Source: an uncultured bacterium (GTDB lineage Bacteria > Patescibacteriota > Saccharimonadia > Saccharimonadales > Saccharimonadaceae). Taken from it: a DNA stretch of 64,000 bases. How positions within the stretch are numbered: the first letter of the stretch is position 1; each line of letters starts with the position of its first letter. The stretch is taken from the NCBI GenBank assembly GCA_937863415.1, contig CALMFC010000005.1, forward strand, positions 1 through 64,000, in the 5' to 3' direction. Positions 1-64,000 of the stretch are shown piece by piece. The translations under genes were made by a program, and so were the position numbers. The notes under the pieces are model-generated. The model was not told where the DNA came from, did no database searches, and saw only the letters and a program-made list of their open reading frames with translations.

Positions 1-120
1 CGCCGGGGCCCTTATTGGACCCGGCGTGAAGAAGGATATGTAAAAGTATGTAGACGTGGAGACGACAACAGTAGGACGTAACACGCTAGATATAGCGTCT
101 ATGAGTTACACAAAACGCTA
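1..120. other. Window edge, possible end of an upstream gene
   Basis: Reading from base 2 gives a short open tail ending AGALIGPGVKKDM and a TAA at 41-43. Reading from base 1 gives a second open tail that stops at 79-81. Either could be the C-terminus of a gene cut by the window edge and I cannot choose. Bases 1-7 (CGCCGGG) and 20-26 (CCCGGCG) form an inverted repeat, but no T tract follows, so I do not call it a terminator. Nothing else is recognisable before murA. Confidence 0.25.
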
Positions 121-192
121 ATGCTAGCTTATTACTACGATATTAATAAAAATCATTTGATTATATATCATGGATGGTATATCATTGAATAC

Positions 193-1722
193 ATGAATCC
201 AGAAGATTACAAAGCCAAAATCGGCACTCTCATCCAAGAAACCCGTCAATCGCGCGGACTAACCCAAACTCAACTTGCCAAATCATTAGGCACTAGCCAA
301 AGTGCGATTAACCGTATCGAAAAAGGTGGTCAAAACATCAGTCTCGAAATGCTCGCTCGGATTAGCGAAGTCTTGTCCAGTGAACTGGTTATCTTGAACG
401 AATCAGGCAAAATTAACTTTCGAATTAACGGCGGCAACAAACTCTCTGGTGAAATCGAAGTCAAAACCAGTAAAAACGCGGCCGTTGGGCTGCTGTGTGC
501 AACATTACTAAACCGCGGCACTACTACACTTCGCCGCGTTGCACGTATCGAAGAGGTAAATCGAATTATCGAGGTCCTGCAGAGTATCGGGGTTAAAGTA
601 AAATGGCTAAACGATAACAATGACCTCGAGATTACTCCGCCAGCTCGGTTAAAACTAGATAATATTGACGTCAACGCCGCCAAGCGTACTCGGTCAATTA
701 TTATGTTCCTTGGTCCCCTGCTTCACCAATACAAGACATTTAAGATTCCTTTTGCTGGTGGCTGTAACCTGGGAACGCGCACCGTTGAACCGCACATGGT
801 AGGGCTGGCGCCATTCGGCCTAAGTGTCGAAGCCACTACTGATTATTATCAAGCTAGCGTCAATGCAAAACCAATCAATAGAACGATTCTGCTAACAGAA
901 CGAGGCGATACCGTGACAGAAAACGTCATTATGGCGGCGGCGCTTTATGATGGTACGACGACTATCCGAAACGCCAGCCCTAATTATATGGTTCAGGATG
1001 TTTGTTTTTATCTACAAAAGCTAGGTGTCAAAATTGACGGTATCGGCACTACCATTCTAACAATCCGCGGGGTTCGCAGCATTAATAAAAACGTCGAATA
1101 CTTCCCTAGTGAAGACCCAATCGAGGCTATGAGCTTAATCGCAGCAGGACTCGTGACAGACTCAGAAATCACAATCAAACGCGTCCCGATTGAATTTACC
1201 GAAATCGAACTAGCCATCCTCGAAGAAATGGGCCTAGAATACGAACGAACCAACGAATATAAAGCCCGTAATAACGAAACACGCCTAGTTGACTTAGTAA
1301 TCAAGCAATCAAAACTGCGTGCGCCCCAGGATAAACTTCACAGCATGCCATTCCCTGGTGTTAACATGGACAATCTACCATTCCTTGGATTGATTGCAAC
1401 AGTCGCCAAGGGTCGCACACTAGTGCATGACTGGTCATACGAAAACAGGGCTATTTACTTTACCGAACTAAGCAAGCTGAACGCCAACATCGAACTAGTC
1501 GATCCGCACCGCGTATACATCACTGGTCCAACTAAATGGAAGCCAGCAGACATAATCGCCCCGCCAGCCCTTCGTCCATCAGTAGTTATTTTACTAGCAA
1601 TGTTAGCCGCACCTGGCACATCAACCCTTAGAGATGTGTATTCAATTAACCGTGGTTACGAAGATTTTGCCAATCGCTTAAACGTTCTAGGCGCTAATAT
1701 CGAAACGGTTCGCGAAATTTAG
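193..1722 (+). CDS. murA: MurA-like UDP-GlcNAc 1-carboxyvinyltransferase with N-terminal HTH domain
   Basis: First committed step of peptidoglycan synthesis: transfer of enolpyruvate from PEP to UDP-GlcNAc in the cytoplasm. Residues about 5-62 are an XRE/Cro-type helix-turn-helix (QTQLAKSLGTSQSAINRIEKG). Residues about 75-505 are the EPSP-synthase fold. The SKNAA segment carries the Lys/Asn pair of MurA, the catalytic cysteine is kept in AGGCNLGTRTVEPH (Cys191), and the C-terminal arginine region reads ALRPSVV. The usual FPTDMQ segment is altered to FPGVNMDNLP, so the active-site aspartate appears shifted. I start at ATG 193 because the HTH begins there; ATG 121 would add 24 residues without domain sense. 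The ~510 aa length is explained by the HTH on a ~420 aa enzyme. A divergent MurA paralogue with altered specificity is possible. Confidence 0.85.
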   Translation: MNPEDYKAKIGTLIQETRQSRGLTQTQLAKSLGTSQSAINRIEKGGQNISLEMLARISEVLSSELVILNESGKINFRINGGNKLSGEIEVKTSKNAAVGLLCATLLNRGTTTLRRVARIEEVNRIIEVLQSIGVKVKWLNDNNDLEITPPARLKLDNIDVNAAKRTRSIIMFLGPLLHQYKTFKIPFAGGCNLGTRTVEPHMVGLAPFGLSVEATTDYYQASVNAKPINRTILLTERGDTVTENVIMAAALYDGTTTIRNASPNYMVQDVCFYLQKLGVKIDGIGTTILTIRGVRSINKNVEYFPSEDPIEAMSLIAAGLVTDSEITIKRVPIEFTEIELAILEEMGLEYERTNEYKARNNETRLVDLVIKQSKLRAPQDKLHSMPFPGVNMDNLPFLGLIATVAKGRTLVHDWSYENRAIYFTELSKLNANIELVDPHRVYITGPTKWKPADIIAPPALRPSVVILLAMLAAPGTSTLRDVYSINRGYEDFANRLNVLGANIETVREI

Positions 1723-2057
1723 GCGTAAGGGTTGTAGCCTCTAGTTGGTGGTTCGCGGAAACTGCGTTTTGGAATACCAACACCTCTACCCGGTGCTGCC
1801 GTCCTACTGTTACCCCCTGGACGAGTCGAGTTTGGTCTAGCAACTCTAGGTCGAGTAGGATTATATGTACTACCTAGCGTCGAACGCTGATAGCCGCCGA
1901 CTAATTTACGACTATTTTCTAATTTAATACGTTCCTCAAACGAAGTCGGGCTGACTGCGCCTAGTCGATCTCCGCTAGCAACTTTGGCAAAACCATGAGT
2001 GTGAAACGGAGTTGCGCCCGATTCTTCGTTTGTAACTATGTGTTTATTCATGTCCAT
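1719..2057 (-). CDS. Small basic Arg/Pro/Gly-rich protein, unknown
   Basis: A 112-residue protein that I do not recognise. The N-terminal half is mixed and polar (TPFHTHGFAKVASGDRLGAV). The C-terminal half is rich in Arg, Pro, Gly, Ser and Thr (RPRVARPNSTRPGG) and ends in GYNPYA, which suggests a disordered tail. No signal peptide or membrane segment is visible. An AGGA lies 11 nt before the ATG. Its stop overlaps the murA stop by 4 bp, tail to tail. The stable reading frame and Shine-Dalgarno support a real gene, but there is no domain match I can name. Confidence 0.55.
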   Translation of the reverse strand: MDMNKHIVTNEESGATPFHTHGFAKVASGDRLGAVSPTSFEERIKLENSRKLVGGYQRSTLGSTYNPTRPRVARPNSTRPGGNSRTAAPGRGVGIPKRSFREPPTRGYNPYA

Positions 2058-2146
2058 GTTTTTGTTTATCCTGTTATAACGCTACTATACTAAATTTTGA
2101 TTAAATCATCTACTACCTTAGGAGCGGCTTCAAGCCCCATCCCAAA

Positions 2147-2170
2147 CAAAAAAGTCCCACTGGGACTTCT
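2147..2170 (-). terminator. Intrinsic terminator after duplicated tRNA-His 3' end
   Basis: AAGTCCC / GGGACTT stem with a 3-nt loop, followed on the minus strand by a T run. Same sequence as the terminator of the intact tRNA-His gene. Confidence 0.75.
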
Positions 2171-2320
2171 TTATTTGGGGCGAATGATGGGGCTTGGTCA
2201 CGTTCCGCGACCCCGACACATCACGATAACGAGCATAGCTCGTTTCGGATGATGTCCTTGCGACCCGCCACCGGCGGGTCTCACCCACTACCTTAGGAGT
2301 GGATTCAAGCCCCATCCCAA

Positions 2321-2345
2321 ACAAAAAAGTCCCACTGGGACTTCT
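2321..2345 (-). terminator. Intrinsic terminator of tRNA-His
   Basis: AAGTCCC-AGT-GGGACTT followed by six T on the minus strand, directly after the encoded CCA. Confidence 0.8.
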
Positions 2346-2350
2346 TTATT

Positions 2351-2428
2351 TGGGGCGAATGATGGGGCTTGAACCCACTGCCTCCGGGACCACAACCCGG
2401 CGCTCTAACCAGATGAGCTACATCCGCC
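2351..2428 (-). tRNA. tRNA-His (GTG)
   Basis: Full cloverleaf. Acceptor GCGGATG pairs with CATTCGC. An extra G at -1 faces C73, the histidine identity element. The anticodon loop TTGTGGT holds GTG, the T-arm is GTGGG-TTCAAGC-CCCAT, and CCA is encoded. Confidence 0.97.
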
Positions 2429-2472
2429 AAACCTGAGACATTATAGCATGCAACTGAGGTCAAGACAACGAA

Positions 2473-2889
2473 CTAATGGGAGTGTTCGCTCGCTTCAGCA
2501 TCGGCTTTGGTGGCATGAACCGTTCCATGTGGATGTTCTGGTGGTGCGTATATCGAATATAGCTTGAGTGCTTCGTTACCATCGTTCGTAAGATTGTGCC
2601 ACATACCAGCTGGAACAAATACGACATCGTCGTGCGCTGCGCTCCAACTTTTCAAATCGTCTTTACTTGGCCCCATCTGCACCAAAGCGTGCCCAGACTC
2701 AATCCGCAGGAATTGATCGTGATCTTCGTGAACCTCTAGTCCGATATCGTGTCCCGGCTGAATCGCCATTAAAGTTGCCTGCAAATATCTGCCAGTCCAC
2801 AGCGTCGTACGATAGTTATTATTAGCTAGTGTGTCGTGTTCAATGTTGGTCACAAATGGATTTGGACCTTGGTCAGTTATATCATTCAT
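2473..2889 (-). CDS. Cupin-domain protein
   Basis: A 138-residue single-domain cupin. Motif 1 is GHDIGLEVHEDHDQFLRIESG, with two metal-ligand histidines and the following acidic residue. Motif 2 is VPAGMWHNLTN, with the third histidine. The family binds a divalent metal and covers mannose-6-phosphate-isomerase-like enzymes, dioxygenases and small-molecule sensors; the sequence alone does not give the substrate. The C-terminus is a His/Glu/Ala-rich tail. It sits alone between tRNA-His and tRNA-Gly and is divergent from tRNA-Gly. An AAAGGTG lies 13 nt upstream of ATG 2889, a rather distant Shine-Dalgarno. Confidence 0.85.
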   Translation of the reverse strand: MNDITDQGPNPFVTNIEHDTLANNNYRTTLWTGRYLQATLMAIQPGHDIGLEVHEDHDQFLRIESGHALVQMGPSKDDLKSWSAAHDDVVFVPAGMWHNLTNDGNEALKLYSIYAPPEHPHGTVHATKADAEASEHSH

Positions 2890-2930
2890 ACTTTAATTGT
2901 AACACCTTTACTGATATAATTATCTGGCAT

Positions 2931-3005
2931 GCGGGCGTCGTATAATGGCTAATATGCCTGCCTTCCAAGCAAGCGATGAGAGTTCGATTCTCTCCGCCCG
3001 CACCA
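2931..3005 (+). tRNA. tRNA-Gly (TCC)
   Basis: Acceptor GCGGGCG/CGCCCGC, anticodon loop CTTCCAA with TCC, T-arm GAGAG-TTCGATT-CTCTC, encoded CCA. The anticodon stem contains one C·A mismatch (28-42). A TATAAT at 2915-2920 is a likely -10. The 3' end of this gene is copied several times downstream (6960-7662). Confidence 0.93.
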
Positions 3006-3017
3006 TTGTAGACTTAG

Positions 3018-3037
3018 AGACTCTTCGGAGTCTTTTT
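3018..3037 (+). terminator. Intrinsic terminator of tRNA-Gly
   Basis: AGACTC-TTCG-GAGTCT stem-loop followed by TTTT, 13 nt after the encoded CCA. Confidence 0.85.
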
Positions 3038-3096
3038 GTATCTGTTCAGGCTCGGTTCTAACCTTTTCTAGTGCTACTCGGAACTGTTTAGCGTTG

Positions 3097-3861
3097 TCAG
3101 CTATGGGTTGAAGCCACTCGATACGTGTTACTCGTCTTACTCTTATAGTGCCACAAAGTGTGTCGCTTTTCGTTGAGATATAGTTGGAGATTTCTGTTTC
3201 GAGTGATTATTATGCCTGCTTTATATTTAACACTACGGCTCGACTTGGCAATTTTTTGCTGCACTTTCTTATCCAAGACAGCAAACATCGCAAATGGTCG
3301 TGTATAAAACGTAATCATGTCTTTCGGAATTTCAACCAACTCATCACCCCTAAATGCCCCAGCAAGTGTCTTGTCGTAAGTAAAACCCTTGAGTTCTATC
3401 AACTCATCTAATGCAAGTTTGAAAAAATACTCCCAAAACATCGGGTGATAATTGAAACGAGTAGAATCACCGTAGAGGTCTCTCCATCTGATAGTGAAGT
3501 TATACCCGTAATCATTCTTATACTGTTTGGTGACTGCATTCCAGAACTTATCCATATCTTCGACTGGTACTGCGATACTGTCTATGTAGCTGGACAATTC
3601 ATCTCTGAATCGCTGATGATCCACATTGTTGATTACATACTTTATTGATTTCCCGTCTTTTAGCGTGTTTACGCTGAAGTAGCCAGCTTGTTGGTATTCG
3701 TGTAACGCTGTCTCAAATTTTGCCGAGTCATCGTATGGGAAATAGTGGGACATAGCCTTCTGTGTAAGAGCTTCATCTTCCAGGTCTTGGGGAGCAAATA
3801 ATAATCTACCAAATAGGTAAAGCTTCTCTTCTGGCCAACGATACTGTATATCCATCTTCAT
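3097..3861 (-). CDS. Hypothetical protein, island gene
   Basis: 254 residues, soluble, charged and aromatic-rich (for example FWEYFFKLALDELIEL, MITFYTRPFAMFAVLD). No signal peptide, membrane helix or motif that I recognise. The C-terminal third is basic. It is the first gene beyond tRNA-Gly, transcribed toward the tRNA, and lies inside the stretch bounded by copies of the tRNA-Gly 3' end, so it is probably accessory cargo. The start could be ATG 3861 or the ATG two codons later; the Shine-Dalgarno is weak (GAG). Its function is unknown. Confidence 0.6.
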   Translation of the reverse strand: MKMDIQYRWPEEKLYLFGRLLFAPQDLEDEALTQKAMSHYFPYDDSAKFETALHEYQQAGYFSVNTLKDGKSIKYVINNVDHQRFRDELSSYIDSIAVPVEDMDKFWNAVTKQYKNDYGYNFTIRWRDLYGDSTRFNYHPMFWEYFFKLALDELIELKGFTYDKTLAGAFRGDELVEIPKDMITFYTRPFAMFAVLDKKVQQKIAKSSRSVKYKAGIIITRNRNLQLYLNEKRHTLWHYKSKTSNTYRVASTHS

Positions 3862-3919
3862 CTCTGCATATTTTCTAACAAACCCACTGATATCGCAAAC
3901 TCAAACGGTTTAGTTATGG

Positions 3920-4068
3920 TATAATCATCTTGTCTAAATATCAAAACAAATCGGAACGCATTTTTGCGGTTCGCCATTGAAAATGGCACCGCGTAAGCAT
4001 CTTGGCGAAAGCCGATTTGTGAATGGTAGTTAGACACCTCGCGGTGTCATTTCTAATTTACGGAGTTT
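3920..4068 (+). promoter_or_regulatory. Promoter and structured 5' leader
   Basis: TATAAT at 3920-3925 starts a leader that folds well by eye. A closing stem pairs AAATCGG (3948-3954) with CCGATTT (4012-4018). Inside it lie a hairpin AACGCA/TGCGGTT, a perfect GCCATT-GAA-AATGGC hairpin and a GGC-GAAA-GCC hairpin. A separate hairpin GACACC-TCGC-GGTGTC follows. It precedes a short leader ORF and a membrane-protein gene. It matches no riboswitch class I can name; a cis-regulatory RNA or an island-borne ncRNA are both possible. Confidence 0.5.
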
Positions 4069-4071
4069 TTT

Positions 4072-4107
4072 ATGGCAATAATCACAGATTTGCAAAGTAA
4101 GGAATAA
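4072..4107 (+). CDS. Possible 11-aa leader peptide
   Basis: ATG followed by MAIITDLQSKE and TAA. A CGGAG lies 7 nt upstream. It sits between the folded leader and the Shine-Dalgarno of the 4129 gene, the usual place for a translated leader, but there is no run of a single amino acid that would point to attenuation. Confidence 0.3.
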   Translation: MAIITDLQSKE

Positions 4108-4128
4108 TCATAGGTAAGGAGAACGGTC

Positions 4129-4587
4129 ATGGCTGATCAAAATAACAACGATACGCATCACAAGAAAACCAGACCCCTAGACGATTCACAACACAGCGGC
4201 TGGGGAAGTATGGTTGGGCTGATTGTATTTGGCATATTATGGTGTGGTCTTGTATGGCTATTCTTAAACTGGCTTGGTCATTGGATGCTTGATAGCAATG
4301 TCGCATTATTTAGAGGGCTTGGCGTATTAGTCATGTTTGGTAGTATCTTTATAACCTACCTCATTTTTTACCAAGGTAGCATGATGGAGCCAAGAAAAGA
4401 GCTGGCTCGCCAACGAGCGAACGGTCAGGTGCCTTTACTATCCACGTTGCAGTCTACACTGGTATTCATACTATATATATTGTGGGTTCCAGCCATAATC
4501 TTCGCTATAGTTACTGGTGTAAACGCATACACATACATTCACAGCGATAACACAGACTCCAGCTATGTTTCGCCTGAGTCTCGATAA
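4129..4587 (+). CDS. Three-helix membrane protein, unknown
   Basis: 152 residues. A polar His/Asn-rich N-terminus of about 27 residues is followed by hydrophobic segments at roughly 28-48, 60-82 and 108-130 and a short polar tail. Strong Shine-Dalgarno (TAAGGAG, 8 nt before ATG 4129). No family is recognised. It is followed 20 bp later by a secreted G5-like protein on the same strand, so the two are probably co-transcribed and act at the cell envelope. Confidence 0.65.
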   Translation: MADQNNNDTHHKKTRPLDDSQHSGWGSMVGLIVFGILWCGLVWLFLNWLGHWMLDSNVALFRGLGVLVMFGSIFITYLIFYQGSMMEPRKELARQRANGQVPLLSTLQSTLVFILYILWVPAIIFAIVTGVNAYTYIHSDNTDSSYVSPESR

Positions 4588-4607
4588 TATGTAACGGTTC
4601 TGAAATT

Positions 4608-5306
4608 ATGAGTAAAGAAAAGCCAATTAGAAAAAAGGCACTCACACATAGCAAGCTACGTAGCATTATTAAGTATAAATACGCACCACGAAAGATCGTA
4701 CTTGTTATAATTGTAATTGTATTTTGTTTGAGCGCTGTAGTGTTAGCCATACACGCTATCTACAAACCTATCAATCAAGTTTCAACAGAAAAGTCTACCG
4801 CCGGCACAGATATTATTCCTGTTGTCACATCTCCACAACAAGACATACATGTACAGCAACCATCAACCGAGTCATCTACGCCTACATCTACCAGCTCCAA
4901 CTCCACTACTCCGCCTACTGGGGAAGACTGTAAGACAGTTGTCACACCGCACCCAACAGTCTACGAAGATACTAACTCAATGCCGTCTGGTAAAACATCA
5001 GTTAAGATGACTGGATCCGATGGGATGTACATAACCTGTAAGAGTGGCGGCTCGTACTTAGTGTCTCAACCAACCACTGAAGTGCTCTGGCGTGGTACAG
5101 GTCCAACCGCCGAGGAGGAGGCTCAGCAGAATCAACAGGCATACGATCTGGCATACAGTACGTGTCGAAGTAAATATAACACTGCCTACGCCCAAGCTTA
5201 TCAGCAACTGACATCGCAGGGCGTTCAAGGTTCGCAAGCAACGAGCGGAGCTACCACTGCTGGCAACCAAGCTTACAATAGTTGCATGAGTAGCTATGGC
5301 TATTAA
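4608..5306 (+). CDS. Membrane-anchored surface protein with G5-like domain
   Basis: 232 residues. A basic N-terminus and one hydrophobic segment (about residues 28-49) form a type II anchor. A Ser/Thr/Pro linker (about 55-105) follows, then a domain at about 106-166 whose pattern HPTVYED...MPSGKTSVKMTGSDG...TTEVLWRGTG resembles the G5 domain seen in wall-associated proteins. The C-terminal 65 residues are Gln/Ala/Tyr-rich with two cysteines. G5 domains are linked to peptidoglycan or glycan binding; here that is inference from pattern alone. Same strand as the membrane protein 20 bp upstream. Confidence 0.65.
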   Translation: MSKEKPIRKKALTHSKLRSIIKYKYAPRKIVLVIIVIVFCLSAVVLAIHAIYKPINQVSTEKSTAGTDIIPVVTSPQQDIHVQQPSTESSTPTSTSSNSTTPPTGEDCKTVVTPHPTVYEDTNSMPSGKTSVKMTGSDGMYITCKSGGSYLVSQPTTEVLWRGTGPTAEEEAQQNQQAYDLAYSTCRSKYNTAYAQAYQQLTSQGVQGSQATSGATTAGNQAYNSCMSSYGY

Positions 5307-5356
5307 AATACAGGCAGAGGGAATGGTGTCTTACAACATCGTGTACACTTAAACTA

Positions 5357-5783
5357 ATGGACAAATACCCATATAAATATCTATCTCGATATAGATGGAG
5401 TCCTTCTTGCCAATGAGGACAATCTAGCTATTGGTGCGAGTGAGTTTATTAAGTATGCTGCCGACAACTTTAATGTCTATTGGCTTACCACCCACTGCAT
5501 GGATGGTGACCCCGACCACGCTATCAACTACGTTCAGCGGGCAACCGACGAGAACTTGCGTCCATACTTACAAAAATTCAAGCCAGTTAGCTGGAGCACT
5601 GCAAAGACGGAGGCGATAGATTTCTCAAAGCCTTTCCTGTGGTTCGATGATGACTGCTACAGCGACGAACGCCTGGCTTTGAATGAGCATAATGCCTTTC
5701 GCTCTTGGATTGAGGTAGACTTGGCTAAGTACCCCGACCAACTAACTTACGAACTAAAACTACTAGAAGCACTTGCCAAGTAG
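5357..5783 (+). pseudogene. HAD-like phosphatase, start disrupted by a one-base shift
   Basis: From 5373 one frame reads INIYLDIDGVLLANED, a clean HAD motif I (DxDG), then WLTTHCMDG and later FLWFDDDC, the acidic motif IV, ending at TAG 5781-5783. This resembles the small HAD domain of the SAK-type family. That frame has no ATG, GTG or TTG before 5499, past motif I. The only nearby ATG (5357) is one base out of frame: dropping one G of ATGG would give MTNTHINIYLDIDG. So it is either a genuine frameshift, an assembly indel, or translated from an unusual start. The product would be about 141 aa. Confidence 0.55.
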
Positions 5784-5800
5784 TCGGGTTTTCGACTTTT
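5782..5800. terminator. Terminator between convergent genes
   Basis: AGTCG-GGTTTT-CGACT followed by TTTTTC, lying between the HAD-like gene and the convergent DUF3761 gene. Confidence 0.6.
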
Positions 5801-5819
5801 TCAAATGCATTCTTAGGTG

Positions 5820-6290
5820 TTACTCTAACACCTTCTCGTAGTAAGCTTCTTTAGCTGGCGAGTCTATGATGGTTTTTGTGCTGGTCTTTGGGACGCTACT
5901 ATATCGAGGAGCGTTCCATTGAGCTACACCACCATGATGCGAACACGCACCCCGACCGGTAGCACACGAGGGTGAATAAGTGCCATCATTACATAGCGTG
6001 CAGTATCCAACTACTTCTTTTTCGTAGGTTGTCACAGTCTCGGTGTGGCTTTTTTCTGGGACGGTGGGGTGATAGATATATGTAGAATAGCTAATGCCGT
6101 CAACGGTACAGTCAGACGTAACTGTTGTGCCGTCACAGACGGGCTTTTTCTTTGGTACTGGCTGTGTAATATTGCTAGAGTTAGTAGCTTTATTTGTAAC
6201 CGAGCTTGAGGTCTCTGGGTTAGATTGTGAAGAAAATGCCACAATCAAAAGAGCTACTATTGAAATAATAACAACCACAGCTCGTTTCAT
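5820..6290 (-). CDS. Secreted DUF3761-like protein
   Basis: 156 residues. It begins MKRAVVVIISIVALLIVAF, a signal peptide or membrane anchor. A Ser/Thr/Asn-rich linker follows, then a cysteine-containing region with CDGTTVTSDC. The segment CTLCNDGTYSPSCATGRGACSHHGGVAQW (about residues 97-125) matches the DUF3761 pattern (DGTYS...G.CSHHGGV). It is probably exported and disulfide-stabilised. It is transcribed convergently with the HAD-like gene and is part of the island of small envelope proteins after tRNA-Gly. The molecular role of DUF3761 is not known. Confidence 0.7.
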   Translation of the reverse strand: MKRAVVVIISIVALLIVAFSSQSNPETSSSVTNKATNSSNITQPVPKKKPVCDGTTVTSDCTVDGISYSTYIYHPTVPEKSHTETVTTYEKEVVGYCTLCNDGTYSPSCATGRGACSHHGGVAQWNAPRYSSVPKTSTKTIIDSPAKEAYYEKVLE

Positions 6291-6322
6291 AAGATACTTA
6301 TAACATATTTATAGGATAAATG

Positions 6323-6661
6323 CTAGCAGTTCTCTTCTATATAAGCTGTTACGCCTTCATTGAATGAGTCCGAGTAACTATCCCAGTATTCGTCACCAGA
6401 GCTGTATTCATAACAGACATCGTTATCATAGCCCCATTCATATCCTGCTTCGTGACCAGAGCAATCGTCGCTACATTCGTAGCCGTAAAATTCTTCAGGC
6501 TCTTCGTAATAACTATCGTCCTCTACAGAAGATTCGTAGCTGTTGTTGTATTCATTTGTTGAAGAGTTGCTTGACCCACTCGAAGATAAGAATAGCCATC
6601 CAAAGAATATGATTATGCCAATAACCGCTAATGTACCACCATGCTCTTCTAGCCAATCCAT
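6323..6661 (-). CDS. Membrane-anchored acidic Tyr/Ser/Cys-rich protein
   Basis: 112 residues. One hydrophobic helix at about 11-27, then an acidic, tyrosine- and serine-rich exposed region. The C-terminal half (YECSDDCSGHEAGYEWGYDN) has the C-x3-C-SGHEAGYEW pattern found in small bacterial envelope proteins; I know no named function. It lies 33 bp upstream of the DUF3761 gene on the same strand, so the two probably form a transcript. Four cysteines suggest an exported fold. Confidence 0.6.
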   Translation of the reverse strand: MDWLEEHGGTLAVIGIIIFFGWLFLSSSGSSNSSTNEYNNSYESSVEDDSYYEEPEEFYGYECSDDCSGHEAGYEWGYDNDVCYEYSSGDEYWDSYSDSFNEGVTAYIEENC

Positions 6662-6960
6662 ACTGGCTTTAATATACCAGAAAATCGTTGAACCTCTTTA
6701 TAGGACATTGTGTCAATCGCAGGCTAGGGCATATCTTATGCATATACAACCAAGTTCTGTTCTTCTTTGAGGTATCGACAATCTGTTTTTATAGATTATT
6801 GGGGGCATGGTCATAATGGGGTTAAAAGGGTCTCGAAACTACCGCCCCCCTGGGAACTATGTAGGATCAGCCCCTAGGTAGGGTTATAGCAGGGTATCGG
6901 TGGGCTTGATATTACCCCTGTTACGTAGTAGAATAATCCAGAAGTGCGGTTCTTACTTCG
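6662..6960. other. Intergenic stretch with one long hairpin
   Basis: No convincing gene. A possible structured segment pairs GGGGGC at 6801-6806 with GCCCCC near 6844-6850 and GGT with ACC inside it. GC-rich lines follow to 6900. It does not fold as a tRNA and matches no RNA family that I know. Confidence 0.3.
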
Positions 6961-7154
6961 TTGAGAATCCCGCACCAATAAAAATACCGTACCCTGTGTA
7001 CGATATTTTTATTGGTAGGAGCTGTGAATCTAACTCTCATCGTAAATTCGCTCCAGCGAATTGGATGAGAAGTTCGATAACAAGGAGCAGGACAGAAATG
7101 TTTACTTTTCTGAACGCGACGCAGTTATACAAAGTATTCTCTCCGCCCGCACCA
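6940..7154 (+). repeat. tRNA-Gly trailer module, copy 1
   Basis: A degenerate tRNA-Gly 3' end (CCCGCACCA ending 6977) runs into a terminator-like hairpin (to 7015), then an antisense T-arm (GAATCTAACTCTCATCG, 7026-7042), a hairpin ATTCGCT/AGCGAAT, a T-arm strand GATGAGAAGTTCGAT, a ~56-nt insert, and a clean copy of the tRNA-Gly 3' end ATTCTCTCCGCCCGCACCA (7136-7154). Bases 6974-7079 recur at 7531-7636 with one mismatch. Confidence 0.8.
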
Positions 7155-7165
7155 GATATTATAAG

Positions 7166-7192
7166 AGACGTCAGAACTTCTGACGTCTTTTG
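7166..7192 (+). terminator. Terminator after tRNA-Gly 3' copy 1
   Basis: Stem AGACGTCAGAA / TTCTGACGTCT followed by TTTT. It differs in sequence from the terminator of the intact tRNA-Gly gene. Confidence 0.8.
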
Positions 7193-7193
7193 T

Positions 7194-7222
7194 TTGATTA
7201 TTATTGAAGTTGATTCTATAAT
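7194..7222 (+). promoter_or_regulatory. Sigma70-type promoter
   Basis: TTGATT (7194-7199), 17-nt spacer, TATAAT (7217-7222), upstream of the 85-aa gene at 7244. Confidence 0.75.
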
Positions 7223-7243
7223 CAATTCGAACAAGGAGTGTGT

Positions 7244-7501
7244 ATGCCAAGAACCATAGAAATTAGCTATCTAGAGGACAACACTATCGAGCGTAAACTT
7301 GCTGAAAGCACCGCTAAGCGTATCGCTGAGTTGGGAGGTCTGAGCATTATTACTGCACTTTATTTTGATGAATATGGAGCTGACGGGCTTACTCCTAGGA
7401 TTGAATTTCCTGACGGTACTGTCGTTGATGGAGTGCCCGGCGTACGGAAAGCGCTTGAGGAAGACTTACTTCCTGATTACGTAGCCTCAACCAATAGTTA
7501 G
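7244..7501 (+). CDS. Small hypothetical protein, module cargo
   Basis: 85 residues, soluble, acidic. It reads MPRTIEISYLEDN... and ends in a region with PRIEFPDGTVVDGVPGV. No family is recognised. AAGGAG lies 5 nt before ATG 7244 and a good promoter is 22 nt upstream of that, so expression is well supported. It is the only gene between two successive copies of the tRNA-Gly 3' end, which makes it look like the cargo of one repeat module. Confidence 0.6.
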   Translation: MPRTIEISYLEDNTIERKLAESTAKRIAELGGLSIITALYFDEYGADGLTPRIEFPDGTVVDGVPGVRKALEEDLLPDYVASTNS

Positions 7502-7524
7502 CGCAGTTCTGACTTCATCTAAAA

Positions 7525-7662
7525 CGCTACACCAATAAAAATACCGTACCCTGTGTACGATATTTTTATTGGTAGGAGCTGTGAATCTAACTCTCATCGT
7601 AAATTCGCTCCAGCGAATTGGATGAGTAGTTCGATATCCCTCATTCTTCTCTCCGCCCGCAC
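7525..7662 (+). repeat. tRNA-Gly trailer module, copy 2
   Basis: Bases 7531-7636 repeat 6974-7079 with a single mismatch: terminator-like hairpin, antisense T-arm, hairpin, T-arm strand. Only a few bases of insert follow before a slightly degenerate 3' end ATTCTTCTCTCCGCCCGCAC (7643-7662). A TCCCGGGA dyad and T run at 7676-7693 may be its terminator. Confidence 0.75.
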
Positions 7663-7714
7663 AGTCGAAAATGCTATCCCGGGACGGTTTTTTTAATTAT
7701 GATATACTTGCCGC

Positions 7715-7963
7715 ATGAATGAACAACAAGCACTAGATGTATTAAATAAATATTTTGCAGACTCAGGAGACACCTACTTGAGTAGTTCTACTTTAGATAA
7801 TTGGGACATCGCGCACGGCGAAGAAAGAGACATCTTTTCATTTCTACCAGCTGGAGGAAAACGATCGAATAGAATTTATCTTGTAAAAAACGACAAGGCG
7901 TTTGCCTTTTCGCCAGCTGAAATGGATTTCACAGAAGCAATGGAGAAGCTTGAGTCGCTTTAA
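7715..7963 (+). CDS. Small hypothetical protein
   Basis: 82 residues, soluble. It begins MNEQQALDVLNKYF and contains FLPAGGKRSNRIYLVKND. TATACT ends 6 nt before the ATG and no Shine-Dalgarno is present, predicting a leaderless mRNA. No domain is recognised. It lies just outside the repeated tRNA-Gly region, convergent with the next gene. Confidence 0.6.
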   Translation: MNEQQALDVLNKYFADSGDTYLSSSTLDNWDIAHGEERDIFSFLPAGGKRSNRIYLVKNDKAFAFSPAEMDFTEAMEKLESL

Positions 7964-7976
7964 AGTAAGCGGTTAC

Positions 7977-8594
7977 CTAAATCCATATCCCATTCAATTT
8001 GGTAACCATCGGCAACCAATCTTCATAATGATGGTTGCCGTTTTTATCTGGATTAATTTCTTTGAACGGTAACATATTTTTCATATCAGGAATTAGATCG
8101 ACAAGCTCGGGAATATCAGTGAACCTTATCGGCTTTGCATCAAAATCGTCATTGTATGGGCCGTCGAACAATTTAATAACTCGTTTTGTAAATGGTTTCA
8201 TCGGAGTAATGATCTCGTAATCAGTTTGTAGATAACTCGGTCGGCTCGAACCATATGACCTTGCCATCAATGTAACTGCGGGTTTAATCTCATCAAACGA
8301 CATCACAATTCCAGATTCAACCCAATCTGAATTATCACCAGACCCACCTTCGCGCCACTTCTTGTAACTTAAAAAGTCTTTGTGTAAATCGTTAAACCCA
8401 AGACCGTTCGACCTAGAACGAACGTGTATATTATCTTCTTTGGGGTTTATTGTAAGTATGTACATATATTTCCACGTACCATCAAAATGCACAAACCTAT
8501 CTGTATACCAATAAAATAGAGGACGCTCGGGGTCTGGTGGATGAAGAGTTTCGAATAATTGATTCGAGTGATGGATTAGTAACATCTTGGTCAT
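7977..8594 (-). CDS. Hypothetical soluble protein
   Basis: 205 residues with many aromatics (PLFYWYTDRFVHFDGTWKYMYIL). No signal peptide, membrane segment or known motif. TATAGT is 11 nt upstream of ATG 8594 and no Shine-Dalgarno is visible; ATG four codons in is an alternative. It is convergent with the 82-aa gene, 13 bp apart, and divergent from the YdeI-like gene. Function not assigned. Confidence 0.6.
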   Translation of the reverse strand: MTKMLLIHHSNQLFETLHPPDPERPLFYWYTDRFVHFDGTWKYMYILTINPKEDNIHVRSRSNGLGFNDLHKDFLSYKKWREGGSGDNSDWVESGIVMSFDEIKPAVTLMARSYGSSRPSYLQTDYEIITPMKPFTKRVIKLFDGPYNDDFDAKPIRFTDIPELVDLIPDMKNMLPFKEINPDKNGNHHYEDWLPMVTKLNGIWI

Positions 8595-8652
8595 AATGTA
8601 ATCATTCTACTATATAGTCGCTCACCGCAATCAGCTTTGTTATAATAAACTC

Positions 8653-8949
8653 ATGAATATCTCTAGTGGTACGGCGCATAAACTACCCTCAGACCTCAAG
8701 AAGGCACTGATTGCAGACAAATCAGCCTTATCAGCATGGCAAAGCCTAACACCTCTGGCACGAAACGAATGGATTTGTTGGACGGTGACAGTTAAACAAC
8801 AAAAAACTAGAGACGAACACGTTAAGCGCGTAATATCTGAACTAAACCAAAGTATGCGACGGCCATGTTGCTGGATTGGATGTATCCATCGAACCGACAA
8901 GGCAATCAGTCCGTCGGTCCAAGGCATACTAGATAAACGACCTAAATAA
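8653..8949 (+). CDS. YdeI/OmdA-family protein
   Basis: 98 residues matching the C-terminal module of YdeI/OmpD-associated (OmdA) proteins: ALSAWQSLTPLARNEWICW then VKQQKTRDEHVKRVISEL, the family's S-W-x-x-L-...-K-TR pattern. Family members are linked to antimicrobial peptide and bacteriocin tolerance in other bacteria, but the mechanism is unclear. TATAAT ends 6 nt before the ATG, so the message is probably leaderless. The very short form lacks the N-terminal DUF1801-like part found in longer homologues. Confidence 0.75.
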   Translation: MNISSGTAHKLPSDLKKALIADKSALSAWQSLTPLARNEWICWTVTVKQQKTRDEHVKRVISELNQSMRRPCCWIGCIHRTDKAISPSVQGILDKRPK

Positions 8950-8984
8950 TTTACGCAGATAAATCGTGGTGGTATTATAAATTT

Positions 8985-9593
8985 ATGAATTTTATGCGCA
9001 ATCGTTGGTATCAAGTTGGATTAGCACTAGCGGTTATATTGACTGTCGTTCTTGTTTATCAACAGGATTCAATTTCTAGCTTTAGGCTACTGCTGACAAT
9101 CAGTTTTATTTCCCTGCTCTTACATCAAGTTGAAGAATATTGGCTGCCAGGATACTTCCCTAGAATGATTAATACTGTAATGTTCAAAAGTAAAACCCCT
9201 GACCGCTATCCTTTAAATACAAATACGGCGTTAATTATCAACTTAGTGATAGGGTGGCTACTCTACATCCTGGCAATAATATTTGCCGAAAGTGCAATCT
9301 GGTTGGCGATAATAACGATTACAATTTCAGCTGGTAATTTCTTGGCGCACACTTTCCTATTCAATATCAAAGGCAAGACCTTTTATAATCCGGGTATGGC
9401 TACATCCATCCTGTTATTTCTACCTATTACTGTCTACTTTTTCAAATTCCTAAGTAACCATGATTTACTGCAACCAACTACGCTTATTATCGGACTGATT
9501 TTAGGGATCATAGTTAATTACTTCGGCATCCTACGGTTAATCCCAGCCCTGTCTAAAAAGGATACTTCATTCGTGTTCAAGCCATTTCGATAA
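8985..9593 (+). CDS. HXXEE-domain membrane protein
   Basis: 202 residues with about six membrane segments. The defining HxxEE motif is present as LLLHQVEEYWLPGYFP near residue 45, and a second conserved histidine occurs in NFLAHTFLFNIKGKTFYNPG. The HXXEE family is an uncharacterised membrane family; a metal-dependent enzyme has been suggested from the conserved residues but not shown. It lies 35 bp downstream of the YdeI-like gene. An AT-rich -10-like TATTAT precedes ATG 8985 closely; a second ATG three codons in is possible. Confidence 0.8.
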   Translation: MNFMRNRWYQVGLALAVILTVVLVYQQDSISSFRLLLTISFISLLLHQVEEYWLPGYFPRMINTVMFKSKTPDRYPLNTNTALIINLVIGWLLYILAIIFAESAIWLAIITITISAGNFLAHTFLFNIKGKTFYNPGMATSILLFLPITVYFFKFLSNHDLLQPTTLIIGLILGIIVNYFGILRLIPALSKKDTSFVFKPFR

Positions 9594-9648
9594 ACCCGCA
9601 ACACGCCTAAGCTTTCTTTATATGGACAGCGGAAGTATATTGAGATAA

Positions 9649-10080
9649 ATGGCCGAATACGCAAACACCCTCCTAGTTGGAAGAGCAATTATCACCGACA
9701 AAGATCATATTCTATTGTTTAAGCGATCACAAGACGACACTCACAATAGTGGCTTATGGGAATTTCCTGGTGGCAAAATTGATGTCGGCGAAGGGTTAAA
9801 TGATGGACTAACAAGAGAAGTTTTCGAAGAAACAGGGCTAATTATCGAAACTAACTCAACTCTATGTCATGTTGATAGTGAAATCATAGAGTCGGGTAAA
9901 TATAAGGGACGACTTTATGCTGCCTTATTCTTCGTCGCACAAAGACTTGGGGGCGAAATAAGGATTAGCGGCGAACATGATGATTTCAATTGGTTAAAAC
10001 CTCAATACGCCTTAAACCAAAATCTAACACCTGAGAGTAGGCGTGCGCTCATATCACTAAGTGGTGCCGATTTAATCTAA
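9649..10080 (+). CDS. Nudix hydrolase
   Basis: 143 residues. Complete Nudix box GGKIDVGEGLNDGLTREVFEETGLI (about residues 41-65) with the RE-x2-EE-x-G catalytic core. The order of the fold and the LLFKRSQDD segment resemble MutT/NudG-type nucleotide pyrophosphohydrolases, so sanitation of oxidised or modified NTPs is likely, but substrate is not fixed by the motif. TATATT ends 7 nt before the ATG. It is followed 46 bp later by an HAD phosphatase. Confidence 0.88.
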   Translation: MAEYANTLLVGRAIITDKDHILLFKRSQDDTHNSGLWEFPGGKIDVGEGLNDGLTREVFEETGLIIETNSTLCHVDSEIIESGKYKGRLYAALFFVAQRLGGEIRISGEHDDFNWLKPQYALNQNLTPESRRALISLSGADLI

Positions 10081-10126
10081 TACCAACTAAGTCACCTGTG
10101 GCCACCTCCCTGCTATACTAAACCTC

Positions 10127-10762
10127 ATGGACCGATACGACTATTTCTTATTTGACTGGGATGGGTGTCTAGCCAAAACGCTCGATGCCTGGCTAGATGC
10201 CTATAAAACTGCCTTCAAAAATCATAATCTAGAACCGTCCGATTTAGAGATTGCATATCATTTAGGTGATTGGGAAATAGGAAAATACTTTGATATTGTA
10301 GATTATGTAAAATTTAACGAATCCGCAGTCAAACTAGCCATCGAAAAACTAAAGTCAGTCGAATTATACGACGGGGCGGCTGAATTGATCACGAATCTCA
10401 AAAAGTCCAAGAAACTCGCGCTTGTTTCTAGTGGATCAAGAGAAATAATCGAAAATGGTCTAAAACATAACGACATCGAGGAAATTTTTGACTTTATTAT
10501 TACAGGCGAAGATGTAACAAACCATAAACCTCATCCCGAATCTCTAGAACTGGCCTTATCTGCAATTAACGGCACCAAAAAACGCGCAATTATGATTGGC
10601 GACTCGAACAAAGATATTGGTGCAGCAACTAACTTTGGGATAGATTCTGTCCTGGTATACCCAGATTCTCACAAATTATTCTACGACCTACGGGATCTAC
10701 AAAAACTGAAACCAACCTACACAATTAGTAAATTCAGCGACCTCGCCATCACTTTAGGCTAG
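10127..10762 (+). CDS. HAD-superfamily phosphatase (Gph/PgmB-like)
   Basis: 211 residues. Motif I is FDWDGCLAKT (nucleophile Asp and acid Asp), motif II is LVSSGS, motif III lysine is in NHKPHPES, and motif IV is MIGDSNKDIGAA. A helical cap lies between motifs I and II, the subclass I arrangement of phosphoglycolate phosphatase and beta-phosphoglucomutase. Substrate cannot be told. TATACT ends 7 nt before the ATG, without a Shine-Dalgarno. A second HAD gene lies at 12792. Confidence 0.88.
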   Translation: MDRYDYFLFDWDGCLAKTLDAWLDAYKTAFKNHNLEPSDLEIAYHLGDWEIGKYFDIVDYVKFNESAVKLAIEKLKSVELYDGAAELITNLKKSKKLALVSSGSREIIENGLKHNDIEEIFDFIITGEDVTNHKPHPESLELALSAINGTKKRAIMIGDSNKDIGAATNFGIDSVLVYPDSHKLFYDLRDLQKLKPTYTISKFSDLAITLG

Positions 10763-10835
10763 ATGTATTATATAATTAAAATGAGTATTTCTGTAAGCTA
10801 TCTTCTAATAGCCAAATGCTATATTCTATACGTAT

Positions 10836-10911
10836 GCCCCGGTAGCTCAGTGGATAGAGCAGAGGACTTCTAAGCCTAAGGTCGTTGGTTCGATCCCAAC
10901 CCGGGGTACCA
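10836..10911 (+). tRNA. tRNA-Arg (TCT)
   Basis: Acceptor GCCCCGG/CCGGGGT (G1·T72 wobble), anticodon loop CTTCTAA with TCT, T-arm GTTGG-TTCGATC-CCAAC, encoded CCA. The anticodon stem is weak (G27-A43 and A31-G39 do not pair), which is odd for a functional tRNA. Confidence 0.88.
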
Positions 10912-10953
10912 AAATAAATTGACTGGTGTTTACATCAGTCAATTTATTTTTAT
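10912..10953 (+). terminator. Intrinsic terminator of tRNA-Arg
   Basis: Long perfect stem AAATAAATTGACTG / CAGTCAATTTATTT starting at the CCA, then TTTA. Confidence 0.85.
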
Positions 10954-11194
10954 TGCCGAGTTGGGTCGAAATGGCGACTTTTTGCTACGCAAAAAATGTC
11001 GTTGGTGAGAACTGCCACTACGGCAGTTCGCAAGGCCGGAAGCCGGATGACGAACGTCACCGACTGAGGCGGGGTCGAGAAAAATTAGGAACTAATTTTA
11101 TCGTGACCGATCCCAACCCGGGGTACCAAAATAAAATAACTGACACACCCGTCAGTTATTTTGTTTTGACCCTGAGCTGGATCGAAACGACGAC
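10954..11194 (+). repeat. tRNA-Arg trailer module with type 1 insert
   Basis: Antisense T-arm GGGTCGAAATGGCGAC (10963-10978), a TTTTTGC/GCAAAAA hairpin, T-arm strand GTCGTTGGT (10998-11006), type 1 insert (11007-11107, GAGAACTGCC to CGTGAC), tRNA-Arg 3' end copy with CCA (11108-11128), a new terminator AAATAACTGAC/GTCAGTTATTTT (11129-11165), then a second antisense T-arm (GGATCGAAACGACGAC, 11179-11194) with a truncated continuation. The insert carries an extra AAAATTAG/CTAATTTT hairpin not seen in the other copies. Confidence 0.85.
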
Positions 11195-11260
11195 TTTTTG
11201 CTACGCAATAAAACTATTATGCTTGCGCAAGAATATAACAGAAAGTACCATACTAACAAT

Positions 11261-11803
11261 ATGTCCGAGAAAATGATAAAGATTGAAAAATTTGAAACGG
11301 ATCTATCGATAAAACCAAGCTTTGAGGCTCATGAATATTCTCTCCTCGATGTTACAATCGAAGACCTAGCTAGTGGTATAGGTAGGTTCGCAATTTTTAA
11401 ATCTCTGATAGAACATCAAAAATCCGAAGATTTGGTCATAGAAAACCAGGTTTGGGCTGGAATAAATGGCATTAGCCTAATAAAAAATAGGACACTTTTT
11501 AGCCAATTAAATTCAGCTGCGAACCCATCTCGTCTTAACAGGCACTTTAACGCCACCGGAATTGCACACTGGAGAGATGTTATTGGCGAGGCAAAGTATT
11601 CGCCCTTTACGTACATCTATAAAGGTTATTTGCCAGAAAAATATCCAACGATTGTTGGGTTTGATCTTACGAAAATAAGCGCGGCACACCCCGGAGATTC
11701 GGAAAATATTGATTGGGCACCAATTGAAGGCGAAACAACCGAAAGCGCTCTCAGCTCTATTTATTACTTTTCTAGTCTATTTCCTAAATCAACAGATAAA
11801 TAA
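11261..11803 (+). CDS. Hypothetical protein
   Basis: 180 residues, soluble. It begins MSEKMIKIEKFETDLSIKPS and contains HWRDVIGEAKYSPFTYIYKGYLPEKYPTIVGFDL. I recognise no family. Start ATG 11261 is chosen because CATACT ends 6 nt before it, the spacing seen for many genes here. It follows directly on the tRNA-Arg repeat module, so it may be cargo or simply the neighbouring chromosomal gene. Confidence 0.6.
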   Translation: MSEKMIKIEKFETDLSIKPSFEAHEYSLLDVTIEDLASGIGRFAIFKSLIEHQKSEDLVIENQVWAGINGISLIKNRTLFSQLNSAANPSRLNRHFNATGIAHWRDVIGEAKYSPFTYIYKGYLPEKYPTIVGFDLTKISAAHPGDSENIDWAPIEGETTESALSSIYYFSSLFPKSTDK

Positions 11804-11934
11804 CCGTCTATACAAAAATTACCAACCTATCCTGTTTAATTTATTAAATAAAGTGGCTCATGTGTTGTGAAACACAGTGTTTTGTTGTATAAATAAACTA
11901 CTGAACTCACACAACAAAGAAGGTGGTGATTCAT
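11804..11934 (+). promoter_or_regulatory. Leader of the 11935 gene
   Basis: AT-rich, with TGTATAAAT near 11887 as a possible -10. TTTTGTTGT upstream and ACAACAAAG just before the Shine-Dalgarno are complementary, so the ribosome site AGAAGGTGG could be sequestered. Confidence 0.3.
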
Positions 11935-12189
11935 GTGGCGCCTATCCAGACGAAGCCGCGACAAAAAACAGTTCGGCAATCCAAGATAACCAAAGCGAAT
12001 TCATGTGATGGCCTGGACCAGTTAACTGAGAAGGTAGCAAAGCTCCAGGCAAGAAAGCTCAGTAAACTTCACAGAAAAAAGATGGTAGCGTTTCCTTGCA
12101 ACTTTTGCCCGAAAGGCGAAGAGCGCATCCAGATTTGGCACGTCAGACGACAGCCTAAACGCTTCCTAGTCTTTCTTACCCCACGGTAA
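11935..12189 (+). CDS. Small basic CxxC protein, unknown
   Basis: About 84 residues, strongly basic (KLQARKLSKLHRKKMV), with one CxxC (FPCNFCPKGEERIQIWHV) followed by His. It could be a small nucleic-acid-binding or zinc protein, but only half a zinc site is visible. A clear Shine-Dalgarno (AGAAGGTGG) favours GTG 11935; GTG 11923 or 11926 are alternatives, and ATG 11933 opens an 18-codon peptide in another frame. A strong hairpin follows the stop. A similar GAGGTGG ribosome site precedes the unknown gene at 51915. Confidence 0.5.
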   Translation: MAPIQTKPRQKTVRQSKITKANSCDGLDQLTEKVAKLQARKLSKLHRKKMVAFPCNFCPKGEERIQIWHVRRQPKRFLVFLTPR

Positions 12190-12198
12190 ATCGTGTCG

Positions 12199-12238
12199 AG
12201 CAGAAAGCTCCGCGTTTATAACGTGGGGCTTCTGCTAT
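12199..12238 (+). terminator. Hairpin after the 11935 gene
   Basis: AGCAGAaAGC...CGTT / AACG...GCTTCTGCT, a long stem with small bulges. No strong T run, so the terminator role is likely but not certain. Confidence 0.5.
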
Positions 12239-12254
12239 CTGTTATGATTGATGC

Positions 12255-12779
12255 ATGGACCTATACTTAGTACGACACGGCGAGACACAAGAAAATACAG
12301 ACGGGATAGTTCAGGGTTGGATGGATACCAAGCTGAACGCCAACGGAAAAGTACAGGCGCTGGCGGCCGCAGAATCTTTTAACAAACCAATCGATGCGAT
12401 CTTTTCCTCGGACCTCCAAAGAAGCACGCATACCGCAAATGCATTTCGTAAAAAATACCCAGACATCCCCTACTTTGAGGATGCACGACTTCGTGAAAGA
12501 AACTTCGGCGACGCTCAAGGCACGCAAAGTAATAAACATGGCTGGGAGGTCTTTTGGGCATCCAAAGACAGTGTCTCGATTCCTAATGCCGAAACCTTGA
12601 ACGATTTTACTGCGCGGGTAAACGAGTTCATTGAATCGCTCAAGAATCTTCAATATAAAAAGATTTTAATAGTTACACATGGCGGAACTATCAACCGGGT
12701 TCACGACATCATTAATAAAAACCACGAATTTCATGCATACGGTAATGCAAGTATTACTCATATGCGTATTACTATCTGA
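12255..12779 (+). CDS. Histidine phosphatase (phosphoglycerate mutase-like)
   Basis: 174 residues. RHGE at the start of strand 1 (LYLVRHGETQEN) holds the catalytic histidine. FSSDLQRSTHTA holds the second arginine, RLRERNFG the proton-donor region, and VTHGGTINR the second histidine. This is branch 1 of the histidine phosphatase superfamily, near PhoE/GpmB/CobC. Substrate is unknown. TATGAT ends 6 nt before the ATG. It is followed 12 bp later by an HAD phosphatase and probably shares a metabolic or housecleaning role with it. Confidence 0.88.
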   Translation: MDLYLVRHGETQENTDGIVQGWMDTKLNANGKVQALAAAESFNKPIDAIFSSDLQRSTHTANAFRKKYPDIPYFEDARLRERNFGDAQGTQSNKHGWEVFWASKDSVSIPNAETLNDFTARVNEFIESLKNLQYKKILIVTHGGTINRVHDIINKNHEFHAYGNASITHMRITI

Positions 12780-12791
12780 TATAGTTGACCT

Positions 12792-13355
12792 ATGATTAAG
12801 GCGATAATATTTGATTTTTTCGGCGTGATTAGAACAGACTCTTATAAAACCTGGCTAAATATCAACCACATCCCACGTACCGGTGAATATTCTGAAATAT
12901 CTAAACAATCTGATTTAGGCCAAATAAACAGCAGTCAGTTTCTCGAAAAGCTCAGTAAACTACGCAAGCGTACAGTCACCGCTACTGAGATGCATTCTGG
13001 CACCAGAATTGACCCAGAAGTAATAGCAATAATTAGTGAACTAAAAAATAACTACACTATTGCGATGCTATCTAATTCACCTGCCGATTTAATAAACGGG
13101 ATTATCGACGACAACGACCTGCGTCAATATTTTGATGAAATCATTGTTTCAGGTGAAATAGGCATGGTCAAACCAAATCCAGACATATTTGAATACACAT
13201 TAAATAAATTGTCAGTGAGTCCCGACGAAGTGATTTTTATCGACGACTCGCCTGCTAATACCGATGCCGCCGAAAAGCTAGGCATTAAATCAATTCAATT
13301 CACGTCAGCTGAACAACTAAAACGCGAACTAAACAAGATTCAAATAAAAGTCTAG
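12792..13355 (+). CDS. HAD-superfamily hydrolase
   Basis: 187 residues. Motif I IFDFFGVIRTD has Phe-Gly in place of the usual second Asp-Gly (DFFG), the variant seen in YihX-like HADs. Motif II is AMLSNSP, motif III Lys is in GMVKPNPDIF, and motif IV is FIDDSPAN. The cap is a short helical insert. It is probably a sugar-phosphate phosphatase such as the YihX/alpha-glucose-1-phosphatase type, but the first-motif change could alter activity. Its stop overlaps the end of the convergent clpC-like gene by 4 bp. Confidence 0.83.
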   Translation: MIKAIIFDFFGVIRTDSYKTWLNINHIPRTGEYSEISKQSDLGQINSSQFLEKLSKLRKRTVTATEMHSGTRIDPEVIAIISELKNNYTIAMLSNSPADLINGIIDDNDLRQYFDEIIVSGEIGMVKPNPDIFEYTLNKLSVSPDEVIFIDDSPANTDAAEKLGIKSIQFTSAEQLKRELNKIQIKV

Positions 13356-15796
13356 CTGTCTCTTGTCTCGACCGCTTCACCACCAATTTCATCGGCTTTG
13401 AATTTGCTATCAACGATAGCCTGAACCTGTTCTAAACTAATCTCGATTACACTACCTGGATCCACCTGGCCAGATAGCATTTGTTTTGCGACAGTGTTTT
13501 CAACTGCTCGTTGAACAACTCGTCGCATTGGTCTGGCGCCTAGTCGTGGATCATATCCTGCATAAACTAGGTATTCTTTGGCGTCTTGGGCGACATTAAC
13601 GCTCACCTTTTGTAGCGACAGTGTTTTATTAACGCCAACTAATATCAAATCTACTACCTGCAACAATTCGGCATGGTTCAGTGGCCTAAACATTACGATG
13701 TCATCAAACCGATTCAAAAATTCTGACTTAAATTGACCGCTGTCAATCAGTTCATCAACAAATTGTTTTTCAAACTGTTCGATATCGTATCCTCGGTCAA
13801 TATACTCACGAATCCGGTCGGCCCCGGCGTTACTGGTGCCGATAATAATCGCATCGCGAAAACTGACTTCACGGTTCCTAACGTCTCGCAAGACTCCTTC
13901 ATCTAGTAACTGTAACAAAGTTGTCAAAACGTTTGGGTGAGCTTTTTCAATTTCATCCAGTAAAATAACACTAAACGGTTGCTTCATAACCTGGGCAGTC
14001 AAGCTATTGGCATCATCCGCTCCATCCGCAATCAAGCGCATGACGTCATCGTTGCTCACGAATTCATTCATATCTAAACGGATAATTTTATTTTCACCAC
14101 CGAAATATATTTCAGCTAATGCCTTAGCGAGTTCGGTCTTGCCGACGCCCGTAGGACCTAAAAACAAAAATGTGCCGATTGGTCGGTCTTGGTTGCGTAC
14201 CCCCGCCCTGGCGCGCCGTAGTGCATCACTAACTACACCTACGGCCCGAGTTTGATTAATCATACGTTCATGAATCAGATTTTCTAAGTTAAGTAACTTT
14301 TCGCGTTCATCATCCCCAGTTGCTACACCTACTTTGACGTCAGTTGTTTTCTCGATTGCCTGCCTGACCGACTCTGCTGTTACTAAACCGTCTTCGGAAT
14401 AATCAGCCGCGGTTTCTAGTAACCTAAGTGCCCGGCCCGGCATAGCTAGTTCATAAACATATCGTTCACTCAGACGATAAGCTTCTTCTAGCGCTTGGTA
14501 CATATACGTCACTTGGTGGCTAAGTTCGATATAAATCGATTGTTCTTGCATAACTTTGATAGTTTCAGGTTTAGTAGCCGGTGCAATATTAATCCGATTA
14601 AAAACATTTGACATAGCTGGGTTACGCTGGCTAATTTGAAGAAAGCGCTGTTCATCCATGGTCAAGACCATACGCAGACGCCCTGCCTCCAAGATAGGTA
14701 AAAGTAAGTTCGATATATCAACCGACCCCACTCCTTCTTCGAAAAATAACTGTGCGTTATCTAGACAAATAATGATGTTTTTGGCAGTAAACGCTTCGCT
14801 CAGAATGCGCATCAATAAATCCTCTACTTCACCCCGTCCAGGCGCAGCCGGAATTAAGGCTGATGCGTCTAACATAAAGACTTGTCTAAACCGTAAATTA
14901 TCAGGCACATCTGCATTAGCGTCCATCAGTTTCTTGGCGAAAGCATGAATAATTTGAGTTTTACCAACACCCGGTGTGCCAACTAGTACTGCATTTTGTC
15001 GTCCACCCTTACTAAATGTTGCAATCAACTTCCCCAAAGATTCATCGTGAGCCACCAGCTGCACCGACGAGCCCTTACCGATTTGTTGACTGATATTTTG
15101 CCCGAACCGACTAAGTAGCGGTGTCCATCCAAACGACCAGTCACGTGCGATTCCACCCGTTCTAGTTGGTGTTCGGCTTGCTTCAATAAGTTTGCGCAGA
15201 TGGTTATACCAATACACACCAGCTAGCAAATCTTGACTATCTAGTTGCAGACGATTTATTAAACTTTCGTACCCAGGAATACTCTGTATCAAGGCCACGA
15301 TCAGTACGGCAGCAGATATATTATGGCTGTTTGTTTGTTTTCTTATTTCCCACGCTTTGTCCCAAACGGCTTGCATATCTGCACTATCTTTTGATAAGAG
15401 TTCTTGCAAAAATCGAGCGCTAAGCCCAAACCTAGCCCCGAAAAACTGACCGCCAGGTATCTGACCAACAATCATAGCAACGTCAAACGGAGATGGATTC
15501 CTGGGTAATCTACCTAAAATCTCGCCAGACAACATATCGTCAATCGTTTTGGGCTTTTCGGTCACTGCCAAATGGTATAGTTCGCCTTTGTACCATTCGT
15601 AAATCATAGCCGGAACTGCCGCCAGCCCCAATAACGCCCAACCGACTGGCATCTCGATAATTATTAGCGCAATACCGGCAATTATTAGTAAAGCCACAGC
15701 GGGCGTAAGTAGGTTTAGCCAAACTCGACCAATAGCCACCCCAATTCGAGCTTTGTCAGCCCGATAACTTCGATAATTAAAGTTTAGCTCTGCCAT
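13352..15796 (-). CDS. clpC: Membrane-anchored ClpC-like AAA+ ATPase
   Basis: 814 residues. The N-terminus carries two membrane helices (about 28-70) and then a degenerate Clp-N-like helical region (about 90-205), instead of starting with a Clp-N domain. AAA domain 1 has Walker A GTPGVGKT (about 272), but its Walker B reads ICLDNAQ, with Asn in place of the catalytic Glu, and the usual arginine-finger region is NPAMSNVFNR. AAA domain 2 is canonical: GPTGVGKTE (about 547), LLDEIEKAH (about 609), sensor GTSNAG and sensor-2 GARPMRR. So domain 2 probably does the work. Start 15796 overlaps the upstream membrane-protein gene by 13 bp. No ClpP lies in this window. Role: probably unfolding of proteins at the membrane. 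Confidence 0.88.
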   Translation of the reverse strand: MAELNFNYRSYRADKARIGVAIGRVWLNLLTPAVALLIIAGIALIIIEMPVGWALLGLAAVPAMIYEWYKGELYHLAVTEKPKTIDDMLSGEILGRLPRNPSPFDVAMIVGQIPGGQFFGARFGLSARFLQELLSKDSADMQAVWDKAWEIRKQTNSHNISAAVLIVALIQSIPGYESLINRLQLDSQDLLAGVYWYNHLRKLIEASRTPTRTGGIARDWSFGWTPLLSRFGQNISQQIGKGSSVQLVAHDESLGKLIATFSKGGRQNAVLVGTPGVGKTQIIHAFAKKLMDANADVPDNLRFRQVFMLDASALIPAAPGRGEVEDLLMRILSEAFTAKNIIICLDNAQLFFEEGVGSVDISNLLLPILEAGRLRMVLTMDEQRFLQISQRNPAMSNVFNRINIAPATKPETIKVMQEQSIYIELSHQVTYMYQALEEAYRLSERYVYELAMPGRALRLLETAADYSEDGLVTAESVRQAIEKTTDVKVGVATGDDEREKLLNLENLIHERMINQTRAVGVVSDALRRARAGVRNQDRPIGTFLFLGPTGVGKTELAKALAEIYFGGENKIIRLDMNEFVSNDDVMRLIADGADDANSLTAQVMKQPFSVILLDEIEKAHPNVLTTLLQLLDEGVLRDVRNREVSFRDAIIIGTSNAGADRIREYIDRGYDIEQFEKQFVDELIDSGQFKSEFLNRFDDIVMFRPLNHAELLQVVDLILVGVNKTLSLQKVSVNVAQDAKEYLVYAGYDPRLGARPMRRVVQRAVENTVAKQMLSGQVDPGSVIEISLEQVQAIVDSKFKADEIGGEAVETRDS

Positions 15797-16170
15797 GTTG
15801 GCACCCATCCAATCGCCATCGCAATCAAACCAACTATTGGGAATAATGGAATTAGTGGCCAGAACAACATAATAATTAGCCCAAACAAACTTTGAATCGA
15901 CAAAACAATCACACCGGCAATAATCATACACGTCCTTGCGATCGCACCAACTACCCGAGAAACAGTCCGATCAGCAAACGCACGCATCTGATCGGCCACC
16001 GACCCACTGATTCTACCTGCTGATATTTGTCTAAACGGAGCAAACAGCGTTTTAAACATTAATCCAATCGAAAAGAAATCGGCGGTCGCCTTCAGACGGT
16101 TCACTATCATCTGTAAACGGCTGGTCCATCCGCCTCCATACCACCAACCCAATATTCCCACCAAAAACAT
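15784..16170 (-). CDS. Small membrane protein encoded ahead of clpC
   Basis: 128 residues: an N-terminal amphipathic/hydrophobic segment (MFLVGILGWWYGGGW), a polar middle with an LFAPFRQISAGRISGS segment, and two C-terminal membrane helices. No named family. The start is set at ATG 16170 because TATAAT ends exactly 6 nt before it; longer versions would run through the promoter. Its stop lies inside the start of the clpC-like gene, so the two are translationally coupled, and it may be a membrane partner of that ATPase. Confidence 0.65.
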   Translation of the reverse strand: MFLVGILGWWYGGGWTSRLQMIVNRLKATADFFSIGLMFKTLFAPFRQISAGRISGSVADQMRAFADRTVSRVVGAIARTCMIIAGVIVLSIQSLFGLIIMLFWPLIPLFPIVGLIAMAIGWVPTWQS

Positions 16171-16176
16171 ACTGTA

Positions 16177-16182
16177 ATTATA
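16177..16182 (-). promoter_or_regulatory. -10 box of the membrane protein-clpC unit
   Basis: TATAAT on the minus strand, 6 nt before ATG 16170. The palindrome at 16184-16238 covers the region where the -35 would lie. Confidence 0.65.
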
Positions 16183-16183
16183 G

Positions 16184-16238
16184 CATTGACGAGACGAAAG
16201 AAGCGAAAACTCGTTTTCAGTTCTGAGGCGACTCAATG
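16184..16238. repeat. Palindromic repeat, copy 1 (also before recA)
   Basis: CATTGA...TCAATG outer arms and an inner GAAAAC/GTTTTC dyad. Nearly identical to 35196-35249 upstream of recA, and placed the same way relative to a TATAAT -10. A partial third copy (CATTGGCGAGACGAAAGAAGC) is at 16262-16282. Confidence 0.75.
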
Positions 16239-16293
16239 CTTCAAAGATCCTATCTTTATAGCATTGGCGAGACGAAAGAAGCCAATAGAATGT

Positions 16294-16299
16294 TATACT
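16294..16299 (+). promoter_or_regulatory. -10 box of murT
   Basis: TATACT ending 6 nt before ATG 16306; no Shine-Dalgarno in between. Confidence 0.7.
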
Positions 16300-16305
16300 A
16301 TTCAT

Positions 16306-17580
16306 ATGTCAAAACCTCTTGTTACGATTTTGGGTAAAGCCGTCCGCAAGGCTGCTCAGATGCGCGGAGGCGGCTCTGCCCTACCAGGTCTATTCGTGGA
16401 GCGAATCGACCCTAGCTTCATCAAACGCACGCTCTCTAGCCTACCTCATGGCGTAGTAGTTATTAGCGGCACCAACGGCAAGACAACAACCACAAAAATG
16501 GTTGTTGAATTACTTGAAAGCCAAGGCCTCAAAGTTTTTACTAACCGAACTGGAAGTAATTTTACTCGAGGTGTTGCAGCTGCTTTACTAGGTGAAATTA
16601 ACATAAAGGGTCATCTAGATGCCGACATTGCCGTTTTAGAACTGGACGAAGCTCACGCTACAAACTTTGTCCGAGTGATACCGCCAAAGTACAGTTTGCT
16701 ACTTAATGTTATGCGCGATCAACTGGATAGATTTGGCGAAATCGACCACACAACCAGGCTGTTGCGTATCGTTGCAGAGGCTACAACTAATTCTGTCGTG
16801 TTGAACCGTGATGATGCCAGAGTTGCCAGTATTGCCGACTTTATAACTGACGCCAAGATATCTTATTTTGGTCTAGACCAATCGCTTTATTCAATGTTCC
16901 CCGAGGACGATGGCTTGCACGGCAGTAATGTAAAACTGGCTAGTAAAATCAAAGCAGACGTCGTATTGGTGAAAATATCTAACCAAAACGCTACGTTTAA
17001 TATTGATGGACAAAATATCGAAACTATTCTAAAACTTACTGGAATTTATAATGTTTATAACGTGGCCGCAGCCCTCGCCTTAGTGCGACAAATTGTGCCC
17101 GATAGCTTAAATCAGGCGGCGCTACTAAAAGCGCTTTCAAACGTAACGCCCGCATTTGGACGAGGCGAAACATTAATCGTAGACGGGAAACCGCTAGAAT
17201 TAGTACTTGTCAAAAACCCGTCTGGATTTCGACTTGGGCTAAAATCATTTAAACCAAATGGTTTTGCAACCATGATCGCCATCAACGACAACTATGCCGA
17301 TGGTCGTGATATGTCATGGCTGTGGGATGTAGATTTTGACAGCCTTAAAGACACAGGCGTCGTTCAACTATCAGGTATAAGAGCATTTGACATGGCCCTG
17401 CGCCTGCAATACGACGAAGTCCCAATCAAAAATGTAGTCCAACCTAGACTGTCTAAAGCTCTAAAGTCTTTCTTGAAGGCAAGTACTAATCAGCCAAAAC
17501 GAATTTATTGCACTTACACCGCTATGCTTTCTCTTCGTAAAGAGCTATCAAAAATGACTAATGTCGAGGTAATTAAATGA
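16306..17580 (+). CDS. murT: Lipid II isoglutaminyl synthase, MurT subunit
   Basis: With GatD, amidates the alpha-carboxyl of the D-Glu residue in lipid II. 424 residues. A Mur-ligase ATP site VISGTNGKTTTTKM lies near residue 52; LFVERIDPSFI before it and the C-terminal DUF1727-type region (NPSGF, IAINDNYADGRDMSWLWD) are typical of MurT. The four-cysteine zinc ribbon found in the central domain of staphylococcal MurT is not visible: only one cysteine occurs, near the C-terminus. Start 16306 is set by TATACT 6 nt upstream and by the start of homology. It overlaps gatD by 4 bp. Confidence 0.93.
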   Translation: MSKPLVTILGKAVRKAAQMRGGGSALPGLFVERIDPSFIKRTLSSLPHGVVVISGTNGKTTTTKMVVELLESQGLKVFTNRTGSNFTRGVAAALLGEINIKGHLDADIAVLELDEAHATNFVRVIPPKYSLLLNVMRDQLDRFGEIDHTTRLLRIVAEATTNSVVLNRDDARVASIADFITDAKISYFGLDQSLYSMFPEDDGLHGSNVKLASKIKADVVLVKISNQNATFNIDGQNIETILKLTGIYNVYNVAAALALVRQIVPDSLNQAALLKALSNVTPAFGRGETLIVDGKPLELVLVKNPSGFRLGLKSFKPNGFATMIAINDNYADGRDMSWLWDVDFDSLKDTGVVQLSGIRAFDMALRLQYDEVPIKNVVQPRLSKALKSFLKASTNQPKRIYCTYTAMLSLRKELSKMTNVEVIK

Positions 17581-18299
17581 GTCAAAAATTAATTACAATC
17601 TTGCAACTATACCCGCGCGACATGAACATTTACGGCGACCATGGAAACATGTTGGTCTTAAAAAAGCGTCTCGAATGGTCGGGTTATGATGTTAAAGTAA
17701 TCGAATATAACCAAGGTGACGAATTTCCAAAAGACATCGATTTAATAGTAGGTGGCGGTGGCCAGGACAGCGGACAAACCAAGATTCAAGCTGATTTAAT
17801 CAAAATCGGACCAAAACTACGTAAACTGGCCGATGCCAAAATGCCAATGCTAATGGTGTGTGGACTGTATCAACTGTTCGGTAAGTTCTTTCAAACAATC
17901 AATAATGAAACAATTGAAGGAATCGGACTATTTGATATTGAAACATACGGTAAGTCCGAGCGTTTAATTGGCAATATCTTAATCGAAAGTGACAAATTTG
18001 GTTACATAATTGGATACGAAAATCATAGTGGTCAAACCTTCCTTGGACAAAGCGTCAAGCCACTAGGTGTGGTTCGAATGGGCGCTGGTAACAACACGAC
18101 CGATGCACATGAAGGTGCGATGTATAAAAACGTAATAGGTAGTTATCTGCACGGCTCGCTTTTACCAAAAAACCCTAATATCGCTGACTACTTAATTGAA
18201 CAGGCCGTTATCAATAAATACGGTGAGTTCGAACCGCAAATAATCGATGACCGATTTGCAGACTCTGCCAGAAAAGTTGCGACTAGACGTCCACGTTAA
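17577..18299 (+). CDS. gatD: Lipid II isoglutaminyl synthase, glutaminase subunit GatD
   Basis: 240 residues, class I glutamine amidotransferase-like domain of the CobB/CobQ type. It releases ammonia from glutamine and passes it to MurT. The catalytic cysteine is in MLMVCGLYQLFG (about residue 94) and the catalytic histidine in GSYLHGSLLPKNP. The ATGA overlap with murT fits tight coupling of the two subunits. The length is usual for the family. It is convergent with the peroxiredoxin gene, with a 4-bp overlap at the 3' ends. Confidence 0.94.
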   Translation: MSQKLITILQLYPRDMNIYGDHGNMLVLKKRLEWSGYDVKVIEYNQGDEFPKDIDLIVGGGGQDSGQTKIQADLIKIGPKLRKLADAKMPMLMVCGLYQLFGKFFQTINNETIEGIGLFDIETYGKSERLIGNILIESDKFGYIIGYENHSGQTFLGQSVKPLGVVRMGAGNNTTDAHEGAMYKNVIGSYLHGSLLPKNPNIADYLIEQAVINKYGEFEPQIIDDRFADSARKVATRRPR

Positions 18300-18757
18300 G
18301 ATTTTTGTAGTAATTTTAAATCAGAAATAACTTTTTCACCATGCCCCATTGGTGTAACTCTGCCATACTCTTTTACTACCTGGCCATTAGGGTCAATAAT
18401 AAACGTTTTACGCAACGTACCCTCCATGCCAAATTGTTTCTTGCCCCAAGCACCGTAACTATCCATGACAGCATGGTCATTGTCGGTTAGGAGTGTGAAG
18501 TTAAGTGAGTGATGGGCTTTGAACTTCTCGTGACTAGAGGCATCGTCCTTACTGACACCAACAATCTCAGCTCCGAGTGCAGCCAAGTCATCGCGTGCAT
18601 CGCGCATACTGCACGCTTCAACTGTACAACCAGCAGTTTCATCTTTAGGATAAAAGTACAATACGACCCACTTACCACTATAGTCGGCTAAACTATGCAT
18701 CGTACCTGTGTCATCTGGTAAATTGAAATTCGGCGCTTTGTATGGAACATTCTTCAT
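18296..18757 (-). CDS. bcp: Thioredoxin-dependent peroxiredoxin, Bcp/PrxQ type
   Basis: 153 residues. It reduces H2O2 and organic peroxides. The peroxidatic cysteine lies in DETAGCTVEACSMRD, with the resolving cysteine five residues on, as in PrxQ. FYPKDETAGC and the GTLRKTFIIDPNG segment are family hallmarks. Start ATG 18757 lies 8 nt after a TATACT, so probably leaderless. It is divergent from the glycosyltransferase gene starting at 18787, and the two promoters overlap in about 30 bp. Confidence 0.93.
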   Translation of the reverse strand: MKNVPYKAPNFNLPDDTGTMHSLADYSGKWVVLYFYPKDETAGCTVEACSMRDARDDLAALGAEIVGVSKDDASSHEKFKAHHSLNFTLLTDNDHAVMDSYGAWGKKQFGMEGTLRKTFIIDPNGQVVKEYGRVTPMGHGEKVISDLKLLQKS

Positions 18758-18786
18758 ATAACCATAGTATACTAGCCTTTAGGAAA

Positions 18787-20295
18787 ATGACCCAACTTAG
18801 ACAATCACTTAAAAGTTTTTGGCAGAGTATCTCTAGCTTACCTACGCGTTGGTATCTTGTCGGTATTTTAGCTATTGCAACTATCGCACGGCTAATTAGT
18901 CTGACGAAAGCCAGTATATGGCACGACGAAGGCTTTACGATGATGTTAATGAGACATGACGTAGCTGATATTATCGCCCGAACAGCACGTGATGTTCATC
19001 CACCACTTTATTACATCGTTACCCACTGGTGGAGCATATTATTTAGTGATAGTGAATTTGCTATTCGCGGACTAAGCTTGCTCTTCGGCCTGGGAATAGT
19101 CATTCTGACCTATTTTATAGTTAAGCGATTAAAGTTTAGCGAAAGCACAGCAAGACTATCGACACTGCTGGTAGCAATTGGGCCATTCTTAGTGAGATAC
19201 AGCCAGGAAGCTCGTATGTACAGTATGGCTGCCTTATTAGTCTGCGCGGCGACTTTAGTCATGCTTATCGCGCTCGATATCAGTAAAAAACAATCCATGC
19301 GCAGGCAATTGTTATGGTGGTTAGCATATGGCGCACTGATGGCTGCGGGCCTTTACACGCACTACTATGTCGTCTTTATTATTCCTGTTCATATCGGCTA
19401 TGCAATCTTTAGATTTGGTGGCATTTCAAAACTAGTAAAAAGTAAAAGTTGGTGGAGCGGTAACCTGCTGGCAACGTTATTATTTATCCCCTGGATTCCG
19501 AGTTTGATATCACAATTCACACGCGTTCAATCAGGATTTTGGATTCCACCAGCTGACGCTGAGACAATTCCAACTACCCTAATGCAATTCTCTATTTTTA
19601 ACGGCAATATCGTACCGTCCAGTGTCGAAATGCTATTGATGCTCGCGTTTGCGTGTATTTTGACAGCCGTTATTGTTAGGATGAAAAAACGCTCTAACTT
19701 AGTATTTTTGACCGCTTGGGCTTTTTTGCCACTGCTACTTGTTTTACTCATCAGCCTGAAGCAACCAGTTTATTATGATCGCTACTTCGTCTATGCGTCC
19801 GTCGCATTCTATATCATTTTGGCCGTACTCATTATGCATAAAAATATTCGTACGTGGATGAAAGGCATACTCATTGCGTTAGTTTGTCTGGTGTCAATTA
19901 TTGGAATCTACAACGTATATACGCAAGCTAACCACGCAATGCGCGACGTCGGCAGTTACGTCAGCGCTAACTATCAACCTGGCGATGTTTTAGTATCAGC
20001 CGAACTTTATACTTACTTTGATTTTAGCTATTACAACAAAACCAACCAACCTGTAAAATTACTGTCAGCCGAACCCCTGAGTGGCTATGGCGAAACTAGT
20101 CTGCTTTATGATAACCAACGTAACATCGTAGTGAACAGCCTCAGCGACATTCAGCCGTCATCTAGTCAAAAACGTATTTGGGTTATAGGCAAAACTGGCG
20201 AGCACGATTACTTTAGCAAAGACATTCCAACTAGCTGGGAATTACTAGATCAAAAGCAAGCTGGTGATTCAGCCGTTCGACTTTACTCGTTATAG
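18787..20295 (+). CDS. GT-C family membrane glycosyltransferase (PMT/ArnT-like)
   Basis: 502 residues with about ten membrane helices. After the first helix comes SIWHDEGFT, the acidic motif typical of GT-C enzymes that use polyprenyl-phosphate sugars, and VHPPLYY follows in the first long loop, as in the GT39/GT83-like PMT_2 group. A soluble C-terminal domain (about 400-502) follows. It probably transfers a sugar to a surface polymer or protein. Start ATG 18787 is chosen for the AGGA just upstream; the earlier ATG 18742 lies within the divergent peroxiredoxin gene. It ends 1 bp from the convergent opgC-like gene. Confidence 0.82.
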   Translation: MTQLRQSLKSFWQSISSLPTRWYLVGILAIATIARLISLTKASIWHDEGFTMMLMRHDVADIIARTARDVHPPLYYIVTHWWSILFSDSEFAIRGLSLLFGLGIVILTYFIVKRLKFSESTARLSTLLVAIGPFLVRYSQEARMYSMAALLVCAATLVMLIALDISKKQSMRRQLLWWLAYGALMAAGLYTHYYVVFIIPVHIGYAIFRFGGISKLVKSKSWWSGNLLATLLFIPWIPSLISQFTRVQSGFWIPPADAETIPTTLMQFSIFNGNIVPSSVEMLLMLAFACILTAVIVRMKKRSNLVFLTAWAFLPLLLVLLISLKQPVYYDRYFVYASVAFYIILAVLIMHKNIRTWMKGILIALVCLVSIIGIYNVYTQANHAMRDVGSYVSANYQPGDVLVSAELYTYFDFSYYNKTNQPVKLLSAEPLSGYGETSLLYDNQRNIVVNSLSDIQPSSSQKRIWVIGKTGEHDYFSKDIPTSWELLDQKQAGDSAVRLYSL

Positions 20296-21423
20296 TTATC
20301 TAGGGATGACTTTCATCAGAACTTTGTAATGTATACACAATCTGATAGCCAAAATTATTGATGCCACGACTATAAAGTTCCACCATAGCTCGCCACCAGT
20401 CAAATACAAATGGACAAAGAATATTGCGATGGCATGCAAGGTATAAACATACAGCGAATTCATACCAAACGGAATAATCAACCAGCCGATAGTTTTAACG
20501 ATTGGTTTCTCGAACTTTTTGAAAATATAAAATCCAGCCCAGAACCAAATGAGCGCCAGCAAAATACGGGTTAACGGCAAGCGCTCCTTGTCAAAGAAAT
20601 TAACGCACAAGTCATGTTGCAATTGAGGATTAACGCCAATCGCGTCAAAATTGAATCCCATAATCGATAGCATAATTAGTACGTTAATAACAAATGTGAC
20701 TCCAGCTATGCTCAACAAACTAATCGTTGCAAAGCGCTTAATTGGTTGCTTAAGGTCGTTCCAGATTTTTACAATCTTGGGCCAGTAAAATCCAATCATC
20801 GCGCCACCAAAGAACAATACTTGCCACGACAAAGGTTGCAGATACTCTTGAGTTTCAAACGCAACCGCTGGATCGTTTGGAAACAGCAACCACACCAAGA
20901 AACTCATCGCCAACACGATATACCACTTGCCTTTTCGAAGCAGCCAGAACACCAGTGGGCTAATAAATAGGAATATGGCATATAAGCGCAAATAATCAGC
21001 CCAGCCATAATAATACTGGAACGAGAATGTCTGCCATAAAACTGTAAAGATATTGGTATCTGGCGATATAATACCAGGCTTGAGCCCAGGATTATTCATA
21101 TAGAAGATCCAACCGATAAATGTAAACAACAGTATCATCACGACCGCGGTCACATACAGTTGGAAACCACGCTTCAGCAACAGTTTGGTTACTTTACGCA
21201 TGGGCTCATTAATTAATTTTCGGCCGCGCACAATTCCCAGTACAATACCTGATATTAAAAAGAAGCCCTCGGCCGCCGTTACGAACAGTCCACCGCGAGC
21301 TGACCACCAATCGAGTCCGTTTGGAAAGAAATTGAGGTGGTCGATAATAATCGCCACCAGAAAATACCCTCGCATTAAATCAAAGGTTAGGATACGTGAT
21401 GACGGTTTCTTAATCTCACTCAA
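20296..21423 (-). CDS. opgC: OpgC-family membrane acyltransferase
   Basis: 375 residues with about ten membrane segments. The N-terminal motif RILTFDLMRGYFLVAIIIDH matches the OpgC group of acyltransferase-3-like proteins (DxxRG...H), which succinylate periplasmic glucans in Proteobacteria. Here it more likely acylates a surface glycan. The start is TTG 21423, the only start near the homology; TATAAT ends 7 nt upstream, again leaderless. It is convergent with the GT-C gene, whose product could make the acceptor. Confidence 0.82.
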   Translation of the reverse strand: MSEIKKPSSRILTFDLMRGYFLVAIIIDHLNFFPNGLDWWSARGGLFVTAAEGFFLISGIVLGIVRGRKLINEPMRKVTKLLLKRGFQLYVTAVVMILLFTFIGWIFYMNNPGLKPGIISPDTNIFTVLWQTFSFQYYYGWADYLRLYAIFLFISPLVFWLLRKGKWYIVLAMSFLVWLLFPNDPAVAFETQEYLQPLSWQVLFFGGAMIGFYWPKIVKIWNDLKQPIKRFATISLLSIAGVTFVINVLIMLSIMGFNFDAIGVNPQLQHDLCVNFFDKERLPLTRILLALIWFWAGFYIFKKFEKPIVKTIGWLIIPFGMNSLYVYTLHAIAIFFVHLYLTGGELWWNFIVVASIILAIRLCIHYKVLMKVIPR

Positions 21424-21539
21424 TTTGTCTATTATACCAAGATTTCTCTGTTAAGGTCTGCACGCATTGCCCTAATTGCACGTAACCACTGGAAAAAGCG
21501 TTGCCACTAAGGTATAATTCCTCAGGTAATACACCGTAT

Positions 21540-21660
21540 CGGGGTGTGGCGCAGTTGATAGTGAGAACTGCCAGTGGCAGTTCGCAAGGCGACGTTACAA
21601 ATGAACTGTGTTCATTTGACTAACTCGCGTTGGCCAGAGGAACGTGACCGCTCGGTTTGG
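21540..21660 (+). repeat. tRNA-Pro 5' fragment with type 1 insert
   Basis: CGGGGTGTGGCGCAGTTGATAG (21540-21561) copies the 5' end of tRNA-Pro up to the D-loop. A type 1 insert follows (21562-21648): an AACTGCC/GGCAGTT hairpin, TCGCAAGGC, an AATGAAC/GTTCATT hairpin, then GGAACGTGAC. tRNA-like sequence CGCTCGGTTTGG resumes after it. Unlike the other copies, the join is in the D-arm. Confidence 0.8.
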
Positions 21661-21716
21661 TCGAGCGCAAAACACTTTTGACAAGTACATTAATAGTTTA
21701 TACTTACCGTATATTT

Positions 21717-21792
21717 CGGGGTGTGGCGCAGTTGATAGCGCGCTCGGTTTGGGACCGAGAGGTCGAAGGTTTGAGTCCTTTCACCCCGACCA
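21717..21792 (+). tRNA. tRNA-Pro (TGG)
   Basis: Acceptor CGGGGTG/CACCCCG, anticodon stem CTCGG/CCGAG with loop TTTGGGA (TGG), T-arm GAAGG-TTTGAGT-CCTTT, encoded CCA. The T-loop begins TTT rather than TTC. Confidence 0.95.
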
Positions 21793-21830
21793 AGAAAAGA
21801 TCTGTCCTTCTGGGCAGATTTTTTCTTGTT
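21793..21830 (+). terminator. Intrinsic terminator of tRNA-Pro
   Basis: AAGAAAAGATCTG...CAGATTTTTTCTT hairpin starting at the CCA. Confidence 0.8.
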
Positions 21831-21840
21831 TGTGGTAATG

Positions 21841-22016
21841 CCTCAACCTTCGACCTCAGAAGTCGAAGGTGAGAACTGCCAGTGGCAGTTCGCAAGGCGA
21901 TGTCACTGATGAACTATGTTCATCCAGCCTGACTCGCGGGGTCGCCGGAGGTGACTGAGTCCTTTCACCCCGACCAAATAAATAAGACCGTCCTTGGACA
22001 GTCTTTTTTATTTGGA
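21841..22016 (+). repeat. tRNA-Pro trailer module with type 1 insert
   Basis: Antisense T-arm AACCTTCGAC, loop, T-arm strand GTCGAAGGT (21862-21870), type 1 insert (21871-21955), tRNA-Pro 3' end with CCA (21956-21976), and a new terminator (21977-22014; GACCGTCC/GGACAGTC flanked by AAATAAA/TTTATTT). Confidence 0.85.
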
Positions 22017-22026
22017 ACCGTAGCAA

Positions 22027-22215
22027 AGATTCAAACCTTCGACCCAAATTTTGTATACAAAATTTGTAGGTCAAGGTTTGGCTAAGTGAGCGAAGCAAAA
22101 GAAAGCGCGTCAGCATTTTCTTTTGCGAGCAAGCGGAGGAGGCTTTAGCCGATCCTTTCACTAGCCGTGAACTCGCGGGGTCGCCGGAGGTGACTGAGTC
22201 CTTTTCGCCCTTACC
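22027..22215 (+). repeat. tRNA-Pro trailer module with type 2 insert and a truncated type 1 end
   Basis: Antisense T-arm TCAAACCTTCGACC, a perfect 20-bp palindrome at 22046-22065 (AAATTTTGTA and its complement), T-arm GGTCAAGGTTTG (22069-22080), type 2 insert (22081-22153, GGCTAAGTGAGCGAAGC to GGCTTTAGCCGAT), a short tRNA-Pro 3' piece CCTTTCAC, then the last ~25 bp of a type 1 insert (to GTGAC 22194) and a degenerate 3' end. Confidence 0.75.
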
Positions 22216-22230
22216 TGCTAAACTATCCTT

Positions 22231-22917
22231 ATGAGATTCACTTCGCTCAACCTCCAAGGATTTGATAACTGGAACACCCGCCGCCCGAACATAATAAAAT
22301 TCATAAGCGACACCAATCCCGATCTAGTCTTCTTTCAAGAGACGGTTTATTTGCCCGAACTATCAACGCGCAGCAACGCATCTGATCTAAATCAAGATCT
22401 GGGTTTTCCTTACGAACACGTTTCAATTACTCGTTTACAAGTAGGTTTAGAGTACCCAATTTACCGCGAAGGCCTAGCGGTAATTAGCAAATTTCCTGTT
22501 AGTAAAACTGAAACAATCGTTCTAAAAAAAGCCGACGGCGATAACCATAATAGGATCATTCAATTAATTGACGTAACGATAGATAATAAAATAATTAAAC
22601 TAGCTAATGTTCACTTCTCTATTACGGACATAATCGACTTTGCAACTGCTCACCTCGCCGAAACTCTTGAAATTCTAAATGCACGAAATGAAGAGCGAAT
22701 TATAATTGGCGATTTTAACCTTAGTTCACTAGATAAATCATCAGATATTTGGGAAGCTAAGTACAGTGCTACAAATGATAGAGGCATAATCACATATCCC
22801 AGTATGAATAAATGTACAGATTACGCATTAGTACCGAAAACGTACAAAATATCTAATATTCATACGTCTGGCGATGAGCTATCTGACCACCGAGCAGTTA
22901 CGGTCGATATTATTTAG
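22231..22917 (+). CDS. Endonuclease/exonuclease/phosphatase-family protein
   Basis: 228 residues covering one EEP domain. SLNLQGFDNW is the first strand and Asn motif, VFFQETVY contains the metal-binding Glu, ANVHFS the central His motif, IIIGDFNLSSLD the Asp/Asn catalytic pair, and ELSDHRAVTVDI the final catalytic Asp-His. It may act on DNA, RNA or a phosphate ester; the family motif does not decide. A TAAACT ends 6 nt before ATG 22231. It begins just after the tRNA-Pro repeat modules and overlaps the convergent rny gene by 8 bp at its end. Confidence 0.85.
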   Translation: MRFTSLNLQGFDNWNTRRPNIIKFISDTNPDLVFFQETVYLPELSTRSNASDLNQDLGFPYEHVSITRLQVGLEYPIYREGLAVISKFPVSKTETIVLKKADGDNHNRIIQLIDVTIDNKIIKLANVHFSITDIIDFATAHLAETLEILNARNEERIIIGDFNLSSLDKSSDIWEAKYSATNDRGIITYPSMNKCTDYALVPKTYKISNIHTSGDELSDHRAVTVDII

Positions 22918-24421
22918 CAAACTCAATTGCCCTAGTCTCGCGAATAACGTTCACTTTAATCGTACCTGGATATTGCATGGTGCTTTCAATCTTGGTGGCA
23001 ATGTCGCGAGCTAATTTAATCGCACTCAAATCATCAATCGTTTTCGGGCTAACGATAATTCTAACTTCACGACCGGCGCTTATTGCGTACGCCTTTTCAA
23101 TACCATTAAAGCTTAGTGCAATGTTTTCTAAGTCACGCATACGTTCGACAAAGTTCTCGGCACTAATGTTTCGTGCACCTGGTCTAGCGGCTGACAAGGC
23201 ATCACATACCCTGACAACCAATGCTTCTACCGTTGTAGCTTCTACATCATCGTGATGTGCTTCAATTGCGTGTACAATTTCGTCACTCATGCCATACTTA
23301 CGCGCCAACTCTGCTCCGATATGGTGGTGTTTACCCTCCATCTTGTGCGTGACTGCCTTGCCTACATCATGTAGTAACGTAGCGGTTTTGGTAATGCGCA
23401 CGTCAGCACCAATCTCTTCGGCAATTAATCCAGACAGGTGTGCCATCTCGGTGCTATGCATCAATACGTTTTGACCATAGCTTGTTCGGAATTTTAATTC
23501 ACCAAGCAGTCGGATCATTTCCTTGGGAATACCAACCACGCCAACTTCGCGTGCGGCATCCTCGCCTGCTCGATTGATTTCTTTATCTAACTCTTTTTCA
23601 GCCTTCTCAACTACTTCTTCGATACGTCCCGGGTGAATGCGTCCGTCTTTCATTAACATCTCGAGTGTCATCCTGGCGACTTGCCTACGAATAGGATCAA
23701 ACGAACTAAGGATGATCATACCCGGCGTATCATCAACCAAAATATCGACACCCGTGGCGCGCTGCAGGGCCTGGATATTACGACCTTCTTTGCCGATAAT
23801 TCGCCCCTTCATCTCTTCATCAGCCAGTTTAATTGCCGTGACCGTACGTTCGGCCGTAACCTCTGACGACATGCGTTCCATTGCCGTAACTAGAATTGTT
23901 TGAGCTGTTTCTTCGGCTGTTTCTTTGGCGTCATTTTGCAGTTTGTTAACTAGGCCCAACATGTCTTGTTTGATGTCGCGTTCCGTCATTTGCATTAACT
24001 TATCAGCTGCATCGGCCTTAGTTAGTTTCGCAATCTTTTCTAGTTTTTCTTGCTGCTTGCTGCGAATTTCACGAATTTCATCTTTGAGCGATTCGACTTC
24101 AACTTCTGACTCACGTAATTTTTCGTTGCGTTTATCGATTTCATCCAATTTTCGATCTAAATTAGTCTCGCGATCAGCTAGGCGTGATTCAGTTTTTTGC
24201 CATTCTTTGCGACGATTTGACTCTTCTTTTTTAGCTTCGTCAACCAGTGCTAAGGCTTCGTCTTTGGCTTTCAGTACTATCTCGCTGGCTTTAGTTTTTG
24301 CATTTGCTACTTCTTTGTCCAGCTTACTTTTGCTAACTGCATGACGTTGACGAACATAAACTGTTGTTCCGCCTACACCAATAAAAGCCCCAACGATAGC
24401 GGCTATAATACCCTCTAACAT
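22910..24421 (-). CDS. rny: Ribonuclease Y
   Basis: 503 residues. Membrane-anchored endoribonuclease that starts mRNA decay. One N-terminal membrane helix (about 3-24) is followed by a long coiled coil (about 30-190). The KH domain carries GRIIGKEGRNIQALQ (about 208-222), and the HD domain has LLHDVGKA near residue 350 with EAHHDDVEA downstream. The length is typical. A strong Shine-Dalgarno GGGAGGAA precedes ATG 24421. The gene is downstream of tsaE-tsaB on the same strand, separated by a terminator-like hairpin. Confidence 0.96.
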   Translation of the reverse strand: MLEGIIAAIVGAFIGVGGTTVYVRQRHAVSKSKLDKEVANAKTKASEIVLKAKDEALALVDEAKKEESNRRKEWQKTESRLADRETNLDRKLDEIDKRNEKLRESEVEVESLKDEIREIRSKQQEKLEKIAKLTKADAADKLMQMTERDIKQDMLGLVNKLQNDAKETAEETAQTILVTAMERMSSEVTAERTVTAIKLADEEMKGRIIGKEGRNIQALQRATGVDILVDDTPGMIILSSFDPIRRQVARMTLEMLMKDGRIHPGRIEEVVEKAEKELDKEINRAGEDAAREVGVVGIPKEMIRLLGELKFRTSYGQNVLMHSTEMAHLSGLIAEEIGADVRITKTATLLHDVGKAVTHKMEGKHHHIGAELARKYGMSDEIVHAIEAHHDDVEATTVEALVVRVCDALSAARPGARNISAENFVERMRDLENIALSFNGIEKAYAISAGREVRIIVSPKTIDDLSAIKLARDIATKIESTMQYPGTIKVNVIRETRAIEFAK

Positions 24422-24499
24422 ATTTGTTCCTCCCTCGCACTGGCCCCTGAAATCTATACAGAGTTACGCAGAAATTCTTTGTATCAAAAGCTCGTAAGG

Positions 24500-24545
24500 C
24501 CCCTGCGGTGTTTTCAAAATTATTTAAGAGTCCGAATGGACTACT
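24500..24545 (-). terminator. Hairpin between tsaB and rny
   Basis: On the minus strand AGTCC-ATTC-GGACT is followed by CTTAAATAATTTT; it probably ends the tsaE-tsaB transcript. Confidence 0.5.
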
Positions 24546-24579
24546 TATATAGTAGCCCTTTTGTTGCCATACGTGCAAG

Positions 24580-24966
24580 CTATTTCTTAGGACTTGTGAT
24601 GCGAGCACCGGCTCCATAAAAAGGCAGGACGATTTTATCATCCTGGCCAGCCCGTAACTTGGCCAAAACTTCCTCTTCCCAAGCCTCGCCTTTGCCGCCA
24701 ACAATCGGGATGTTTTCAGAATCAGCAATCGTATTTAAAACAGTCAAACCAATTCGTAGTCCTGTAAAGCTACCTGGGCCCATAAATACGCCTAGCCCCG
24801 TTAGATCAGATATTTTACAGTTATTCGTGTCTAGGAATGCTATCAGCTGCTTTAATAAATCACGTGCCAATCTTCTGTCGGCTTGCCATTCTTCTGAACT
24901 ATTGTTATCTCCCTCAACCAATGTAAACTTACAAATCGGTGTACTGGTATCAAGTAATAAAATCAT
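24580..24966 (-). CDS. tsaB: TsaB-like tRNA t6A biosynthesis protein, short form
   Basis: 128 residues. It corresponds to the N-terminal ASKHA-fold domain of TsaB (YeaZ): ILLLDTSTPICKF at the start and GVFMGPGSFTGLRIGLTV near residues 58-75. TsaB partners TsaD and TsaE in threonylcarbamoyl modification of A37. Usual TsaB is ~220-230 aa, so the C-terminal domain is missing, as I would expect for reduced genomes. Its ATG overlaps the tsaE stop (ATGA). tsaD is not in this window. Confidence 0.85.
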   Translation of the reverse strand: MILLLDTSTPICKFTLVEGDNNSSEEWQADRRLARDLLKQLIAFLDTNNCKISDLTGLGVFMGPGSFTGLRIGLTVLNTIADSENIPIVGGKGEAWEEEVLAKLRAGQDDKIVLPFYGAGARITSPKK

Positions 24967-25403
24967 AGCTTTCTCTCTCTAACTGGCGACCCAGTAATAG
25001 TTAGAGTTCTGATGTTTTCAGATGGACTAGACAGGTTTATCGAAACTCTGTTTTCAGGCAAAACACCAGACACAACGTCGGCCCACTCGATCACCGTAAT
25101 TACTTCAGGATTAGCCATAGTTTCGCTCAGCTCATCTAGCATTAGGCCTGCTTCATTCAAACGATAAAAGTCATAATGAGCAAGTTTTCTATTATCTGAT
25201 AGTTCATAAACTCGACTGATTGTAAAACTTGGACTCTGGACGTCTTCATCGACACCTAGACCCTTAGCGATTCCTTTGGTAAGTGTGGTTTTGCCCGCAC
25301 CAACATCGCCAATCAACTCAACCACATCGCCACCACGAAGAGACGTGGCGAACCGTTCACCAAACAACTTCATTTCATCTTCGCTATGGACCTCTATTAT
25401 CAT
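24963..25403 (-). CDS. tsaE: tRNA t6A biosynthesis ATPase TsaE
   Basis: 146 residues. P-loop LIGDVGAGKTTLTKGIAKGLG, QSPSFTI switch segment, HYDFYRL and a conserved EWAD motif are all present. It drives the TsaB-TsaD complex by ATP hydrolysis. ATG 25403 is chosen because TATAAT ends 7 nt before it; the upstream ATG 25448 would put 15 residues over the promoter. It is translationally coupled to tsaB. Confidence 0.93.
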   Translation of the reverse strand: MIIEVHSEDEMKLFGERFATSLRGGDVVELIGDVGAGKTTLTKGIAKGLGVDEDVQSPSFTISRVYELSDNRKLAHYDFYRLNEAGLMLDELSETMANPEVITVIEWADVVSGVLPENRVSINLSSPSENIRTLTITGSPVRERKL

Positions 25404-25429
25404 CGATGTAATTATAACAGGAATAGAGA

Positions 25430-25560
25430 TATAATTTTCAATTTTCAAGTATCATTCAGTACCATTTTGTTAATTGGAAATTGGAAACTATCTGAAAATT
25501 GAAAATTGAAAATTAATTCGTGAATTGTGAATTGAAAATTACGTAAGGGTGAACCCTACG
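25430..25560. repeat. AT-rich short-period repeat tract
   Basis: Imperfect tandem units of GAAAATT / GGAAATT (TTGGAAATTGGAAA, GAAAATTGAAAATTGAAAAT) between divergent tsaE and the 25604 gene. No coding potential. It is probably slipped-strand expansion rather than a functional array. Confidence 0.65.
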
Positions 25561-25603
25561 GCGTAGCACTTATGCTATAATTAACCCAAAATCAAGGAGG
25601 AAT

Positions 25604-26629
25604 ATGGCAAGTTTAGACTCTTACGTAAGCAAAGCTCGCGAAAAAGGGATCTCGGACAAACGCATCAAACAGACTCTGCAGGACGAAGGTTGGGATGACA
25701 ATGAAATTAACCAAGCTATGGCAGATTTGTCGGTTCCAAAACCTACATCAAAAACTGCCGCAACACATTCAACTGGACATCTCCAGTCAGCCCTGCATCA
25801 TGTTTTACTTTGGTTCTTTTTGGGATCATCATCAATATCAATCTCTCTAGTCACCGCATCGCTATTTGGAGCCAACGTTTCAACTTCTGCCCTAGCTTCA
25901 CTGATCGCCGTAACATTAGTTACATTTACTCCATACGTAGTTTTCTTTGTGCTTTTTCTTCGTCAAGTACGCCGTAACCCCAAAACCATTCCAAATAAAG
26001 TCTGGTCAACTATCACAATCTGCCTAGCAAGTATTGGGGCAATGATTTCTGCAATTACCCTGGTGGTTAGCGCTGTTACCAGTGCTCATGTTAGCGCAAT
26101 CGTAGCATCAACCTTAACGCTCATTCTGTTTACGGTGACTTTAGTAGTTTATGGTTTTGCAACTTTTGCAGCTCCAAATATGGCCAAAGTCCGCAAAGTA
26201 GTTCTACTGGTTGCGCTACCCGCATTCGCAGTTTTAATGGGTACACTATTTGTTTTGTCGCTACTACAACTCGGACCTGCTAAACACGATGAGACAATTA
26301 GAGCTGAGCTAGTCAAGACTGCACACGCCATCAAAAGTGAAGTCGCTAAAACTGGCGTCCTGCCATCGGCCGCCGATGCAAAAACACTTGTTACTAAAGA
26401 CACCATTACCTATACGCTAAAGTCGTCGTCAACTTACGAACTTTGTGCAACTTTTGAAACTGCTAGTGATGAAAGCCAGTTTTATCCAGCCTATTATGCC
26501 GAAGATGTCGACAAGCAACCACTAAACGATAGCTACTTAGGAGAATACAACTTTTATGCCCCGTCAGGCCTTCATTGTTTTGTGATTCAATCAGACCAAT
26601 TAGCCACACCGATCAAAGACAAGCCTTAA
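25604..26629 (+). CDS. Membrane protein at the head of the pilus locus
   Basis: 341 residues. The N-terminal 40 residues (EKGISDKRIKQTLQDEGWDDNEINQAM) form the helical I-x8-GW-x5-I-x2-A pattern that often precedes DUF5671-type membrane proteins. About five membrane segments follow (roughly 65-225). The C-terminal ~115 residues (ELVKTAHAIKSEVAKTGVLP...YTLKSSSTYELCATFET) look like the soluble part of a pseudopilin, where VLP precedes a strand and CATFET ends it. Strong Shine-Dalgarno AAGGAGGAAT. Being 47 bp before pilB suggests a role in pilus assembly or surface display, which is inference. Confidence 0.6.
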   Translation: MASLDSYVSKAREKGISDKRIKQTLQDEGWDDNEINQAMADLSVPKPTSKTAATHSTGHLQSALHHVLLWFFLGSSSISISLVTASLFGANVSTSALASLIAVTLVTFTPYVVFFVLFLRQVRRNPKTIPNKVWSTITICLASIGAMISAITLVVSAVTSAHVSAIVASTLTLILFTVTLVVYGFATFAAPNMAKVRKVVLLVALPAFAVLMGTLFVLSLLQLGPAKHDETIRAELVKTAHAIKSEVAKTGVLPSAADAKTLVTKDTITYTLKSSSTYELCATFETASDESQFYPAYYAEDVDKQPLNDSYLGEYNFYAPSGLHCFVIQSDQLATPIKDKP

Positions 26630-26676
26630 CGTCTAGCGCTTTTGCCTAAGGTCATTTACAATGGACCATAAGCAGT

Positions 26677-28458
26677 ATGCGTATTTCAGATGTCACGATG
26701 GAAAAGTTGCTCGTACGCAGTGGTGTGGCTACTGCCGAGCAGGTTAATGCCCTAAAAGAAGAAGGTGTTCGTTCAAGACGCCCTTTGCAAGATTTGGCCA
26801 TCCAGGACGAAATCGTGGACGAAAAGACCTTAACTAAAGCTTTTGCCGACTATGCCCAAATTCCCTACATTGAACTTGATCCGCGCGATATCCCTAGTGA
26901 CGTACTAAACAAAATCCCCGAACGCATCGCTAGACAATATAACGCAATCCTATTTAAAGTCGACGAAAACGGTGTTCAACACCTTGCAATGGACGACCCC
27001 GACGACGTCTTGGCTGTTAACTTCATCGAAAAACAACTTGGTTCAAATACCAAAATATATATTGCGCCTCATGAAAATATTTTATCGACGCTCGAAAGCT
27101 ATCGTGGCGATGTTAACCAAGAGCTTAACGAAGTTATCGATATCCAGCGAGCCGATAATACCGAAAATGAAACTGTTTCTGATGAGGATGTTGCCGAAGA
27201 CTCACCTATTGCTCAAACCGTAAATTTATTACTTGAATACGCCATTAGGTCGCACGCCAGCGATATTCATATCGAACCTCGTGAGGAATTCGTTCAGGTA
27301 CGATACCGAATCGACGGCGTATTAAAGGAAGTTAACCGTTTGCCGCGTAATGTACTAGGCGCCTTGATTAGTCGTATCAAAATTCTTAGCAACCTAAAGA
27401 TTGATGAAAGGCGTGTACCACAAGACGGACGATTCAAAATCAAAGTGGGCGGTCGTCAATACGCGCTCCGTGTTAGCACTCTGCCAGTATCAGATGGCGA
27501 AAAGGTAGTCCTTCGTATTTTAGACGAATCAAACCAGGCTGTGTCACTTGAATCACTCGGGTATTGGGGTAAGTCTTTGCGTAGCATGCAACAATCACTA
27601 ACTGAACCGAATGGTATGATTTTGGTGACCGGACCGACAGGTAGTGGTAAATCAACTAGTTTATTTAGCGCCTTATCGATTCTCAATACACCCGACGTAA
27701 ACATTTCAACAGTCGAAGACCCGGTCGAGTATAAAATTCCTGGCGTTAACCAGACCCAGACCAACTCCAAAGCGGGTATGACATTTGCTAACGGCCTAAG
27801 AGCTCTTCTACGCCAAGACCCTAATATCATAATGATTGGTGAGATCCGTGACAGCGAGACAGCAGATCTGGGCGTTCAGGCCGCGTTAACCGGGCATTTA
27901 GTGTTTAGTACTCTGCATACCAACAACGCCGCTACGTGTCTACCGAGGCTTCTTGACATGGGAATAGAGCCATTTTTAATCGCCAGTACAGTTAAAGCCG
28001 TGGTTGGCCAGCGACTAGTTCGCAGGTTACGACATGAAACCAGAGTCAGCTACACCCCAACCGAAGAAGAAAAGCAGCTAGTCATCAAGATGTTCAATTT
28101 AAAACCCGGACAGGACTTCAAATATATTCATGAACTTGAAAAACAAGCGGCAGCTGATGGTGTTGGTGGCGATACCCCACTCAGTACAGACGAAAACGGC
28201 ATTAAAACTTTGTGGCGTGCAAACCCAGACGATGATGCCGACGGCGCCCTTGATGGATATAAGGGCCGAATTGGCATCTATGAAGTACTAAATAACACCG
28301 TTGAAATGCAAAAATTAATTGTGGCTCGAGCAACCAGTACGCAGCTGCAAGATCAGGCAATCTTAGACGGAATGATTACTATTCAAACCGACGGATTAAT
28401 AAAGGCTCTGCGCGGGGAGACAACAATCGAAGAAGTATTCAGGGTATCCAAAGAATAA
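26677..28458 (+). CDS. pilB: Type IV pilus assembly ATPase PilB
   Basis: 593 residues. An N-terminal MshEN-like domain (about 5-150) is followed by the GspE/PilB ATPase: Walker A GPTGSGKST (about 319), the acidic Asp box, Walker B MIGEIRDSETAD (about 386) and the His box STLHTNNA (about 411). The usual four-cysteine zinc site is absent. It powers pilus extension at the inner face of the membrane. It is followed 2 bp later by pilC. No PilT retraction ATPase is seen in this window. Confidence 0.95.
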   Translation: MRISDVTMEKLLVRSGVATAEQVNALKEEGVRSRRPLQDLAIQDEIVDEKTLTKAFADYAQIPYIELDPRDIPSDVLNKIPERIARQYNAILFKVDENGVQHLAMDDPDDVLAVNFIEKQLGSNTKIYIAPHENILSTLESYRGDVNQELNEVIDIQRADNTENETVSDEDVAEDSPIAQTVNLLLEYAIRSHASDIHIEPREEFVQVRYRIDGVLKEVNRLPRNVLGALISRIKILSNLKIDERRVPQDGRFKIKVGGRQYALRVSTLPVSDGEKVVLRILDESNQAVSLESLGYWGKSLRSMQQSLTEPNGMILVTGPTGSGKSTSLFSALSILNTPDVNISTVEDPVEYKIPGVNQTQTNSKAGMTFANGLRALLRQDPNIIMIGEIRDSETADLGVQAALTGHLVFSTLHTNNAATCLPRLLDMGIEPFLIASTVKAVVGQRLVRRLRHETRVSYTPTEEEKQLVIKMFNLKPGQDFKYIHELEKQAAADGVGGDTPLSTDENGIKTLWRANPDDDADGALDGYKGRIGIYEVLNNTVEMQKLIVARATSTQLQDQAILDGMITIQTDGLIKALRGETTIEEVFRVSKE

Positions 28459-28460
28459 TC

Positions 28461-29699
28461 ATGACTAATTTTTCTTATATAGCAACCGATGGAAAAGGTG
28501 GTTCAGTCAACGGAACTATCGACCAGCCCGATAGATCGGCTGCAATTGCAGCATTAGTTAAACAAGGCCTACGCCCAGTTAGCCTAAAGGAAGCTAAATC
28601 AGGGTCAGGATCAAAACTAAAATTTGATTTCTCTAATATATTCGGCAGTAACCGTGTTAAGCCCGACCAACTAGTTATCTTTACTAGACAGCTTAGTACT
28701 ATGGTTGGCGCTGGCGTACCACTACTTAGAGCCCTGACTTCACTAACTGGACACCTGGACGAAAGCCCAGCCCTAAAGAAAATATTACTACTTGCAATTG
28801 CCGATATTGAGGCTGGAGCAACACTTGGCGATGCCCTGGCAAAATACCCAAACACATTCAATGACGTTTATGTAAACATGGTCCGAGCCGGTGAGTCAGC
28901 TGGAATTTTGGATGATATTTTGAAGCGTCTTGCTATGCAGCAAGAAAAGAACACGACGATTCGTAAAAAAGTACGAAGCGCCATGACCTATCCAACTGTT
29001 TTGATATGTATAACCATCCTTGCCTTTTTTGGCTTAATGTTCTTTGTTATACCTCAAATCGGCAATATATTGACTGATCTTGGTGGACCAGACGCAAAAC
29101 TGCCCGGCATTACATTGATGATGTTAGCAATTAGCCATTTTATTTCAACATTTTGGTATATCGTACTAATAGTAATTGGTGGAGGTATTTATGCAATAAT
29201 TCGCTATATAAAAACACCAAAAGGCCGACGACAGTTTCATTATTTTGTACTGAAAGTGCCAGCTGTCAAAACCATCGTTATAAAAGTCGCCGTAGCTAGG
29301 TTCGCACGTACTTTTTCAGCACTTATGGGCGCTGGTGTTGCAGTGTTAGAGGCTTTGAACGTAACGGCACGGTCACTTGGTAATGCAATCTTTGAAGAAG
29401 CCTTGGTTGAAGCCGCTAAAGAGGTCAAGAACGGTAAATCACTGTCGAAAGTTATCGCTACCAACCCACTCTTTCCACCTATAGTGGCTCAGATGCTACT
29501 TGTCGGTGAAGAAACTGGACAAACTGACACTGTACTCGTGAAAGTTGCCGAATTTTATGAGGAAGAAGTTGACGTTGCAATTGAAAGTGTAAGCTCTATC
29601 ATCGAGCCAGTCATGATTGTTATCATGGGTAGTATGGTAGGGCTAATTGCGGCCAGTGTTATGGTGCCAATCGCTGGACTAGCACAAAGTATTAAATAA
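28461..29699 (+). CDS. pilC: Type IV pilus inner-membrane platform protein PilC
   Basis: 412 residues with two T2SSF domains (about 70-195 and 275-400). Each begins with the amphipathic FTRQLSTMVGAGVPLLRAL-type helix, seen again as FARTFSALMGAGVAVLEAL. Three membrane helices lie near 175, 225 and 380. It links the PilB motor to the growing fibre. It follows pilB by 2 bp and precedes pilM. Confidence 0.95.
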   Translation: MTNFSYIATDGKGGSVNGTIDQPDRSAAIAALVKQGLRPVSLKEAKSGSGSKLKFDFSNIFGSNRVKPDQLVIFTRQLSTMVGAGVPLLRALTSLTGHLDESPALKKILLLAIADIEAGATLGDALAKYPNTFNDVYVNMVRAGESAGILDDILKRLAMQQEKNTTIRKKVRSAMTYPTVLICITILAFFGLMFFVIPQIGNILTDLGGPDAKLPGITLMMLAISHFISTFWYIVLIVIGGGIYAIIRYIKTPKGRRQFHYFVLKVPAVKTIVIKVAVARFARTFSALMGAGVAVLEALNVTARSLGNAIFEEALVEAAKEVKNGKSLSKVIATNPLFPPIVAQMLLVGEETGQTDTVLVKVAEFYEEEVDVAIESVSSIIEPVMIVIMGSMVGLIAASVMVPIAGLAQSIK

Positions 29700-29756
29700 T
29701 TACCAAAACGAAGTTTGCTCATGCTATAATAATCTGTAGTATCACCAGTGGGCATC

Positions 29757-30812
29757 ATGGCAAAATTATTTTATACCGACAAACCGATTATTGGACTTGA
29801 TATCAGTAACACTGGTATTAAGGTTATGTCTATCGACGCTAAACGTTGGTTGGTGCTTGGTTATGGATCGGTTGATTTAGAGCCCATCAAAGTCAAAGAG
29901 TCACTAGAGGGCGACAGCACATATCTAGCAGAGAACATACAATCACTGCTTAAAGAAAAAATTGTCGGCTCTCTCCCCAGCAACCATGTTGTTATCGGAA
30001 TCCCAACTGCGAGGAGTTACTCCAGAACGTTTAATTTGCCTGTTGCGGTTGAAAAAACCCTAAAAGATGCGGTTGAATTAGAAGTAGACCAATACATTCC
30101 TATTCCGGCTTCGACACTATATATTGACTACGAAATCATCGAACGTAATAAAAAAGAAATAACCGTACTGATGAGCGCAGTATCACGAACAATTATTGAT
30201 AAATGCGTAGCTGCTGCCGAAAGCGCTGGTATGGTTGTCAGTATGGTTGAACCTGGTATAAGTGCCGTTGCTAGACTACTAACAAGTACCGAGGACGGTC
30301 ATTTACCAAGTGTAATAGTCGACATCGGACCAGCTAGTACTGATATTGCGGTACTAGACAACAGTAATATTCGAGTTACAGGCGGGTTAGCAATTGGTGG
30401 TAACACCTTTACACTAGATATCGCCAAAAAACTAAATATTGCGCTAGAAAATGCCCACCAACTGAAGGTCTTAAACGGTCTAAACGCAGGTGCCAGGCAG
30501 CAAAAAATAAGAGAAGCGCTAGATCCAAGCCTCAAGCGAATTTTGACCGAGATACGCAAGGTAATGCGCTACTATAACGAACGAATTAGCGACGACCGAA
30601 AGCTTGAACAATTACTTGTAGTTGGAAGTGGTAGCAATATGCCTGGAATCGGTGAATTCTTTACCAACGAACTCGTCATGCCCGCTAGGGTGGCCAGTCC
30701 GTGGCAGAAACTAGATTTCGGAAAATTACCTGAACCCGCACGTCAATTCAGATCTCGCTACATTACAGTTGCAGGTCTTGCTAGTATAACCCCTGGGAGT
30801 ATTTGGAAATGA
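29757..30812 (+). CDS. pilM: Type IV pilus actin-like protein PilM
   Basis: 351 residues, ASKHA actin-like fold. GLDISNTGIKVM is the phosphate-1 loop, VDIGPASTDIAVLD the phosphate-2 loop, GGLAIGGNTFT the connecting segment, and VVGSGSNMPGI the adenosine motif. PilM binds the N-terminus of PilN on the cytoplasmic side. ATG 29757 is preferred over GTG 29748 because homology begins with MAKLFY. Its stop overlaps pilN (ATGA). Confidence 0.93.
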   Translation: MAKLFYTDKPIIGLDISNTGIKVMSIDAKRWLVLGYGSVDLEPIKVKESLEGDSTYLAENIQSLLKEKIVGSLPSNHVVIGIPTARSYSRTFNLPVAVEKTLKDAVELEVDQYIPIPASTLYIDYEIIERNKKEITVLMSAVSRTIIDKCVAAAESAGMVVSMVEPGISAVARLLTSTEDGHLPSVIVDIGPASTDIAVLDNSNIRVTGGLAIGGNTFTLDIAKKLNIALENAHQLKVLNGLNAGARQQKIREALDPSLKRILTEIRKVMRYYNERISDDRKLEQLLVVGSGSNMPGIGEFFTNELVMPARVASPWQKLDFGKLPEPARQFRSRYITVAGLASITPGSIWK

Positions 30813-31366
30813 TCAACCTACTACCCGATGATGCCAAGCGACAAATAAAAGCTGGTCGCACCAATATCATTCTAATCAGGTACATGATATTTTTAGTATT
30901 TGGTGCAATTTTCCTTACGCTAATATCAGCCGCGGTTTATCTGTTTTTGATGAACAGCAAAGCAAACGCCGAGCAATCAATTAAAATCGATAGCAGCAAA
31001 GACAGTTCGTATCTATCGGTCCAAGCCCAAGCCGCTGCCCTGCGCAGCAGCTTAACTACAGCCAAGTCAATACTGGATCAAGAAATTTCATATAGTAACA
31101 TCCTAGACGGAATCGCAAAGGCCTTGCCTCAAGGCGTAGTAATCGACACACTATCACTTAGCGCTAGCACCCTTGGAACACCAATTACTATCCAAGCCCG
31201 CGCCAAATCAACCGAAGACGCACTCAAATTAAAAGATAGTTTTCAAAAATCACCTCTTTTTTCTAACTTCTCACTGCAATCAATTTCTACCAATAAATCT
31301 GGCTCTAATGATTACCCAGTTACCGCTACCATATCTGTCATAATCAACAAGGGCGTTAATCTATGA
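30809..31366 (+). CDS. pilN: Type IV pilus assembly protein PilN
   Basis: 185 residues. MINLLPDDAK is the conserved cytoplasmic tail that docks on PilM. One membrane helix (about 25-47), a coiled-coil-like stretch and a small ferredoxin-like periplasmic domain follow (IAKALPQGVVIDTLSLSAS). It overlaps pilM and pilO by ATGA junctions, so the whole set is coupled. Confidence 0.9.
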   Translation: MINLLPDDAKRQIKAGRTNIILIRYMIFLVFGAIFLTLISAAVYLFLMNSKANAEQSIKIDSSKDSSYLSVQAQAAALRSSLTTAKSILDQEISYSNILDGIAKALPQGVVIDTLSLSASTLGTPITIQARAKSTEDALKLKDSFQKSPLFSNFSLQSISTNKSGSNDYPVTATISVIINKGVNL

Positions 31367-31947
31367 ATAAAAGTGGTATGAACGCAACAAAACTTCGGGC
31401 TACACTTGGAACCGTTGTGGTGTTGATGATTGTTGTTATCGGCGTTGGATTTTACTTCACACAAGATTTCCTATCTAAGCAAGCTGCTGATGTTAATAGT
31501 ATCGTCGCAAAATCAACTGCCGGTAGCGGTAATTCTGAATCCGTAACTGAACTACAAAAGGCCATCCAGGACATGCAACCTGCGGTCGAAAAAGCCAACT
31601 CAATTATCACACCCTCGGTGTCATATACCGAGCAAATAATTAGCGATTTAAACAAAATTGCCGCTCAGGCTGGAGTTACGATTGCTGACTATTCATTTGC
31701 CGACAGTGCTGCCGGTAAAACTACTACAACGACGCCACAGCCAGCAAATGTTAGCGGGATTCAGATAAAAACAGCGACTGTTACTATAGCTAACCCGGTT
31801 CAATACTCATCCCTACTGACATTCATTAAGTTAATAGAGACAAACTTACCTAAAATGCAGATATCTGGTATTACTGTAGCCAAAGACACTAGTTCTGGTG
31901 GCACCGTAACTGTTCAGCCATTAACAGTGGAAGTTTATACAAGGTAA
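31363..31947 (+). CDS. pilO: Type IV pilus assembly protein PilO
   Basis: 194 residues: one N-terminal membrane helix (about 16-36), a helical region, then a ferredoxin-like domain (SSLLTFIKLIETNLPKMQISGITV). PilO pairs with PilN to form the periplasmic alignment complex. Identification rests on position after pilN, size and topology; sequence identity in this family is always low. Confidence 0.85.
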   Translation: MNKSGMNATKLRATLGTVVVLMIVVIGVGFYFTQDFLSKQAADVNSIVAKSTAGSGNSESVTELQKAIQDMQPAVEKANSIITPSVSYTEQIISDLNKIAAQAGVTIADYSFADSAAGKTTTTTPQPANVSGIQIKTATVTIANPVQYSSLLTFIKLIETNLPKMQISGITVAKDTSSGGTVTVQPLTVEVYTR

Positions 31948-31950
31948 ATC

Positions 31951-32244
31951 ATGAAAAATACTTCAATGTCTAAGTCTCTAAAACCAATCGTCAATATCTT
32001 TCGTAAATATAACGTAACTGTATTTATCGTTACAATGGTGGCTGGTTTAATTTTTGCCGTTTATACATTAACTAGTATTTTAACCACGCCCATTAACTCA
32101 ACGGGTATTGATGGAAACTCGCATAACCTGAAGGGGTCTTTCGATAACGAAACTATCAAGCGATTGAATAATCTAAAATCAAGTGACCAAAACCCATCGA
32201 CCCAAACCCCGACAACTGGCCGTATTAGCCCGTTCTCTGAATAA
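31951..32244 (+). CDS. Small bitopic membrane protein of the pilus operon
   Basis: 97 residues. A basic N-terminus, one membrane helix (about 24-46) and a polar Asn/Ser/Thr/Pro-rich tail. It starts 3 bp after pilO and is the last gene of the run. By position it could stand in for PilP, but there is no lipobox or HQ domain. A PilP-like role is a guess from context only. Confidence 0.6.
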   Translation: MKNTSMSKSLKPIVNIFRKYNVTVFIVTMVAGLIFAVYTLTSILTTPINSTGIDGNSHNLKGSFDNETIKRLNNLKSSDQNPSTQTPTTGRISPFSE

Positions 32245-32297
32245 GATCGAATAGTTTATCTCAGTTCCAATACAAGCATAAATGATATACTAAAACT

Positions 32298-32873
32298 ATG
32301 CTTGTCTTAGGATCGCGTCTTTTATCAATGCCTGTAATGAGCTTACAGACCGGTACTAAATTGGCAGAAGCCAACCTGCCCTTAATTGACCCGTCTAACC
32401 TAAAAATTTTAGCTTATAATGTCAGCGGACCACTACTTGGTAACAAAAAAACTTTGCTGTTAGTGTCTGACATACGCGAACTAGGTAAACTCGGCATGAT
32501 TATCGACAGCAGTGACGAATTCGTGGAACTAGACGATGTAGTAGCAATAAAAAAAGTCTCGGATCTAAACTTTAAGTTAATTGGCATGGCCGTTATAGAC
32601 GAAACAAAACGAAAGCTAGGTAAGCTTGAGGATTATAGCGTCGACACTGACAGCTTTGTCATTCAGCAACTACATGTCAAAAGAGGTTTGTTAAAAAGTT
32701 TATCCGAAACCGAATTATTGATACACAGATCCCAAATCGTTGAAATAAATGATACTCAAATAATCGTAAGAACGACCGCCAAAAAACTAGCCGCTACTCC
32801 GGCAAAACCTAATCAATTATCGTATATAAATCCGTTTAGGTCGCCTGCACCACAAACCGACAATCGAAATTAA
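32298..32873 (+). CDS. PRC-barrel domain protein
   Basis: 191 residues with two PRC-barrel-like halves. VLGSRLLSMPVMSLQTGTKLAEANLPLID opens the first, and LIGMAVIDETKRKLGKLEDYSVD opens the second, each in the family's pattern of a G-x-V/I-x-D turn. The tail is Pro/Asn-rich. PRC barrels bind RNA or membrane-protein partners (as in RimM and photosynthetic reaction centres); the partner here is unknown. TATACT (32286-32291) ends 6 nt before the ATG, so it has its own leaderless promoter. Confidence 0.78.
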   Translation: MLVLGSRLLSMPVMSLQTGTKLAEANLPLIDPSNLKILAYNVSGPLLGNKKTLLLVSDIRELGKLGMIIDSSDEFVELDDVVAIKKVSDLNFKLIGMAVIDETKRKLGKLEDYSVDTDSFVIQQLHVKRGLLKSLSETELLIHRSQIVEINDTQIIVRTTAKKLAATPAKPNQLSYINPFRSPAPQTDNRN

Positions 32874-32879
32874 ATAGTC

Positions 32880-33515
32880 TTAATCTTTTTCGCTCAACGC
32901 TGCTCTGATATCATCATACGAAAACCCTTGACGCGCAAGATAAGCCATGAATTTTTGATCATCAGGATATTTTGACCTCTTTTTGACGATTATTTTTTGA
33001 ATTTCTTCTGCATCTGAACGCTCGGAATCACCTAACATTTCAGCAATTATCGAACTATCTACCCCCTTTTGCCTTAGCTCCGAAGTTAGTTTACGTTTAC
33101 TTGCGCCTTTGGTGAGCGACCTATTATCGACCCAATACCTAGTAAATTTATTGTCGTCAATATACCCCTTTTCAAGTAGTCTGTAATAAACCCTGTCTGT
33201 AATCTCTTTGGGCACTCCAGGTCGCATTTCACCTGTTTTACTACGAGTCGGACGAGTCTTTCTGTACAGATAGTCTCTAACCTCCTTGGCACTGTGAGGC
33301 CTTATCAAACAATACTCTAGTGCTCGTGTGTAAAGTTTACCGAACTGACTTTCAGACTCTAGGCTACGTAGCTCTTCGTCTGTATATTCTTTACCAACTT
33401 TTAAACCTAGGTCCCCTACCTGAAAAATATCCAGACTAAAACGATATTTACCGTCAACCGAGACATTTACTCGATTCTTATCGCGTACCTGAGAAGATAT
33501 CGAAGTTATTTTCAT
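32880..33515 (-). CDS. recX: RecX regulatory protein
   Basis: 211 residues with three RecX three-helix repeats. LEYCLIRPHSAKEVRDYLYRK, then RVYYRLLEKGYIDDNKFTRYWVDN, GASKRKLTSELRQKGVD and FMAYLARQGFSYDDIRAAL are the conserved parts. RecX limits RecA filament extension. It is not next to recA in the same transcript: a small membrane-protein gene lies between and reads the other way. TATAAT ends 9 nt before the ATG. Confidence 0.92.
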   Translation of the reverse strand: MKITSISSQVRDKNRVNVSVDGKYRFSLDIFQVGDLGLKVGKEYTDEELRSLESESQFGKLYTRALEYCLIRPHSAKEVRDYLYRKTRPTRSKTGEMRPGVPKEITDRVYYRLLEKGYIDDNKFTRYWVDNRSLTKGASKRKLTSELRQKGVDSSIIAEMLGDSERSDAEEIQKIIVKKRSKYPDDQKFMAYLARQGFSYDDIRAALSEKD

Positions 33516-33594
33516 CTACTGATTATTATAACAACTACTACGGATAATGTACCACTTAGGCTATCGTCACATCAAAAACTGATATAATCAATCT

Positions 33595-34119
33595 ATGAAT
33601 AAAGATCTACCGCCGCCTACAGTAAATAAACCCCTAAACGAAAAACGATACACCACCTTTTATCACACAATGCTGATTTTAAGCACCATCGGAACAGCGG
33701 CTGCCGTGATTAATTTAACTAGCCTGCCTGCCACAATCAGCCTATATTCAGTGGCTCCGCTTAACTCCATTCTGGGGATTGCTGGACACGTGGTAACACT
33801 TATGGCTGTACTTTCTCTCGTACTTTTATGGCGTAAAGATGTTAATGGACTCTATCTCAAACTAGGTACCTATGCTACGACGATATTAATTACTATTGGA
33901 TTATTCTTTACGGGTGAATCTATGGCAAAAGAAATAATCAAACAAATCAAGAAAGAATTTTCTAGCCAGGGTATAGCAGTCGACGATTCGTTCGTTTCAA
34001 CGCTTTCATACGTATCGATTTATGTATCTATAGGCATGGGTATAGTAACCTCGATTGTTTTCGGGTTACTTTGGTGGTACGCCTGGAAGAATCAGGTCAA
34101 AGCAGATAGCGACGCCTAA
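33595..34119 (+). CDS. Four-helix membrane protein, unknown
   Basis: 174 residues with membrane segments at about 24-44, 55-80, 90-108 and 138-162. No charged motifs inside the helices and no named family. TATAAT ends 6 nt before ATG 33595. It sits between divergent recX and convergent recA, ending 1 bp from the recA stop. The polar loop before the last helix (EIIKQIKKEFSSQG) is probably cytoplasmic. Confidence 0.6.
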   Translation: MNKDLPPPTVNKPLNEKRYTTFYHTMLILSTIGTAAAVINLTSLPATISLYSVAPLNSILGIAGHVVTLMAVLSLVLLWRKDVNGLYLKLGTYATTILITIGLFFTGESMAKEIIKQIKKEFSSQGIAVDDSFVSTLSYVSIYVSIGMGIVTSIVFGLLWWYAWKNQVKADSDA

Positions 34120-34120
34120 A

Positions 34121-35161
34121 CTATTCAGCTTCTTCGGCGACTTTAGTACGTACTTTCTTTTCAATTTCGGCTAGAACTTTAGGATTCTCAGCTAAATACT
34201 CTTTGCTTGCTTCACGTCCCTGACCAATTTTTGCGTCACCATAGTCAAACCAAGCACCTGACTTTCCAACAATACCGTGTAGAACTGCTAGGTCCAAAAC
34301 ATCACCAGTCTTGCTAATACCCTCGTTATACATTATGTCGAATTCCGCTATTCTAAATGGAGGTGCAATCTTGTTTTTGACAACTTTCACCTTGGTCCGA
34401 CTACCAATAATATCTTCGCCCGATTTAATTTGACCGGTTCTACGAATATCTAATCGAACAGATGCATAAAACTTCAAGGCGTTTCCGCCAGTTGTTGTCT
34501 CAGGGTTACCGAACATCACACCTATCTTCATGCGAATCTGGTTAATAAATATAACGGTTGTATGACTTTTGTTAATAATACCAGTAAGCTTACGAAGAGC
34601 CTGGCTCATTAACCTAGCCTGCAAGCCCATGTGGCTATCGCCCATGTCGCCGTCAATCTCAGCTTGTGGGACAAGTGCTGCTACTGAATCCACAACCACT
34701 AAATCAACTGCGTTTGACCGAACTAGAGTTTCAGCAATTTCAAGAGCCTGTTCACCATTATCAGGTTGAGACACTAACAAATTGTCCGTATCAACACCTA
34801 GGCGACGGGCATAGGCTGGATCAAGAGCATGCTCAGCATCAATAAAGGCAGCCGTTCCGCCAAGCTTTTGAATTTCAGCAATCGCATGCAAGGTTAATGT
34901 AGTCTTACCTGAAGATTCAGGGCCATAAATCTCCAAAATACGTCCGCGCGGAAAACCACCACCAAGCGCTAAATCAAGCGAAAGCGACCCACTGCTGAAT
35001 AATTCAACGTTAACAGCCTGAGTGTCGCCGAGGCGTCGGATGGCACCATCCCCAAACTGCTTATTGATTTGCTCTTGAGCAAGCCCTAAAGCTTTAAGTT
35101 TACCCTCAGTTGCGGTTGGTTTTACACCAACAGCAGCTTTTACGGCCTTCTTTGCAGACAT
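34121..35161 (-). CDS. recA: Recombinase RecA
   Basis: 346 residues. Walker [15 protein letters not shown] (about residue 74), Walker [14 protein letters not shown], loop L1 [20 protein letters not shown], loop L2 [21 protein letters not shown], and a short C-terminal domain. It forms filaments on ssDNA for homologous recombination and is probably needed to use DNA taken up by the pilus/ComEC route. Shine-Dalgarno GAGAGGGA precedes ATG 35161, with TATAAT at 35189-35194 and a palindrome immediately beyond. Confidence 0.98.
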
Positions 35162-35188
35162 ATATTTCCCTCTCTTTAATCTGTTCTT

Positions 35189-35194
35189 ATTATA
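35189..35194 (-). promoter_or_regulatory. -10 box of recA
   Basis: TATAAT on the minus strand, 27 nt before the recA start. Unlike many genes here it has room for a Shine-Dalgarno. Confidence 0.7.
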
Positions 35195-35195
35195 A

Positions 35196-35249
35196 CATTG
35201 ACGAGACGAGGAAGCGAAAACTCGTTTTCAGTTCCGAGACGACCTAATG
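35196..35249. repeat. Palindromic repeat, copy 2, over the recA -35 region
   Basis: Same 54-bp element as 16184-16238, including the GAAAAC-GA-GTTTTC dyad (minus-strand reading), ending 1 bp from the TATAAT. This may be an operator shared with the clpC unit. Confidence 0.75.
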
Positions 35250-35316
35250 TTTCAATAACTCTTCAGGGTTATTATACAAGAAATACAAACAATATAATAG
35301 ATTATATTATGGTGTA

Positions 35317-35435
35317 CCCATGTTGATTTCAGAAGACTGTGAAAGCGGTTGCAATAACCGATTTCAGCCGAACGCTTGTTTAATATGCCAAGTGGCATAT
35401 TAAACAAAAAGTGTGCTGATGAAATTAACATGGGC
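35317..35435 (+). ncRNA. Candidate structured RNA or miniature element
   Basis: Outer arms CCCATGTTGATTTCA (35317-35331) and TGAAATTAACATGGG (35421-35435) pair almost fully. Inside are GAAAGCGGTT...AACCGATTTC (35341-35365) and a perfect 14-bp hairpin TTGTTTAATATGCC / GGCATATTAAACAA with an AAGT loop (35376-35407). A TATAAT at 35293-35298 could promote it. No coding frame. A small RNA, a MITE or a complex terminator are all possible. Confidence 0.5.
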
Positions 35436-35472
35436 GCAGCGTAATATAGTCCAATCAAAACGTAGAGTTTGC

Positions 35473-35478
35473 TATACT
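35473..35478 (+). promoter_or_regulatory. -10 box of the pilin gene
   Basis: TATACT, then AGCAAT, then ATG 35485. Confidence 0.7.
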
Positions 35479-35484
35479 AGCAAT

Positions 35485-35880
35485 ATGACAAAACGATCAA
35501 AGGGATTTACGGTTATTGAACTTCTTTTTGTAATAGTGATTGCGGCAATTGCCTCAATTTTGTTTTTCGTACAAAAACAAAATGTCACTATAGCAGCCCA
35601 AGACGTGCAGCGTAAAACCGCCATTAATGCTATGTATTATGGCCTAGAGGAAGTGTTTTACCCTGCCAACAAATACTACCCTCAGTCTATTTCTGCTGAT
35701 AACCTAAAGTCAGTCGAGCCGTCTTTATTTACGGACCCAAATGGCATCACAATCGGTTCAGCCGGTAGCGACTACACCTACAAACCAACCAACTGTAACG
35801 ACGGTAAATGTAAAAGCTATACACTAAAAAGCACTCTTCAAAACGAAGCTGACTTTATTAAAACTAGCAGACACAATTAG
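35485..35880 (+). CDS. Type IV pilin-like protein
   Basis: 131 residues. A short basic leader MTKRSKG is followed by FTVIELLFVIVIAAIASILFF, a class III prepilin signal cleaved after Gly, with Glu at mature position 5. The rest is a small pseudopilin domain with a cysteine pair (NCNDGKCKSY). It is probably a major or minor subunit of the fibre built by PilB/PilC. Start fixed by TATACT 6 nt upstream. It overlaps the convergent PH-domain gene by 4 bp. Confidence 0.9.
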   Translation: MTKRSKGFTVIELLFVIVIAAIASILFFVQKQNVTIAAQDVQRKTAINAMYYGLEEVFYPANKYYPQSISADNLKSVEPSLFTDPNGITIGSAGSDYTYKPTNCNDGKCKSYTLKSTLQNEADFIKTSRHN

Positions 35881-36620
35881 TCGCCGCTAACCGGACGACC
35901 ATTTTTGAATGCCTCAACTGCATTGTTGAGCGCTGCAATATGTTCTTTTGGGTTAGTGGCATACGAAAACCGATATGTTGTTTCGTCTCCTTGGGTGCTG
36001 AGCCTAATTGAGCCATAGTTAAGCAGTTGTTGCAATAAACTGTGTTGAAAGTAACTAGCGTCTTCAACGTTACCCAGACTGACGGTTTGTTCATGTTTAG
36101 CAAACAGCCCGGTCTGAATCTCTTGAATAACACTCTCGTTAGTTAGATAAAACTTGTTGTTAGTATAGATAAAATATGCGATATATGTCCCGCCAATGAC
36201 CAGCCCAATATACAGCAAAACAAATAACGCAACTACTGAATTATCTAGTGTAGGATTATTCAAAAACTTCTCTGTAAATAAACTCAAGTTAAATAAAACC
36301 GCAAAGCCAAGTGCGACCAATATTGTCCCGATTCCGAGTGGTAATACTAGCCCAATTGGATGACGTCTGACGGCACTAATGACGTATTCACCATCGGTTA
36401 GGTTTAGTTCTGGGAACATTTGTTTTGAGCGCTCGTTTTTAAGTTTGGTCGCGTCACTTATTTCTTGTTTTATTGGCTCTGTAAGACGAGCAACATGTAC
36501 CACCTGCTTCTCGGTTGCGGTCGACGTATCCTGAGCGGGCGGATGGGCATAAAGAGGCTGGCCATTAGCATCGTAGGCGACTGGTCTTTCAAGATTTGGC
36601 GTCTCAGAATCTGGCTGCAT
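35877..36620 (-). CDS. PH-domain membrane protein (bPH_2-like)
   Basis: 247 residues. A polar Pro/Thr-rich N-terminus (1-75), two membrane helices (about 90-115 and 130-155), then a bacterial pleckstrin-homology domain (about 155-235): FYLTNESVIQEIQTGLFAKHEQTVSLGNVEDASYFQHSLLQQLLNYGSI is the YdbS-like pattern. Function in envelope maintenance is suspected for the family but not defined. TATAAT ends 6 nt before the ATG. Confidence 0.8.
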   Translation of the reverse strand: MQPDSETPNLERPVAYDANGQPLYAHPPAQDTSTATEKQVVHVARLTEPIKQEISDATKLKNERSKQMFPELNLTDGEYVISAVRRHPIGLVLPLGIGTILVALGFAVLFNLSLFTEKFLNNPTLDNSVVALFVLLYIGLVIGGTYIAYFIYTNNKFYLTNESVIQEIQTGLFAKHEQTVSLGNVEDASYFQHSLLQQLLNYGSIRLSTQGDETTYRFSYATNPKEHIAALNNAVEAFKNGRPVSGD

Positions 36621-36659
36621 GTCTACATTATATCATCTGAGGCCTAACCTCAGTCAAAA

Positions 36660-37688
36660 CTAAACTAATTTTTGCTGTTTATCGTCATCCGCTCTACCTA
36701 GGTGCTTATACACCTTGGCGGTAACTCGCCTTCCCCTTGGAGTTCGTTCAATGAAACCAATTTGCAGTAAATATGGTTCATAAAAATCTTCGATTGTTGT
36801 AGTTTCATCACCGGTCAAAGCCGCAATCGTATTTAATCCAACCGGACTCATGCCGTAATTATCTATAATGCTAGTTAGTAAGTTTCGATCACCCGGATCT
36901 AGCCCCAGTTCATCAATCTCGAGTAGTGTTAGTGCGGCCTTAGCAGTCGGAACATCAATAATACCGTCTCCATTAACATCGGCATAATCACGTACTCGTT
37001 TTAATAACCTGTTAGCAATTCTAGGCGTTAAACGCGCCCTAGTTGATAGCATGTCTGATGCTTCTGGATCAATCTTGCTTTCTAAAATACCAGACGAACG
37101 GGTTATAATCTTTGAAATTTCAGCTGGTGTATAAAATTCATGTCGATAAATGTGCCCGAAACGATCACGAAGTGGTGCTGTCAAGGCACCGGTTCTAGTA
37201 GTTGCCCCAATCACAGTAAACTTCGGCAGGTCCAAACGAACACTTCGAGCTGCGGGGCCTTTACCAATCATGATATCTAGTTTGAAATCTTCCATCGCGC
37301 TATAAAGCACCTCTTCAACACTTCGTCCCAGACGGTGAATCTCATCAATAAACAAAATATCGCCATCAGTAAGATTCGTTAAAATACTAGCTAAATCACC
37401 GGCGCGCTCAATGGCTGGACCCGATGTGATTCGGATATTTGCGCCCATTTCATTCGCGATAACTGTTGCCATTGTCGTTTTACCCAGGCCTGGAGGACCA
37501 TATAACAAGATGTGATCAATCGGCTCACCACGTTTTTTGGCTGCCTCGATTGCTAATTTAAGATTTTTCTTTAGCCTATCTTGACCAATGTAATCCTTAA
37601 AGGATCGAGGCCTCAAAGTAACCTCAATAATCTGCTCGTCATCATCAGCAGCATGACTGGTTGTATCTATGATTCGCTCAATTGCCAT
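36660..37688 (-). CDS. ruvB: Holliday junction branch migration ATPase RuvB
   Basis: 342 residues. Walker [15 protein letters not shown], Walker [17 protein letters not shown], sensor 1 [17 protein letters not shown], and a C-terminal winged helix ending in RTPRGRRVT. With RuvA it drives branch migration of Holliday junctions. TATACT (37696-37701) ends 7 nt before the ATG, so it can be expressed apart from ruvA. Confidence 0.98.
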
Positions 37689-37744
37689 TACTATTAGTAT
37701 ACCAGCCTATGAATTAATCGCTCGTGCAATCTTTCGGGGCAGTC

Positions 37745-38311
37745 TTAACCTTTTAATGCCTGGGTTACTCGTTCGGCAGTTGATAAATTGTTCGGAACTG
37801 GTTCTAAAGCCTTGCTAGCATCGGCTAGGTTGTAACCAAGAGCCATCAAAGCCTCAAGCGCCTCGTCATTAGCAGCAACTGAATTAGATGTCTTGCGGGT
37901 GATTTGAACTGCTAAACCAACCTTGTCAGACAAATCTACGACTACACGTTCAGCCGTCCTCTTACCTACACCTGCCGCTTGGGTTATATAGGCTGTGTCA
38001 CTGTTGGCGATCGCATTGCGAACTGATTCGGTGTCACTAATTGATAAAATTGACAATGCAGCTTTTGGCCCAACACCCTGGACAGTGATTAGCATTTCAA
38101 ATAATTTCTTGGCGACTAAACTTTTGAACCCGAACAATTCCTGACTTTGCTCGCGTACGTGATGATAGGTATGAAATTTCATGGTTTCATTAATGACAGC
38201 TGCGTCAAAGTCAACTGCGCTAACTTGTACCTCATAACCAACGCCTTGGACATCAACAATAACCGACGACCCAAACTTTTCAACAACAGTACCTACAACA
38301 TGTGCAATCAT
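37745..38311 (-). CDS. ruvA: Holliday junction protein RuvA
   Basis: 188 residues. An OB-fold start (MIAHVVGTVVEKFGSSVIVDVQGVGYEV), two helix-hairpin-helix motifs (VQGVGPKAALSILS and AAGVGKRTAERVVVDL), and a C-terminal three-helix domain (EALMALGYNLADASKAL) that contacts RuvB. TACAAT ends 6 nt before the ATG. It lies 4 bp after ruvC. Confidence 0.97.
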   Translation of the reverse strand: MIAHVVGTVVEKFGSSVIVDVQGVGYEVQVSAVDFDAAVINETMKFHTYHHVREQSQELFGFKSLVAKKLFEMLITVQGVGPKAALSILSISDTESVRNAIANSDTAYITQAAGVGKRTAERVVVDLSDKVGLAVQITRKTSNSVAANDEALEALMALGYNLADASKALEPVPNNLSTAERVTQALKG

Positions 38312-38315
38312 GAAC

Positions 38316-38795
38316 CTATTGTACCACCCTGCTCATCAGTGAGTGCGTAATAGCAGCCGCCAAGGCATCAGCGCAGTCGTCAGGTTTTGGAACTTCCGAC
38401 AAACCAAGTTGCAGACGCACCATTTCTTGGACTTGTTTTTTATCAGCCTTACCATAACCCGTAATTGTCTGTTTAATTTGAAGTGGCGTATATTCAGAAA
38501 TAGTCAGTCCGCCTTTTCTACCTGCTAACATTGCTACGCCTCTAGCTTGAGCGACAGTCATGGCAGTCGTAACGTTTTGTGCAAAAAACAGTTTCTCGAT
38601 CGACATAACGTCTGGTTTTGTTTCGCTAATAATCGTCGTCAAACTATCGTAAATATCTTCTAAGCGTTCGTCGTGTGGCGTATGTGCAGGTGTAGTTATT
38701 ACTCCGGCATCAATTAATTTCATTTTGCCACTGTCGACTTCAATAACGCCGAACCCCAAAATTCCAGTTCCTGGGTCAATCCCAATAATTCTCAT
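38316..38795 (-). CDS. ruvC: Holliday junction resolvase RuvC
   Basis: 159 residues, RNase H-like fold. Catalytic acids are in IIGIDPGTG (Asp7), MSIEKLFFAQN (Glu) and DDCADALAAA (two Asp). It cuts Holliday junctions symmetrically after RuvAB branch migration. First gene of ruvC-ruvA-ruvB. TATACT (38802-38807) ends 6 nt before ATG 38795. Confidence 0.97.
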   Translation of the reverse strand: MRIIGIDPGTGILGFGVIEVDSGKMKLIDAGVITTPAHTPHDERLEDIYDSLTTIISETKPDVMSIEKLFFAQNVTTAMTVAQARGVAMLAGRKGGLTISEYTPLQIKQTITGYGKADKKQVQEMVRLQLGLSEVPKPDDCADALAAAITHSLMSRVVQ

Positions 38796-38823
38796 ACCTA
38801 CAGTATAACATCGAAGAAATTAG

Positions 38824-40515
38824 CTAACTCTTACTAACAAACCACATCTTATTAACGACCCAGTTATACAATCTGACTAGTTCACTTCTCCATTCCCAGA
38901 TTGCATAAATAATTGCCATTAAACCAAGCCCTGCTGCGACCCACCAACCCGTATATCCAACACCTGAATCAACGTTAGTTGTCTGAACAGGATACGGCGC
39001 ATCTGTCATTTGAACGACCGTCTTGCATCGATTTGTTTCGGGGTTTCTAATTTTACCCTCCTCGCATGGTGATTGGACACTTGTTGATGCACCTAGCACA
39101 CTTCGACACCTATTGGTTTCTGGATTTCTGTATTCATCTGCTCCACACGGAACTAGAGTCGGCTGCGTAATATTATTACGACAACGATTAGTTTCAGGAC
39201 TTCTATACTGATTAGCTAAGCATGGTTTTAACGATGTTTGGCTAATAACGGGCTGAACTTTGGGCGTCTCTACTGCAATCGACTCTAAATTAGCCTCGCC
39301 CGGAGTCGGTCTATTAGTGTACACCCATGAGTCATTTATAAGCGCCCAGGCCATGTCGTCTTGTGGTGAAGAGTACGCATCAGATAAACCTAGTTTGGTC
39401 CCATCCGCTAAGCCCAATCCAACTGCACTGGATGTATTTATTAATGTAAATGGAATTTGATTATTATAAAACACAGCATAACTTTTGGCGCCAATCACTG
39501 AACCGAGCGGAAAGTTATACGATTTACTGCTGTCAAACCCGATTAATAATCTGTAGTATTCTAGGCTAATTTCTGTATCATCAGGGTTGTATATCTCTAT
39601 AAATTCACGTCCATTGTCGTTACCTGCAGTATTTGGCATAATTTCGTTAATTTGAGGTGGCAAGCCAGCGACAACGCAACTACCACCTAATTCAATAAAC
39701 CCACTAGGGACCACACTTTGTATGCCGTCAAAATTTAGACACATATCTGACCTAGCGCAGTCACCGCTCATATCGACCACGTAGCCTAGTGGAACTTCGG
39801 ACTGCAAATCATCAATATTTAGACACACATCAACCGGTACAGGTTGACACAAATTATCTTCATCGCGGTAATAACCGTCTGGCATAAGTGGCTGAATCCC
39901 ATCAATATTCGAGCATATGTCATCAACCTCGCTAATCGCACCGGTTAAATATGTCTCTCTTAAACTAGAGTCCATAAAATCCAAACTGTTGTCGTCGGTG
40001 TCTATATAAGATCCGTCAAGCGACGTATTTCTTTCGATAACATGGTTTATATTAGTTGGGTTAAAATTAAAGGCCGCTGTTTCTGGTTGCGTGGCCCCAC
40101 CCCAACCAATACGATCTACCTCATTCTGACTTTCGTCTAAAATATAAATATGTCCGCCTGTTGAAGTACCTAAACCAACATCTAAATTAAAATCAGCGTC
40201 AACCCCTAGTTCATTCGACCCAATTAAAACGTACGACAACCCGCTCAAAATCAGATGCGTCGTGGCACTGTCACTATCAAAACAGAGCAGTTTGTCTTTG
40301 GTTTTACCACTGGCGCTCGTATGATAAACACACCAATTAGTTATATCGACAGGGTCTTCGCTAGTATTAAATAGTTCGACTAATCTGCTGTTAGAGCTAT
40401 TACCAATTTGAACCTGTGAAATTACTAGATTATGACTAACCGCGGCAACAGGAGTAAGCAGAAGTGTTAGAAAAAATAGGCTGAAAATAAACGTAAATAA
40501 ATATCGTTTATGCAT
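38824..40515 (-). CDS. Surface protein with lamin-tail domains and PETNRC repeats
   Basis: 563 residues. Signal peptide (about 1-25), a first lamin-tail domain (about 28-165; VISQVQIGNSSNSRLVELFN), a cysteine-rich middle with repeats of the LQS.VP.GY type, and a second lamin-tail domain (about 283-405; INEIMPNTAGNDNGREFIEIYN). Then come three repeats C-x4-EYR-x-PETNRCR-like (about 425-505) and a C-terminal membrane helix (about 523-543) with a short cytoplasmic tail. It is probably an outer surface adhesin or scaffold held by its C-terminus. Lamin-tail domains are common in secreted bacterial proteins near nucleases and adhesins. TATGAT ends 6 nt before the ATG. Confidence 0.85.
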   Translation of the reverse strand: MHKRYLFTFIFSLFFLTLLLTPVAAVSHNLVISQVQIGNSSNSRLVELFNTSEDPVDITNWCVYHTSASGKTKDKLLCFDSDSATTHLILSGLSYVLIGSNELGVDADFNLDVGLGTSTGGHIYILDESQNEVDRIGWGGATQPETAAFNFNPTNINHVIERNTSLDGSYIDTDDNSLDFMDSSLRETYLTGAISEVDDICSNIDGIQPLMPDGYYRDEDNLCQPVPVDVCLNIDDLQSEVPLGYVVDMSGDCARSDMCLNFDGIQSVVPSGFIELGGSCVVAGLPPQINEIMPNTAGNDNGREFIEIYNPDDTEISLEYYRLLIGFDSSKSYNFPLGSVIGAKSYAVFYNNQIPFTLINTSSAVGLGLADGTKLGLSDAYSSPQDDMAWALINDSWVYTNRPTPGEANLESIAVETPKVQPVISQTSLKPCLANQYRSPETNRCRNNITQPTLVPCGADEYRNPETNRCRSVLGASTSVQSPCEEGKIRNPETNRCKTVVQMTDAPYPVQTTNVDSGVGYTGWWVAAGLGLMAIIYAIWEWRSELVRLYNWVVNKMWFVSKS

Positions 40516-40557
40516 ACAAAAATCATAAACAAATTCTAAGCTAATTACAAGTTTATT

Positions 40558-41280
40558 TTATTCTAACTCAACCATAATATCGGCGTTGGTGTGCACGTTG
40601 ACTACATCATCTAGTTCATCCAACGCGTCCATTATCTTCATAATTTTCGCAGCTACCTCGAGGTCATCAATCTCTACGCTTCCATTTGGCACATATTGCA
40701 GGTCGGCTTCTGTGACAGATAAACCTGCATCAACAATTGCTTGTCTGACTTTGGCAAGGTCTTTGAGCTCCGTATAAACAATCAGCTCACCGCTTTCTTC
40801 TATCGCATCCTCAGCGCCCGCATCTAGAACAGCTAGCAGGGCATCCTCACCCGACGCCTTGACTTGGATTACGCCTTTACGGGTAAACTGAAATGCCACA
40901 CTGCCTGCATCGGCGATACGTCCACCGTTTTTTGTCAGCGCATTTTTGACTTCGGGGAAAGTGCGATTTTTGTTGTCAGTAGCGGTTTCGATAATAATTC
41001 CAACTCCACCAGGCCCCATCGCCTCATATGTCGTTTCTTCTAAAACAGCAGCATTTTTATCGGCAACGCGGTCAATCGCCCGTTGAATATTTGCCGCTGG
41101 CATATTGGCTTGCTTAGCTTTTTCAATCGCCATAGCAAGCGCAGAATTCATAGTTGGATCAACACCACCACGCGCTGCAATTGCAATTTGATTACCTAAT
41201 TTAGTAAAAATCGCGCCACGCTTGGCGTCTTTGGCGCCTTTTTCGCGTTTGATAGTTGACCACTTGCTGTGTCCTGACAT
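40558..41280 (-). CDS. yebC: YebC/PmpR-family protein
   Basis: 240 residues. MSGHSKWSTIKREKGAKDAKRG is the family signature, followed by NSALAMAIEKAKQANMPAANIQRAI and YEAMGPGGVGIIIE. YebC proteins act as transcription regulators in some bacteria and, in later work, as ribosome factors that help at proline stretches. A GGAG lies 8 nt upstream of the ATG and TATACT is further back. Confidence 0.95.
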   Translation of the reverse strand: MSGHSKWSTIKREKGAKDAKRGAIFTKLGNQIAIAARGGVDPTMNSALAMAIEKAKQANMPAANIQRAIDRVADKNAAVLEETTYEAMGPGGVGIIIETATDNKNRTFPEVKNALTKNGGRIADAGSVAFQFTRKGVIQVKASGEDALLAVLDAGAEDAIEESGELIVYTELKDLAKVRQAIVDAGLSVTEADLQYVPNGSVEIDDLEVAAKIMKIMDALDELDDVVNVHTNADIMVELE

Positions 41281-41368
41281 ACAAAATCTCCGATTTACTC
41301 AAAAAGTATAGGTATTTATTCTAGTATAACAGATACAGTATAAAATCGTACGCACGTAGTTAAACCTA

Positions 41369-41935
41369 CTATGTCGAACTAATATATAAGCCCACTGGTA
41401 CTTCGCAGGTAGTCACACTACCATCGTCCACATATTTAGTTGCGCCAGCCAGAACGCAATCCACATCTCCATCAAGAGTATAGGTTATCCATTGATTATT
41501 ACTGACTCCGTAAATACCATTAATAGCATATAGTACGCCTCGCGACTCCTCTCCCCAGTACGGATCATAGGAAACCCCGTGCGTCCATTTTTGTGAAAGT
41601 CTCATAAACCCCATTAGTATATTGTTTGTAGTATCATCTGTAATCCCCCAGTTCCCCAGACACACACCTGAATCAAAACCAGAGATTGCAGGATAATCTT
41701 GCGTAGACCCTAAACATGTTGGAGTAGTACTATCAAGTAGACCTCCATGAATAGTCGCGTATCCATCTAGCAATTCCTTCCACGAACGAGCAGTTACGAT
41801 AGCTTGAGTATTTTTAGCTTGCGCAGTAATACCAGTATAAGCAACCACAGTAATGCTGGCTAGAATGCCTATCACCACAATGACAATTAGTAGTTCAACA
41901 ATCGTAAAACCATACTTATTGGTTAACACACTCAT
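41369..41935 (-). CDS. Type IV pilin-like protein (pseudopilin)
   Basis: 188 residues. Leader MSVLTNKYG followed by FTIVELLIVIVVIGILASITVVAYTG, with Glu at mature position 5. The large globular part has four cysteines (CLGSTQDYPAISGFDSGVCLG; DCVLAGATKYVDDGSVTTCEV). It is probably a minor pilin or DNA-uptake pseudopilin. It lies 24 bp downstream of comEC on the same strand and may be translated with it. Confidence 0.9.
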   Translation of the reverse strand: MSVLTNKYGFTIVELLIVIVVIGILASITVVAYTGITAQAKNTQAIVTARSWKELLDGYATIHGGLLDSTTPTCLGSTQDYPAISGFDSGVCLGNWGITDDTTNNILMGFMRLSQKWTHGVSYDPYWGEESRGVLYAINGIYGVSNNQWITYTLDGDVDCVLAGATKYVDDGSVTTCEVPVGLYISST

Positions 41936-41959
41936 ACTAAGTTAACTATAACACACTAC

Positions 41960-43417
41960 CTATTCCACTAAATTGACGTCGCGCAGGTTGAACTTGGTTG
42001 CGCGCCATAAATATAGACATACGCCAAAGATAGCGACGTAACAAAGTATCGCCATGATTGGCCCAACCGTGACCTTACTCATCGCCCACGGAATATCTGC
42101 CAAAAACTGCGTGGCATACACCATGTAATCCAGTAACCATTGAGCGGGCGCGCCGATTATCATAGCAAGAGACGGCATTGCCAGTCCGCCGATACCCGCG
42201 ATGAATGTCAGTAACATCGCCAATGGCACCAATGGCAAAACCAGCAAATTAGCAATAATCGCCACGTTCGATAACTGCCCGAACGCCACGACGAGTATCG
42301 GCGCTGTGCATATTTGGGCAGAAATCGTCTCGCCTAAAATTTGTCTTATAAAGCCTGGTTTCTTTTCTCCAAAAAAATAGCGCTGCAATAAAGGTGCTAA
42401 AATCATCACTCCACCAAAAGCCGTAAATGATAACTGCCAACCCAAATCTCCCCATACATAGCTGGGATTAATCAGCACCGTTACTCCAACTGCGATCGCC
42501 AGCAGTACGATTGGATGAAATTTGCGCCCATAATACCAAGCAGCTAAACTTAGCCCAGCCACCAACCCTGCCCGCGACATACTTGGGCTTAGTCCAGTCA
42601 CCATAATAAATGCAAAAATCATAATGCTTGACGCCAAAGCGGATAAGTATTTCGAGACCTTCTCAAATAACCTACGCGCCAGCCTAACTAGTATTGTCAA
42701 ATTATACCCACTAGCAACAACCACATGCGTCAAACCAACCACCTGCAGTGCAACCACCAAATCAAGCGGTAATGCTCGTCTTTGTCCAACTAAATATCCA
42801 ATACCTAAACTCGCTTCGGGTTCGTTTAGTCCTTGTCTAATTCCACCAACAAACCAATCGCGAACCACACGTGCTATGTCGCCAGGCACTGGCTGCGTAA
42901 CGTTTGTAATTTTCGCTCTGTACATCACACCTGCAAAATTACCAAAACCTGCCAGCAAATTACCGCTAACGCTAACGATATCCCCACGTTTAATTTCTGA
43001 CTTGGTCGTAGCGCTAATCCAAACAGCACCCGACAATTTCTGATTATTAATAACTATACTATCTAGACGTATAACCAGCTGACCCGAGGGTCCTATGTCA
43101 ACGTCATCTTTGACGTGACCAGTGACTTCAATTGATTTTCCGTACATCGGTTTATATACATCTAGTTCACGCTGAGTAATCGATCCACGCCATAGACCCA
43201 TCGCTACACCAGCAATTAATAAAACTGGCATTAAATATACTCGACGTCTCCAAAAGACAAATGAAATCAATATGACGCCAATCACCGGCCACGAGCTGTT
43301 AGAAAAATACTTACTAAACCCAAACTGCGCCAAAACAACACCGATAAACAAAGTAATGCATAGGATAGCAATCAGCCAAGACGAATGCAACCTACGCCTA
43401 AACACCCACCAATTCAT
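41960..43417 (-). CDS. comEC: ComEC-like DNA uptake channel, without nuclease domain
   Basis: 485 residues. Four N-terminal hydrophobic segments, then an OB-fold region (about 70-165; VTGHVKDDVDIGPSGQLVIRLD). The competence domain with about eight helices follows (LVGQRRALPLDLVVALQVVGLTHVVVASGYNLTILVR near 210-245). The protein ends after the membrane part, so the C-terminal metallo-beta-lactamase nuclease domain of Bacillus ComEC is missing. It moves single-stranded DNA across the membrane. TATACT (43424-43429) ends 6 nt before the ATG. Confidence 0.93.
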   Translation of the reverse strand: MNWWVFRRRLHSSWLIAILCITLFIGVVLAQFGFSKYFSNSSWPVIGVILISFVFWRRRVYLMPVLLIAGVAMGLWRGSITQRELDVYKPMYGKSIEVTGHVKDDVDIGPSGQLVIRLDSIVINNQKLSGAVWISATTKSEIKRGDIVSVSGNLLAGFGNFAGVMYRAKITNVTQPVPGDIARVVRDWFVGGIRQGLNEPEASLGIGYLVGQRRALPLDLVVALQVVGLTHVVVASGYNLTILVRLARRLFEKVSKYLSALASSIMIFAFIMVTGLSPSMSRAGLVAGLSLAAWYYGRKFHPIVLLAIAVGVTVLINPSYVWGDLGWQLSFTAFGGVMILAPLLQRYFFGEKKPGFIRQILGETISAQICTAPILVVAFGQLSNVAIIANLLVLPLVPLAMLLTFIAGIGGLAMPSLAMIIGAPAQWLLDYMVYATQFLADIPWAMSKVTVGPIMAILCYVAIFGVCLYLWRATKFNLRDVNLVE

Positions 43418-43460
43418 AGTGCGAGTATATCAGATTCTTAGAATCTGCTGATAGCATAGA

Positions 43461-43494
43461 TGAAGTCCACGGGCGTCGTGAACTCAAGTTACTA
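43461..43494 (-). repeat. Decayed tRNA-Lys trailer module
   Basis: On the minus strand, downstream of the tRNA-Lys terminator, ACTTGAGTTCACGAC closely matches the antisense of the tRNA-Lys T-arm (ACTTGAACTCACGAC). After GCCC comes a poorly kept sense strand (GTGGACTTCA). No insert or 3' copy follows. Confidence 0.5.
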
Positions 43495-43506
43495 AATTCT
43501 CCAATT

Positions 43507-43532
43507 CAAAAAGCCACACAAGGTGGCTTCAT
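43507..43532 (-). terminator. Intrinsic terminator of tRNA-Lys
   Basis: On the minus strand AAGCCACC-TTG-TGTGGCTT followed by TTT, just after the encoded CCA. Confidence 0.8.
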
Positions 43533-43536
43533 GAAT

Positions 43537-43613
43537 TGGAGGGCCCAGTGAGACTTGAACTCACGACACCCTGCTTAAAAGGCAGGTGCTCTAACCGGCT
43601 GAGCTATGGGCCC
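43537..43613 (-). tRNA. tRNA-Lys (TTT)
   Basis: Acceptor GGGCCCA/TGGGCCC, anticodon stem CCTGC/GCAGG with loop CTTTTAA (TTT), T-arm GTGAG-TTCAAGT-CTCAC, encoded CCA. All stems pair well. Confidence 0.97.
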
Positions 43614-43663
43614 GTAAATTGTTAAAACAACTCTAGAAATGTACCACTAATAGAGGTGGTTTG

Positions 43664-44140
43664 TCAACGCCTACCCCTCTTTTCACTGGCAGGTTTAGTT
43701 AGAAATAAATCAATCACAGCCGCGATCAGTCCACCGCCAATAATCGCCGTACGATTTTGTGATAGCCAATCATAGACATCTGCCCCGAAACCTTGTGGCA
43801 TTAATACATGACCAAGTGGTTCGATTAAAAACGCCAAAGCCAGCAGTGTAAATAAAGCCGCTCCAACTATCCTACCAATAAAAGTTTTATAAATATAACC
43901 GTGAAACAGCAACACACCAGCTGGTAGTAACACAATAATTGCTAGCGTAACAGCAGTTGTTAGTGACCCGGTTGGAAACCCTAGCCCACTAGCAATTAAT
44001 CCAGCATCGTAACCCCATATACCACTAAGAATCGAGCCGGCTGCAAGCGCTAAACCGAGTAACCCAAACCTGCGACGCGTTAGATATGCCGACACGAACA
44101 GCAACACAGCAATCGCTACGCAAATCAAGATAACTTCCAC
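43664..44140 (-). CDS. Five-helix membrane protein, unknown
   Basis: 158 residues, almost entirely hydrophobic, with about five membrane segments and a short basic C-terminus (KPASEKRGRR). A single polar loop FGADVYDWLSQNR separates the last two helices. No family is recognised. Its ATG shares one base with the stop of the DUF192 gene, so the two are one transcript. Confidence 0.6.
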   Translation of the reverse strand: MEVILICVAIAVLLFVSAYLTRRRFGLLGLALAAGSILSGIWGYDAGLIASGLGFPTGSLTTAVTLAIIVLLPAGVLLFHGYIYKTFIGRIVGAALFTLLALAFLIEPLGHVLMPQGFGADVYDWLSQNRTAIIGGGLIAAVIDLFLTKPASEKRGRR

Positions 44141-44622
44141 TACTGCACCTCCAAGCCAACTAAATCAAATACGGCAGTTCGACCAATATTAATTGACTTC
44201 GAATCCACCGTTCCTGCCACTAACTCAACCACGTATTTGGCATCTGACTTTGGTTCGAATGTATCAATTAATGAAGTTTCGGGTGAGGCGTTTTTGACAA
44301 TGTAAACTACCTTTTTATATTGATCTAACCACACAATGTCAATCGGGAACTCCATGTCTTTGACCGTAATTTTCCATTTACTGATGCCAGGAAAAACAAA
44401 CAGCATTGCTTCACTTGCCCCCAGCGAACTGCGACCCGACAAACCCCTTGCCCTCTGAGTGTCGTTTAGTGCTAACTCTGTTTTAAAAATACCATCACCA
44501 AGGCGCAGGTTGGATGGCGGTGCCAGTAATCTCGGAATAACGGCCGAAGCAGCAAGTGCAATAGCAATCAAAACCAAGCCAATAATCGCTAAATTAATAG
44601 CTGACTTATGCCGCTTATACAT
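44140..44622 (-). CDS. DUF192-family exported protein
   Basis: 160 residues. One N-terminal membrane helix (about 10-30), then a DUF192 domain (about 45-155): ELALNDTQRARGLSGRSSLGASEAMLFVFPG, WKITVKDMEFPIDIVWLDQYKKVV and YVVELVAGTVDSKSI are the family blocks. The family is small, exported and of unknown biochemical role. It overlaps the membrane-protein gene that follows. Confidence 0.9.
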   Translation of the reverse strand: MYKRHKSAINLAIIGLVLIAIALAASAVIPRLLAPPSNLRLGDGIFKTELALNDTQRARGLSGRSSLGASEAMLFVFPGISKWKITVKDMEFPIDIVWLDQYKKVVYIVKNASPETSLIDTFEPKSDAKYVVELVAGTVDSKSINIGRTAVFDLVGLEVQ

Positions 44623-44701
44623 ATTGGCTATACTTTCTAATTAACATAAGCATAGTATAACATCTGGAGCCCAGAGTAGAGAGTGTAAAGTCAGTAATTA
44701 T

Positions 44702-45613
44702 TTATGCGCCGACTTTGTCTTTTTTGTTGCGACGTTTGGCGTTTAGTTCAACGTATTCGATAATTGCTCCGGCCACATCGCGACCAGTTACCTTTTCGAT
44801 TCCGAATCCAGGACTAGCATTGACCTCTAGAACTAGTGGCCCACGATTACTTCGCATCATATCAACACCTGCGATGTTAAGTCCCATGGCTTTGGCTGCC
44901 TTGATCGCCACCTTCTTTTCTTCGTCGGTTAGTTTAACAGTTGTGCCTTCGCCACCTTTATGCAGGTTAGAACGAAAATCATCGTCTAAACTTTGGCGTT
45001 TCATACTGGCGACAACTCGGCTACCAACTACAAACGCACGGATATCAGTACCGGCTGACTCTTCGACAAACTCTTGCAGCAAAATGTTAGTGCCATCGTC
45101 ATTTGTTAAGTAAAATGCCTGCAAAACCGACTTGGCTGCCTTTTTGGTTTCAGCTAAGACCACGCCGTTACCATGTGTGCCACGTGCCAGCTTGATAATA
45201 ACCGGCATACCACCAAGTTGTTCAAGTAAATCATCAATATCGGTGGTATTGCGCGAAACAATTGTCTTGGGAATACCGACGCCAGATTTAGCTAGTAACT
45301 GCATGCTGCGTAGTTTGTCGCGTGAACGGCTAATAGCAATCGAGCTTGATACCGTATATACCCCCTGCATCTCTAATTGACGAACAATAGCGGTGCCATA
45401 CCGAGTCATATTACTAGCGATCCGAGGAATAATCGCATCAAAATGCTCTAAATCCTCTCCTCTATAGCTAACTGTCGGGTTGTTTTGTTCAATAGAAGCA
45501 TAGCATTCGCGGTACTTAACTACAGTCACTTCGTGGCCACGTTTAATCGCCTCTTCTTTGAGACGTTTAGTAGAATAGTTGCCTGGTCCATTAGATAAAA
45601 TTGCAATTTTCAT
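44702..45613 (-). CDS. rimK: RimK-like ATP-grasp ligase
   Basis: 303 residues. ATP-grasp fold: N-terminal Rossmann-like part (MKIAILSNGPGNYSTKRLKEEA), ATP loop GMPVIIKLARGTHGNGVVLAE (about 135-155), and metal site PLVLEVNASPGFGIEKVTG. RimK adds glutamates to ribosomal protein S6 or makes poly-Glu; homologues make other amide bonds. Strong Shine-Dalgarno TAGGAGAG before ATG 45613. It lies 20 bp after a RimK-linked protease-family gene, a pairing known from other bacteria. Confidence 0.92.
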   Translation of the reverse strand: MKIAILSNGPGNYSTKRLKEEAIKRGHEVTVVKYRECYASIEQNNPTVSYRGEDLEHFDAIIPRIASNMTRYGTAIVRQLEMQGVYTVSSSIAISRSRDKLRSMQLLAKSGVGIPKTIVSRNTTDIDDLLEQLGGMPVIIKLARGTHGNGVVLAETKKAAKSVLQAFYLTNDDGTNILLQEFVEESAGTDIRAFVVGSRVVASMKRQSLDDDFRSNLHKGGEGTTVKLTDEEKKVAIKAAKAMGLNIAGVDMMRSNRGPLVLEVNASPGFGIEKVTGRDVAGAIIEYVELNAKRRNKKDKVGA

Positions 45614-45633
45614 ATTTCTCTCCTACAGTAGCA

Positions 45634-46140
45634 TTAATTGCTTTGATTTCCGTGATATTTTCTGTGAAATTCGTGTGGATTCTTTAGTAATTCGTTCGTA
45701 ATTGACTTGCCGGTTTCTTTGATTGGCGCAACGTGTTCATATTTTGTCACGTCAACAATAAATTTGTTACTAAGCGTTCGCCTGCCTATTAATATTGGGT
45801 AGTTGTTAACAGATCTATCAGATAGATTAAACCTTACTCGTATGCGGCGTCCAGCAATTTCAACAGGAACCATTGTACGGTACCTAATCTGCTCGTGACC
45901 TGTAGAGTTTCTAACTTTTACGGCTGTGTAGGTTTTGCGTTTAATTACTTTCCCGGTGTAAAAAGGCGAAGCCTTGCCAAATAGCGTAAACGTCAATTCG
46001 CCTATTTCGTTAATATGGATGTTTGTAGCCCAAACCGATGAAGCATCAGCTCCCGTGTCAATCTTGGCTGGAACATCATTAACATAGCCGACTATATTGA
46101 CTAGGACGTTTCTTCCAATAACATTCATATCTTGATTCAT
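45634..46140 (-). CDS. RimK-linked retropepsin-like protease (RimB/Zn_protease family)
   Basis: 168 residues. The catalytic motif KIDTGADASSVWAT near residue 30 and the second conserved segment NYPILIGRRTLSNKFIVDVTK match the family annotated as ATP-dependent zinc protease (DUF785/PF05618), which has an aspartic-protease-like fold. Members sit next to rimK and are thought to remove or limit the tails RimK adds. It lies upstream of rimK in the same direction. ATG 46140 or the ATG four codons later may be used. Confidence 0.87.
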   Translation of the reverse strand: MNQDMNVIGRNVLVNIVGYVNDVPAKIDTGADASSVWATNIHINEIGELTFTLFGKASPFYTGKVIKRKTYTAVKVRNSTGHEQIRYRTMVPVEIAGRRIRVRFNLSDRSVNNYPILIGRRTLSNKFIVDVTKYEHVAPIKETGKSITNELLKNPHEFHRKYHGNQSN

Positions 46141-46191
46141 ACTTATCTTATTTATTATATTTCAGTCGCCCAGTTTAGGCTAATTATGCAC

Positions 46192-46221
46192 AATATGCTA
46201 TCTGTTAATAATAGCATATTT
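46192..46221. promoter_or_regulatory. Dyad in the divergent promoter region
   Basis: Perfect AATATGCTAT / ATAGCATATT dyad with a ~9-nt loop, between the RimB-like gene and the ATP-grasp gene. Could be an operator or hairpin; no T tract on either side. Confidence 0.4.
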
Positions 46222-46324
46222 TAACATTTAAGTCAATAGATAAACCTCTGTAGATAGCTGCTAATGACCGGATAAATTACCAAATCAAAGATCGCCTATA
46301 CTTGCCTGAGGGATGAAAAATTGG

Positions 46325-46330
46325 TATAAT
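46325..46330 (+). promoter_or_regulatory. -10 box of the ATP-grasp gene
   Basis: TATAAT about 90 nt before GTG 46423, giving a leader long enough for a Shine-Dalgarno. Confidence 0.55.
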
Positions 46331-46422
46331 ATAGACACATACAGCCTACCTCTTTGACGATACGTGCCACCTTTGATTCGGCCACAAGATCATATTCAGG
46401 TTTTAATCGAAAGGAAATCATT

Positions 46423-47376
46423 GTGGACATACCCATAACACGCGACCAGCTTAAAATATCAACTCGCGTGCTATACGACGAGTTGCAAAGACAAAACGCT
46501 AACGTCGAGATTCTTGATAAAGACTCAAGTCTGCTAGAATACACTGCCAAGTCCGGCAAGAAACACTTATTGTTTAGTACCTGTAGTGACAAATCTTCGG
46601 CCGCCGGTATGATAGTTGCAGACAATAAAGTGCGAACGGCGACCGTTGCGCGTCGCATGGGCATTTCTACACCCGAACAAGTTATGTCACGTGACGTTCG
46701 CGAAATACGCAAATTCCTATCCGAAATGGGTCGAATTGTCGTTAAACCTGTCGCTAACAGTAGCGGAACTGGTGTCAGCACCAATATCACTACACAAAAA
46801 GCGCTTAGTCGCGCCTACAATTATGCAAAATCATTCAGTCGACGGATTGTCGCACAGCGCCACATTATCGGTAGCGACATTCGACTACTAATTGTTGGTG
46901 GTAAATTCTGCTCAGCAGTACTACGCAAGCCAGCCCATGTGATAGGTGACGGTGAATCGACTATCGAAATGTTGATTAATGACGCTAACGCCGACATGTC
47001 ACGCAATGACGACTCTCAATCGTCTCTGATGCATATCAATATGGGGGCGGCCGCTAGGTATCTGGGTGACAAACTTCAAAACGTTCTAAAATATGGTCAA
47101 GAAGCCCAGGTGGTTGGGCCCGCCAATGTCAGCCTAGGTGGTAGTTTACACGAGGCATCCCACCAAGTACCCCAGTCGATGATTAATGACGCCGAAGCAA
47201 TAACCGATAAACTAGGTTTAGGTATGAGCGGAGTTGATATGATGTGGGACAAAAAAACCGACAAACACTATCTGATTGAAGTAAACGCTACACCCGGCAT
47301 CGACATCCACGATGACCCGTTTAGCGGAACGTCAAGTGACGCCGTAGAGCGTTATGTTCAGTGGTTGATAGCCTAA
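46423..47376 (+). CDS. ATP-grasp ligase, RimK/cyanophycin-synthetase-like
   Basis: 317 residues. ATP-grasp core: MGRIVVKPVANSSGTGVSTNI (ATP loop, about 125-145), HIIGSDIRLLIVGGKFCSAVLRKPAHVIGDG (CphA/GshAB-like), and metal site YLIEVNATPGIDIHDD. The pattern DIRLLIVGGK...VIGDGESTI is closest to the ATP-grasp half of cyanophycin synthetases and bifunctional GshAB. It probably makes a peptide-like amide bond. GTG 46423 is chosen because AAAGGAA lies 6 nt upstream; upstream in-frame TTG 46354 lacks one. It faces the rimK cluster across a shared upstream region. Confidence 0.82.
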   Translation: MDIPITRDQLKISTRVLYDELQRQNANVEILDKDSSLLEYTAKSGKKHLLFSTCSDKSSAAGMIVADNKVRTATVARRMGISTPEQVMSRDVREIRKFLSEMGRIVVKPVANSSGTGVSTNITTQKALSRAYNYAKSFSRRIVAQRHIIGSDIRLLIVGGKFCSAVLRKPAHVIGDGESTIEMLINDANADMSRNDDSQSSLMHINMGAAARYLGDKLQNVLKYGQEAQVVGPANVSLGGSLHEASHQVPQSMINDAEAITDKLGLGMSGVDMMWDKKTDKHYLIEVNATPGIDIHDDPFSGTSSDAVERYVQWLIA

Positions 47377-47378
47377 AT

Positions 47379-48470
47379 TTATAGGTTTTTCAGCTCTTCT
47401 AGCAGTTTTCTTTGTTTTTTGGATAATTTAGTTGGCGTATCGACGACAATATTAATAATGTGTGGACCGCGTTTGTCAGAATTTAGATTCGGCACGCCAT
47501 GACCCGATAATTTAAAGTCGTCACCAGACTGAGTTCCGGCCGGTACCTTCATTCGAATTTTACCGTCAACTGTTATTACATCAATTTCGGTGCCCAGTGC
47601 AGCGTCAACCATATCGATATGCTGCTCAGACAAGATAATATTCCCCTCACGCGTAAACTGTTTGTGGGCTTTGACCCTAATATGAACATACAAATCACCG
47701 CGTTCACCATCTCCCACAGCCTCTCCACGCTCACGCAGGCGGATTGTAGCACCATCATCGATACCAGCAGGGACTTTGAGCTTAATGGTCTGTTTGCGGC
47801 GCTCAGTACCCTTTCCGCGACAAACTGTACAAACTTTTTCAGGTACTTTGCCACGACCATGACAAGTTTCACAAACTGCCGCTTGTTGAATTGGACCAAA
47901 AATCGTGTTCATTACACGGTTTACCTGTCCCGAACCCTTACAGGTTGGACATGTTTTCATGTCATGACCAGGTTCAACTGTCGTACCGCGACAGTGCGAA
48001 CATTCGTCGTCCATGTCTAGTTCAATCTTTTCTTCCACGCCAAACACCGCTTCTTCAAACGTTAACTGCAGCGAAACCTCTATGTCACGGCCTTTGCGTG
48101 GTCCGCGCTGCCTACCACCTGCGCCGCCGCCAAAAAACTGACCAAAAATATCACCTAGCCCACCATCACCAAAGTCAAAATGAACGTTCTGACCACCAAA
48201 CCCACCAAAACCTTCGAATGGATTACCGCCAGCCGCACCACCACCGCCGTTACCACCAACACCAGCATGACCAAATTGATCATAGCGTTGACGCTTGTCG
48301 CTATCTTTTAATACTTCGTAAGCTTCGCTAACTTCTTTAAATTTAACTTCGTCGCCACCTTCTTTGTCGGGGTGATACTTAACAGCCGCCTTGCGGTAAG
48401 CTTTCTTGATTTCATCAGCTGAGGCGTTTTTGGACAGACCCAGTACTTCGTAATAGTCGCGTTTGCTCAT
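47379..48470 (-). CDS. dnaJ: Chaperone DnaJ
   Basis: 363 residues. J domain with KYHPDKEG (HPD motif), a Gly/Phe-rich linker (about 70-120), then four cysteine repeats: [24 protein letters not shown] and CTVCRGKG. The first lacks its final Gly. C-terminal peptide-binding domains follow. It stimulates DnaK. Its promoter TTGTAA-N17-TATAAT ends 7 nt before the ATG, and a perfect CIRCE covers the -35, so it is HrcA-controlled and probably leaderless. Confidence 0.97.
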
Positions 48471-48488
48471 TACATAAATTATATAAAA

Positions 48489-48515
48489 TTAGCACTCTTA
48501 TTACAAGAGTGCTAA
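48489..48515. promoter_or_regulatory. CIRCE operator of dnaJ
   Basis: TTAGCACTC-N9-GAGTGCTAA, a perfect CIRCE inverted repeat. The dnaJ -35 (TTGTAA) lies in its spacer on the minus strand. Confidence 0.95.
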
Positions 48516-48573
48516 ACGAGTTTAATCTGTAAATTTTATTATCTAATTTAGGTAGTGCTATACTGACATACAA

Positions 48574-49689
48574 ATGAAGCCTTTTATTCGTTTTATCGGG
48601 GTCGTCCTTGGAACACTAAGGGCCGAATACCGTCAGTTATCTAATCGATATTTCGGCAAAATTCATCGTTTTGACGGTGATGCTAGGCAAATATGTCAAC
48701 AAATTCTCGATCGACTGTGGGAAGGTGATTTCTATCGGACTAGTCTGGGACATTTTGACTTTTTTTGGATGCGAGATTTTGGCACGGTCTGTCAGTCACT
48801 CGTTCGACTAGGCTACGTTAAACAAGTTCATCATACACTTCGCTGGGCACTGCGTTTTTATAGACGAGCAAATATTGTTAGCACCTGTATCGACAAAGCC
48901 GGCAACTGCTTTGAGGCACCGGGTCGTGCTATTGATTCTTTACCGTGGCTACTACACTGTATCGAGGTTAGTAATTATCCACTAAACAAGACTGAACGAA
49001 AATTTATCGAGCATCAACTGCGCAAATACCGCAAGATTTTTCTGGACCCAAACGGCTACATTAAACAAATGAAGTTCGCCGAAATGCGCGATGCTGTGAT
49101 GTACGACCGCAGCGCATACGCAGTTAGTTTGGTAGGCCGAATGGCGATCTGCGTCAAAAAACTAGGTTTTGAGAATGCGTTTGATATCCCCGCCAGCAAA
49201 TACCGTGACGAACTAATCGACACCTATTGGAATGGGCGATATTTTAGTGCTGATATGAAAACTACGGCATTTAGCGCTGAGTGCGCGCTTTTCCCGTTCT
49301 TTTTGGGGATTGTTGATGATGCCGACAAAGCTGAGTCAACGTTTAAATACATATCAGAAAAGAAACTTAACGAACCGTATCCATTAATTTATACCGATCA
49401 GCCCAAAGCTTTTCGCTACCACTGGTGGATGAGTGCGCCACTAATGCCAGATTATGCCAGTTCGACCATTTGGAGTTGGCACGGCGAATATTATCTGCAC
49501 CTGCTAAAAAAGTATAGAAGCCCCCAATACGACGAGCAGTATCGACGCTTCAGCCGGATGATTGAACGACACGGCACATTTCCAGAGATGTTAAACGCTG
49601 ACGGGTCTTGGTACTACGCCCCTACCTATCGCGGCGATCCAGGTATGGTATGGGTCGCACTATTCCTAGAGTTACCCGAACCAAATTAA
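48574..49689 (+). CDS. Six-hairpin glycosidase-like protein
   Basis: 371 residues, soluble, rich in Trp/Tyr/Arg. Blocks HFDFFWMRDFG (about 67-77), DSLPWLLHCIE, RDAVMYDRSAYAVSLVGRM, FSAECALFPFFLGI and SSTIWSWHGEYYLHLLKKY fit an (alpha/alpha)6 barrel like those of GH15, GH63 and rhamnosidase-type enzymes. No signal peptide, so it probably acts on an internal polyglucan or sugar. The acidic catalytic pair cannot be fixed by eye. TATACT ends 9 nt before the ATG. It lies between dnaJ and dnaK on the opposite strand. Confidence 0.65.
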   Translation: MKPFIRFIGVVLGTLRAEYRQLSNRYFGKIHRFDGDARQICQQILDRLWEGDFYRTSLGHFDFFWMRDFGTVCQSLVRLGYVKQVHHTLRWALRFYRRANIVSTCIDKAGNCFEAPGRAIDSLPWLLHCIEVSNYPLNKTERKFIEHQLRKYRKIFLDPNGYIKQMKFAEMRDAVMYDRSAYAVSLVGRMAICVKKLGFENAFDIPASKYRDELIDTYWNGRYFSADMKTTAFSAECALFPFFLGIVDDADKAESTFKYISEKKLNEPYPLIYTDQPKAFRYHWWMSAPLMPDYASSTIWSWHGEYYLHLLKKYRSPQYDEQYRRFSRMIERHGTFPEMLNADGSWYYAPTYRGDPGMVWVALFLELPEPN

Positions 49690-49726
49690 ACCCCCGCCAA
49701 AACTAGCGGGGGTTAATAAATTTTTT
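49687..49726. terminator. Bidirectional terminator
   Basis: CCCCCGC-CAAAACTA-GCGGGGG followed by a T-rich stretch, between the convergent glycosidase-like gene and dnaK. Confidence 0.85.
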
Positions 49727-49732
49727 GGTAAT

Positions 49733-51643
49733 TTACTTGTCTTTTTTGTCTTCTTTGTCGTCGACGACTTCGCCTTCGACTGGTTCGTCGGACTTTTTGT
49801 CGTTTGAATCACCATCTTCAGAGGCAGGTGCTTCCTCTTTTGACGCAGATTCATACATCTTGGCGCCGATTGGCATGATGGCGTCATTCAAAGCTTTGGT
49901 TGCGGATTCTAGCTCTTCTTTATCATCAGAATCTTTATGCTTTTTCGCTTCCTCGACGGCATCAGTGATGACTTTTTTATCTTCATCGCTAATCTTGTCT
50001 TTGTACTCGTCAGGCATTTTTTCAGCTTGGTAAATAGCGCTTTCTAGACCATTACGAGCATCGATTGATTCACGCTTTTTCTTATCTTCATCAGCGTGCA
50101 TCTCAGCGTCACGAGCAGCTTTTTCGATGTCTTCTTTGGACAAATTACCGCTGTTAGAAATCGTGATGCTTTGTTCTTTTCCCGTACCCTTATCTTTGGC
50201 GGTTACGTTCAAAATACCGTTAGCATCAATGTTAAATGTTACTTCGATTTGCGGCACACCACGTGGTGCAGGCGCAATACCATCTAATGTAAAGCGTCCA
50301 AGTGACTTGTTGTCAGCGGCCAGCTCACGCTCACCTTGGGTGACGTGAATTTCAACTTGCGGTTGATTATCAGCGGCAGTACTAAACGTTTCCGACTTTG
50401 ATGTAGGCACAGTCGTGTTGCGGTCAATTAGTTTTGTAGCGACTCCACCCATTGTCTCGATTCCAAGTGACAGCGGCGTAACATCTAGAAGCAAGACGTC
50501 TTTGACGTCGCCGGCTAACACACCACCCTGAATGGCAGCACCAACTGCCACAACTTCGTCAGGATTAACACCTTTTAATGGCTCTTTTTTAAAGATTTCT
50601 TTGACCTTCTCGACCACAATTGGCATACGAGTCATACCACCGACTAGAACTACTTCATCGATGTCACCAGCTTTTAGCTTAGCGTCTTTGAGTGCCTTTT
50701 CGACTGGTTCAGCTAAGCGATCAATTAGATCCTTGACCAACTCTTCTAGTTTTGAACGAGTCAGTTTGTATTCAAAGTGTTTTGGACCGTCAGCGTCAGC
50801 GGTTAGGAACGGCAGATTAATTTCAGTCTCAGTAGTAGACGATAGTTCCTTTTTAGCTTTTTCAGCCTCGTCCTTTAGGCGTTGCATAGCGGCTTTGTCG
50901 CCCTTTAAGTCAATACCTTCGTCGTTTTTAAAGACGTCTAGGAAATGGTTAACGATGCGGTTATCGAAATCTTCACCACCTAGGTGAGTGTCACCATGAG
51001 TCGACTTAACTTCAAACACACCGTCGCCTAATTCAAGTACAGATACGTCGAATGTTCCACCACCAAGGTCGAATACCACGATTTTCTCGTCTTTTTTACT
51101 ATCTAGGCCGTAAGCAAGTGCAGCCGCCGTCGGTTCGTTAATGATACGCTTAACCTCTAGTCCTGCAATCTTACCAGCGTCTTTGGTTGCCTGGCGCTGA
51201 CTATCGTCAAAGTAGGCAGGAACGGTAATAACTGCTTCGGTTACCTTTTCGCCCAAGAACGCCTCGGCGTCAGCTTTAATCTTGGACAGTATCATAGCTG
51301 AAACTTCTTCTGGCGTGTATTCTTTGTCGCCCATCTTTACCGCTACACCATCGCCTTTTTTGACAATCTCATACGGCATGATATCGTGATCTTTTTGAAC
51401 TTCTGGATCACTGAACTTACGTCCAATTAGACGCTTAACACCATAGATAGTATTCTTGGCGTTGGTTACGCGCTGACGTTGAGCCACTTGCCCAACCATT
51501 CGTTCGCCTTTTTTGTTGATCGCAACGACAGAAGGTGTCGTTCGATTGCCTTCGGCATTAGCAATAACCTCTGGTTTACCAGCTACCATATACGCAAATG
51601 CGCTGTTAGTTGTACCAAGGTCGATTCCAATAATTTTACCCAT
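49733..51643 (-). CDS. dnaK: Chaperone DnaK (Hsp70)
   Basis: 636 residues. ATPase domain with [31 protein letters not shown] and [12 protein letters not shown], the substrate domain with [14 protein letters not shown], and an acidic Lys/Asp/Glu-rich tail ending DDKEDKKDK. Main Hsp70 of the cell. AAGGAG precedes the ATG, and the transcript has a ~100-nt leader from TTGACA-N18-TATAAT, with a perfect CIRCE over the -35. Confidence 0.98.
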
Positions 51644-51743
51644 TATATTTTTACTCTCCTTTTTTATAAAAATTCAATTTATAATCTAATTCTATATTAG
51701 CACTCTACGTGGTAGATTGCCAAGTGTTTCTATTATATAAAAG

Positions 51744-51770
51744 TTAGCACTCTCGTGTCAAGAGTGCTAA
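51744..51770. promoter_or_regulatory. CIRCE operator and promoter of dnaK
   Basis: TTAGCACTC-N9-GAGTGCTAA. On the minus strand the spacer contains TTGACA, followed 18 nt later by TATAAT. A lone half site (TTAGCACTC) also occurs at 51696-51704. Confidence 0.95.
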
Positions 51771-51863
51771 CATACTTTATTAAAAATAACTATTGACTAC
51801 TGTTACACATAGATGTATGATTCTATTTGTCTTATCAAGCAACTGCTTGAACAAGAAGTGAAT

Positions 51864-51892
51864 CCGCTTGAGCGAACGTTCGGCGGTTTTTT
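51864..51892 (+). promoter_or_regulatory. Possible attenuator in the leader of the 51915 gene
   Basis: CCGC...GAGC-GAAC-GTTC...GCGG stem-loop followed by six T, 23 nt before the start codon. A promoter TTGACT-N17-TATGAT lies upstream (about 51796-51824). A terminator inside a leader suggests regulated read-through. Confidence 0.5.
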
Positions 51893-51914
51893 ATATTACA
51901 GAGAGGTGGTAAGC

Positions 51915-52307
51915 ATGCTCGTTCAGCATATATCGGAGGCAGGCGCCAGAACAAGCAATTTGCAGATGGAAATTGCTGAATTCAACGATAAATTTCGTTT
52001 TACATTGTCGTTCAGACTTGCAGTTCTCATCGCCACATTCAAGGCCAAACGCCGAAAAGCTCGTGGGTTCAAACCAACAAGTCATTTTCGTGTCTACCCC
52101 CACAACGTGTCGAAAGACTTCTCAGCAAGACTGTACGTTCCAGAGAGTGAAATCTGCCGAGAATTGCTCTTGAAACGCGTTAGCGAGTTTGTGTCAGCAA
52201 AAACAGGCGCCAGAGCGTTCTGTCGATTCATGCCGCATAAGCTCTCGGACGAAGAGTCCTACCCGTTGACAATCGCAATTATTGTCAGCACAAGGCTTTC
52301 GTCTTAG
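51915..52307 (+). CDS. Hypothetical protein behind an attenuator-like leader
   Basis: 130 residues, basic middle (TFKAKRRKARGFKPTSHFRVYPHN), ending LTIAIIVSTRLSS. No family recognised. GAGGTGG lies 9 nt upstream of ATG 51915, the same ribosome-site style as the 11935 gene. A CGAAACAG/CTGTTTCG hairpin follows the stop. It lies between dnaK and grpE on the opposite strand, splitting the heat-shock genes into separate units. Confidence 0.55.
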   Translation: MLVQHISEAGARTSNLQMEIAEFNDKFRFTLSFRLAVLIATFKAKRRKARGFKPTSHFRVYPHNVSKDFSARLYVPESEICRELLLKRVSEFVSAKTGARAFCRFMPHKLSDEESYPLTIAIIVSTRLSS

Positions 52308-52318
52308 GTAGCTTAGTG

Positions 52319-52355
52319 CTCGAAACAGTGATCCCCTCTCTGTTTCGAACCAAAT
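52319..52355. terminator. Hairpin after the 51915 gene
   Basis: CGAAACAG-N9-CTGTTTCG, nested next to TTCGAACCAAA (52346) and TTTGGTTCGAA (52378), which also pair. It separates the gene from convergent grpE. Confidence 0.6.
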
Positions 52356-52388
52356 TTCATTAAAACACTTAGTGAATTTTGGTTCGAA

Positions 52389-52853
52389 TTATTTCTTGGT
52401 GACCTTCACCATAGAGTGACGAATTGGTTGACCGTTTAGGGTATAGCCGGCTTGTAGCTCCTCTGCGATAACTTCATGCTCGCCCTCGGCGTCCTCGTCA
52501 AATTGAATTGCTTCATGCAAATCTGGATTAAAATTTACGCCCGCATTTGCGTCAATACGCTTAACTCCCAGCGACTCTAGTTGTTTGTCCAGGTTCTTTG
52601 TTAGTGACACGACACCCTTCGCCCAGGTATTGTCAGCAAGGTCAGCTGGTACATGAGAAATGGCTCGTTCGATATTATCAATAACGGGCAGCAGTTTAAT
52701 AATTGCATTAATTTGGCCTGATTCGCGCGCCATAGCTTTCTCGGATTCAACACGTTTACTGAAGTTTTCGAAATCAGCTCGAGTGCGTTGTAAATCCTGG
52801 GTTAACTCGCCCAACTGTTGCTCTAGGTCTACCTGTTTTTTACTTTTTGCCAT
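52389..52853 (-). CDS. grpE: Nucleotide exchange factor GrpE
   Basis: 154 residues. An N-terminal coiled coil (about 5-45), NAIIKLLPVIDNIERAISH and a C-terminal beta domain with NPDLHEAIQ, EELQAGYTLNGQPIRHSMVKV. It releases ADP from DnaK. Slightly short but complete. It lies 28 bp after hrcA and shares its CIRCE promoter. Confidence 0.95.
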   Translation of the reverse strand: MAKSKKQVDLEQQLGELTQDLQRTRADFENFSKRVESEKAMARESGQINAIIKLLPVIDNIERAISHVPADLADNTWAKGVVSLTKNLDKQLESLGVKRIDANAGVNFNPDLHEAIQFDEDAEGEHEVIAEELQAGYTLNGQPIRHSMVKVTKK

Positions 52854-52881
52854 ATTCTAAAAGCCACCTTCCATATTCTAA

Positions 52882-53592
52882 CTACAAAACTTCCTCTAAC
52901 ATTGCACCGGCATGTCGCACTAAACGCATTACTTTGGCGTAACTTTGACGGGTTGACCCAAGCACACCGATATAACTTCGATCGCTATAAGGCGAGCGGA
53001 AACGACTAATTATCAAACTAGCACCACTAGTCTTGCCGATTGGGTTTTCGGAACCGATATAAACGTTCAAAGGTTCATTTGGCGCAGCTTCACGTAGCCA
53101 CGGTTCTAGATTGTCGAGTAAACTTGCGACGGCTTGGGTATGTATACCACTCGCAAATTCTGGTTGCGAGAACAAATTACCAATACCGCTCATATATAAC
53201 TCGTCGCCAATTGTCGCAATACCTAAATTATGAGTAAGTTCAACCAAACTATCGACGGCACTACGAATAGCTCGGTCGGCGTGATTTCCATGAGTACTCA
53301 CTCGGGCTTCGATCGCTCTCGCACTGCGATCCAAGGATTCAGGTAGCTCGTTTGCATGAGATTCATTTAGCATATTGACGTATAATCGATAGCCGGCATC
53401 GGTTGGAATTCGGCCTGCGCTAGTGTGAGGTTGCATAATTAGACCCATTTCTTCTAGTCGTACCATCTCGCTACGAATCGTAGCGCTCGAAACTCCAAAA
53501 AGTTTGGCAAGCATCACGCTACCAACTGGTGCAGCAATTTCGGCATGCTGTTCAATAATGGCAGATAGTATCTGTATTTGACGTTCTGTCAT
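52882..53592 (-). CDS. hrcA: Heat-shock repressor HrcA
   Basis: 236 residues. An N-terminal winged helix (RQIQILSAIIEQHAEIAAPVGSVMLAKLFGVSSATIRSEMVRLEEMGLI), PHTSAGRIPTDAGYRLYVNML, a GAF-like core and a C-terminal IGSENPI...YSDRSYIGVLGSTRQSYAKVM. It represses CIRCE-controlled genes. ATG 53592 is chosen because TACAAT ends 6 nt before it; the longer form starting at 53628 would run through the promoter. A CIRCE at 53612-53638 makes it autoregulated. Confidence 0.95.
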   Translation of the reverse strand: MTERQIQILSAIIEQHAEIAAPVGSVMLAKLFGVSSATIRSEMVRLEEMGLIMQPHTSAGRIPTDAGYRLYVNMLNESHANELPESLDRSARAIEARVSTHGNHADRAIRSAVDSLVELTHNLGIATIGDELYMSGIGNLFSQPEFASGIHTQAVASLLDNLEPWLREAAPNEPLNVYIGSENPIGKTSGASLIISRFRSPYSDRSYIGVLGSTRQSYAKVMRLVRHAGAMLEEVL

Positions 53593-53611
53593 ACCGATAT
53601 TGTATCGTAAT

Positions 53612-53638
53612 TTAGCACTCTGTGTCAATGAGTGCCAG
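53612..53638. promoter_or_regulatory. CIRCE operator of hrcA-grpE
   Basis: TTAGCACTC-N9-GAGTGCCAG, two mismatches in the right arm. On the minus strand TTGACA lies in the spacer and TACAAT 18 nt further. Confidence 0.9.
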
Positions 53639-53803
53639 GCCTTTACGGAATCTCCATCCTTCGGGTCCTGTCGTCCGGTTCACCCCTTCTTTTTAAATTT
53701 CTTCGAAATTCTAAAAAGCGGGCGTTGCCCCACCGAACACCACCCGCAGTGATGGAGCGCCAACCTCAGTTGTACATAGTTTGCTCTGCTGTCCGCCATC
53801 CGT
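53639..53803. other. Non-coding stretch with several complementary segments
   Basis: No gene. CTTTTTAAATTTC / GAAATTCTAAAAAG form a hairpin (about 53690-53720), GCGGG / CCCGC another (about 53717-53747), and TCTCCATC (53650) can pair with GATGGAGC (53750). A stable small RNA is possible, but I could not match it to SRP RNA, 6S, RNase P or tmRNA. Confidence 0.3.
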
Positions 53804-53809
53804 TATACT
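53804..53809 (+). promoter_or_regulatory. -10 box of the adenylate-kinase-like gene
   Basis: TATACT, then CTACCT, then ATG 53816. Confidence 0.65.
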
Positions 53810-53815
53810 CTACCT

Positions 53816-54442
53816 ATGAATAATCCCGAACAGCTTGAATTTATACGTAACTGGCTCGGGTCTGGCTCGATTAATATCTTTGGATTACCATTCTCAGGCA
53901 AAGACAGTCAGGGTAAAATACTAGCCGATTTATTTAACGGTGAGTTAATTGGCGGCGGTCAAATTCTACGCGAAAGCGTTATTCCAGACGGCGTCCGTCG
54001 GGATCTTGACTCTGGCATACTCGTACCAACCGCAGATTTTATACGTATTGTTTTGCCGTTTTTAAGTAAACCCGAACTAGCCGGCAAACCACTAATCCTA
54101 AGTGCTGTTGGGCGATGGCACGGCGAAGAAGACGGTGTTGTTGGCGCACTAGACGCCGCCAATCACCCCACCAAAGCAGTTATTCATCTATCAATAACCG
54201 AAGAGTCTGCCCGTAGGCGCTGGCTTGAACACGAAAACCACAAAGATCGCGGTGAGCGTCGAGACGACAGTGCTGAAATACTAGAAAATCGATTCAGTGA
54301 ATTTAGCAGTAAAACCTTGCCAGTACTCGAATATTACCGCGAACGTGATTTGTTAATCGAAATTGACGGTAATGGGCCTAGAAGCGATGTTACGAATTCA
54401 ATTATTTCTGCGTTAGCTAATCGCGTTTTAGCATCACAGTAA
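53816..54442 (+). CDS. Adenylate-kinase-like nucleoside monophosphate kinase
   Basis: 208 residues. P-loop IFGLPFSGKDSQGKILA (GLPFSGKD in place of the usual GxPGxGKG), NMP-binding part ELIGGGQILRESV...RRDLDSGILVPTADF, and a lid region RRRWLEHENHKDRGERRDDS, as in short-lid adenylate kinases. It phosphorylates a nucleoside monophosphate, probably AMP, but the altered P-loop makes a divergent paralogue plausible. Leaderless promoter. Its 3' end overlaps convergent lepA by 26 bp. Confidence 0.8.
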   Translation: MNNPEQLEFIRNWLGSGSINIFGLPFSGKDSQGKILADLFNGELIGGGQILRESVIPDGVRRDLDSGILVPTADFIRIVLPFLSKPELAGKPLILSAVGRWHGEEDGVVGALDAANHPTKAVIHLSITEESARRRWLEHENHKDRGERRDDSAEILENRFSEFSSKTLPVLEYYRERDLLIEIDGNGPRSDVTNSIISALANRVLASQ

Positions 54443-56195
54443 ACGCTTCGGACGGAATGTCGACTTTACCAAAACGCTTCATACGCTTTTTACCTTTGGC
54501 TTGTTTAGCTAACACCTTTTTCTTACGCGATACATCGCCACCATATAGACCAGTTGTGACGTCCTTGCGATAGGCCGACAAGTCTGCTCTAGCAATAAAC
54601 TTACCGCCAATCGCCGCCTGCAAAGCAACCTGAAAATTCTGGCGTGGAATAACTTCTTTTAATTTATCGACGACTTCTCGCCCCAAACGCTGAGCTTCAC
54701 TGCGGTGCGCCATAACACTCAAAGCATCTACCATGTTGCCGGCAACATAAAAATCAACTCGCACTAAATCCTCGGCGCGATACATGCCTAATTCGTAATT
54801 AAACGAACCATAGCCACTCGTGACCGACTTTAGTTGATCATAAAAATCTGTTAATAAATTAGCAAGTGGTGCTTCAAAACTAATTAACGCCCGCTCATCA
54901 ATATAGCTCAGGTTATTTTGTTGGCCGCGTTTGTTAATAATTAATTGCAACACACCGCCCACATAGCTTTTTGGAACAATAATTTCGCCTTTGATCCAAG
55001 GTTCACGAATCTCGACTATTTTCGTAACGTCAGGCAGCTCACTGGCACTTTTGATATCAATGTCGTGACCGTTGACCATCTTTATTTGATAATCTGTTGA
55101 GGGGTTGGTTACAACTAAATCTAAATTATATTCACGCTCCAATCGCTCACGAATAATATCCATGTGTAGTAGCCCCAAGAATCCAATCCGAACCCCAAAC
55201 CCTAGAACCGGAGAGTTTTCGGGTTCAAACTGCAATGCAGAATCGCTCAAGCTCAGTTTTTCAATTGCGTCTTTTAAGTTCTGATAATCGTCGTTACTAA
55301 CTGGGAAAAACCCAGCATAGACAAATGGTTTAACTAATTTATAGCCAGGTAATTGCGAGTCGGTATGAGCTCGTTTCGTCGTAACAGTGTCGCCAACCCT
55401 AGCATCACGTGTCGTTCGTAAGTTTGTAACGATATACCCTATCTCACCTGCTAGCAGGTCAGGCTCTGAGAACATAGTCGGCTGCAACGACCCAACCTCT
55501 AGGGCTATGCCGCTAGCATTAGTTGCCATCATCTCGATTGCATCACCTTTTCTGACTTCGCCGTCAACAATCCGCACATACAAAATCACACCACGATAAT
55601 CATCATAGTAGCTATCAAAAATCAAGGCCCTGGTCGGAGCGTCAGGTTGACCATGAGGTGCAGCGATTCGTTCAACAACCGCATCCAAAACATCAGTTAC
55701 GCCATCGCCTGTTTTGGCGCTGATTTTGATAATGTCTGACTCGCTACATCCAAGTAAATTAATAATCTCGGAACTAACCCTTGGTACATCGGCTGCCGGT
55801 AAATCAATCTTGTTAAGTACTGGGATGATTGTCAGATCTGCAGCCATCGCTAGATATACGTTCGCTAAGGTCTGGGCCTGGATACCTTGACTGGCATCCA
55901 CTACTAATACCGCACCTTCACAAGCCTGCAGGGACCGGCTAACTTCATAGCTAAAGTCAACGTGACCCGGTGTGTCAATCAAGTTCAAATCATGGTCACG
56001 ATACTTCATCCGAACGGGTGCTAACTTAATCGTAATGCCCTTTTCGCGCTCTAAATCCATACTATCAAGCATTTGCGACTTCATTTCGCGCGTGCTGACG
56101 GTATCAGTCATCTCCATCATGCGATCGGCCAGTGTCGATTTGCCATGATCAATATGTGCGATTATACAAAAATTACGAATGTGATCCTGGGTCAT
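54417..56195 (-). CDS. lepA: Elongation factor 4 (LepA)
   Basis: 592 residues. G1 AHIDHGKSTLADRMME, switch regions REKGITIK and DTPGHVDFSYE, NKIDLPAA, and the LepA-specific C-terminal domain (GSFNYELGMYRAEDLVRVDFYVAGNMVDALS, ending RKKVLAKQAKGKKRMK). It is a ribosome GTPase for back-translocation or initiation quality under stress. Its ATG overlaps the murJ stop by 4 bp. Confidence 0.97.
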   Translation of the reverse strand: MTQDHIRNFCIIAHIDHGKSTLADRMMEMTDTVSTREMKSQMLDSMDLEREKGITIKLAPVRMKYRDHDLNLIDTPGHVDFSYEVSRSLQACEGAVLVVDASQGIQAQTLANVYLAMAADLTIIPVLNKIDLPAADVPRVSSEIINLLGCSESDIIKISAKTGDGVTDVLDAVVERIAAPHGQPDAPTRALIFDSYYDDYRGVILYVRIVDGEVRKGDAIEMMATNASGIALEVGSLQPTMFSEPDLLAGEIGYIVTNLRTTRDARVGDTVTTKRAHTDSQLPGYKLVKPFVYAGFFPVSNDDYQNLKDAIEKLSLSDSALQFEPENSPVLGFGVRIGFLGLLHMDIIRERLEREYNLDLVVTNPSTDYQIKMVNGHDIDIKSASELPDVTKIVEIREPWIKGEIIVPKSYVGGVLQLIINKRGQQNNLSYIDERALISFEAPLANLLTDFYDQLKSVTSGYGSFNYELGMYRAEDLVRVDFYVAGNMVDALSVMAHRSEAQRLGREVVDKLKEVIPRQNFQVALQAAIGGKFIARADLSAYRKDVTTGLYGGDVSRKKKVLAKQAKGKKRMKRFGKVDIPSEAFTVMLKRD

Positions 56196-57820
56196 GTCAG
56201 CTTCGCTCGACCGAACAATATCTTTTTAAGTCTAGATATGATTGGGTTTACTTCTTCTAGTTTCATCAGCCAACACAAGACTATGTAGGCGGTCACACTA
56301 ATCAAAACGATTATGACAAATTTTGGAAAGCTAGCCAGGAAGCTTTGATCCGTTGCACTTAGTGGCAAGAATGAAACGGTTAGATAGGTCACAACTGTCA
56401 TGAAACCAGTGGCACTTGCCATCCGCGCTACCGCATGCACGAAAACTTTATCAAACAACCCTTTGATGCGCATTGACATGACTCTGAATAATATTCCTAC
56501 TTCAATTATTGCTACTATTGCCGTTGCCCAAGCCAGGCCGTACGGACCGAGCCCTAATCCCATCGTGAACCAAACCGCCAGCGTTACATTCAAAGCAATC
56601 GCAACGAACGAAATATATAGTGGGGTTTTAGTGTCCTGTTGAGCATAAAAACTCCTGGCAGAAATGTGATAAATAGAGCGGAACAAAATTGCTATGGCTA
56701 GGATCCCTAGGATACTAGCCATTAGCGTATCACCACCGTTCTTGATAAAGTTAACTAAATATCCACGTCCGAAAAACGCAATCACAGTTACCGGTAGCGC
56801 CAGCCAAATAATCACGCGAAGAACTGATTGCAACTCTTTCTTGAATAAGTCTGGTCGATTTTGCCCTAAGCGTTCGGCCATTTTCGGAAAGGCAGCCGTG
56901 CTGATGGCTACGCCAATCAGGTTAATCGGTACATACGACAGTGCTGTCGCCTGTTGATAGGCACGAATGGTTCCAGACGCCATGCGTGATGCCAGGTTAG
57001 TTTCGACAATGCTGTTGATGTAATCCATCCCCTGATCTAGTGACCTTGGAGGCAGCAGCGACAAGACTTTACGAAAGCCATGGTTCTTCCAGAAAATCTT
57101 GAACCTATAGTCAAATCCCATACCAATTAATCCCACGCTACTAATCAGTAGCTGCAGTATTGAACCGAGCACTACACCCAGTGCAACACCCATAATTCCA
57201 CCTTCAAAAACCTGCCAGCCAAAAATATTTATTCCATCAGTAAAGAACACGACACCAATCAAAATTCCAATGTTATAGACGGTTGGAGCTAGGGCAAAAA
57301 ACGTGAATCTACCGACCGCCTGCTGCATACTGGCAATCACCGTCGCAATCGCAAACAAGAATGGGTTAATCGCAATTACCCGCATCATACTCACGGCCAG
57401 CGCGCGGCTGGATTCATCTAACCCCGGACCAACCACATACTGGACCAACTGACCTGCGAAAATAATAATCAAAACGCTAGCAATTAATGTCACAACCGCC
57501 ATCAGGTTCAAGATACTTGTCGATAACTCCCAGGCTGACTTTTTGTTACCTGTCGCTAAGCGTTGATTAAAAACTGGAATAAACGAAACGCTCAGCGCTC
57601 CAGACACTAAAATAAAAAACATGAAGTCTGGCACAGTAAAAGCAACTGTGTAAGCGTCAATGCCCTGCGGGTAAGTGTCATAATACAAGCCGTTTAACTG
57701 GCGGTCACGAATTAACCCCAAAATACTGGAAAGCAAAGTTGACCCGGCCAGCAAGGCAGCCGCTAAACGAATCGGTAGTTTGATATTGGCCCGAGCTACA
57801 GTGCTTTTAATGCGTCCCAT
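56192..57820 (-). CDS. murJ: Lipid II flippase MurJ
   Basis: 542 residues with about 14 membrane helices (MOP/MviN family). AAALLAGSTLLSSILGLIRDR at the N-terminus, GALSVSFIPVFNQRLATG and DYINSIVETNLASRMASGTIRAYQQATAL are characteristic. It moves lipid II across the membrane for cell-wall synthesis, working downstream of MurA and MurT/GatD. It lies 18 bp after ftsH and overlaps lepA. Confidence 0.94.
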   Translation of the reverse strand: MGRIKSTVARANIKLPIRLAAALLAGSTLLSSILGLIRDRQLNGLYYDTYPQGIDAYTVAFTVPDFMFFILVSGALSVSFIPVFNQRLATGNKKSAWELSTSILNLMAVVTLIASVLIIIFAGQLVQYVVGPGLDESSRALAVSMMRVIAINPFLFAIATVIASMQQAVGRFTFFALAPTVYNIGILIGVVFFTDGINIFGWQVFEGGIMGVALGVVLGSILQLLISSVGLIGMGFDYRFKIFWKNHGFRKVLSLLPPRSLDQGMDYINSIVETNLASRMASGTIRAYQQATALSYVPINLIGVAISTAAFPKMAERLGQNRPDLFKKELQSVLRVIIWLALPVTVIAFFGRGYLVNFIKNGGDTLMASILGILAIAILFRSIYHISARSFYAQQDTKTPLYISFVAIALNVTLAVWFTMGLGLGPYGLAWATAIVAIIEVGILFRVMSMRIKGLFDKVFVHAVARMASATGFMTVVTYLTVSFLPLSATDQSFLASFPKFVIIVLISVTAYIVLCWLMKLEEVNPIISRLKKILFGRAKLT

Positions 57821-57838
57821 TTTGGATTAATACTAAGG

Positions 57839-59701
57839 CTAGTAGAGCTTAGCCTCCTTGGGTAATTTGGCGTCTTTGAGGACTTTTATAACTTCCTCTT
57901 CTTCGAGTGTTTCTTCTTCTAGAAGTGCTTTGGCCAGTTTATCAAGACTCGCACGGTTACTGATGATGACGGCTTCGGCACGCTTAGCAGCTTCTCTAAT
58001 TAACTCAGCAACCTCCTGGTCGATTAGCTTGGCGGTATCGTCACTATATGGACGATCATGAGTCATCTTGTCGAACATCATACCACCAGTTCCTTCGTGG
58101 AACACCTGGTCACGAAGCTTTGTACCCATTCCCTGTTCGACGATCATGTCACGGGCAATCTCGGTTGCCTTGCGCAGATCTGAACCCGCACCGGTCGTAA
58201 TGCGGTCTTCACCATAAACAATCTTCTCAGCCACGCGACCACCTAGAGCACGCGCCAAAATATCTTTGAATTCGAGTATATTAGTATAGCTTTTGTCTTC
58301 TGGCGGAAGGAACCAGGTCACACCACCAGTTCCACCTCGAGGAATAATCGTAACCTTATGAACTGGATCACTATCAGGCAGAACGTGGCCGACAATCGCA
58401 TGACCCGCCTCGTGATAAGCGGTCATTTCTTTTTCTTTTTCGCTCATCACCTTTGTCTTGCGTTCTGGTCCAATTGCAACCTTTTCGAAAGCTTCAGTTA
58501 AATCAGCGTTGCTAATTTTTTTCGAATTTCGACTAGCTGCAACGATAGCCGCTTCATTGGCCATATTAGCTAAGTCTGCTCCGCTTGATCCAGCGGTTTT
58601 AGCGGCAAGTGAACCCAAATCAACTGTCTCGTCGGTTGGCTTCTTTTTGAAATGAACCTTTAAAATTTCTTCGCGGTCACGTCGCTCTGGCAACGTAATA
58701 TTCGTGCGCCTATCAAAACGTCCTGGACGAAGCAAAGCTGGATCTAGCACGTCAGCGCGGTTAGTTGCGGCAAGTACGATTACGTTTGCACCGGTTTCAA
58801 AACCATCCATCTCAACCAAAATCTGGTTCAGTGTTTGTTCACGCTCGTCGTGTCCACCACCCATTCCGCTACCACGTTTGCGCCCAACGGCATCAATCTC
58901 ATCGATAAAGATAATAGCTGGTGCATTCTTTTTGGCTTTGGCAAATAAATCACGCACACGGCTAGCACCGACTCCGACAAACATCTCGACGAACTCGGAA
59001 CCAGATATGCTAAAGAATGGCACATTTGCCTCACCCGCCACAGCACGTGCTAACAAAGTCTTACCAGTACCTGGGCTACCGACCAATAACACGCCGCGTG
59101 GAATCTTGGCGCCAAGTTGTTCGTATTTTTTCGGGTGTTTTAAGAAGTCAACGACTTCCTGTAAATCTTGTTTGGCTGAATCATTACCAGCAATATCATC
59201 AAAAACAACTTTTTCTTTATCGATACCATATAGTTTGGCTTTTGACTTACCAAATCCCATCGCCTGATTGTTTTGACCCTGAGCTTGACGCATCATAAAC
59301 ATAAAGAATGCCACGATGATAAGAACTGGAATTATAATAATCGCCAGGTTCCACAAAGTATCACCAGTAGTCGACGGCTGGGTTACCTTGAGCTCGACAT
59401 TGGCGTCGGTTTTAAGACCCTGCTCTTGGATGCTACTGCCGGTTTGTAGGACTGACTTTTCGGTTGGATTGTCGCTGCCTTTTGGAGTAACCTTGACGTT
59501 GCTTCCTTCGATCTCAATTTTACTGATTTCACCTGCGTTAGCGCGGCTTATCACTTCAGAAATAGGAACTTCTTTGAGTTTATCGTGTGGAGTTAGGACC
59601 GCTACTGCGACCAAAGCGCCAAAAACAAGAATTGCCCAAAAGAGGCTTAAACGAATAATATTATTTGGACGTTTTTTCGATGCGGGTGATTTTAGAGCCA
59701 T
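57839..59701 (-). CDS. ftsH: ATP-dependent zinc metalloprotease FtsH
   Basis: 620 residues. Two N-terminal membrane helices (about 19-37 and 113-134) flank a small outer domain. The AAA module has Walker [21 protein letters not shown], Walker [20 protein letters not shown] and the [24 protein letters not shown]. The protease domain has [13 protein letters not shown] for zinc. It degrades membrane and misfolded proteins. AAAGGAA lies about 14 nt before ATG. It is downstream of tilS, an arrangement seen in many bacteria. Confidence 0.98.
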
Positions 59702-59752
59702 AAAAAATTAAATATTCCTTTCAATCTGTCGTCTCAGTCGTAGTTTATATAA

Positions 59753-60673
59753 CTATTTTATCAGTTCTACCGTGAAATTACGAGAAGTGAACTTAACTTT
59801 AACACCCGAACCAGCCTGAAACGTCGTTCCAGCTTTGGCGGTTTTGATTGCAACTGCCAAACGCGACAGCTGTGGCCTAGTTAATTGACCATTTGTTACA
59901 TAACGTAAACACTCAATTTCGGTCAACGGGTCAAGGTGTGTAAAAAAGTATCGACTGTTTAACTTTTCATTATCCAAAATTACTTTTAGTTCACTTTCTA
60001 TTAGTTTTTTAAGGTGTTTTTGTGTCGACCATAAGGCGAGCAACTGCCGTTTGTCGTCATCGCTTAGTTTTGAAGTTTTACGTCTAATCCGATTTCGTAA
60101 ATATGCATCGCTAGCATTTGTGCTGTCTTCATGCCATTTTAGGGCGTTAGTTTTAGCGTAATCCAAAATCTCGGACTTGGTCATATTAGTTAGAGGACGG
60201 ATAATATCAGAATCAAGCACCGCTAATCCCCGCCAACCAGTCCCACGCATCAAATTAATTGCGATGGTCTCGATAACATCGTCGGCATGGTGTGCGGTCA
60301 CAATCTGTGCGTCGTGTTTTTTGGCAACTGAACGCAGGAATTTGTATCGCCTGGAACGAGCTAGGTCTTCACTCGCCTTTTCGCCTAATTCCTCGCGCCT
60401 TGTTTCAAACCCTAAACCATATTTAGACGTCAAATCTTGCACAAACTCGGCGTCCTCGGCCGAATCAGACCGAATTCCGTGATCAAAATGCGCCACTGTT
60501 ATTTGGGGGTTGGGGGTTGGGAAATGGGGGTTGGGAAAAGGAAAAGGGGAAATAGGGGTTGGGGGTTTGGGATTCGCAAGCATATCTAATAAAACGACCG
60601 AATCAACGCCCCCACTAACTGCAACAATATATCGTCCGGACTCTAGCATCACCCGATCTGCTTGTTGATCCAT
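59753..60673 (-). CDS. tilS: tRNA-Ile lysidine synthase TilS, with low-complexity insertion
   Basis: 306 residues. PP-loop RYIVAVSGGVDSVVLLDML near residue 15, ITVAHFDHGIRSDSAED, VTAHHADDVIETIAINLMRGTGWRGL and RPLTNMTKSEI are family blocks. It makes lysidine at position 34 of the CAU-anticodon tRNA-Ile. Between the PP-loop and the next strand lies a ~22-residue Pro/Phe/Asn-rich insert (PKPPTPISPFPFPNPHFPTP) coded by a repetitive tract at 60505-60571. It is in frame, so the gene is probably active. ATG 60673 or 60685; both lie inside the upstream 57-aa gene. Confidence 0.93.
   Translation of the reverse strand: MDQQADRVMLESGRYIVAVSGGVDSVVLLDMLANPKPPTPISPFPFPNPHFPTPNPQITVAHFDHGIRSDSAEDAEFVQDLTSKYGLGFETRREELGEKASEDLARSRRYKFLRSVAKKHDAQIVTAHHADDVIETIAINLMRGTGWRGLAVLDSDIIRPLTNMTKSEILDYAKTNALKWHEDSTNASDAYLRNRIRRKTSKLSDDDKRQLLALWSTQKHLKKLIESELKVILDNEKLNSRYFFTHLDPLTEIECLRYVTNGQLTRPQLSRLAVAIKTAKAGTTFQAGSGVKVKFTSRNFTVELIK
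60505..60571 (+). repeat. G-rich repetitive tract inside tilS
   Basis: On the plus strand nine runs of three to five G (GGGGGTTGGGGGTTGGGAAA and similar) occur within 67 bp, enough for a G-quadruplex on the tilS template strand. Units vary around GGGGGTT / GGGAAA. It codes the Pro-rich insert of TilS. Confidence 0.8.
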
Positions 60674-60822
60674 ACACCTACCCAAATTCCAAATAGCGCT
60701 CCAACCGTACCGATTAAAATACTTGAAACACTTAACAAATCTTTATCACCCCATAAATATGGAACATAACCACCCAAGATACCAAAGATAGTTGCCGAAA
60801 CTATAATAATCGTTTTTTTCAT
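60649..60822 (-). CDS. 57-aa two-helix membrane protein
   Basis: 57 residues: MKKTIIIVSATIFGILGGYV, a short loop PYLWGDKDLL, and a second helix SILIGTVGALFGIWVGVWIN, ending KQIG. This AtpI-like topology (two helices, GxxxGxxxG in the second) is common in small membrane proteins; no function assigned. TATAAT ends 7 nt before ATG 60822 and its 3' end overlaps tilS by 25 bp, so the two are coupled. Confidence 0.7.
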   Translation of the reverse strand: MKKTIIIVSATIFGILGGYVPYLWGDKDLLSVSSILIGTVGALFGIWVGVWINKQIG

Positions 60823-60845
60823 TCATTCTATTATAACCCCTAACC

Positions 60846-62078
60846 CTATAAGTATCTGGTGCTACCGAATGGAACTTTTTGTTTGACATAAATCCCAGTA
60901 CCTAATGTGTCAGCCGAATGGATTGTCCGATCGCCAAACCGTTTGTTTATTTCGTCGATCGCATCGGTCGTGCGGCGTTCGCGAACTATTTGGTCATTAA
61001 ATAAACTCAGTTGATTAATTTCAAGGTCTTGCAACTCGTAGCAGTGCACACCAATCTCGCGGATGTGGTCTGGCGCATCCAAGAATAGTTGTCGAACCAA
61101 CGCAAAAATCGTTTGGTCACTATAAAACGGCAACGTCGCCATGAAACTAGCGTGCCAAACTCCACGCTCATAAGTCTTGGCGTAGACATAAACCCCTCGC
61201 GCCGATTTACCCTGTGCTCGCATTCGGCTACCGACTGATTCGCATAAATGGTGCAGGCGTTTGATGATTTGATCGTGTGTCAGATTAAAACTATCCAGTA
61301 CGTATTGCCTACCAACTCGCTTCATCTCGTACGACACGTCATCGACCTCGTACCCACGCAGACGCTGATGCCACCACTGACCAACTACACTTTTGAAAAC
61401 TACTTTTTGCAAAGTCGCAACGTCAGCGTCTAGGAACTGCAGTGGCGTATAAATGCCAACCGAATTAAGGCGCGCTTCGTTACGCTCGGCTATGCCAGTT
61501 AAGTCAGTTAGTTTCAGGTCGGCGAAAGTCGAACGGAGATTGCCGTGATTAATCTCATCTAGCCCATCAGGCTTATGTAGTCCAGCCGCAGTTTTTGCCA
61601 GGAACCGATTAGTTCCAATCCCAACGTTACAGCGCATCCACACCCCGACTTCATCCCGTAGCCTTTGTTTAATTTCATGACCGATGCTTTCCATCGTCCG
61701 TCCGCGCGTGATAGCTGTTGATTCATTAAAGTCAATTATCCCCTCATCAATACTTTTCATAGTTACGTGCGACGAATAATCCGACATTATTCCAAGTAGT
61801 TTGTGGTAAACAAACCGATACTTGGCCGGGTCACTTTCGAGCGCCACTAACCCAGGCGCTAGTAATTTGGCGTCGCGTAGTTTCATGCCAACTTTGACTC
61901 CTAATGCTTTTGCCTCGTAGCTGGCAGTAACTAGTGAGGTATTGTCAGTCCGACGATTTACAATCGCTACTGGTCGACCACGCAATATAGGCCTAGATTG
62001 TTGCTCGACCGTCGCAAAACAACTATTCAAATCAATATGCATAATCAGTGGGCGAGTCTGGTTATAGTCATTATTCAT
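60846..62078 (-). CDS. dinB: Y-family DNA polymerase (DinB/UmuC-like)
   Basis: 410 residues. Palm motif IMHIDLNSCFATVEQQ (metal Asp), VTASYEAKALGVKVGMKL in the fingers, catalytic SIDEGIIDF, then a helix-hairpin-helix thumb (TDLTGIAERNEARLNSVGIYT) and a little-finger domain (GRQYVLDSFNLT to ELQDLEINQLSLF). It copies damaged DNA. The SIDEG motif keeps both acids. ATG 62078 is chosen because it overlaps the stop of the small upstream gene by 8 bp. Confidence 0.92.
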   Translation of the reverse strand: MNNDYNQTRPLIMHIDLNSCFATVEQQSRPILRGRPVAIVNRRTDNTSLVTASYEAKALGVKVGMKLRDAKLLAPGLVALESDPAKYRFVYHKLLGIMSDYSSHVTMKSIDEGIIDFNESTAITRGRTMESIGHEIKQRLRDEVGVWMRCNVGIGTNRFLAKTAAGLHKPDGLDEINHGNLRSTFADLKLTDLTGIAERNEARLNSVGIYTPLQFLDADVATLQKVVFKSVVGQWWHQRLRGYEVDDVSYEMKRVGRQYVLDSFNLTHDQIIKRLHHLCESVGSRMRAQGKSARGVYVYAKTYERGVWHASFMATLPFYSDQTIFALVRQLFLDAPDHIREIGVHCYELQDLEINQLSLFNDQIVRERRTTDAIDEINKRFGDRTIHSADTLGTGIYVKQKVPFGSTRYL

Positions 62079-62337
62079 AATGATCAGCCTCACGCGTTAG
62101 GCGCCAAGTTAAATGTTCGGCGTCCAGTTCGATTCGATAATCAGCCTGGTTATCGGTTACATCAAAAACATGCACCATACGATTACCCTGCGTGGTCGGA
62201 TAGCGCAGACCAATCTCGGTTATCTCGACCTCTCGCCCATTTGGTCGCTTAAATTTCAGTGGTTTACATGGATTTAACCCGTCACTAAAAGTCGCAATCA
62301 CCTTGATTCGTTCATTCAAAAAAGTTTCGTCATTCAT
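62071..62337 (-). CDS. Small gene coupled to dinB, unknown
   Basis: 88 residues, beta-rich by eye (KPLKFKRPNGREVEITEIGLRYPTTQGNRMVHVFDVTDNQADYRIELDAEHLTWRL). No family named. It overlaps the start of dinB by 8 bp and so is translated with it. The position is like that of small polymerase partners in other translesion operons, but that is only analogy. No CxxC or HTH is present. Confidence 0.7.
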   Translation of the reverse strand: MNDETFLNERIKVIATFSDGLNPCKPLKFKRPNGREVEITEIGLRYPTTQGNRMVHVFDVTDNQADYRIELDAEHLTWRLTREADHYE

Positions 62338-62620
62338 TGTAGAATCCTCGATAAAGTTATTTCGAGAAACGTTTACAAATTGTTCGCCCGTTCCCGTAGC
62401 CCGTTTCGTAGCTACAAATCCGAAGACGATAATGAATGACCTTGCGTGAGGGACGCTTATTCGCCGTACGGCGAACAGTGAGTATCACGTGGTATATATC
62501 TAGTATACTCTAATCTAACCCTAGAAAAACCCCTGATTTCTTGCTACAATCATCACCGTACCTAGAAACACGATTCGACAAACCAAGCTTTAGCTGTTTG
62601 CCGAAGCAAAGTGAATTCCG
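62338..62620. other. Upstream region of the dinB unit
   Basis: No gene seen. It contains a perfect palindrome TTCGCCGTACGGCGAA (about 62460-62475), a GTATACT/AGTATAC-like AT stretch near 62500, and CGAACAATTTG...GTTTC on the minus strand just ahead of the 88-aa gene, loosely like a Gram-positive SOS box but not convincing. Confidence 0.3.
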
Positions 62621-62624
62621 ACGA

Positions 62625-62703
62625 GGTAGTGTAGCTCAGTTGGCCCAGCCGAAGGCGATAAATAAAATCGCGAGACGCTCTAACCAACTGCCCATATACT
62701 GCC
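62625..62703 (+). repeat. tRNA-Met 5' fragment with inverted copy
   Basis: GGTAGTGTAGCTCAGTTGG (62625-62643) copies the 5' end of tRNA-Met up to the D-loop. After ~35 nt an antisense copy follows (CTCTAACCAACTGCCCATATACTGCC split across 62678-62703), so the stretch folds back on itself. It is the 5' counterpart of the trailer modules. Confidence 0.7.
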
Positions 62704-62743
62704 AACTCCGCACCTTTCACACCTAAAACAATTTCATTTATAA

Positions 62744-62820
62744 GGTAGTGTAGCTCAGTTGGTTAGAGCGCGAGACTCATAAGCTCGAGGTCACAGGTTC
62801 AATTCCTGTCACTACTACCA
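62744..62820 (+). tRNA. tRNA-Met (CAT), elongator-like
   Basis: Acceptor GGTAGTG/CACTACT (G1·T72), D-loop AGTTGGTTA, anticodon loop CTCATAA (CAT), T-arm ACAGG-TTCAATT-CCTGT, encoded CCA. The GTAGCTCAGTTGGTTAGAGC and GGTCACAGGTTC blocks match elongator Met. A lysidine-type tRNA-Ile(CAT) is the alternative, and TilS is encoded nearby. Confidence 0.9.
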
Positions 62821-62857
62821 AATAAAAACGATCACCCTGCGTGATCATTTTTATTTG
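62821..62857 (+). terminator. Intrinsic terminator of tRNA-Met
   Basis: AAATAAAAACGATCA...TGATCATTTTTATTT, starting right at the CCA. Confidence 0.85.
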
Positions 62858-62870
62858 GTATTTGTTGCTG

Positions 62871-63112
62871 GATTGAGCCTGAGACTTTTTGCGAAGCAAA
62901 AATAGTCACATGGTCGCGTAGAGAATGAAGCGAAAAAGTGTTTACATTTTTGAGCGAATGAACGGAAGAGGCTTTAGCCGATATTCCTGTCACCTAAACT
63001 GAATCTGCAACACGCAAGTTTCTTGCCTTAAGTCACAGGTGAAAACTGTGCGTTTTCAAAGATGTTGTTTCGTGGTCTCGGAACATGACTAATTCTTGTC
63101 ATTATAACTAAA
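62871..63112 (+). repeat. Two tRNA-Met trailer modules (type 2 and type 1 inserts)
   Basis: Module a: antisense T-arm GGATTGAGCCTGAGAC (62871-62886), GACTTTTTGC/GCAAAAA hairpin, T-arm GTCACATGGT (62906-62915), type 2 insert ending GAGGCTTTAGCCGAT (62983), tRNA piece ATTCCTGTCACC. Module b: degenerate antisense TGAATCTGCAAC, T-arm GTCACAGGT (63032-63040), short type 1 insert GAAAACTGTGCGTTTTC to GGAACATGAC (63041-63089), degenerate 3' end TAATTCTTGTCA. Confidence 0.75.
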
Positions 63113-63191
63113 TACTTGCTCTACAGTCAGTAAAGTTGTATAATATCAAAGTTACTCAACCGAGTATCGCACCTCAATAGAACGGACTAAA

Positions 63192-63734
63192 ATGGCAACT
63201 CTACTAATCGTTGGATTGTCTTATGGCAAACGACGCAAAGAAAACGAGCCCAACCCAGTCAACCGTAAACTCGGACGAGAGTTAGTAGGTGTGATTGACG
63301 ACAAGGGGTGGCATAATCTGATCGTTGTGTCGCAGTGGGAAATTGCCCTGCAGACCAAGAAGGACGGATACGGCGCGCACGTCAATCTCGTAGTGGACGA
63401 AAGTTTCGCTAGCTACAAGAACAAGAAGCGTTACTTGGACAGCGAAGACGTCGTGAACGCAGCCATCAACTTCGTAAAAGATAAGGGCATAGGAATTGAC
63501 GGAGTAATTGTCGTCGCAAATCCATTCCTGCACCTGGCCGCTGTTCAAAAGCTGATTCGCTCTAAAGGTCTCAACGTCATCAAGTATCCAATCGAGAAAG
63601 TCGGCTTCGACAACAGCTCGGAGCAACTGCAGTGGTGGTGCAAGGGTCCCCTGCGCTTTATCACGTACGGAATCATCGTCAAACTCGGCGACATCCTTAA
63701 CCGGAACCTTCATGGCATCGGCGAAAAGGAGTAA
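63192..63734 (+). CDS. Hypothetical protein, DUF218/YdcF-like topology
   Basis: 180 residues, soluble. ATLLIVGLSYGKRRKE opens it, the middle has DSEDVVNAAINFVKDKGIGIDGVIVVANPFLHLAAVQKLIRSKGL, and the end has WWCKGPLRFITYGIIVKLGD. The order strand-helix-strand with a nucleotide-fold-like VIVVANPFH and a following W-rich segment recalls DUF218/YdcF proteins, but without their full motif. ATG 63192 follows a TATAAT (about 63138) by ~50 nt. Codons are somewhat GC-richer than in neighbouring genes. Confidence 0.6.
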   Translation: MATLLIVGLSYGKRRKENEPNPVNRKLGRELVGVIDDKGWHNLIVVSQWEIALQTKKDGYGAHVNLVVDESFASYKNKKRYLDSEDVVNAAINFVKDKGIGIDGVIVVANPFLHLAAVQKLIRSKGLNVIKYPIEKVGFDNSSEQLQWWCKGPLRFITYGIIVKLGDILNRNLHGIGEKE

Positions 63735-63754
63735 CCGCGCCCCTCAGGCTCCCT

Positions 63755-63790
63755 AAAACGGAAATGCCTTGGAGGGGCATTTTCTATGTC
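63755..63790 (+). terminator. Terminator of the 63192 gene
   Basis: AAATGCC-TTGGAG-GGGCATTT followed by TC, about 25 bp after the stop. Confidence 0.65.
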
Positions 63791-63802
63791 GTTTATAATT
63801 AA

Positions 63803-63832
63803 ATACCCCACCAGTCGTCGTTGCTGATGGGG
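63803..63832 (-). terminator. Hairpin after the 63847 gene
   Basis: CCCCACCAG-N9-CTGATGGGG, lying 3' of the small minus-strand gene; a TATTTAATT stretch follows. Confidence 0.5.
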
Positions 63833-63846
63833 GATGAGGTGGGGGA

Positions 63847-63996
63847 TTAATCCGGATTGGAATTGCTGTAGATTTTGCGCAGGTAATTGATTAGCTTGAT
63901 TAACCAATACGTCGCAAAAGATACGATCAAAAACCAAAATAGTGCAGCAGCAATTGGCAAAACCCACCATGATTCTACCGGCAAAGCTTCTGTCAT
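63847..63996 (-). CDS. 49-aa single-helix membrane protein
   Basis: 49 residues: MTEALPVESWWVLPIAAALF and WFLIVSFATYWLIKLINYL form one long membrane helix, with a basic/polar tail RKIYSNSNPD. Complete within the window (ATG 63996, TAA 63847). No family is recognised. A TATGAC only 5 nt from the edge leaves the promoter outside the window. Confidence 0.55.
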   Translation of the reverse strand: MTEALPVESWWVLPIAAALFWFLIVSFATYWLIKLINYLRKIYSNSNPD

Positions 63997-64000
63997 ATAG

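Follow-up and report, generated by a model that had tools for sequence, protein, structure and literature searches.

Integron attC sites are recombination sites that work as folded single strands, each formed by one hairpin with R and L boxes; their cassettes lie in tandem and the integrase acts in trans. Bulge-helix-bulge tRNA introns of archaea are short structured inserts found in several tRNA loops, with nested cases, and single-stranded hairpins are the substrate of the Y1 (RAYT) enzyme family. REP sequences and RAYT genes have been divided into GTAG and CGTC super-families (PMC3733652), and REPINs have also been described (PMC3116915). In addition, integration is known to occur at tRNA genes and to leave partial copies of them (PMC9897764 and references therein).

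The stretch of Saccharibacteria DNA analyzed here, a window of 64,000 nucleotides, carries inserts (type 1) that belong to a real, structured, patchy and tRNA-loop-targeted DNA family outside Rfam. Type 1 resembles REPs and REPINs as short non-coding hairpin DNA that is present in many copies, patchily distributed and devoid of coding capacity, and CGTC REPs likewise have no known dedicated transposase. However, type 1 differs from REPs in its three hairpins, conserved linkers, position in copies of tRNA loops and accompanying tRNA 3' half and inverse; its conserved ends are GTGA...GTGAC and not an unpaired GTAG or CGTC tag, and at the 20 Y1 loci read the gene was not flanked by copies as in REP/RAYT systems. 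A likeness to integron attC sites may be proposed from the folded-single-strand sites, tandem units and trans-acting enzyme, but nearly all type-1 units lack the gene of an attC cassette, and in place of an integron integrase the genome of the window has one tyrosine recombinase (a family-level count), as do type-1-free congeners including G013. tRNA genomic islands, which use a tyrosine integrase (Williams 2002, cited in PMC9897764), are like type 1 in the T-loop break, the restored tRNA 3' end and the partial copy at the far side, and type-1 units do break the T-loop and restore the tRNA 3' end. Unlike islands, the units are about 200 bp long and without genes, so contain no integrase, lie in tandem, occupy many tRNAs per genome and have a covarying structured end. 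Archaeal introns share short structured inserts, several tRNA loops and nesting with type 1, whereas the copies interrupted by type 1 are partial, an intact tRNA adjoins each, splicing is neither needed nor seen, and the inserts do not sit in the only copy of an essential tRNA. This neighbouring intact tRNA was the reason for rejecting a self-splicing or bulge-helix-bulge-type intron.

In the window, ARAGORN and Rfam recognize six intact tRNAs, and partial copies of the same tRNA, interrupted by inserts, adjoin the intact His, Arg(tct), Pro and Met genes. Type 1 is represented by four copies, spread over the His, Arg and Pro loci, and by a further, decayed copy at Met. The features are as follows, with the source of each in brackets; R1 is a covariance model built from 13 copies of the window's own genome.

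2351..2427, minus strand: intact tRNA-His(gtg) (ARAGORN, Rfam)
2316..2350, minus strand: bidirectional terminator-like palindrome 3' of tRNA-His (sequence)
2298..2316, minus strand: inverted T-arm copy (T-), GATGGGGCTTGAATCCACT (local alignment, sequence)
2283..2290, minus strand: left half of the second T-arm copy (T5') at His, ending at T54 (sequence)
2197..2282, minus strand: type-1 insert, His copy (R1 99.4 bits, E 1.9e-23)
2259..2283, minus strand: His hairpin 1, hp1 (folding, sequence)
2215..2256, minus strand: His hairpin 2, hp2 (folding, sequence)
2196..2212, minus strand: His hairpin 3, hp3, GGTCGCG-GAA-CGTGACC including a fixed G.T pair (folding, pair counts, sequence)
2176..2196, minus strand: T3' at His, from position 56 on: right half of the second T-arm copy, acceptor and CCA (sequence)
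2123..2175, minus strand: second terminator and T- copy, a partial tandem repeat of the His unit (sequence)
2197..2372, minus strand: whole His repeat unit, from tRNA T55 to the end of hp3 (DNA fold z -9.85)
10836..10911, plus strand: intact tRNA-Arg(tct) (ARAGORN)
11007..11107, plus strand: type-1b insert, Arg(tct) copy, with an extra hairpin within hp3 (R1 55.7 bits)
21563..21648, plus strand: type-1 insert in the D-loop of an upstream 5' tRNA-Pro copy at 21540-21561 (R1 78.3 bits)
21717..21792, plus strand: intact tRNA-Pro(tgg) (ARAGORN)
21871..21955, plus strand: type-1 insert in the T-loop of a downstream tRNA-Pro fragment (R1 90.7 bits)
22170..22195, plus strand: type-1 3'-end remnant CTCGCGGGGTCGCCGGAGGTGACTGAG in a further Pro fragment (R1 18.9 bits; sequence)
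62744..62820, plus strand: intact tRNA-Met (ARAGORN)
63041..63089, plus strand: decayed type-1 insert at tRNA-Met, without hp1 and the 5' part of hp2 (sequence; missed by R1)

A sequence-only reading had described these inserts as a family with preserved ends and covarying hairpins, and that observation is real but holds in part. It was right about the coordinates and ends at His (2197-2282, minus strand), Arg (11007-11107), Pro (21871-21955) and Met (63041-63089), which start with GAG or GAA after T54 and end with GTGAC or ATGAC before T-loop position 56, and the hp1 stems it named (CCCGCC/GGCGGG and ACTGCC/GGCAGT), the GCAAGG linker and the varying hp2 stems are all present. The Pro copy at 21562-21648, which it took for a T-loop insert, is instead in the D-loop of a 5' tRNA-Pro copy. 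At Met, GAAAAC/GTTTTC had been offered as a covarying hp1; this pairing is the hp2 tip (compare TTGAAAACTTGTTTTCAAAGATGTTGTT in L106) and therefore not hp1, which is missing from the Met copy together with the GCAAGG linker and half of hp2. The pseudoknot envisaged at 21871 is unnecessary, as folding nests both GCGA/TCGC and GTCA/TGAC within hp2. Moreover, functional tRNAs are free of the inserts, which occupy partial copies adjoining an intact gene, an arrangement seen at every locus of the window's own genome and elsewhere wherever the flank is long enough, and these partial copies are mostly accompanied by an inverted T-arm copy that the earlier reading did not include.

The insert itself has the order hp1, GCAAGG linker, hp2, GG and hp3. 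At the His locus the complementarity of T- to the tRNA T-arm extends over the insertion point (local alignment score 17.5, vs 10.0 in shuffles), and a short loop separates it from T5'; the Arg, Pro and decayed Met loci follow the same plan. Folded as one DNA strand, the His unit forms a rod and four hairpins with both unit ends meeting at the junction (z -9.85, 0 of 200 shuffles), the rod being the tRNA 3' half paired with its inverse and capped by the terminator. A Herbaspirillum Asp unit folds into the same shape (z -11.1). In Saccharibacteria T- spans the insertion point of the target, and it can pair either with the T3' of its own unit or with a flanking T3'.

Five copies that were folded have z scores of -3.1 to -5.7 relative to chance. 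Across 81 distinct copies from relatives, pairing holds in 95.0% of cells, as opposed to 73.2% in shuffles; two-sided changes occur in 32 of 35 pairs, and the covariation score is 0.551, compared with at most 0.086 when the partner is slid; with 116 copies the score is 0.571 and 95-96% of cells are paired overall. Since the alignments were fitted to the model they favour pairing, but the slid and phylogenetic controls are far lower. The covariation analysis that the earlier reading had proposed was run as an R-scape-style test, in which substitutions on a FastTree tree were re-dealt over columns: 20 of 35 pairs were significant at E < 0.05, all inside the structure and 0 outside it. The type-1 structure is thus a real folded family, and covarying pairs in more than 100 copies exclude chance. 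Most hairpin loops have three bases, and the unpaired linkers GTGA, GCAAGG and GGGG are kept across many genera. A lone exceptional column, the fifth pair of hp3, is informative: 107 of 114 copies have G.T there.

That 20 of 35 pairs beat a phylogeny-aware null supports the earlier proposal of selection on folded RNA or folded single-stranded DNA, with the caution that hairpin-templated correction could yield covariation without selection. This bears on an alternative in which the host makes the palindromes without a dedicated enzyme: replication would stall at the hairpins of tRNA terminators and T-arms, the inverted T-arm and the tandem units would arise by fold-back and template switching, and inserts would pass from tRNA to tRNA by exchange between similar T-arms. 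Stems would then covary without selection because imperfect hairpins would be corrected by the same switching. Two template switches would give the T+ T- T+ order, and T- tracks the tRNA of each species, both as this alternative would have it. However, many genera retain the linkers, the hp3 tip and the fixed G.T mismatch, and hp3 is conserved in two phyla; correction alone would not have kept these features. Inserts in D-loops and in a REP-like hairpin, where T-arm homology is missing, also argue against host-made palindromes, which we consider possible but somewhat unlikely.

RNA stems tolerate G.U but not A.C. With the fixed G.T column set aside, type-1 stems contain 60 G.T and 37 A.C cells, whereas the acceptor and T stems of tRNAs from the same genomes contain 145 G.T and 3 A.C (Fisher p about 3e-14, counting cells and not events). 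The strong preference for G.U over A.C seen in functional structured RNA was therefore not found (60 vs 37), and the near-symmetric ratio favours DNA over RNA. Because wobbles are rare and G.T is barely above A.C, the helices look as if kept at the DNA level: the arms are maintained as Watson-Crick partners, as expected of DNA hairpins or of hairpin-templated correction, and scarcity of both wobble kinds is what the latter predicts.

If type 1 instead acted as a structured RNA, it would be a tRNA trailer or a separate transcript, for example a decoy or regulator of tRNA maturation. In keeping with this, the insert lies on the strand of its tRNA and RNA folding energies are strong, and in one Burkholderiales genome units between tRNA-Asp genes have no terminator, end in CCA (L409, L419) and are probably transcribed. 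Yet in Saccharibacteria the downstream unit sits behind a terminator, G.T hardly exceeds A.C, unlike in tRNA stems, type 1 is patchy and dispensable, and an Rfam match is absent: gathering and permissive thresholds returned only tRNA and no relevant weak match. We therefore regard an RNA function as improbable.

With R1, 15 clear type-1 copies were found in the window's own genome (0.85 Mb), at tRNA loci; statements about this genome are based on searches and tRNA neighbourhoods. Matches occur in 38 of 60 relatives, with 1 to 22 per positive genome, and some nearly complete congeners have 0 copies. Among 380 genomes across the phylum type 1 is limited to the order, bar a single 56-nt match at a contig end in Patescibacteria outside it, which was given no weight. 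Most distinct copies (100 of 116) are within 600 nt of a same-strand tRNA, and most of the remaining 16 either lie on a stretch too short to show a tRNA or adjoin a clear tRNA fragment. Among 73 downstream copies, the insert starts 64-97 nt past the tRNA end in 63, and T- scores above 50 shuffles in 57. Neither of the outcomes that the earlier reading had named as refuting it occurred. Covariation is significant in more than 100 copies, and the family is not confined to syntenic loci: copies occur at many tRNAs, and a minority are placed in upstream tRNA copies, in D-loops, in a REP-like hairpin (L081) or exactly within the hp3 of another copy (Arg(gcg), L102, L079, L105).

Of 20 congeners, 12 have an empty tRNA-His locus, with neither T- nor insert, 6 a filled one and 2 decayed remnants, which establishes patchiness at one and the same locus. 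T-, T5' and T3' there track the T-arm of each species' own tRNA, and variant 1b occupies this place in G003 and G012. Tandem copies are also established, since G021 has an array of identical units and L273 near-identical ones. In type-1-free G013 T- copies are almost absent from the tRNAs, and because of this the inverted copy can be assigned to the element. A clean before/after pair was not found; the closest relative is about 77% identical.

Partial tRNA copies of this kind might also be scars of integrative elements, left when a tyrosine integrase with a T-loop attachment site produced empty attL and attR sites, with type 1 as the arm region of attP. The use of tRNA genes as integration sites where partial copies are left behind (PMC9897764) agrees with this, and one unit has a Nudix-like gene, identified by eye, between tRNA and insert (L090). 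In contrast, the 64-97 nt spacing is cargo-free in nearly all downstream copies, a second tyrosine recombinase is absent from the window's genome and from most copy-rich congeneric genomes, and attachment arms are bound in duplex form, which does not call for covariation as hairpins. Such scars are accordingly a very unlikely origin.

None of three mobility enzyme classes (Y1 transposase, tyrosine recombinase and reverse transcriptase) is tied to type 1, and each was rejected as mobilizer, being absent here or not specific; this agrees with host-made palindromes. The genome of the window has no Y1 transposase and no reverse transcriptase, and the latter does not track type 1 among genomes. Y1 is present in 25 of 38 genomes with type 1 vs 3 of 22 without (p 1e-4, ignoring phylogeny), and outside the genus in 10 of 14 vs 1 of 18 (p 1e-4, again ignoring phylogeny). 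These counts, together with the single-stranded hairpin substrates of Y1 enzymes, would suit a REP-like element mobilized by RAYT transposases of other strains. However, Y1 genes have their own, unrelated and mutually differing inverted repeats at their ends and are seldom close to type 1 (R2 matches within about 2 kb at 2 of 20 loci), type 1 lacks a GTAG or CGTC tag, and G041, G042 and the window's genome have many copies but no Y1. Mobilization by RAYT is the least probable of the origins weighed here. As a separate observation, near-perfect palindromes such as TTAGAAGGACGGACCTTCTAAA lie on either side of RAYT-like Y1 genes in Saccharibacteria and differ from gene to gene (L388, L393, L394, L401 and others).

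Searching GTDB genomes for the 17-base hp3 pattern gave matches in Saccharibacteria and in Pandoraea, Herbaspirillum, Noviherbaspirillum, Roseateles and other Burkholderiales, so the arrangement recurs in a second phylum. The order there is tRNA, terminator (absent in some), inverted acceptor end, small hairpin, inverted T3', hairpin A, hp3 and T3'. Herbaspirillum rhizosphaerae has 8 copies; those whose context was read lie at Leu, Asp, Ser and Glu tRNAs. A model built on this form matches 11 of 200 genomes of the order, the weakest match (L417) having no tRNA context and probably reflecting chance, and 7 of its 23 pairs covary significantly in the R-scape-style test. The hp3 tip GC-x-GAA-x'-GT is common to both phyla, and the fixed G.T is found in 45 of 48 Burkholderiales copies. 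Judged from these sequences, chance convergence of the two forms seems unlikely, although their likeness does not amount to common descent. In one genome (G495; L409, L419) tRNA-Asp genes and units alternate, each unit finishing with a tRNA 3' end that includes CCA; no terminator separates them, so the units are probably co-transcribed there.

Neither form matched phage or plasmid collections, and three pattern matches in viral contigs had surroundings without a tRNA fragment or the hairpin set. No description of such an arrangement was found in the part of the literature covered, which falls short of proof. The family is apparently undescribed, and it is folded, probably movable DNA.

The explanation we tentatively prefer, at slightly below even confidence, is a gene-free cassette whose folded single strand is what moves or duplicates at tRNA loops. 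This DNA cassette would be tiny and non-coding, with type 1 as its structured end, and its targets would be tRNA loops, chiefly the T-loop between positions 54 and 56. Each repeating unit would run from the tRNA T-loop through its own 3' end, CCA and terminator to the inverted 3'-end copy and the hairpins, and would close on itself, with the tRNA 3' half and inverted copy as a rod beside hp1-hp3. The fold suggests that the strand may use T- as a splint. This inverted T-arm, whose complementarity to the target spans the insertion point, could serve as splint or guide, hp3 could be a conserved recognition hairpin, and a putative enzyme might act in trans while the folded strand is moved or duplicated. 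The host tRNA would stay functional because each unit supplies its own tRNA 3' end and terminator. A free circle or autonomous version was not seen.

A wider proposal, that Patescibacteria and Proteobacteria have in common a new class of mobile element (a gene-free single-stranded cassette with an antisense copy of its target as guide or splint, which rebuilds the 3' end of the tRNA it enters and depends on a putative enzyme recognizing the hp3 tip), is rather doubtful at present. If the single-strand cassette is real, many Saccharibacteria tRNA genes bear traces of an unnamed element whose pairs are kept at the DNA level, and a class of mobile DNA would be added in which the match to the target is written as an inverted copy within the element. 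In that case a large set of partial tRNA copies, annotation noise until now, would be explained, and hp3 offers a clear search target for the enzyme. Even if the host's replication makes the palindromes, the family would be a strong natural case of hairpin-templated copying that shapes the surroundings of tRNA genes.

Other inserts were observed at the same kinds of site. Several genera have upstream 5' copies of tRNA-Gly(gcc) whose D-loop carries type 1 (L076, L109, L269, L275, L314); these copies share an odd end stretch, CTTGCCAGGCCAAGG, as if they predated the genus split. A second family, type 2, consists of GGCGAAG..GAA.., a variable hairpin and GCGGAGGAGGCTTTAGCCGAT (window positions 22082-22161 and 62890-62985; L011, L029, L043). 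It occupies the identical T-loop place behind Tyr, Ser, Ala, Asp, Pro and both Met tRNAs, where an inverted T-arm precedes it too; a pattern search for further copies yielded little. A third family, AATTCTGTCAAATC..GATTTGTACAGAATT..GATGACA..TGTCATC, is found in the T-loop of downstream tRNA fragments in the window's own genome, at tRNA-Glu (L005) and tRNA-Trp (L025). Lastly, T-arm copies of tRNA-Gly(gcc) with a hairpin inside the inverted copy adjoin tRNA-Phe or another gene, at the tRNA-Phe locus of the same genome (L027) and in L403.

Follow-up and report, generated by a model that had tools for sequence, protein, structure and literature searches.

Organization of the region downstream of tRNA-Gly(TCC)

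In the window, by which we mean the whole analyzed stretch of 64,000 nucleotides, an intact tRNA-Gly(TCC) gene is recognized by both ARAGORN and Rfam on the forward strand at 2931–3005, where it represents the putative left attachment site. Downstream of it lie two blocks with cargo and two short modules without genes, each closed by a copy of the tRNA 3′ end, as a sequence-only reading had described. That reading placed such copies at four positions. Two of them are evident from their sequence: 7136–7154 is an exact 19-nt copy, and 7646–7664 matches at 16 of 19 nt with an exact 16-nt run at 7647–7662. The other two, near 6977 (CCCGCACCA) and 7535 (..ACACCA), amount by themselves to just 5–9 nt and are carried by a 137-nt repeat (6943–7079 and 7500–7636, 91% identical) that contains them both, while the one near 6977 is an element end set by homology (81%, E 1e-14) to an element in another Saccharibacteria genome, G036.

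The first cargo block (3006–6977) begins with the last 56 codons of a large serine recombinase gene on the reverse strand (2952–3119), which overlaps the tRNA in antisense and was detected in a tblastn search with the recombinase of G036 (71% identity across 56 aa, E 4e-22). It is followed on the same strand by an ORF of 254 aa (3097–3861), apparently a shortened relative of a 364-aa protein in the G036 element (28%, 1.8e-9; tblastn 23%, 1e-17), with no family in Pfam, NCBIfam or PADLOC and no match in viral contigs. Conservation of the same genes across distant relatives would speak against an accessory island, and among 392 genomes searched in the order, two yielded this protein, namely the genome of the window and G036.

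The ORF list and Pfam further indicate a membrane-like protein of 152 aa with DUF4064 below the cut-off (4129–4587) and one of 232 aa (4608–5306) on the forward strand, then proteins of 156 aa (5820–6290) and 112 aa (6323–6661, Tyr/Glu-rich with one membrane segment) on the reverse strand. The labels G5-like and DUF3761, previously given to the 232-aa and 156-aa products, do not reach the Pfam cut-offs (19.2 bits against 23, and 25.9 bits against 29, respectively) and survive as weak matches. The broken HAD gene comes down to a motif recognized by visual inspection in a forward-strand frame (5391–5783) that lacks a usual start at its head and is probably broken; no Pfam HAD family hit was obtained for it. 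NCBIfam and PADLOC searches of the cargo ORFs gave nothing reaching a cut-off. For the structured leader proposed at 3900–4130, Rfam gave no more than a match at chance level (17.8 bits, with the cut-off at 60); Rfam searches of the window and module loci returned no family except tRNA at cut-off, and permissive runs gave sub-threshold matches only. The block finishes on the forward strand at 6897–6977 in what appears to be the right end of a serine-integrase element, terminating in the short tRNA 3′ copy.

Module 1 (6977–7154, forward strand, 178 bp) is composed of a terminator hairpin (6974–7016), an inverted T-arm (7026–7042), half a T-arm (7064–7078) and an insert of type III, 83% identical to the module of tRNA-Glu(CTC), before ending in the tRNA copy at 7136–7154. 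The second cargo block (7155–7534, forward strand) contains a single listed ORF of 85–87 aa (7238–7501, forward strand) and a right end akin to that of the first, a likeness equaled in 0 of 300 shuffles. Module 2 (7531–7662, forward strand) repeats the anatomy of terminator hairpin (7531–7573), inverted T-arm (7583–7599) and T-arm half (7621–7635), lacks the large insert and ends in the copy at 7647–7662. A candidate type IV insert left of 6976 was dropped, as it did not rise above shuffles (48 and 210 of 300). One-gene blocks between repeats were seen at Gly, with the 87-aa ORF, and at Gln, with a HIT-domain ORF.

An intact relative in another genus

G036, which belongs to another genus, carries at the same tRNA-Gly an intact recombinase gene heading a 10.6-kb element. 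Its product of 565 aa has Resolvase (1.9e-23), Recombinase (1.9e-6) and zinc-ribbon domains, and the gene terminates inside the tRNA at the same place as the window remnant. Both element ends are common to the two genomes: the left end (2931–3072) is 91% identical over 142 nt, and the right end (6897–6977) is 81% identical over 81 nt to L265 14916–14995 (E 1e-14). At the putative attachment sites, the shared end is 8–9 nt long (CCGCACCA). The G036 element has no module after its right end; across the joined flanks of 6977–7154 the identity is 125/173, so that G036 represents an empty site and the 178-bp module a discrete insertion. The nearest annotated phage and plasmid matches are 23–30% identical, and the serine recombinase was not found in viral contigs.

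With a recombinase remnant at the tRNA and a right end matching the G036 element, 3006–6977 is, judging from these alignments, an internally deleted serine-integrase element. It would be incapable of moving by itself today, its recombinase being reduced to 56 codons, and may be served by a helper in trans.

Serine recombinases and modules at other tRNA genes

The genome of the window (G000) also encodes an intact serine recombinase of 498 aa at tRNA-Gly(GCC), in tandem with a second element. The tail copies of the two elements (perfect over 21 nt and 18/21) both stand behind the same skeleton of terminator, inverted T-arm, half T-arm, insert and tRNA 3′ end, yet the insert is a 31-nt sequence, not one of types I–IV. 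Among recombinase-bearing elements, the skeleton is seen at right ends solely with the 31-nt insert, in the two elements of G000 and at a similar end in L294, and the link of types I–IV to serine elements is drawn by analogy. As to cargo, the element with the recombinase carries a fluoride channel (CrcB) and the next one a metal-type pump. Altogether, five serine recombinase genes from five genomes or loci run antisense into a tRNA and end inside it; no tail copy was found behind those at Arg (G319) or Pro (L083) in the flanking DNA examined. Recombinase matches of 20–31 aa at many tRNAs were left uncounted, as they correspond to the tRNA antisense.

Modules of this kind adjoin many tRNA genes in G000 and related Saccharibacteria, and their presence and type vary at the same tRNA among species of the genus. 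Within G000, 9 of 39 tRNAs have a cognate copy of their 18-nt tail no farther than 1450 nt away (at most 2 mismatches), against 1 of 1234 non-cognate pairs from the same genome, the Gly(TCC) copies lying outside the 1450-nt limit and not being counted among the nine; inverted T-arm copies accompany 10 of 39 tRNAs against 0 of 1078 in the control.

The type I insert, of about 86 nt, shows strong covariation and an RNA-like fold in which G-U pairs are favored on the tRNA strand. In 52 of the 54 cases that could be measured, it takes the place of exactly 2 nt of the tRNA copy. It is found on either tRNA strand and nested in itself, as well as in front of tRNAs and within D- and anticodon-arm copies. 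Examples were detected in the window by model R1 behind tRNA-His (2197–2284, reverse strand, 102.6 bits), as a variant behind tRNA-Arg(TCT) (11005–11107, forward strand, 32.8 bits), ahead of tRNA-Pro within a copy of the D-arm (21561–21648, forward strand, 60.4 bits) and behind tRNA-Pro (21869–21955, forward strand, 88.9 bits). It was detected in 24 of the 28 genus genomes, four being without a match, with patchy counts of 0–21 per genome; a scan of the phylum found it in 11 of 379 genomes, an undercount due to strict filters. Phages, plasmids and viral contigs gave chance-level matches or none, and pattern matches in Rhodobacter, Tabrizicola and Variovorax, none of them close to a tRNA, were put down to chance. 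A related core was observed behind tRNA-Leu(CAG) in several Burkholderiales. At tRNA-His of G025, an inverted portion of the tRNA 3′ region comes after the terminator, with no insert.

Candidate movers

The single tyrosine recombinase of G000 (PF00589, Phage_integrase) is a Xer-like protein of 307 aa located far off at C5:304119; no tyrosine integrase adjoins tRNA-Gly(TCC), and PF00589 revealed no IntI-type integron integrase in this genome. Exactly one tyrosine recombinase was found in 17 of 20 genomes searched, including all module-rich ones looked at. A reverse transcriptase (RVT_1) was rejected as resident mover, with none in G000 and 11 of the 28 genus genomes having one. IS110 was found in none of 14 genomes. 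Y1_Tnp/RAYT was not detected in G000, G094 or G403, the three genomes richest in type I in the phylum scan. RAYT genes do lie near tRNAs at 10 of 20 retrieved loci (chance per locus 0.159, with the tRNA positions of G000 as background; binomial 4e-4), but most of the RAYT loci listed have their own short palindromes beside them, and hence look like passengers.

Discussion

The interval is probably a stack of decayed serine-integrase elements at tRNA-Gly(TCC), together with gene-less mini-elements that were most likely moved in trans by serine recombinases. The first block would be the remainder of an integrative element whose own large serine recombinase gene ran antisense to, and entered, the tRNA. 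Upon integration at the tRNA end, the element would have provided, at its left side, a new terminator for the tRNA and deposited a short tRNA 3′ copy at its right, and a later internal deletion would have taken out most of the recombinase and its neighbors. The smaller second block would finish in a related right end. After each block comes a gene-less module in which a terminator, an inverted T-arm and half a T-arm precede a repeat of the tRNA 3′ half; such modules, present at many tRNAs, are most likely element ends without genes. The integrating role of the recombinase, its crossover position and its mobilization of the mini-elements are points we infer from the sequences. The successive integration at one tRNA proposed earlier thus finds support in the remnant, the G036 element, the related right ends and the empty site at 6977–7154; the type of recombinase, the wrecked state of its copy and the same anatomy at many tRNAs go beyond that proposal. 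An effect of the cargo, taken as envelope-facing in the earlier reading, on host range or phage sensitivity would be speculative.

Tail copies of this kind resemble the usual att repeats of tRNA islands and integrase loss is common among genomes, so a classical tyrosine-integrase island that lost its integrase, with the serine recombinase as passenger, might be considered. We regard this as improbable, given that the sole tyrosine recombinase of the genome is Xer-like and distant, that module-rich genomes are among the 17 of 20 with just one, and that it is the serine gene which enters the tRNA at five genomes or loci. Somewhat better placed, yet still unlikely in our judgment, are independent small hairpin transposons, similar to the Rickettsia palindromic or REP-like sequences, striking tRNA copies without any relation to serine elements. 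The exact 2-nt replacement, the insertion in either tRNA strand, the self-nesting, the strong covariation and the patchy counts of type I would all suit them, but the ends of serine elements carry the same skeleton and the movers expected are missing (Y1_Tnp from G000, G094 and G403, reverse transcriptase from G000, IS110 from 14 genomes).

The RNA-like fold with its favored G-U pairs and the related core in Burkholderiales might instead suggest functional RNAs or decoys made of pseudo-tRNA parts and kept by selection. Against this reading, to which we give little credence, species of the genus differ in which module, if any, a given tRNA carries, type I gave no match in 4 of the 28 genus genomes, and no Rfam family covers the modules. 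Least probable of all, perhaps, is template switching during replication at the terminators of tRNA genes, with cargo captured accidentally; although the skeleton reads as two reflections (the tRNA 3′ half, an inverted T-arm and a direct half) and the insert-free inverted part at tRNA-His of G025 fits, it leaves unexplained the recombinase genes entering tRNAs, the conserved inserts and the right ends matching across two genera.

Stacked serine-integrase elements and their mini-elements would represent a route of accessory gene gain and loss in host-attached bacteria with tiny genomes, in which the ends of tRNA genes are the sites and serine integrases take the part of tyrosine integrases. With an apparently intact recombinase present at tRNA-Gly(GCC) in the genome itself, integration is open to direct testing. 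Should the folded mini-elements serve as substrates, they would offer naturally occurring attachment sites, fitted to various tRNAs, that would be of use in delivering genes to bacteria difficult to engineer. Perhaps, and here our confidence falls somewhat short of even, this is an undescribed Saccharibacteria system of tRNA-specialized serine-recombinase elements, in which the arms copy the target tRNA in inverted and direct orientation, exactly 2 nt give way to a folded insert, and mini-elements without genes occupy a large share of a genome's tRNA genes.

Serine integrases mostly target protein genes. The elements share with the phiC31, Bxb1 and TP901-1 type a Resolvase, Recombinase and zinc-ribbon protein at one end and site-specific insertion; unlike them, the target is a tRNA 3′ end, with the recombinase C-terminus read antisense from the tRNA. 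As in tRNA genomic islands and tycheposons, the tRNA is restored on one side with a 3′ copy on the other, and elements stack and bring accessory cargo, yet tycheposons use tyrosine recombinases whereas a serine recombinase is present here, along with modules having an inverted T-arm and a folded insert. The one-gene blocks between repeats and the folded end sites recall integron cassettes with attC, although no integron integrase was found in the genome and the repeats copy a tRNA. Finally, Rickettsia palindromic elements and REP/RAYT are likewise short non-coding sequences that fold and recur many times within small genomes, but RAYT is missing from the genomes richest in the repeats (G000, G094, G403), and the inserts described here are bound to tRNA copies, where they replace exactly 2 nt.

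Results

In the window (G000, contig C5, 1–64000), the 3′ end of tRNA-Gly(TCC) (2931–3005) recurs downstream at 7136–7154, identical over 19 nt, and in another copy that matches perfectly over the 16 nt at 7647–7662. A 137-nt repeat (6943–7079 and 7500–7636, 91% identity) contains two shorter tRNA-end copies. The sequence-only reading had placed four such copies near 6977, 7154, 7535 and 7662, bounding an accessory island; all four are real, even if two of them are weak by sequence alone.

A 254-aa cargo protein of this interval was found in 2/392 genomes of the order, namely the genome of the window (G000, 847 kb) and another Saccharibacteria genome, G036, where its relative is likewise found downstream of tRNA-Gly(TCC), as part of a 10.6-kb element headed by a 565-aa ORF that ends within the tRNA and matches the Pfam families Resolvase (1.9e-23), Recombinase (1.9e-6) and zinc ribbon (5.9e-10). 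The window retains a remnant of this recombinase, its last 56 residues (2952–3119, minus strand, 71% identity to G036); at the DNA level, 2931–3072 is 91% identical to G036, and 6897–6977 matches the G036 element at its right end (locus L265, 14916–14995; 81%, E 1e-14). The remnant and the matching ends therefore identify the window block as a 4-kb deletion derivative of a 10.6-kb element of the G036 type: it lacks the body of the recombinase, a 469-aa ORF and others, and a 364-aa protein is shortened in it to 254 aa. The order of the cupin gene and tRNA-Gly (window 2351–3005) is swapped relative to G025 and G026 (loci L024 and L021).

In G036, a hairpin comes immediately after the element's right end; its window counterpart is met only after 7154. 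Window 6860–6976 joined to 7155–7260 is identical to uninterrupted G036 DNA at 125 of 173 positions, and the right-hand part of the joined flanks alone outscores 500/500 shuffles. Since the joined flanks match continuous G036 DNA, the 178-bp module is an insertion in its own right. In the second cargo block (7155–7534), the right end is akin to that of the first (0/300 shuffles), and a second module follows this block.

This arrangement is not unique in the genome. Among the 40 tRNAs looked at, of which 39 entered the control (a 71-nt Ala call was left out), cognate tail copies were found at most 1450 nt away for 9/39 tRNAs vs 1/1234 non-cognate, and inverted T-arm copies at most 130 nt away for 10/39 vs 0/1078 non-cognate. 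The module skeleton consists, in order, of the tRNA, a terminator hairpin, an inverted T-arm, a loop, the T-arm 5′ half, an insert and the tRNA 3′ half. Insert families were sorted by eye, with a model built for type I alone: type I occurs at His, Pro, Arg, Leu, Gln and others, type II at Ser, Met, Tyr and Asp, type III at Gly(TCC) and Glu(CTC) (83% over 75 nt), type IV at Trp and Glu(TTC), and a 31-nt hairpin at Gly(GCC). The type differs or is absent at orthologous tRNAs among G000, G004, G025 and G026, which argues that modules come and go.

The type I fold is clear from 47 diverse copies, with pairing in 96.9% of cells, 25 of 33 pairs varying on both sides and a covariation score of 0.550 vs 0.150 for shuffles. 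Sequence-pattern matches within fetched loci gave 79 distinct type I inserts; a nearby tRNA is matched by both flanks in 51 of them, with exactly 2 nt replaced in 49/51. Three further inserts lie antisense in tRNA-Phe copies, likewise with 2 nt lost, 20 match a tRNA on one side or neither, and 5/79 are in loci without a tRNA. The sites are T-arm, D-arm and anticodon-arm copies, and some inserts are nested within another. By covariance model, type I is present in 24/28 genomes of the genus, with 0 to 21 matches each. In locus L130 (~6597–6757), a type I insert splits the D-arm of tRNA-Pro(GGG) itself, and a second, intact copy is absent from the locus.

Discussion

An apparently intact relative within the same genome is the 498-aa serine recombinase at tRNA-Gly(GCC) on contig C14, which ends in the tRNA (Resolvase 4.4e-16, Recombinase 1.2e-12). 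Besides other ORFs, its element encodes two CrcB proteins, and a 21-nt tail copy without mismatches closes it ~8.4 kb downstream. The next element, closed ~13.3 kb downstream (tail 18/21), contains a metal-type P-ATPase and what is left of a recombinase (107 aa, 77%). The CrcB proteins are of the fluoride-channel kind, and an MFS-like ORF also belongs to the cargo of this tandem pair (L315). Each of the two right ends is built of a terminator, an inverted T-arm, a T-arm half, a 31-nt hairpin and the tail. This is the module skeleton, and it connects the gene-less modules with serine-element ends.

Three more full recombinases have their ends within tRNA genes, namely tRNA-Leu(TAG) (G206), tRNA-Arg(TCT) (G319; this recombinase is identical to that of L117, DCDR01000001.1) and tRNA-Pro(TGG) (L083). 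L118 has a partial recombinase close to tRNA-Gln(CTG), and that of L146 is in a locus without a tRNA. As these loci were picked via tRNA-linked motifs, their number is uninformative on frequency, while the gene ends inside the tRNA are independent of that choice. The genes at tRNA-Arg (G319) and tRNA-Leu (G206) are flanked by inverted repeats of 135 and 174 bp, 99–100% identical, which are copies of the gene's own C-terminal coding region (L317 2650–2784/4338–4472 and 4465–4638/5805–5977; L316 155–289/1836–1970) and might render these genes invertible. Separately, a lone HIT-domain gene (L047 794–1270, minus strand), resembling the 87-aa gene at Gly, is flanked by two tRNA-Gln(TTG) tail copies.

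Regarding other movers, Phage_integrase has a single match in G000 and a single match each in 17/20 genomes, Y1_Tnp and reverse transcriptase were looked for in G000 and are absent, and IS110 was found in 0/14 genomes searched. Among other loci (L293–L312), a RAYT (Y1_Tnp) gene has a tRNA gene close by in 10/20, which is above expectation. It is well established that serine recombinases make cuts staggered by 2 bp. Perhaps this explains the 2-nt replacement by type I, although that is a guess; one common dinucleotide was not seen at the insert ends (TG..AC). The short shared end CCGCACCA suggests instead that crossover may occur at the tRNA 3′ end.

Full-text searches, with most subscription papers outside their coverage, returned no paper on tRNA modules or serine elements of such kind in Saccharibacteria; the passages available from PMC13059738 concern phages, and novelty is not proved. 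The last stem of type I is placed similarly at tRNA-Leu(CAG) genes in several Burkholderiales. A type I-like stem with a tRNA 3′ copy stands behind tRNA-Leu(CAG) in L098 (6430–7260), L074, L089, L106, L109, L115 and L128, and in Herbaspirillum the tRNA with its module is present twice in tandem. The tRNA-Gly(TCC) interval is a real, decayed, stacked tRNA island, in principle ordinary; what is unusual about it is the serine integrase together with the genome-wide, folded, tRNA-copying modules.
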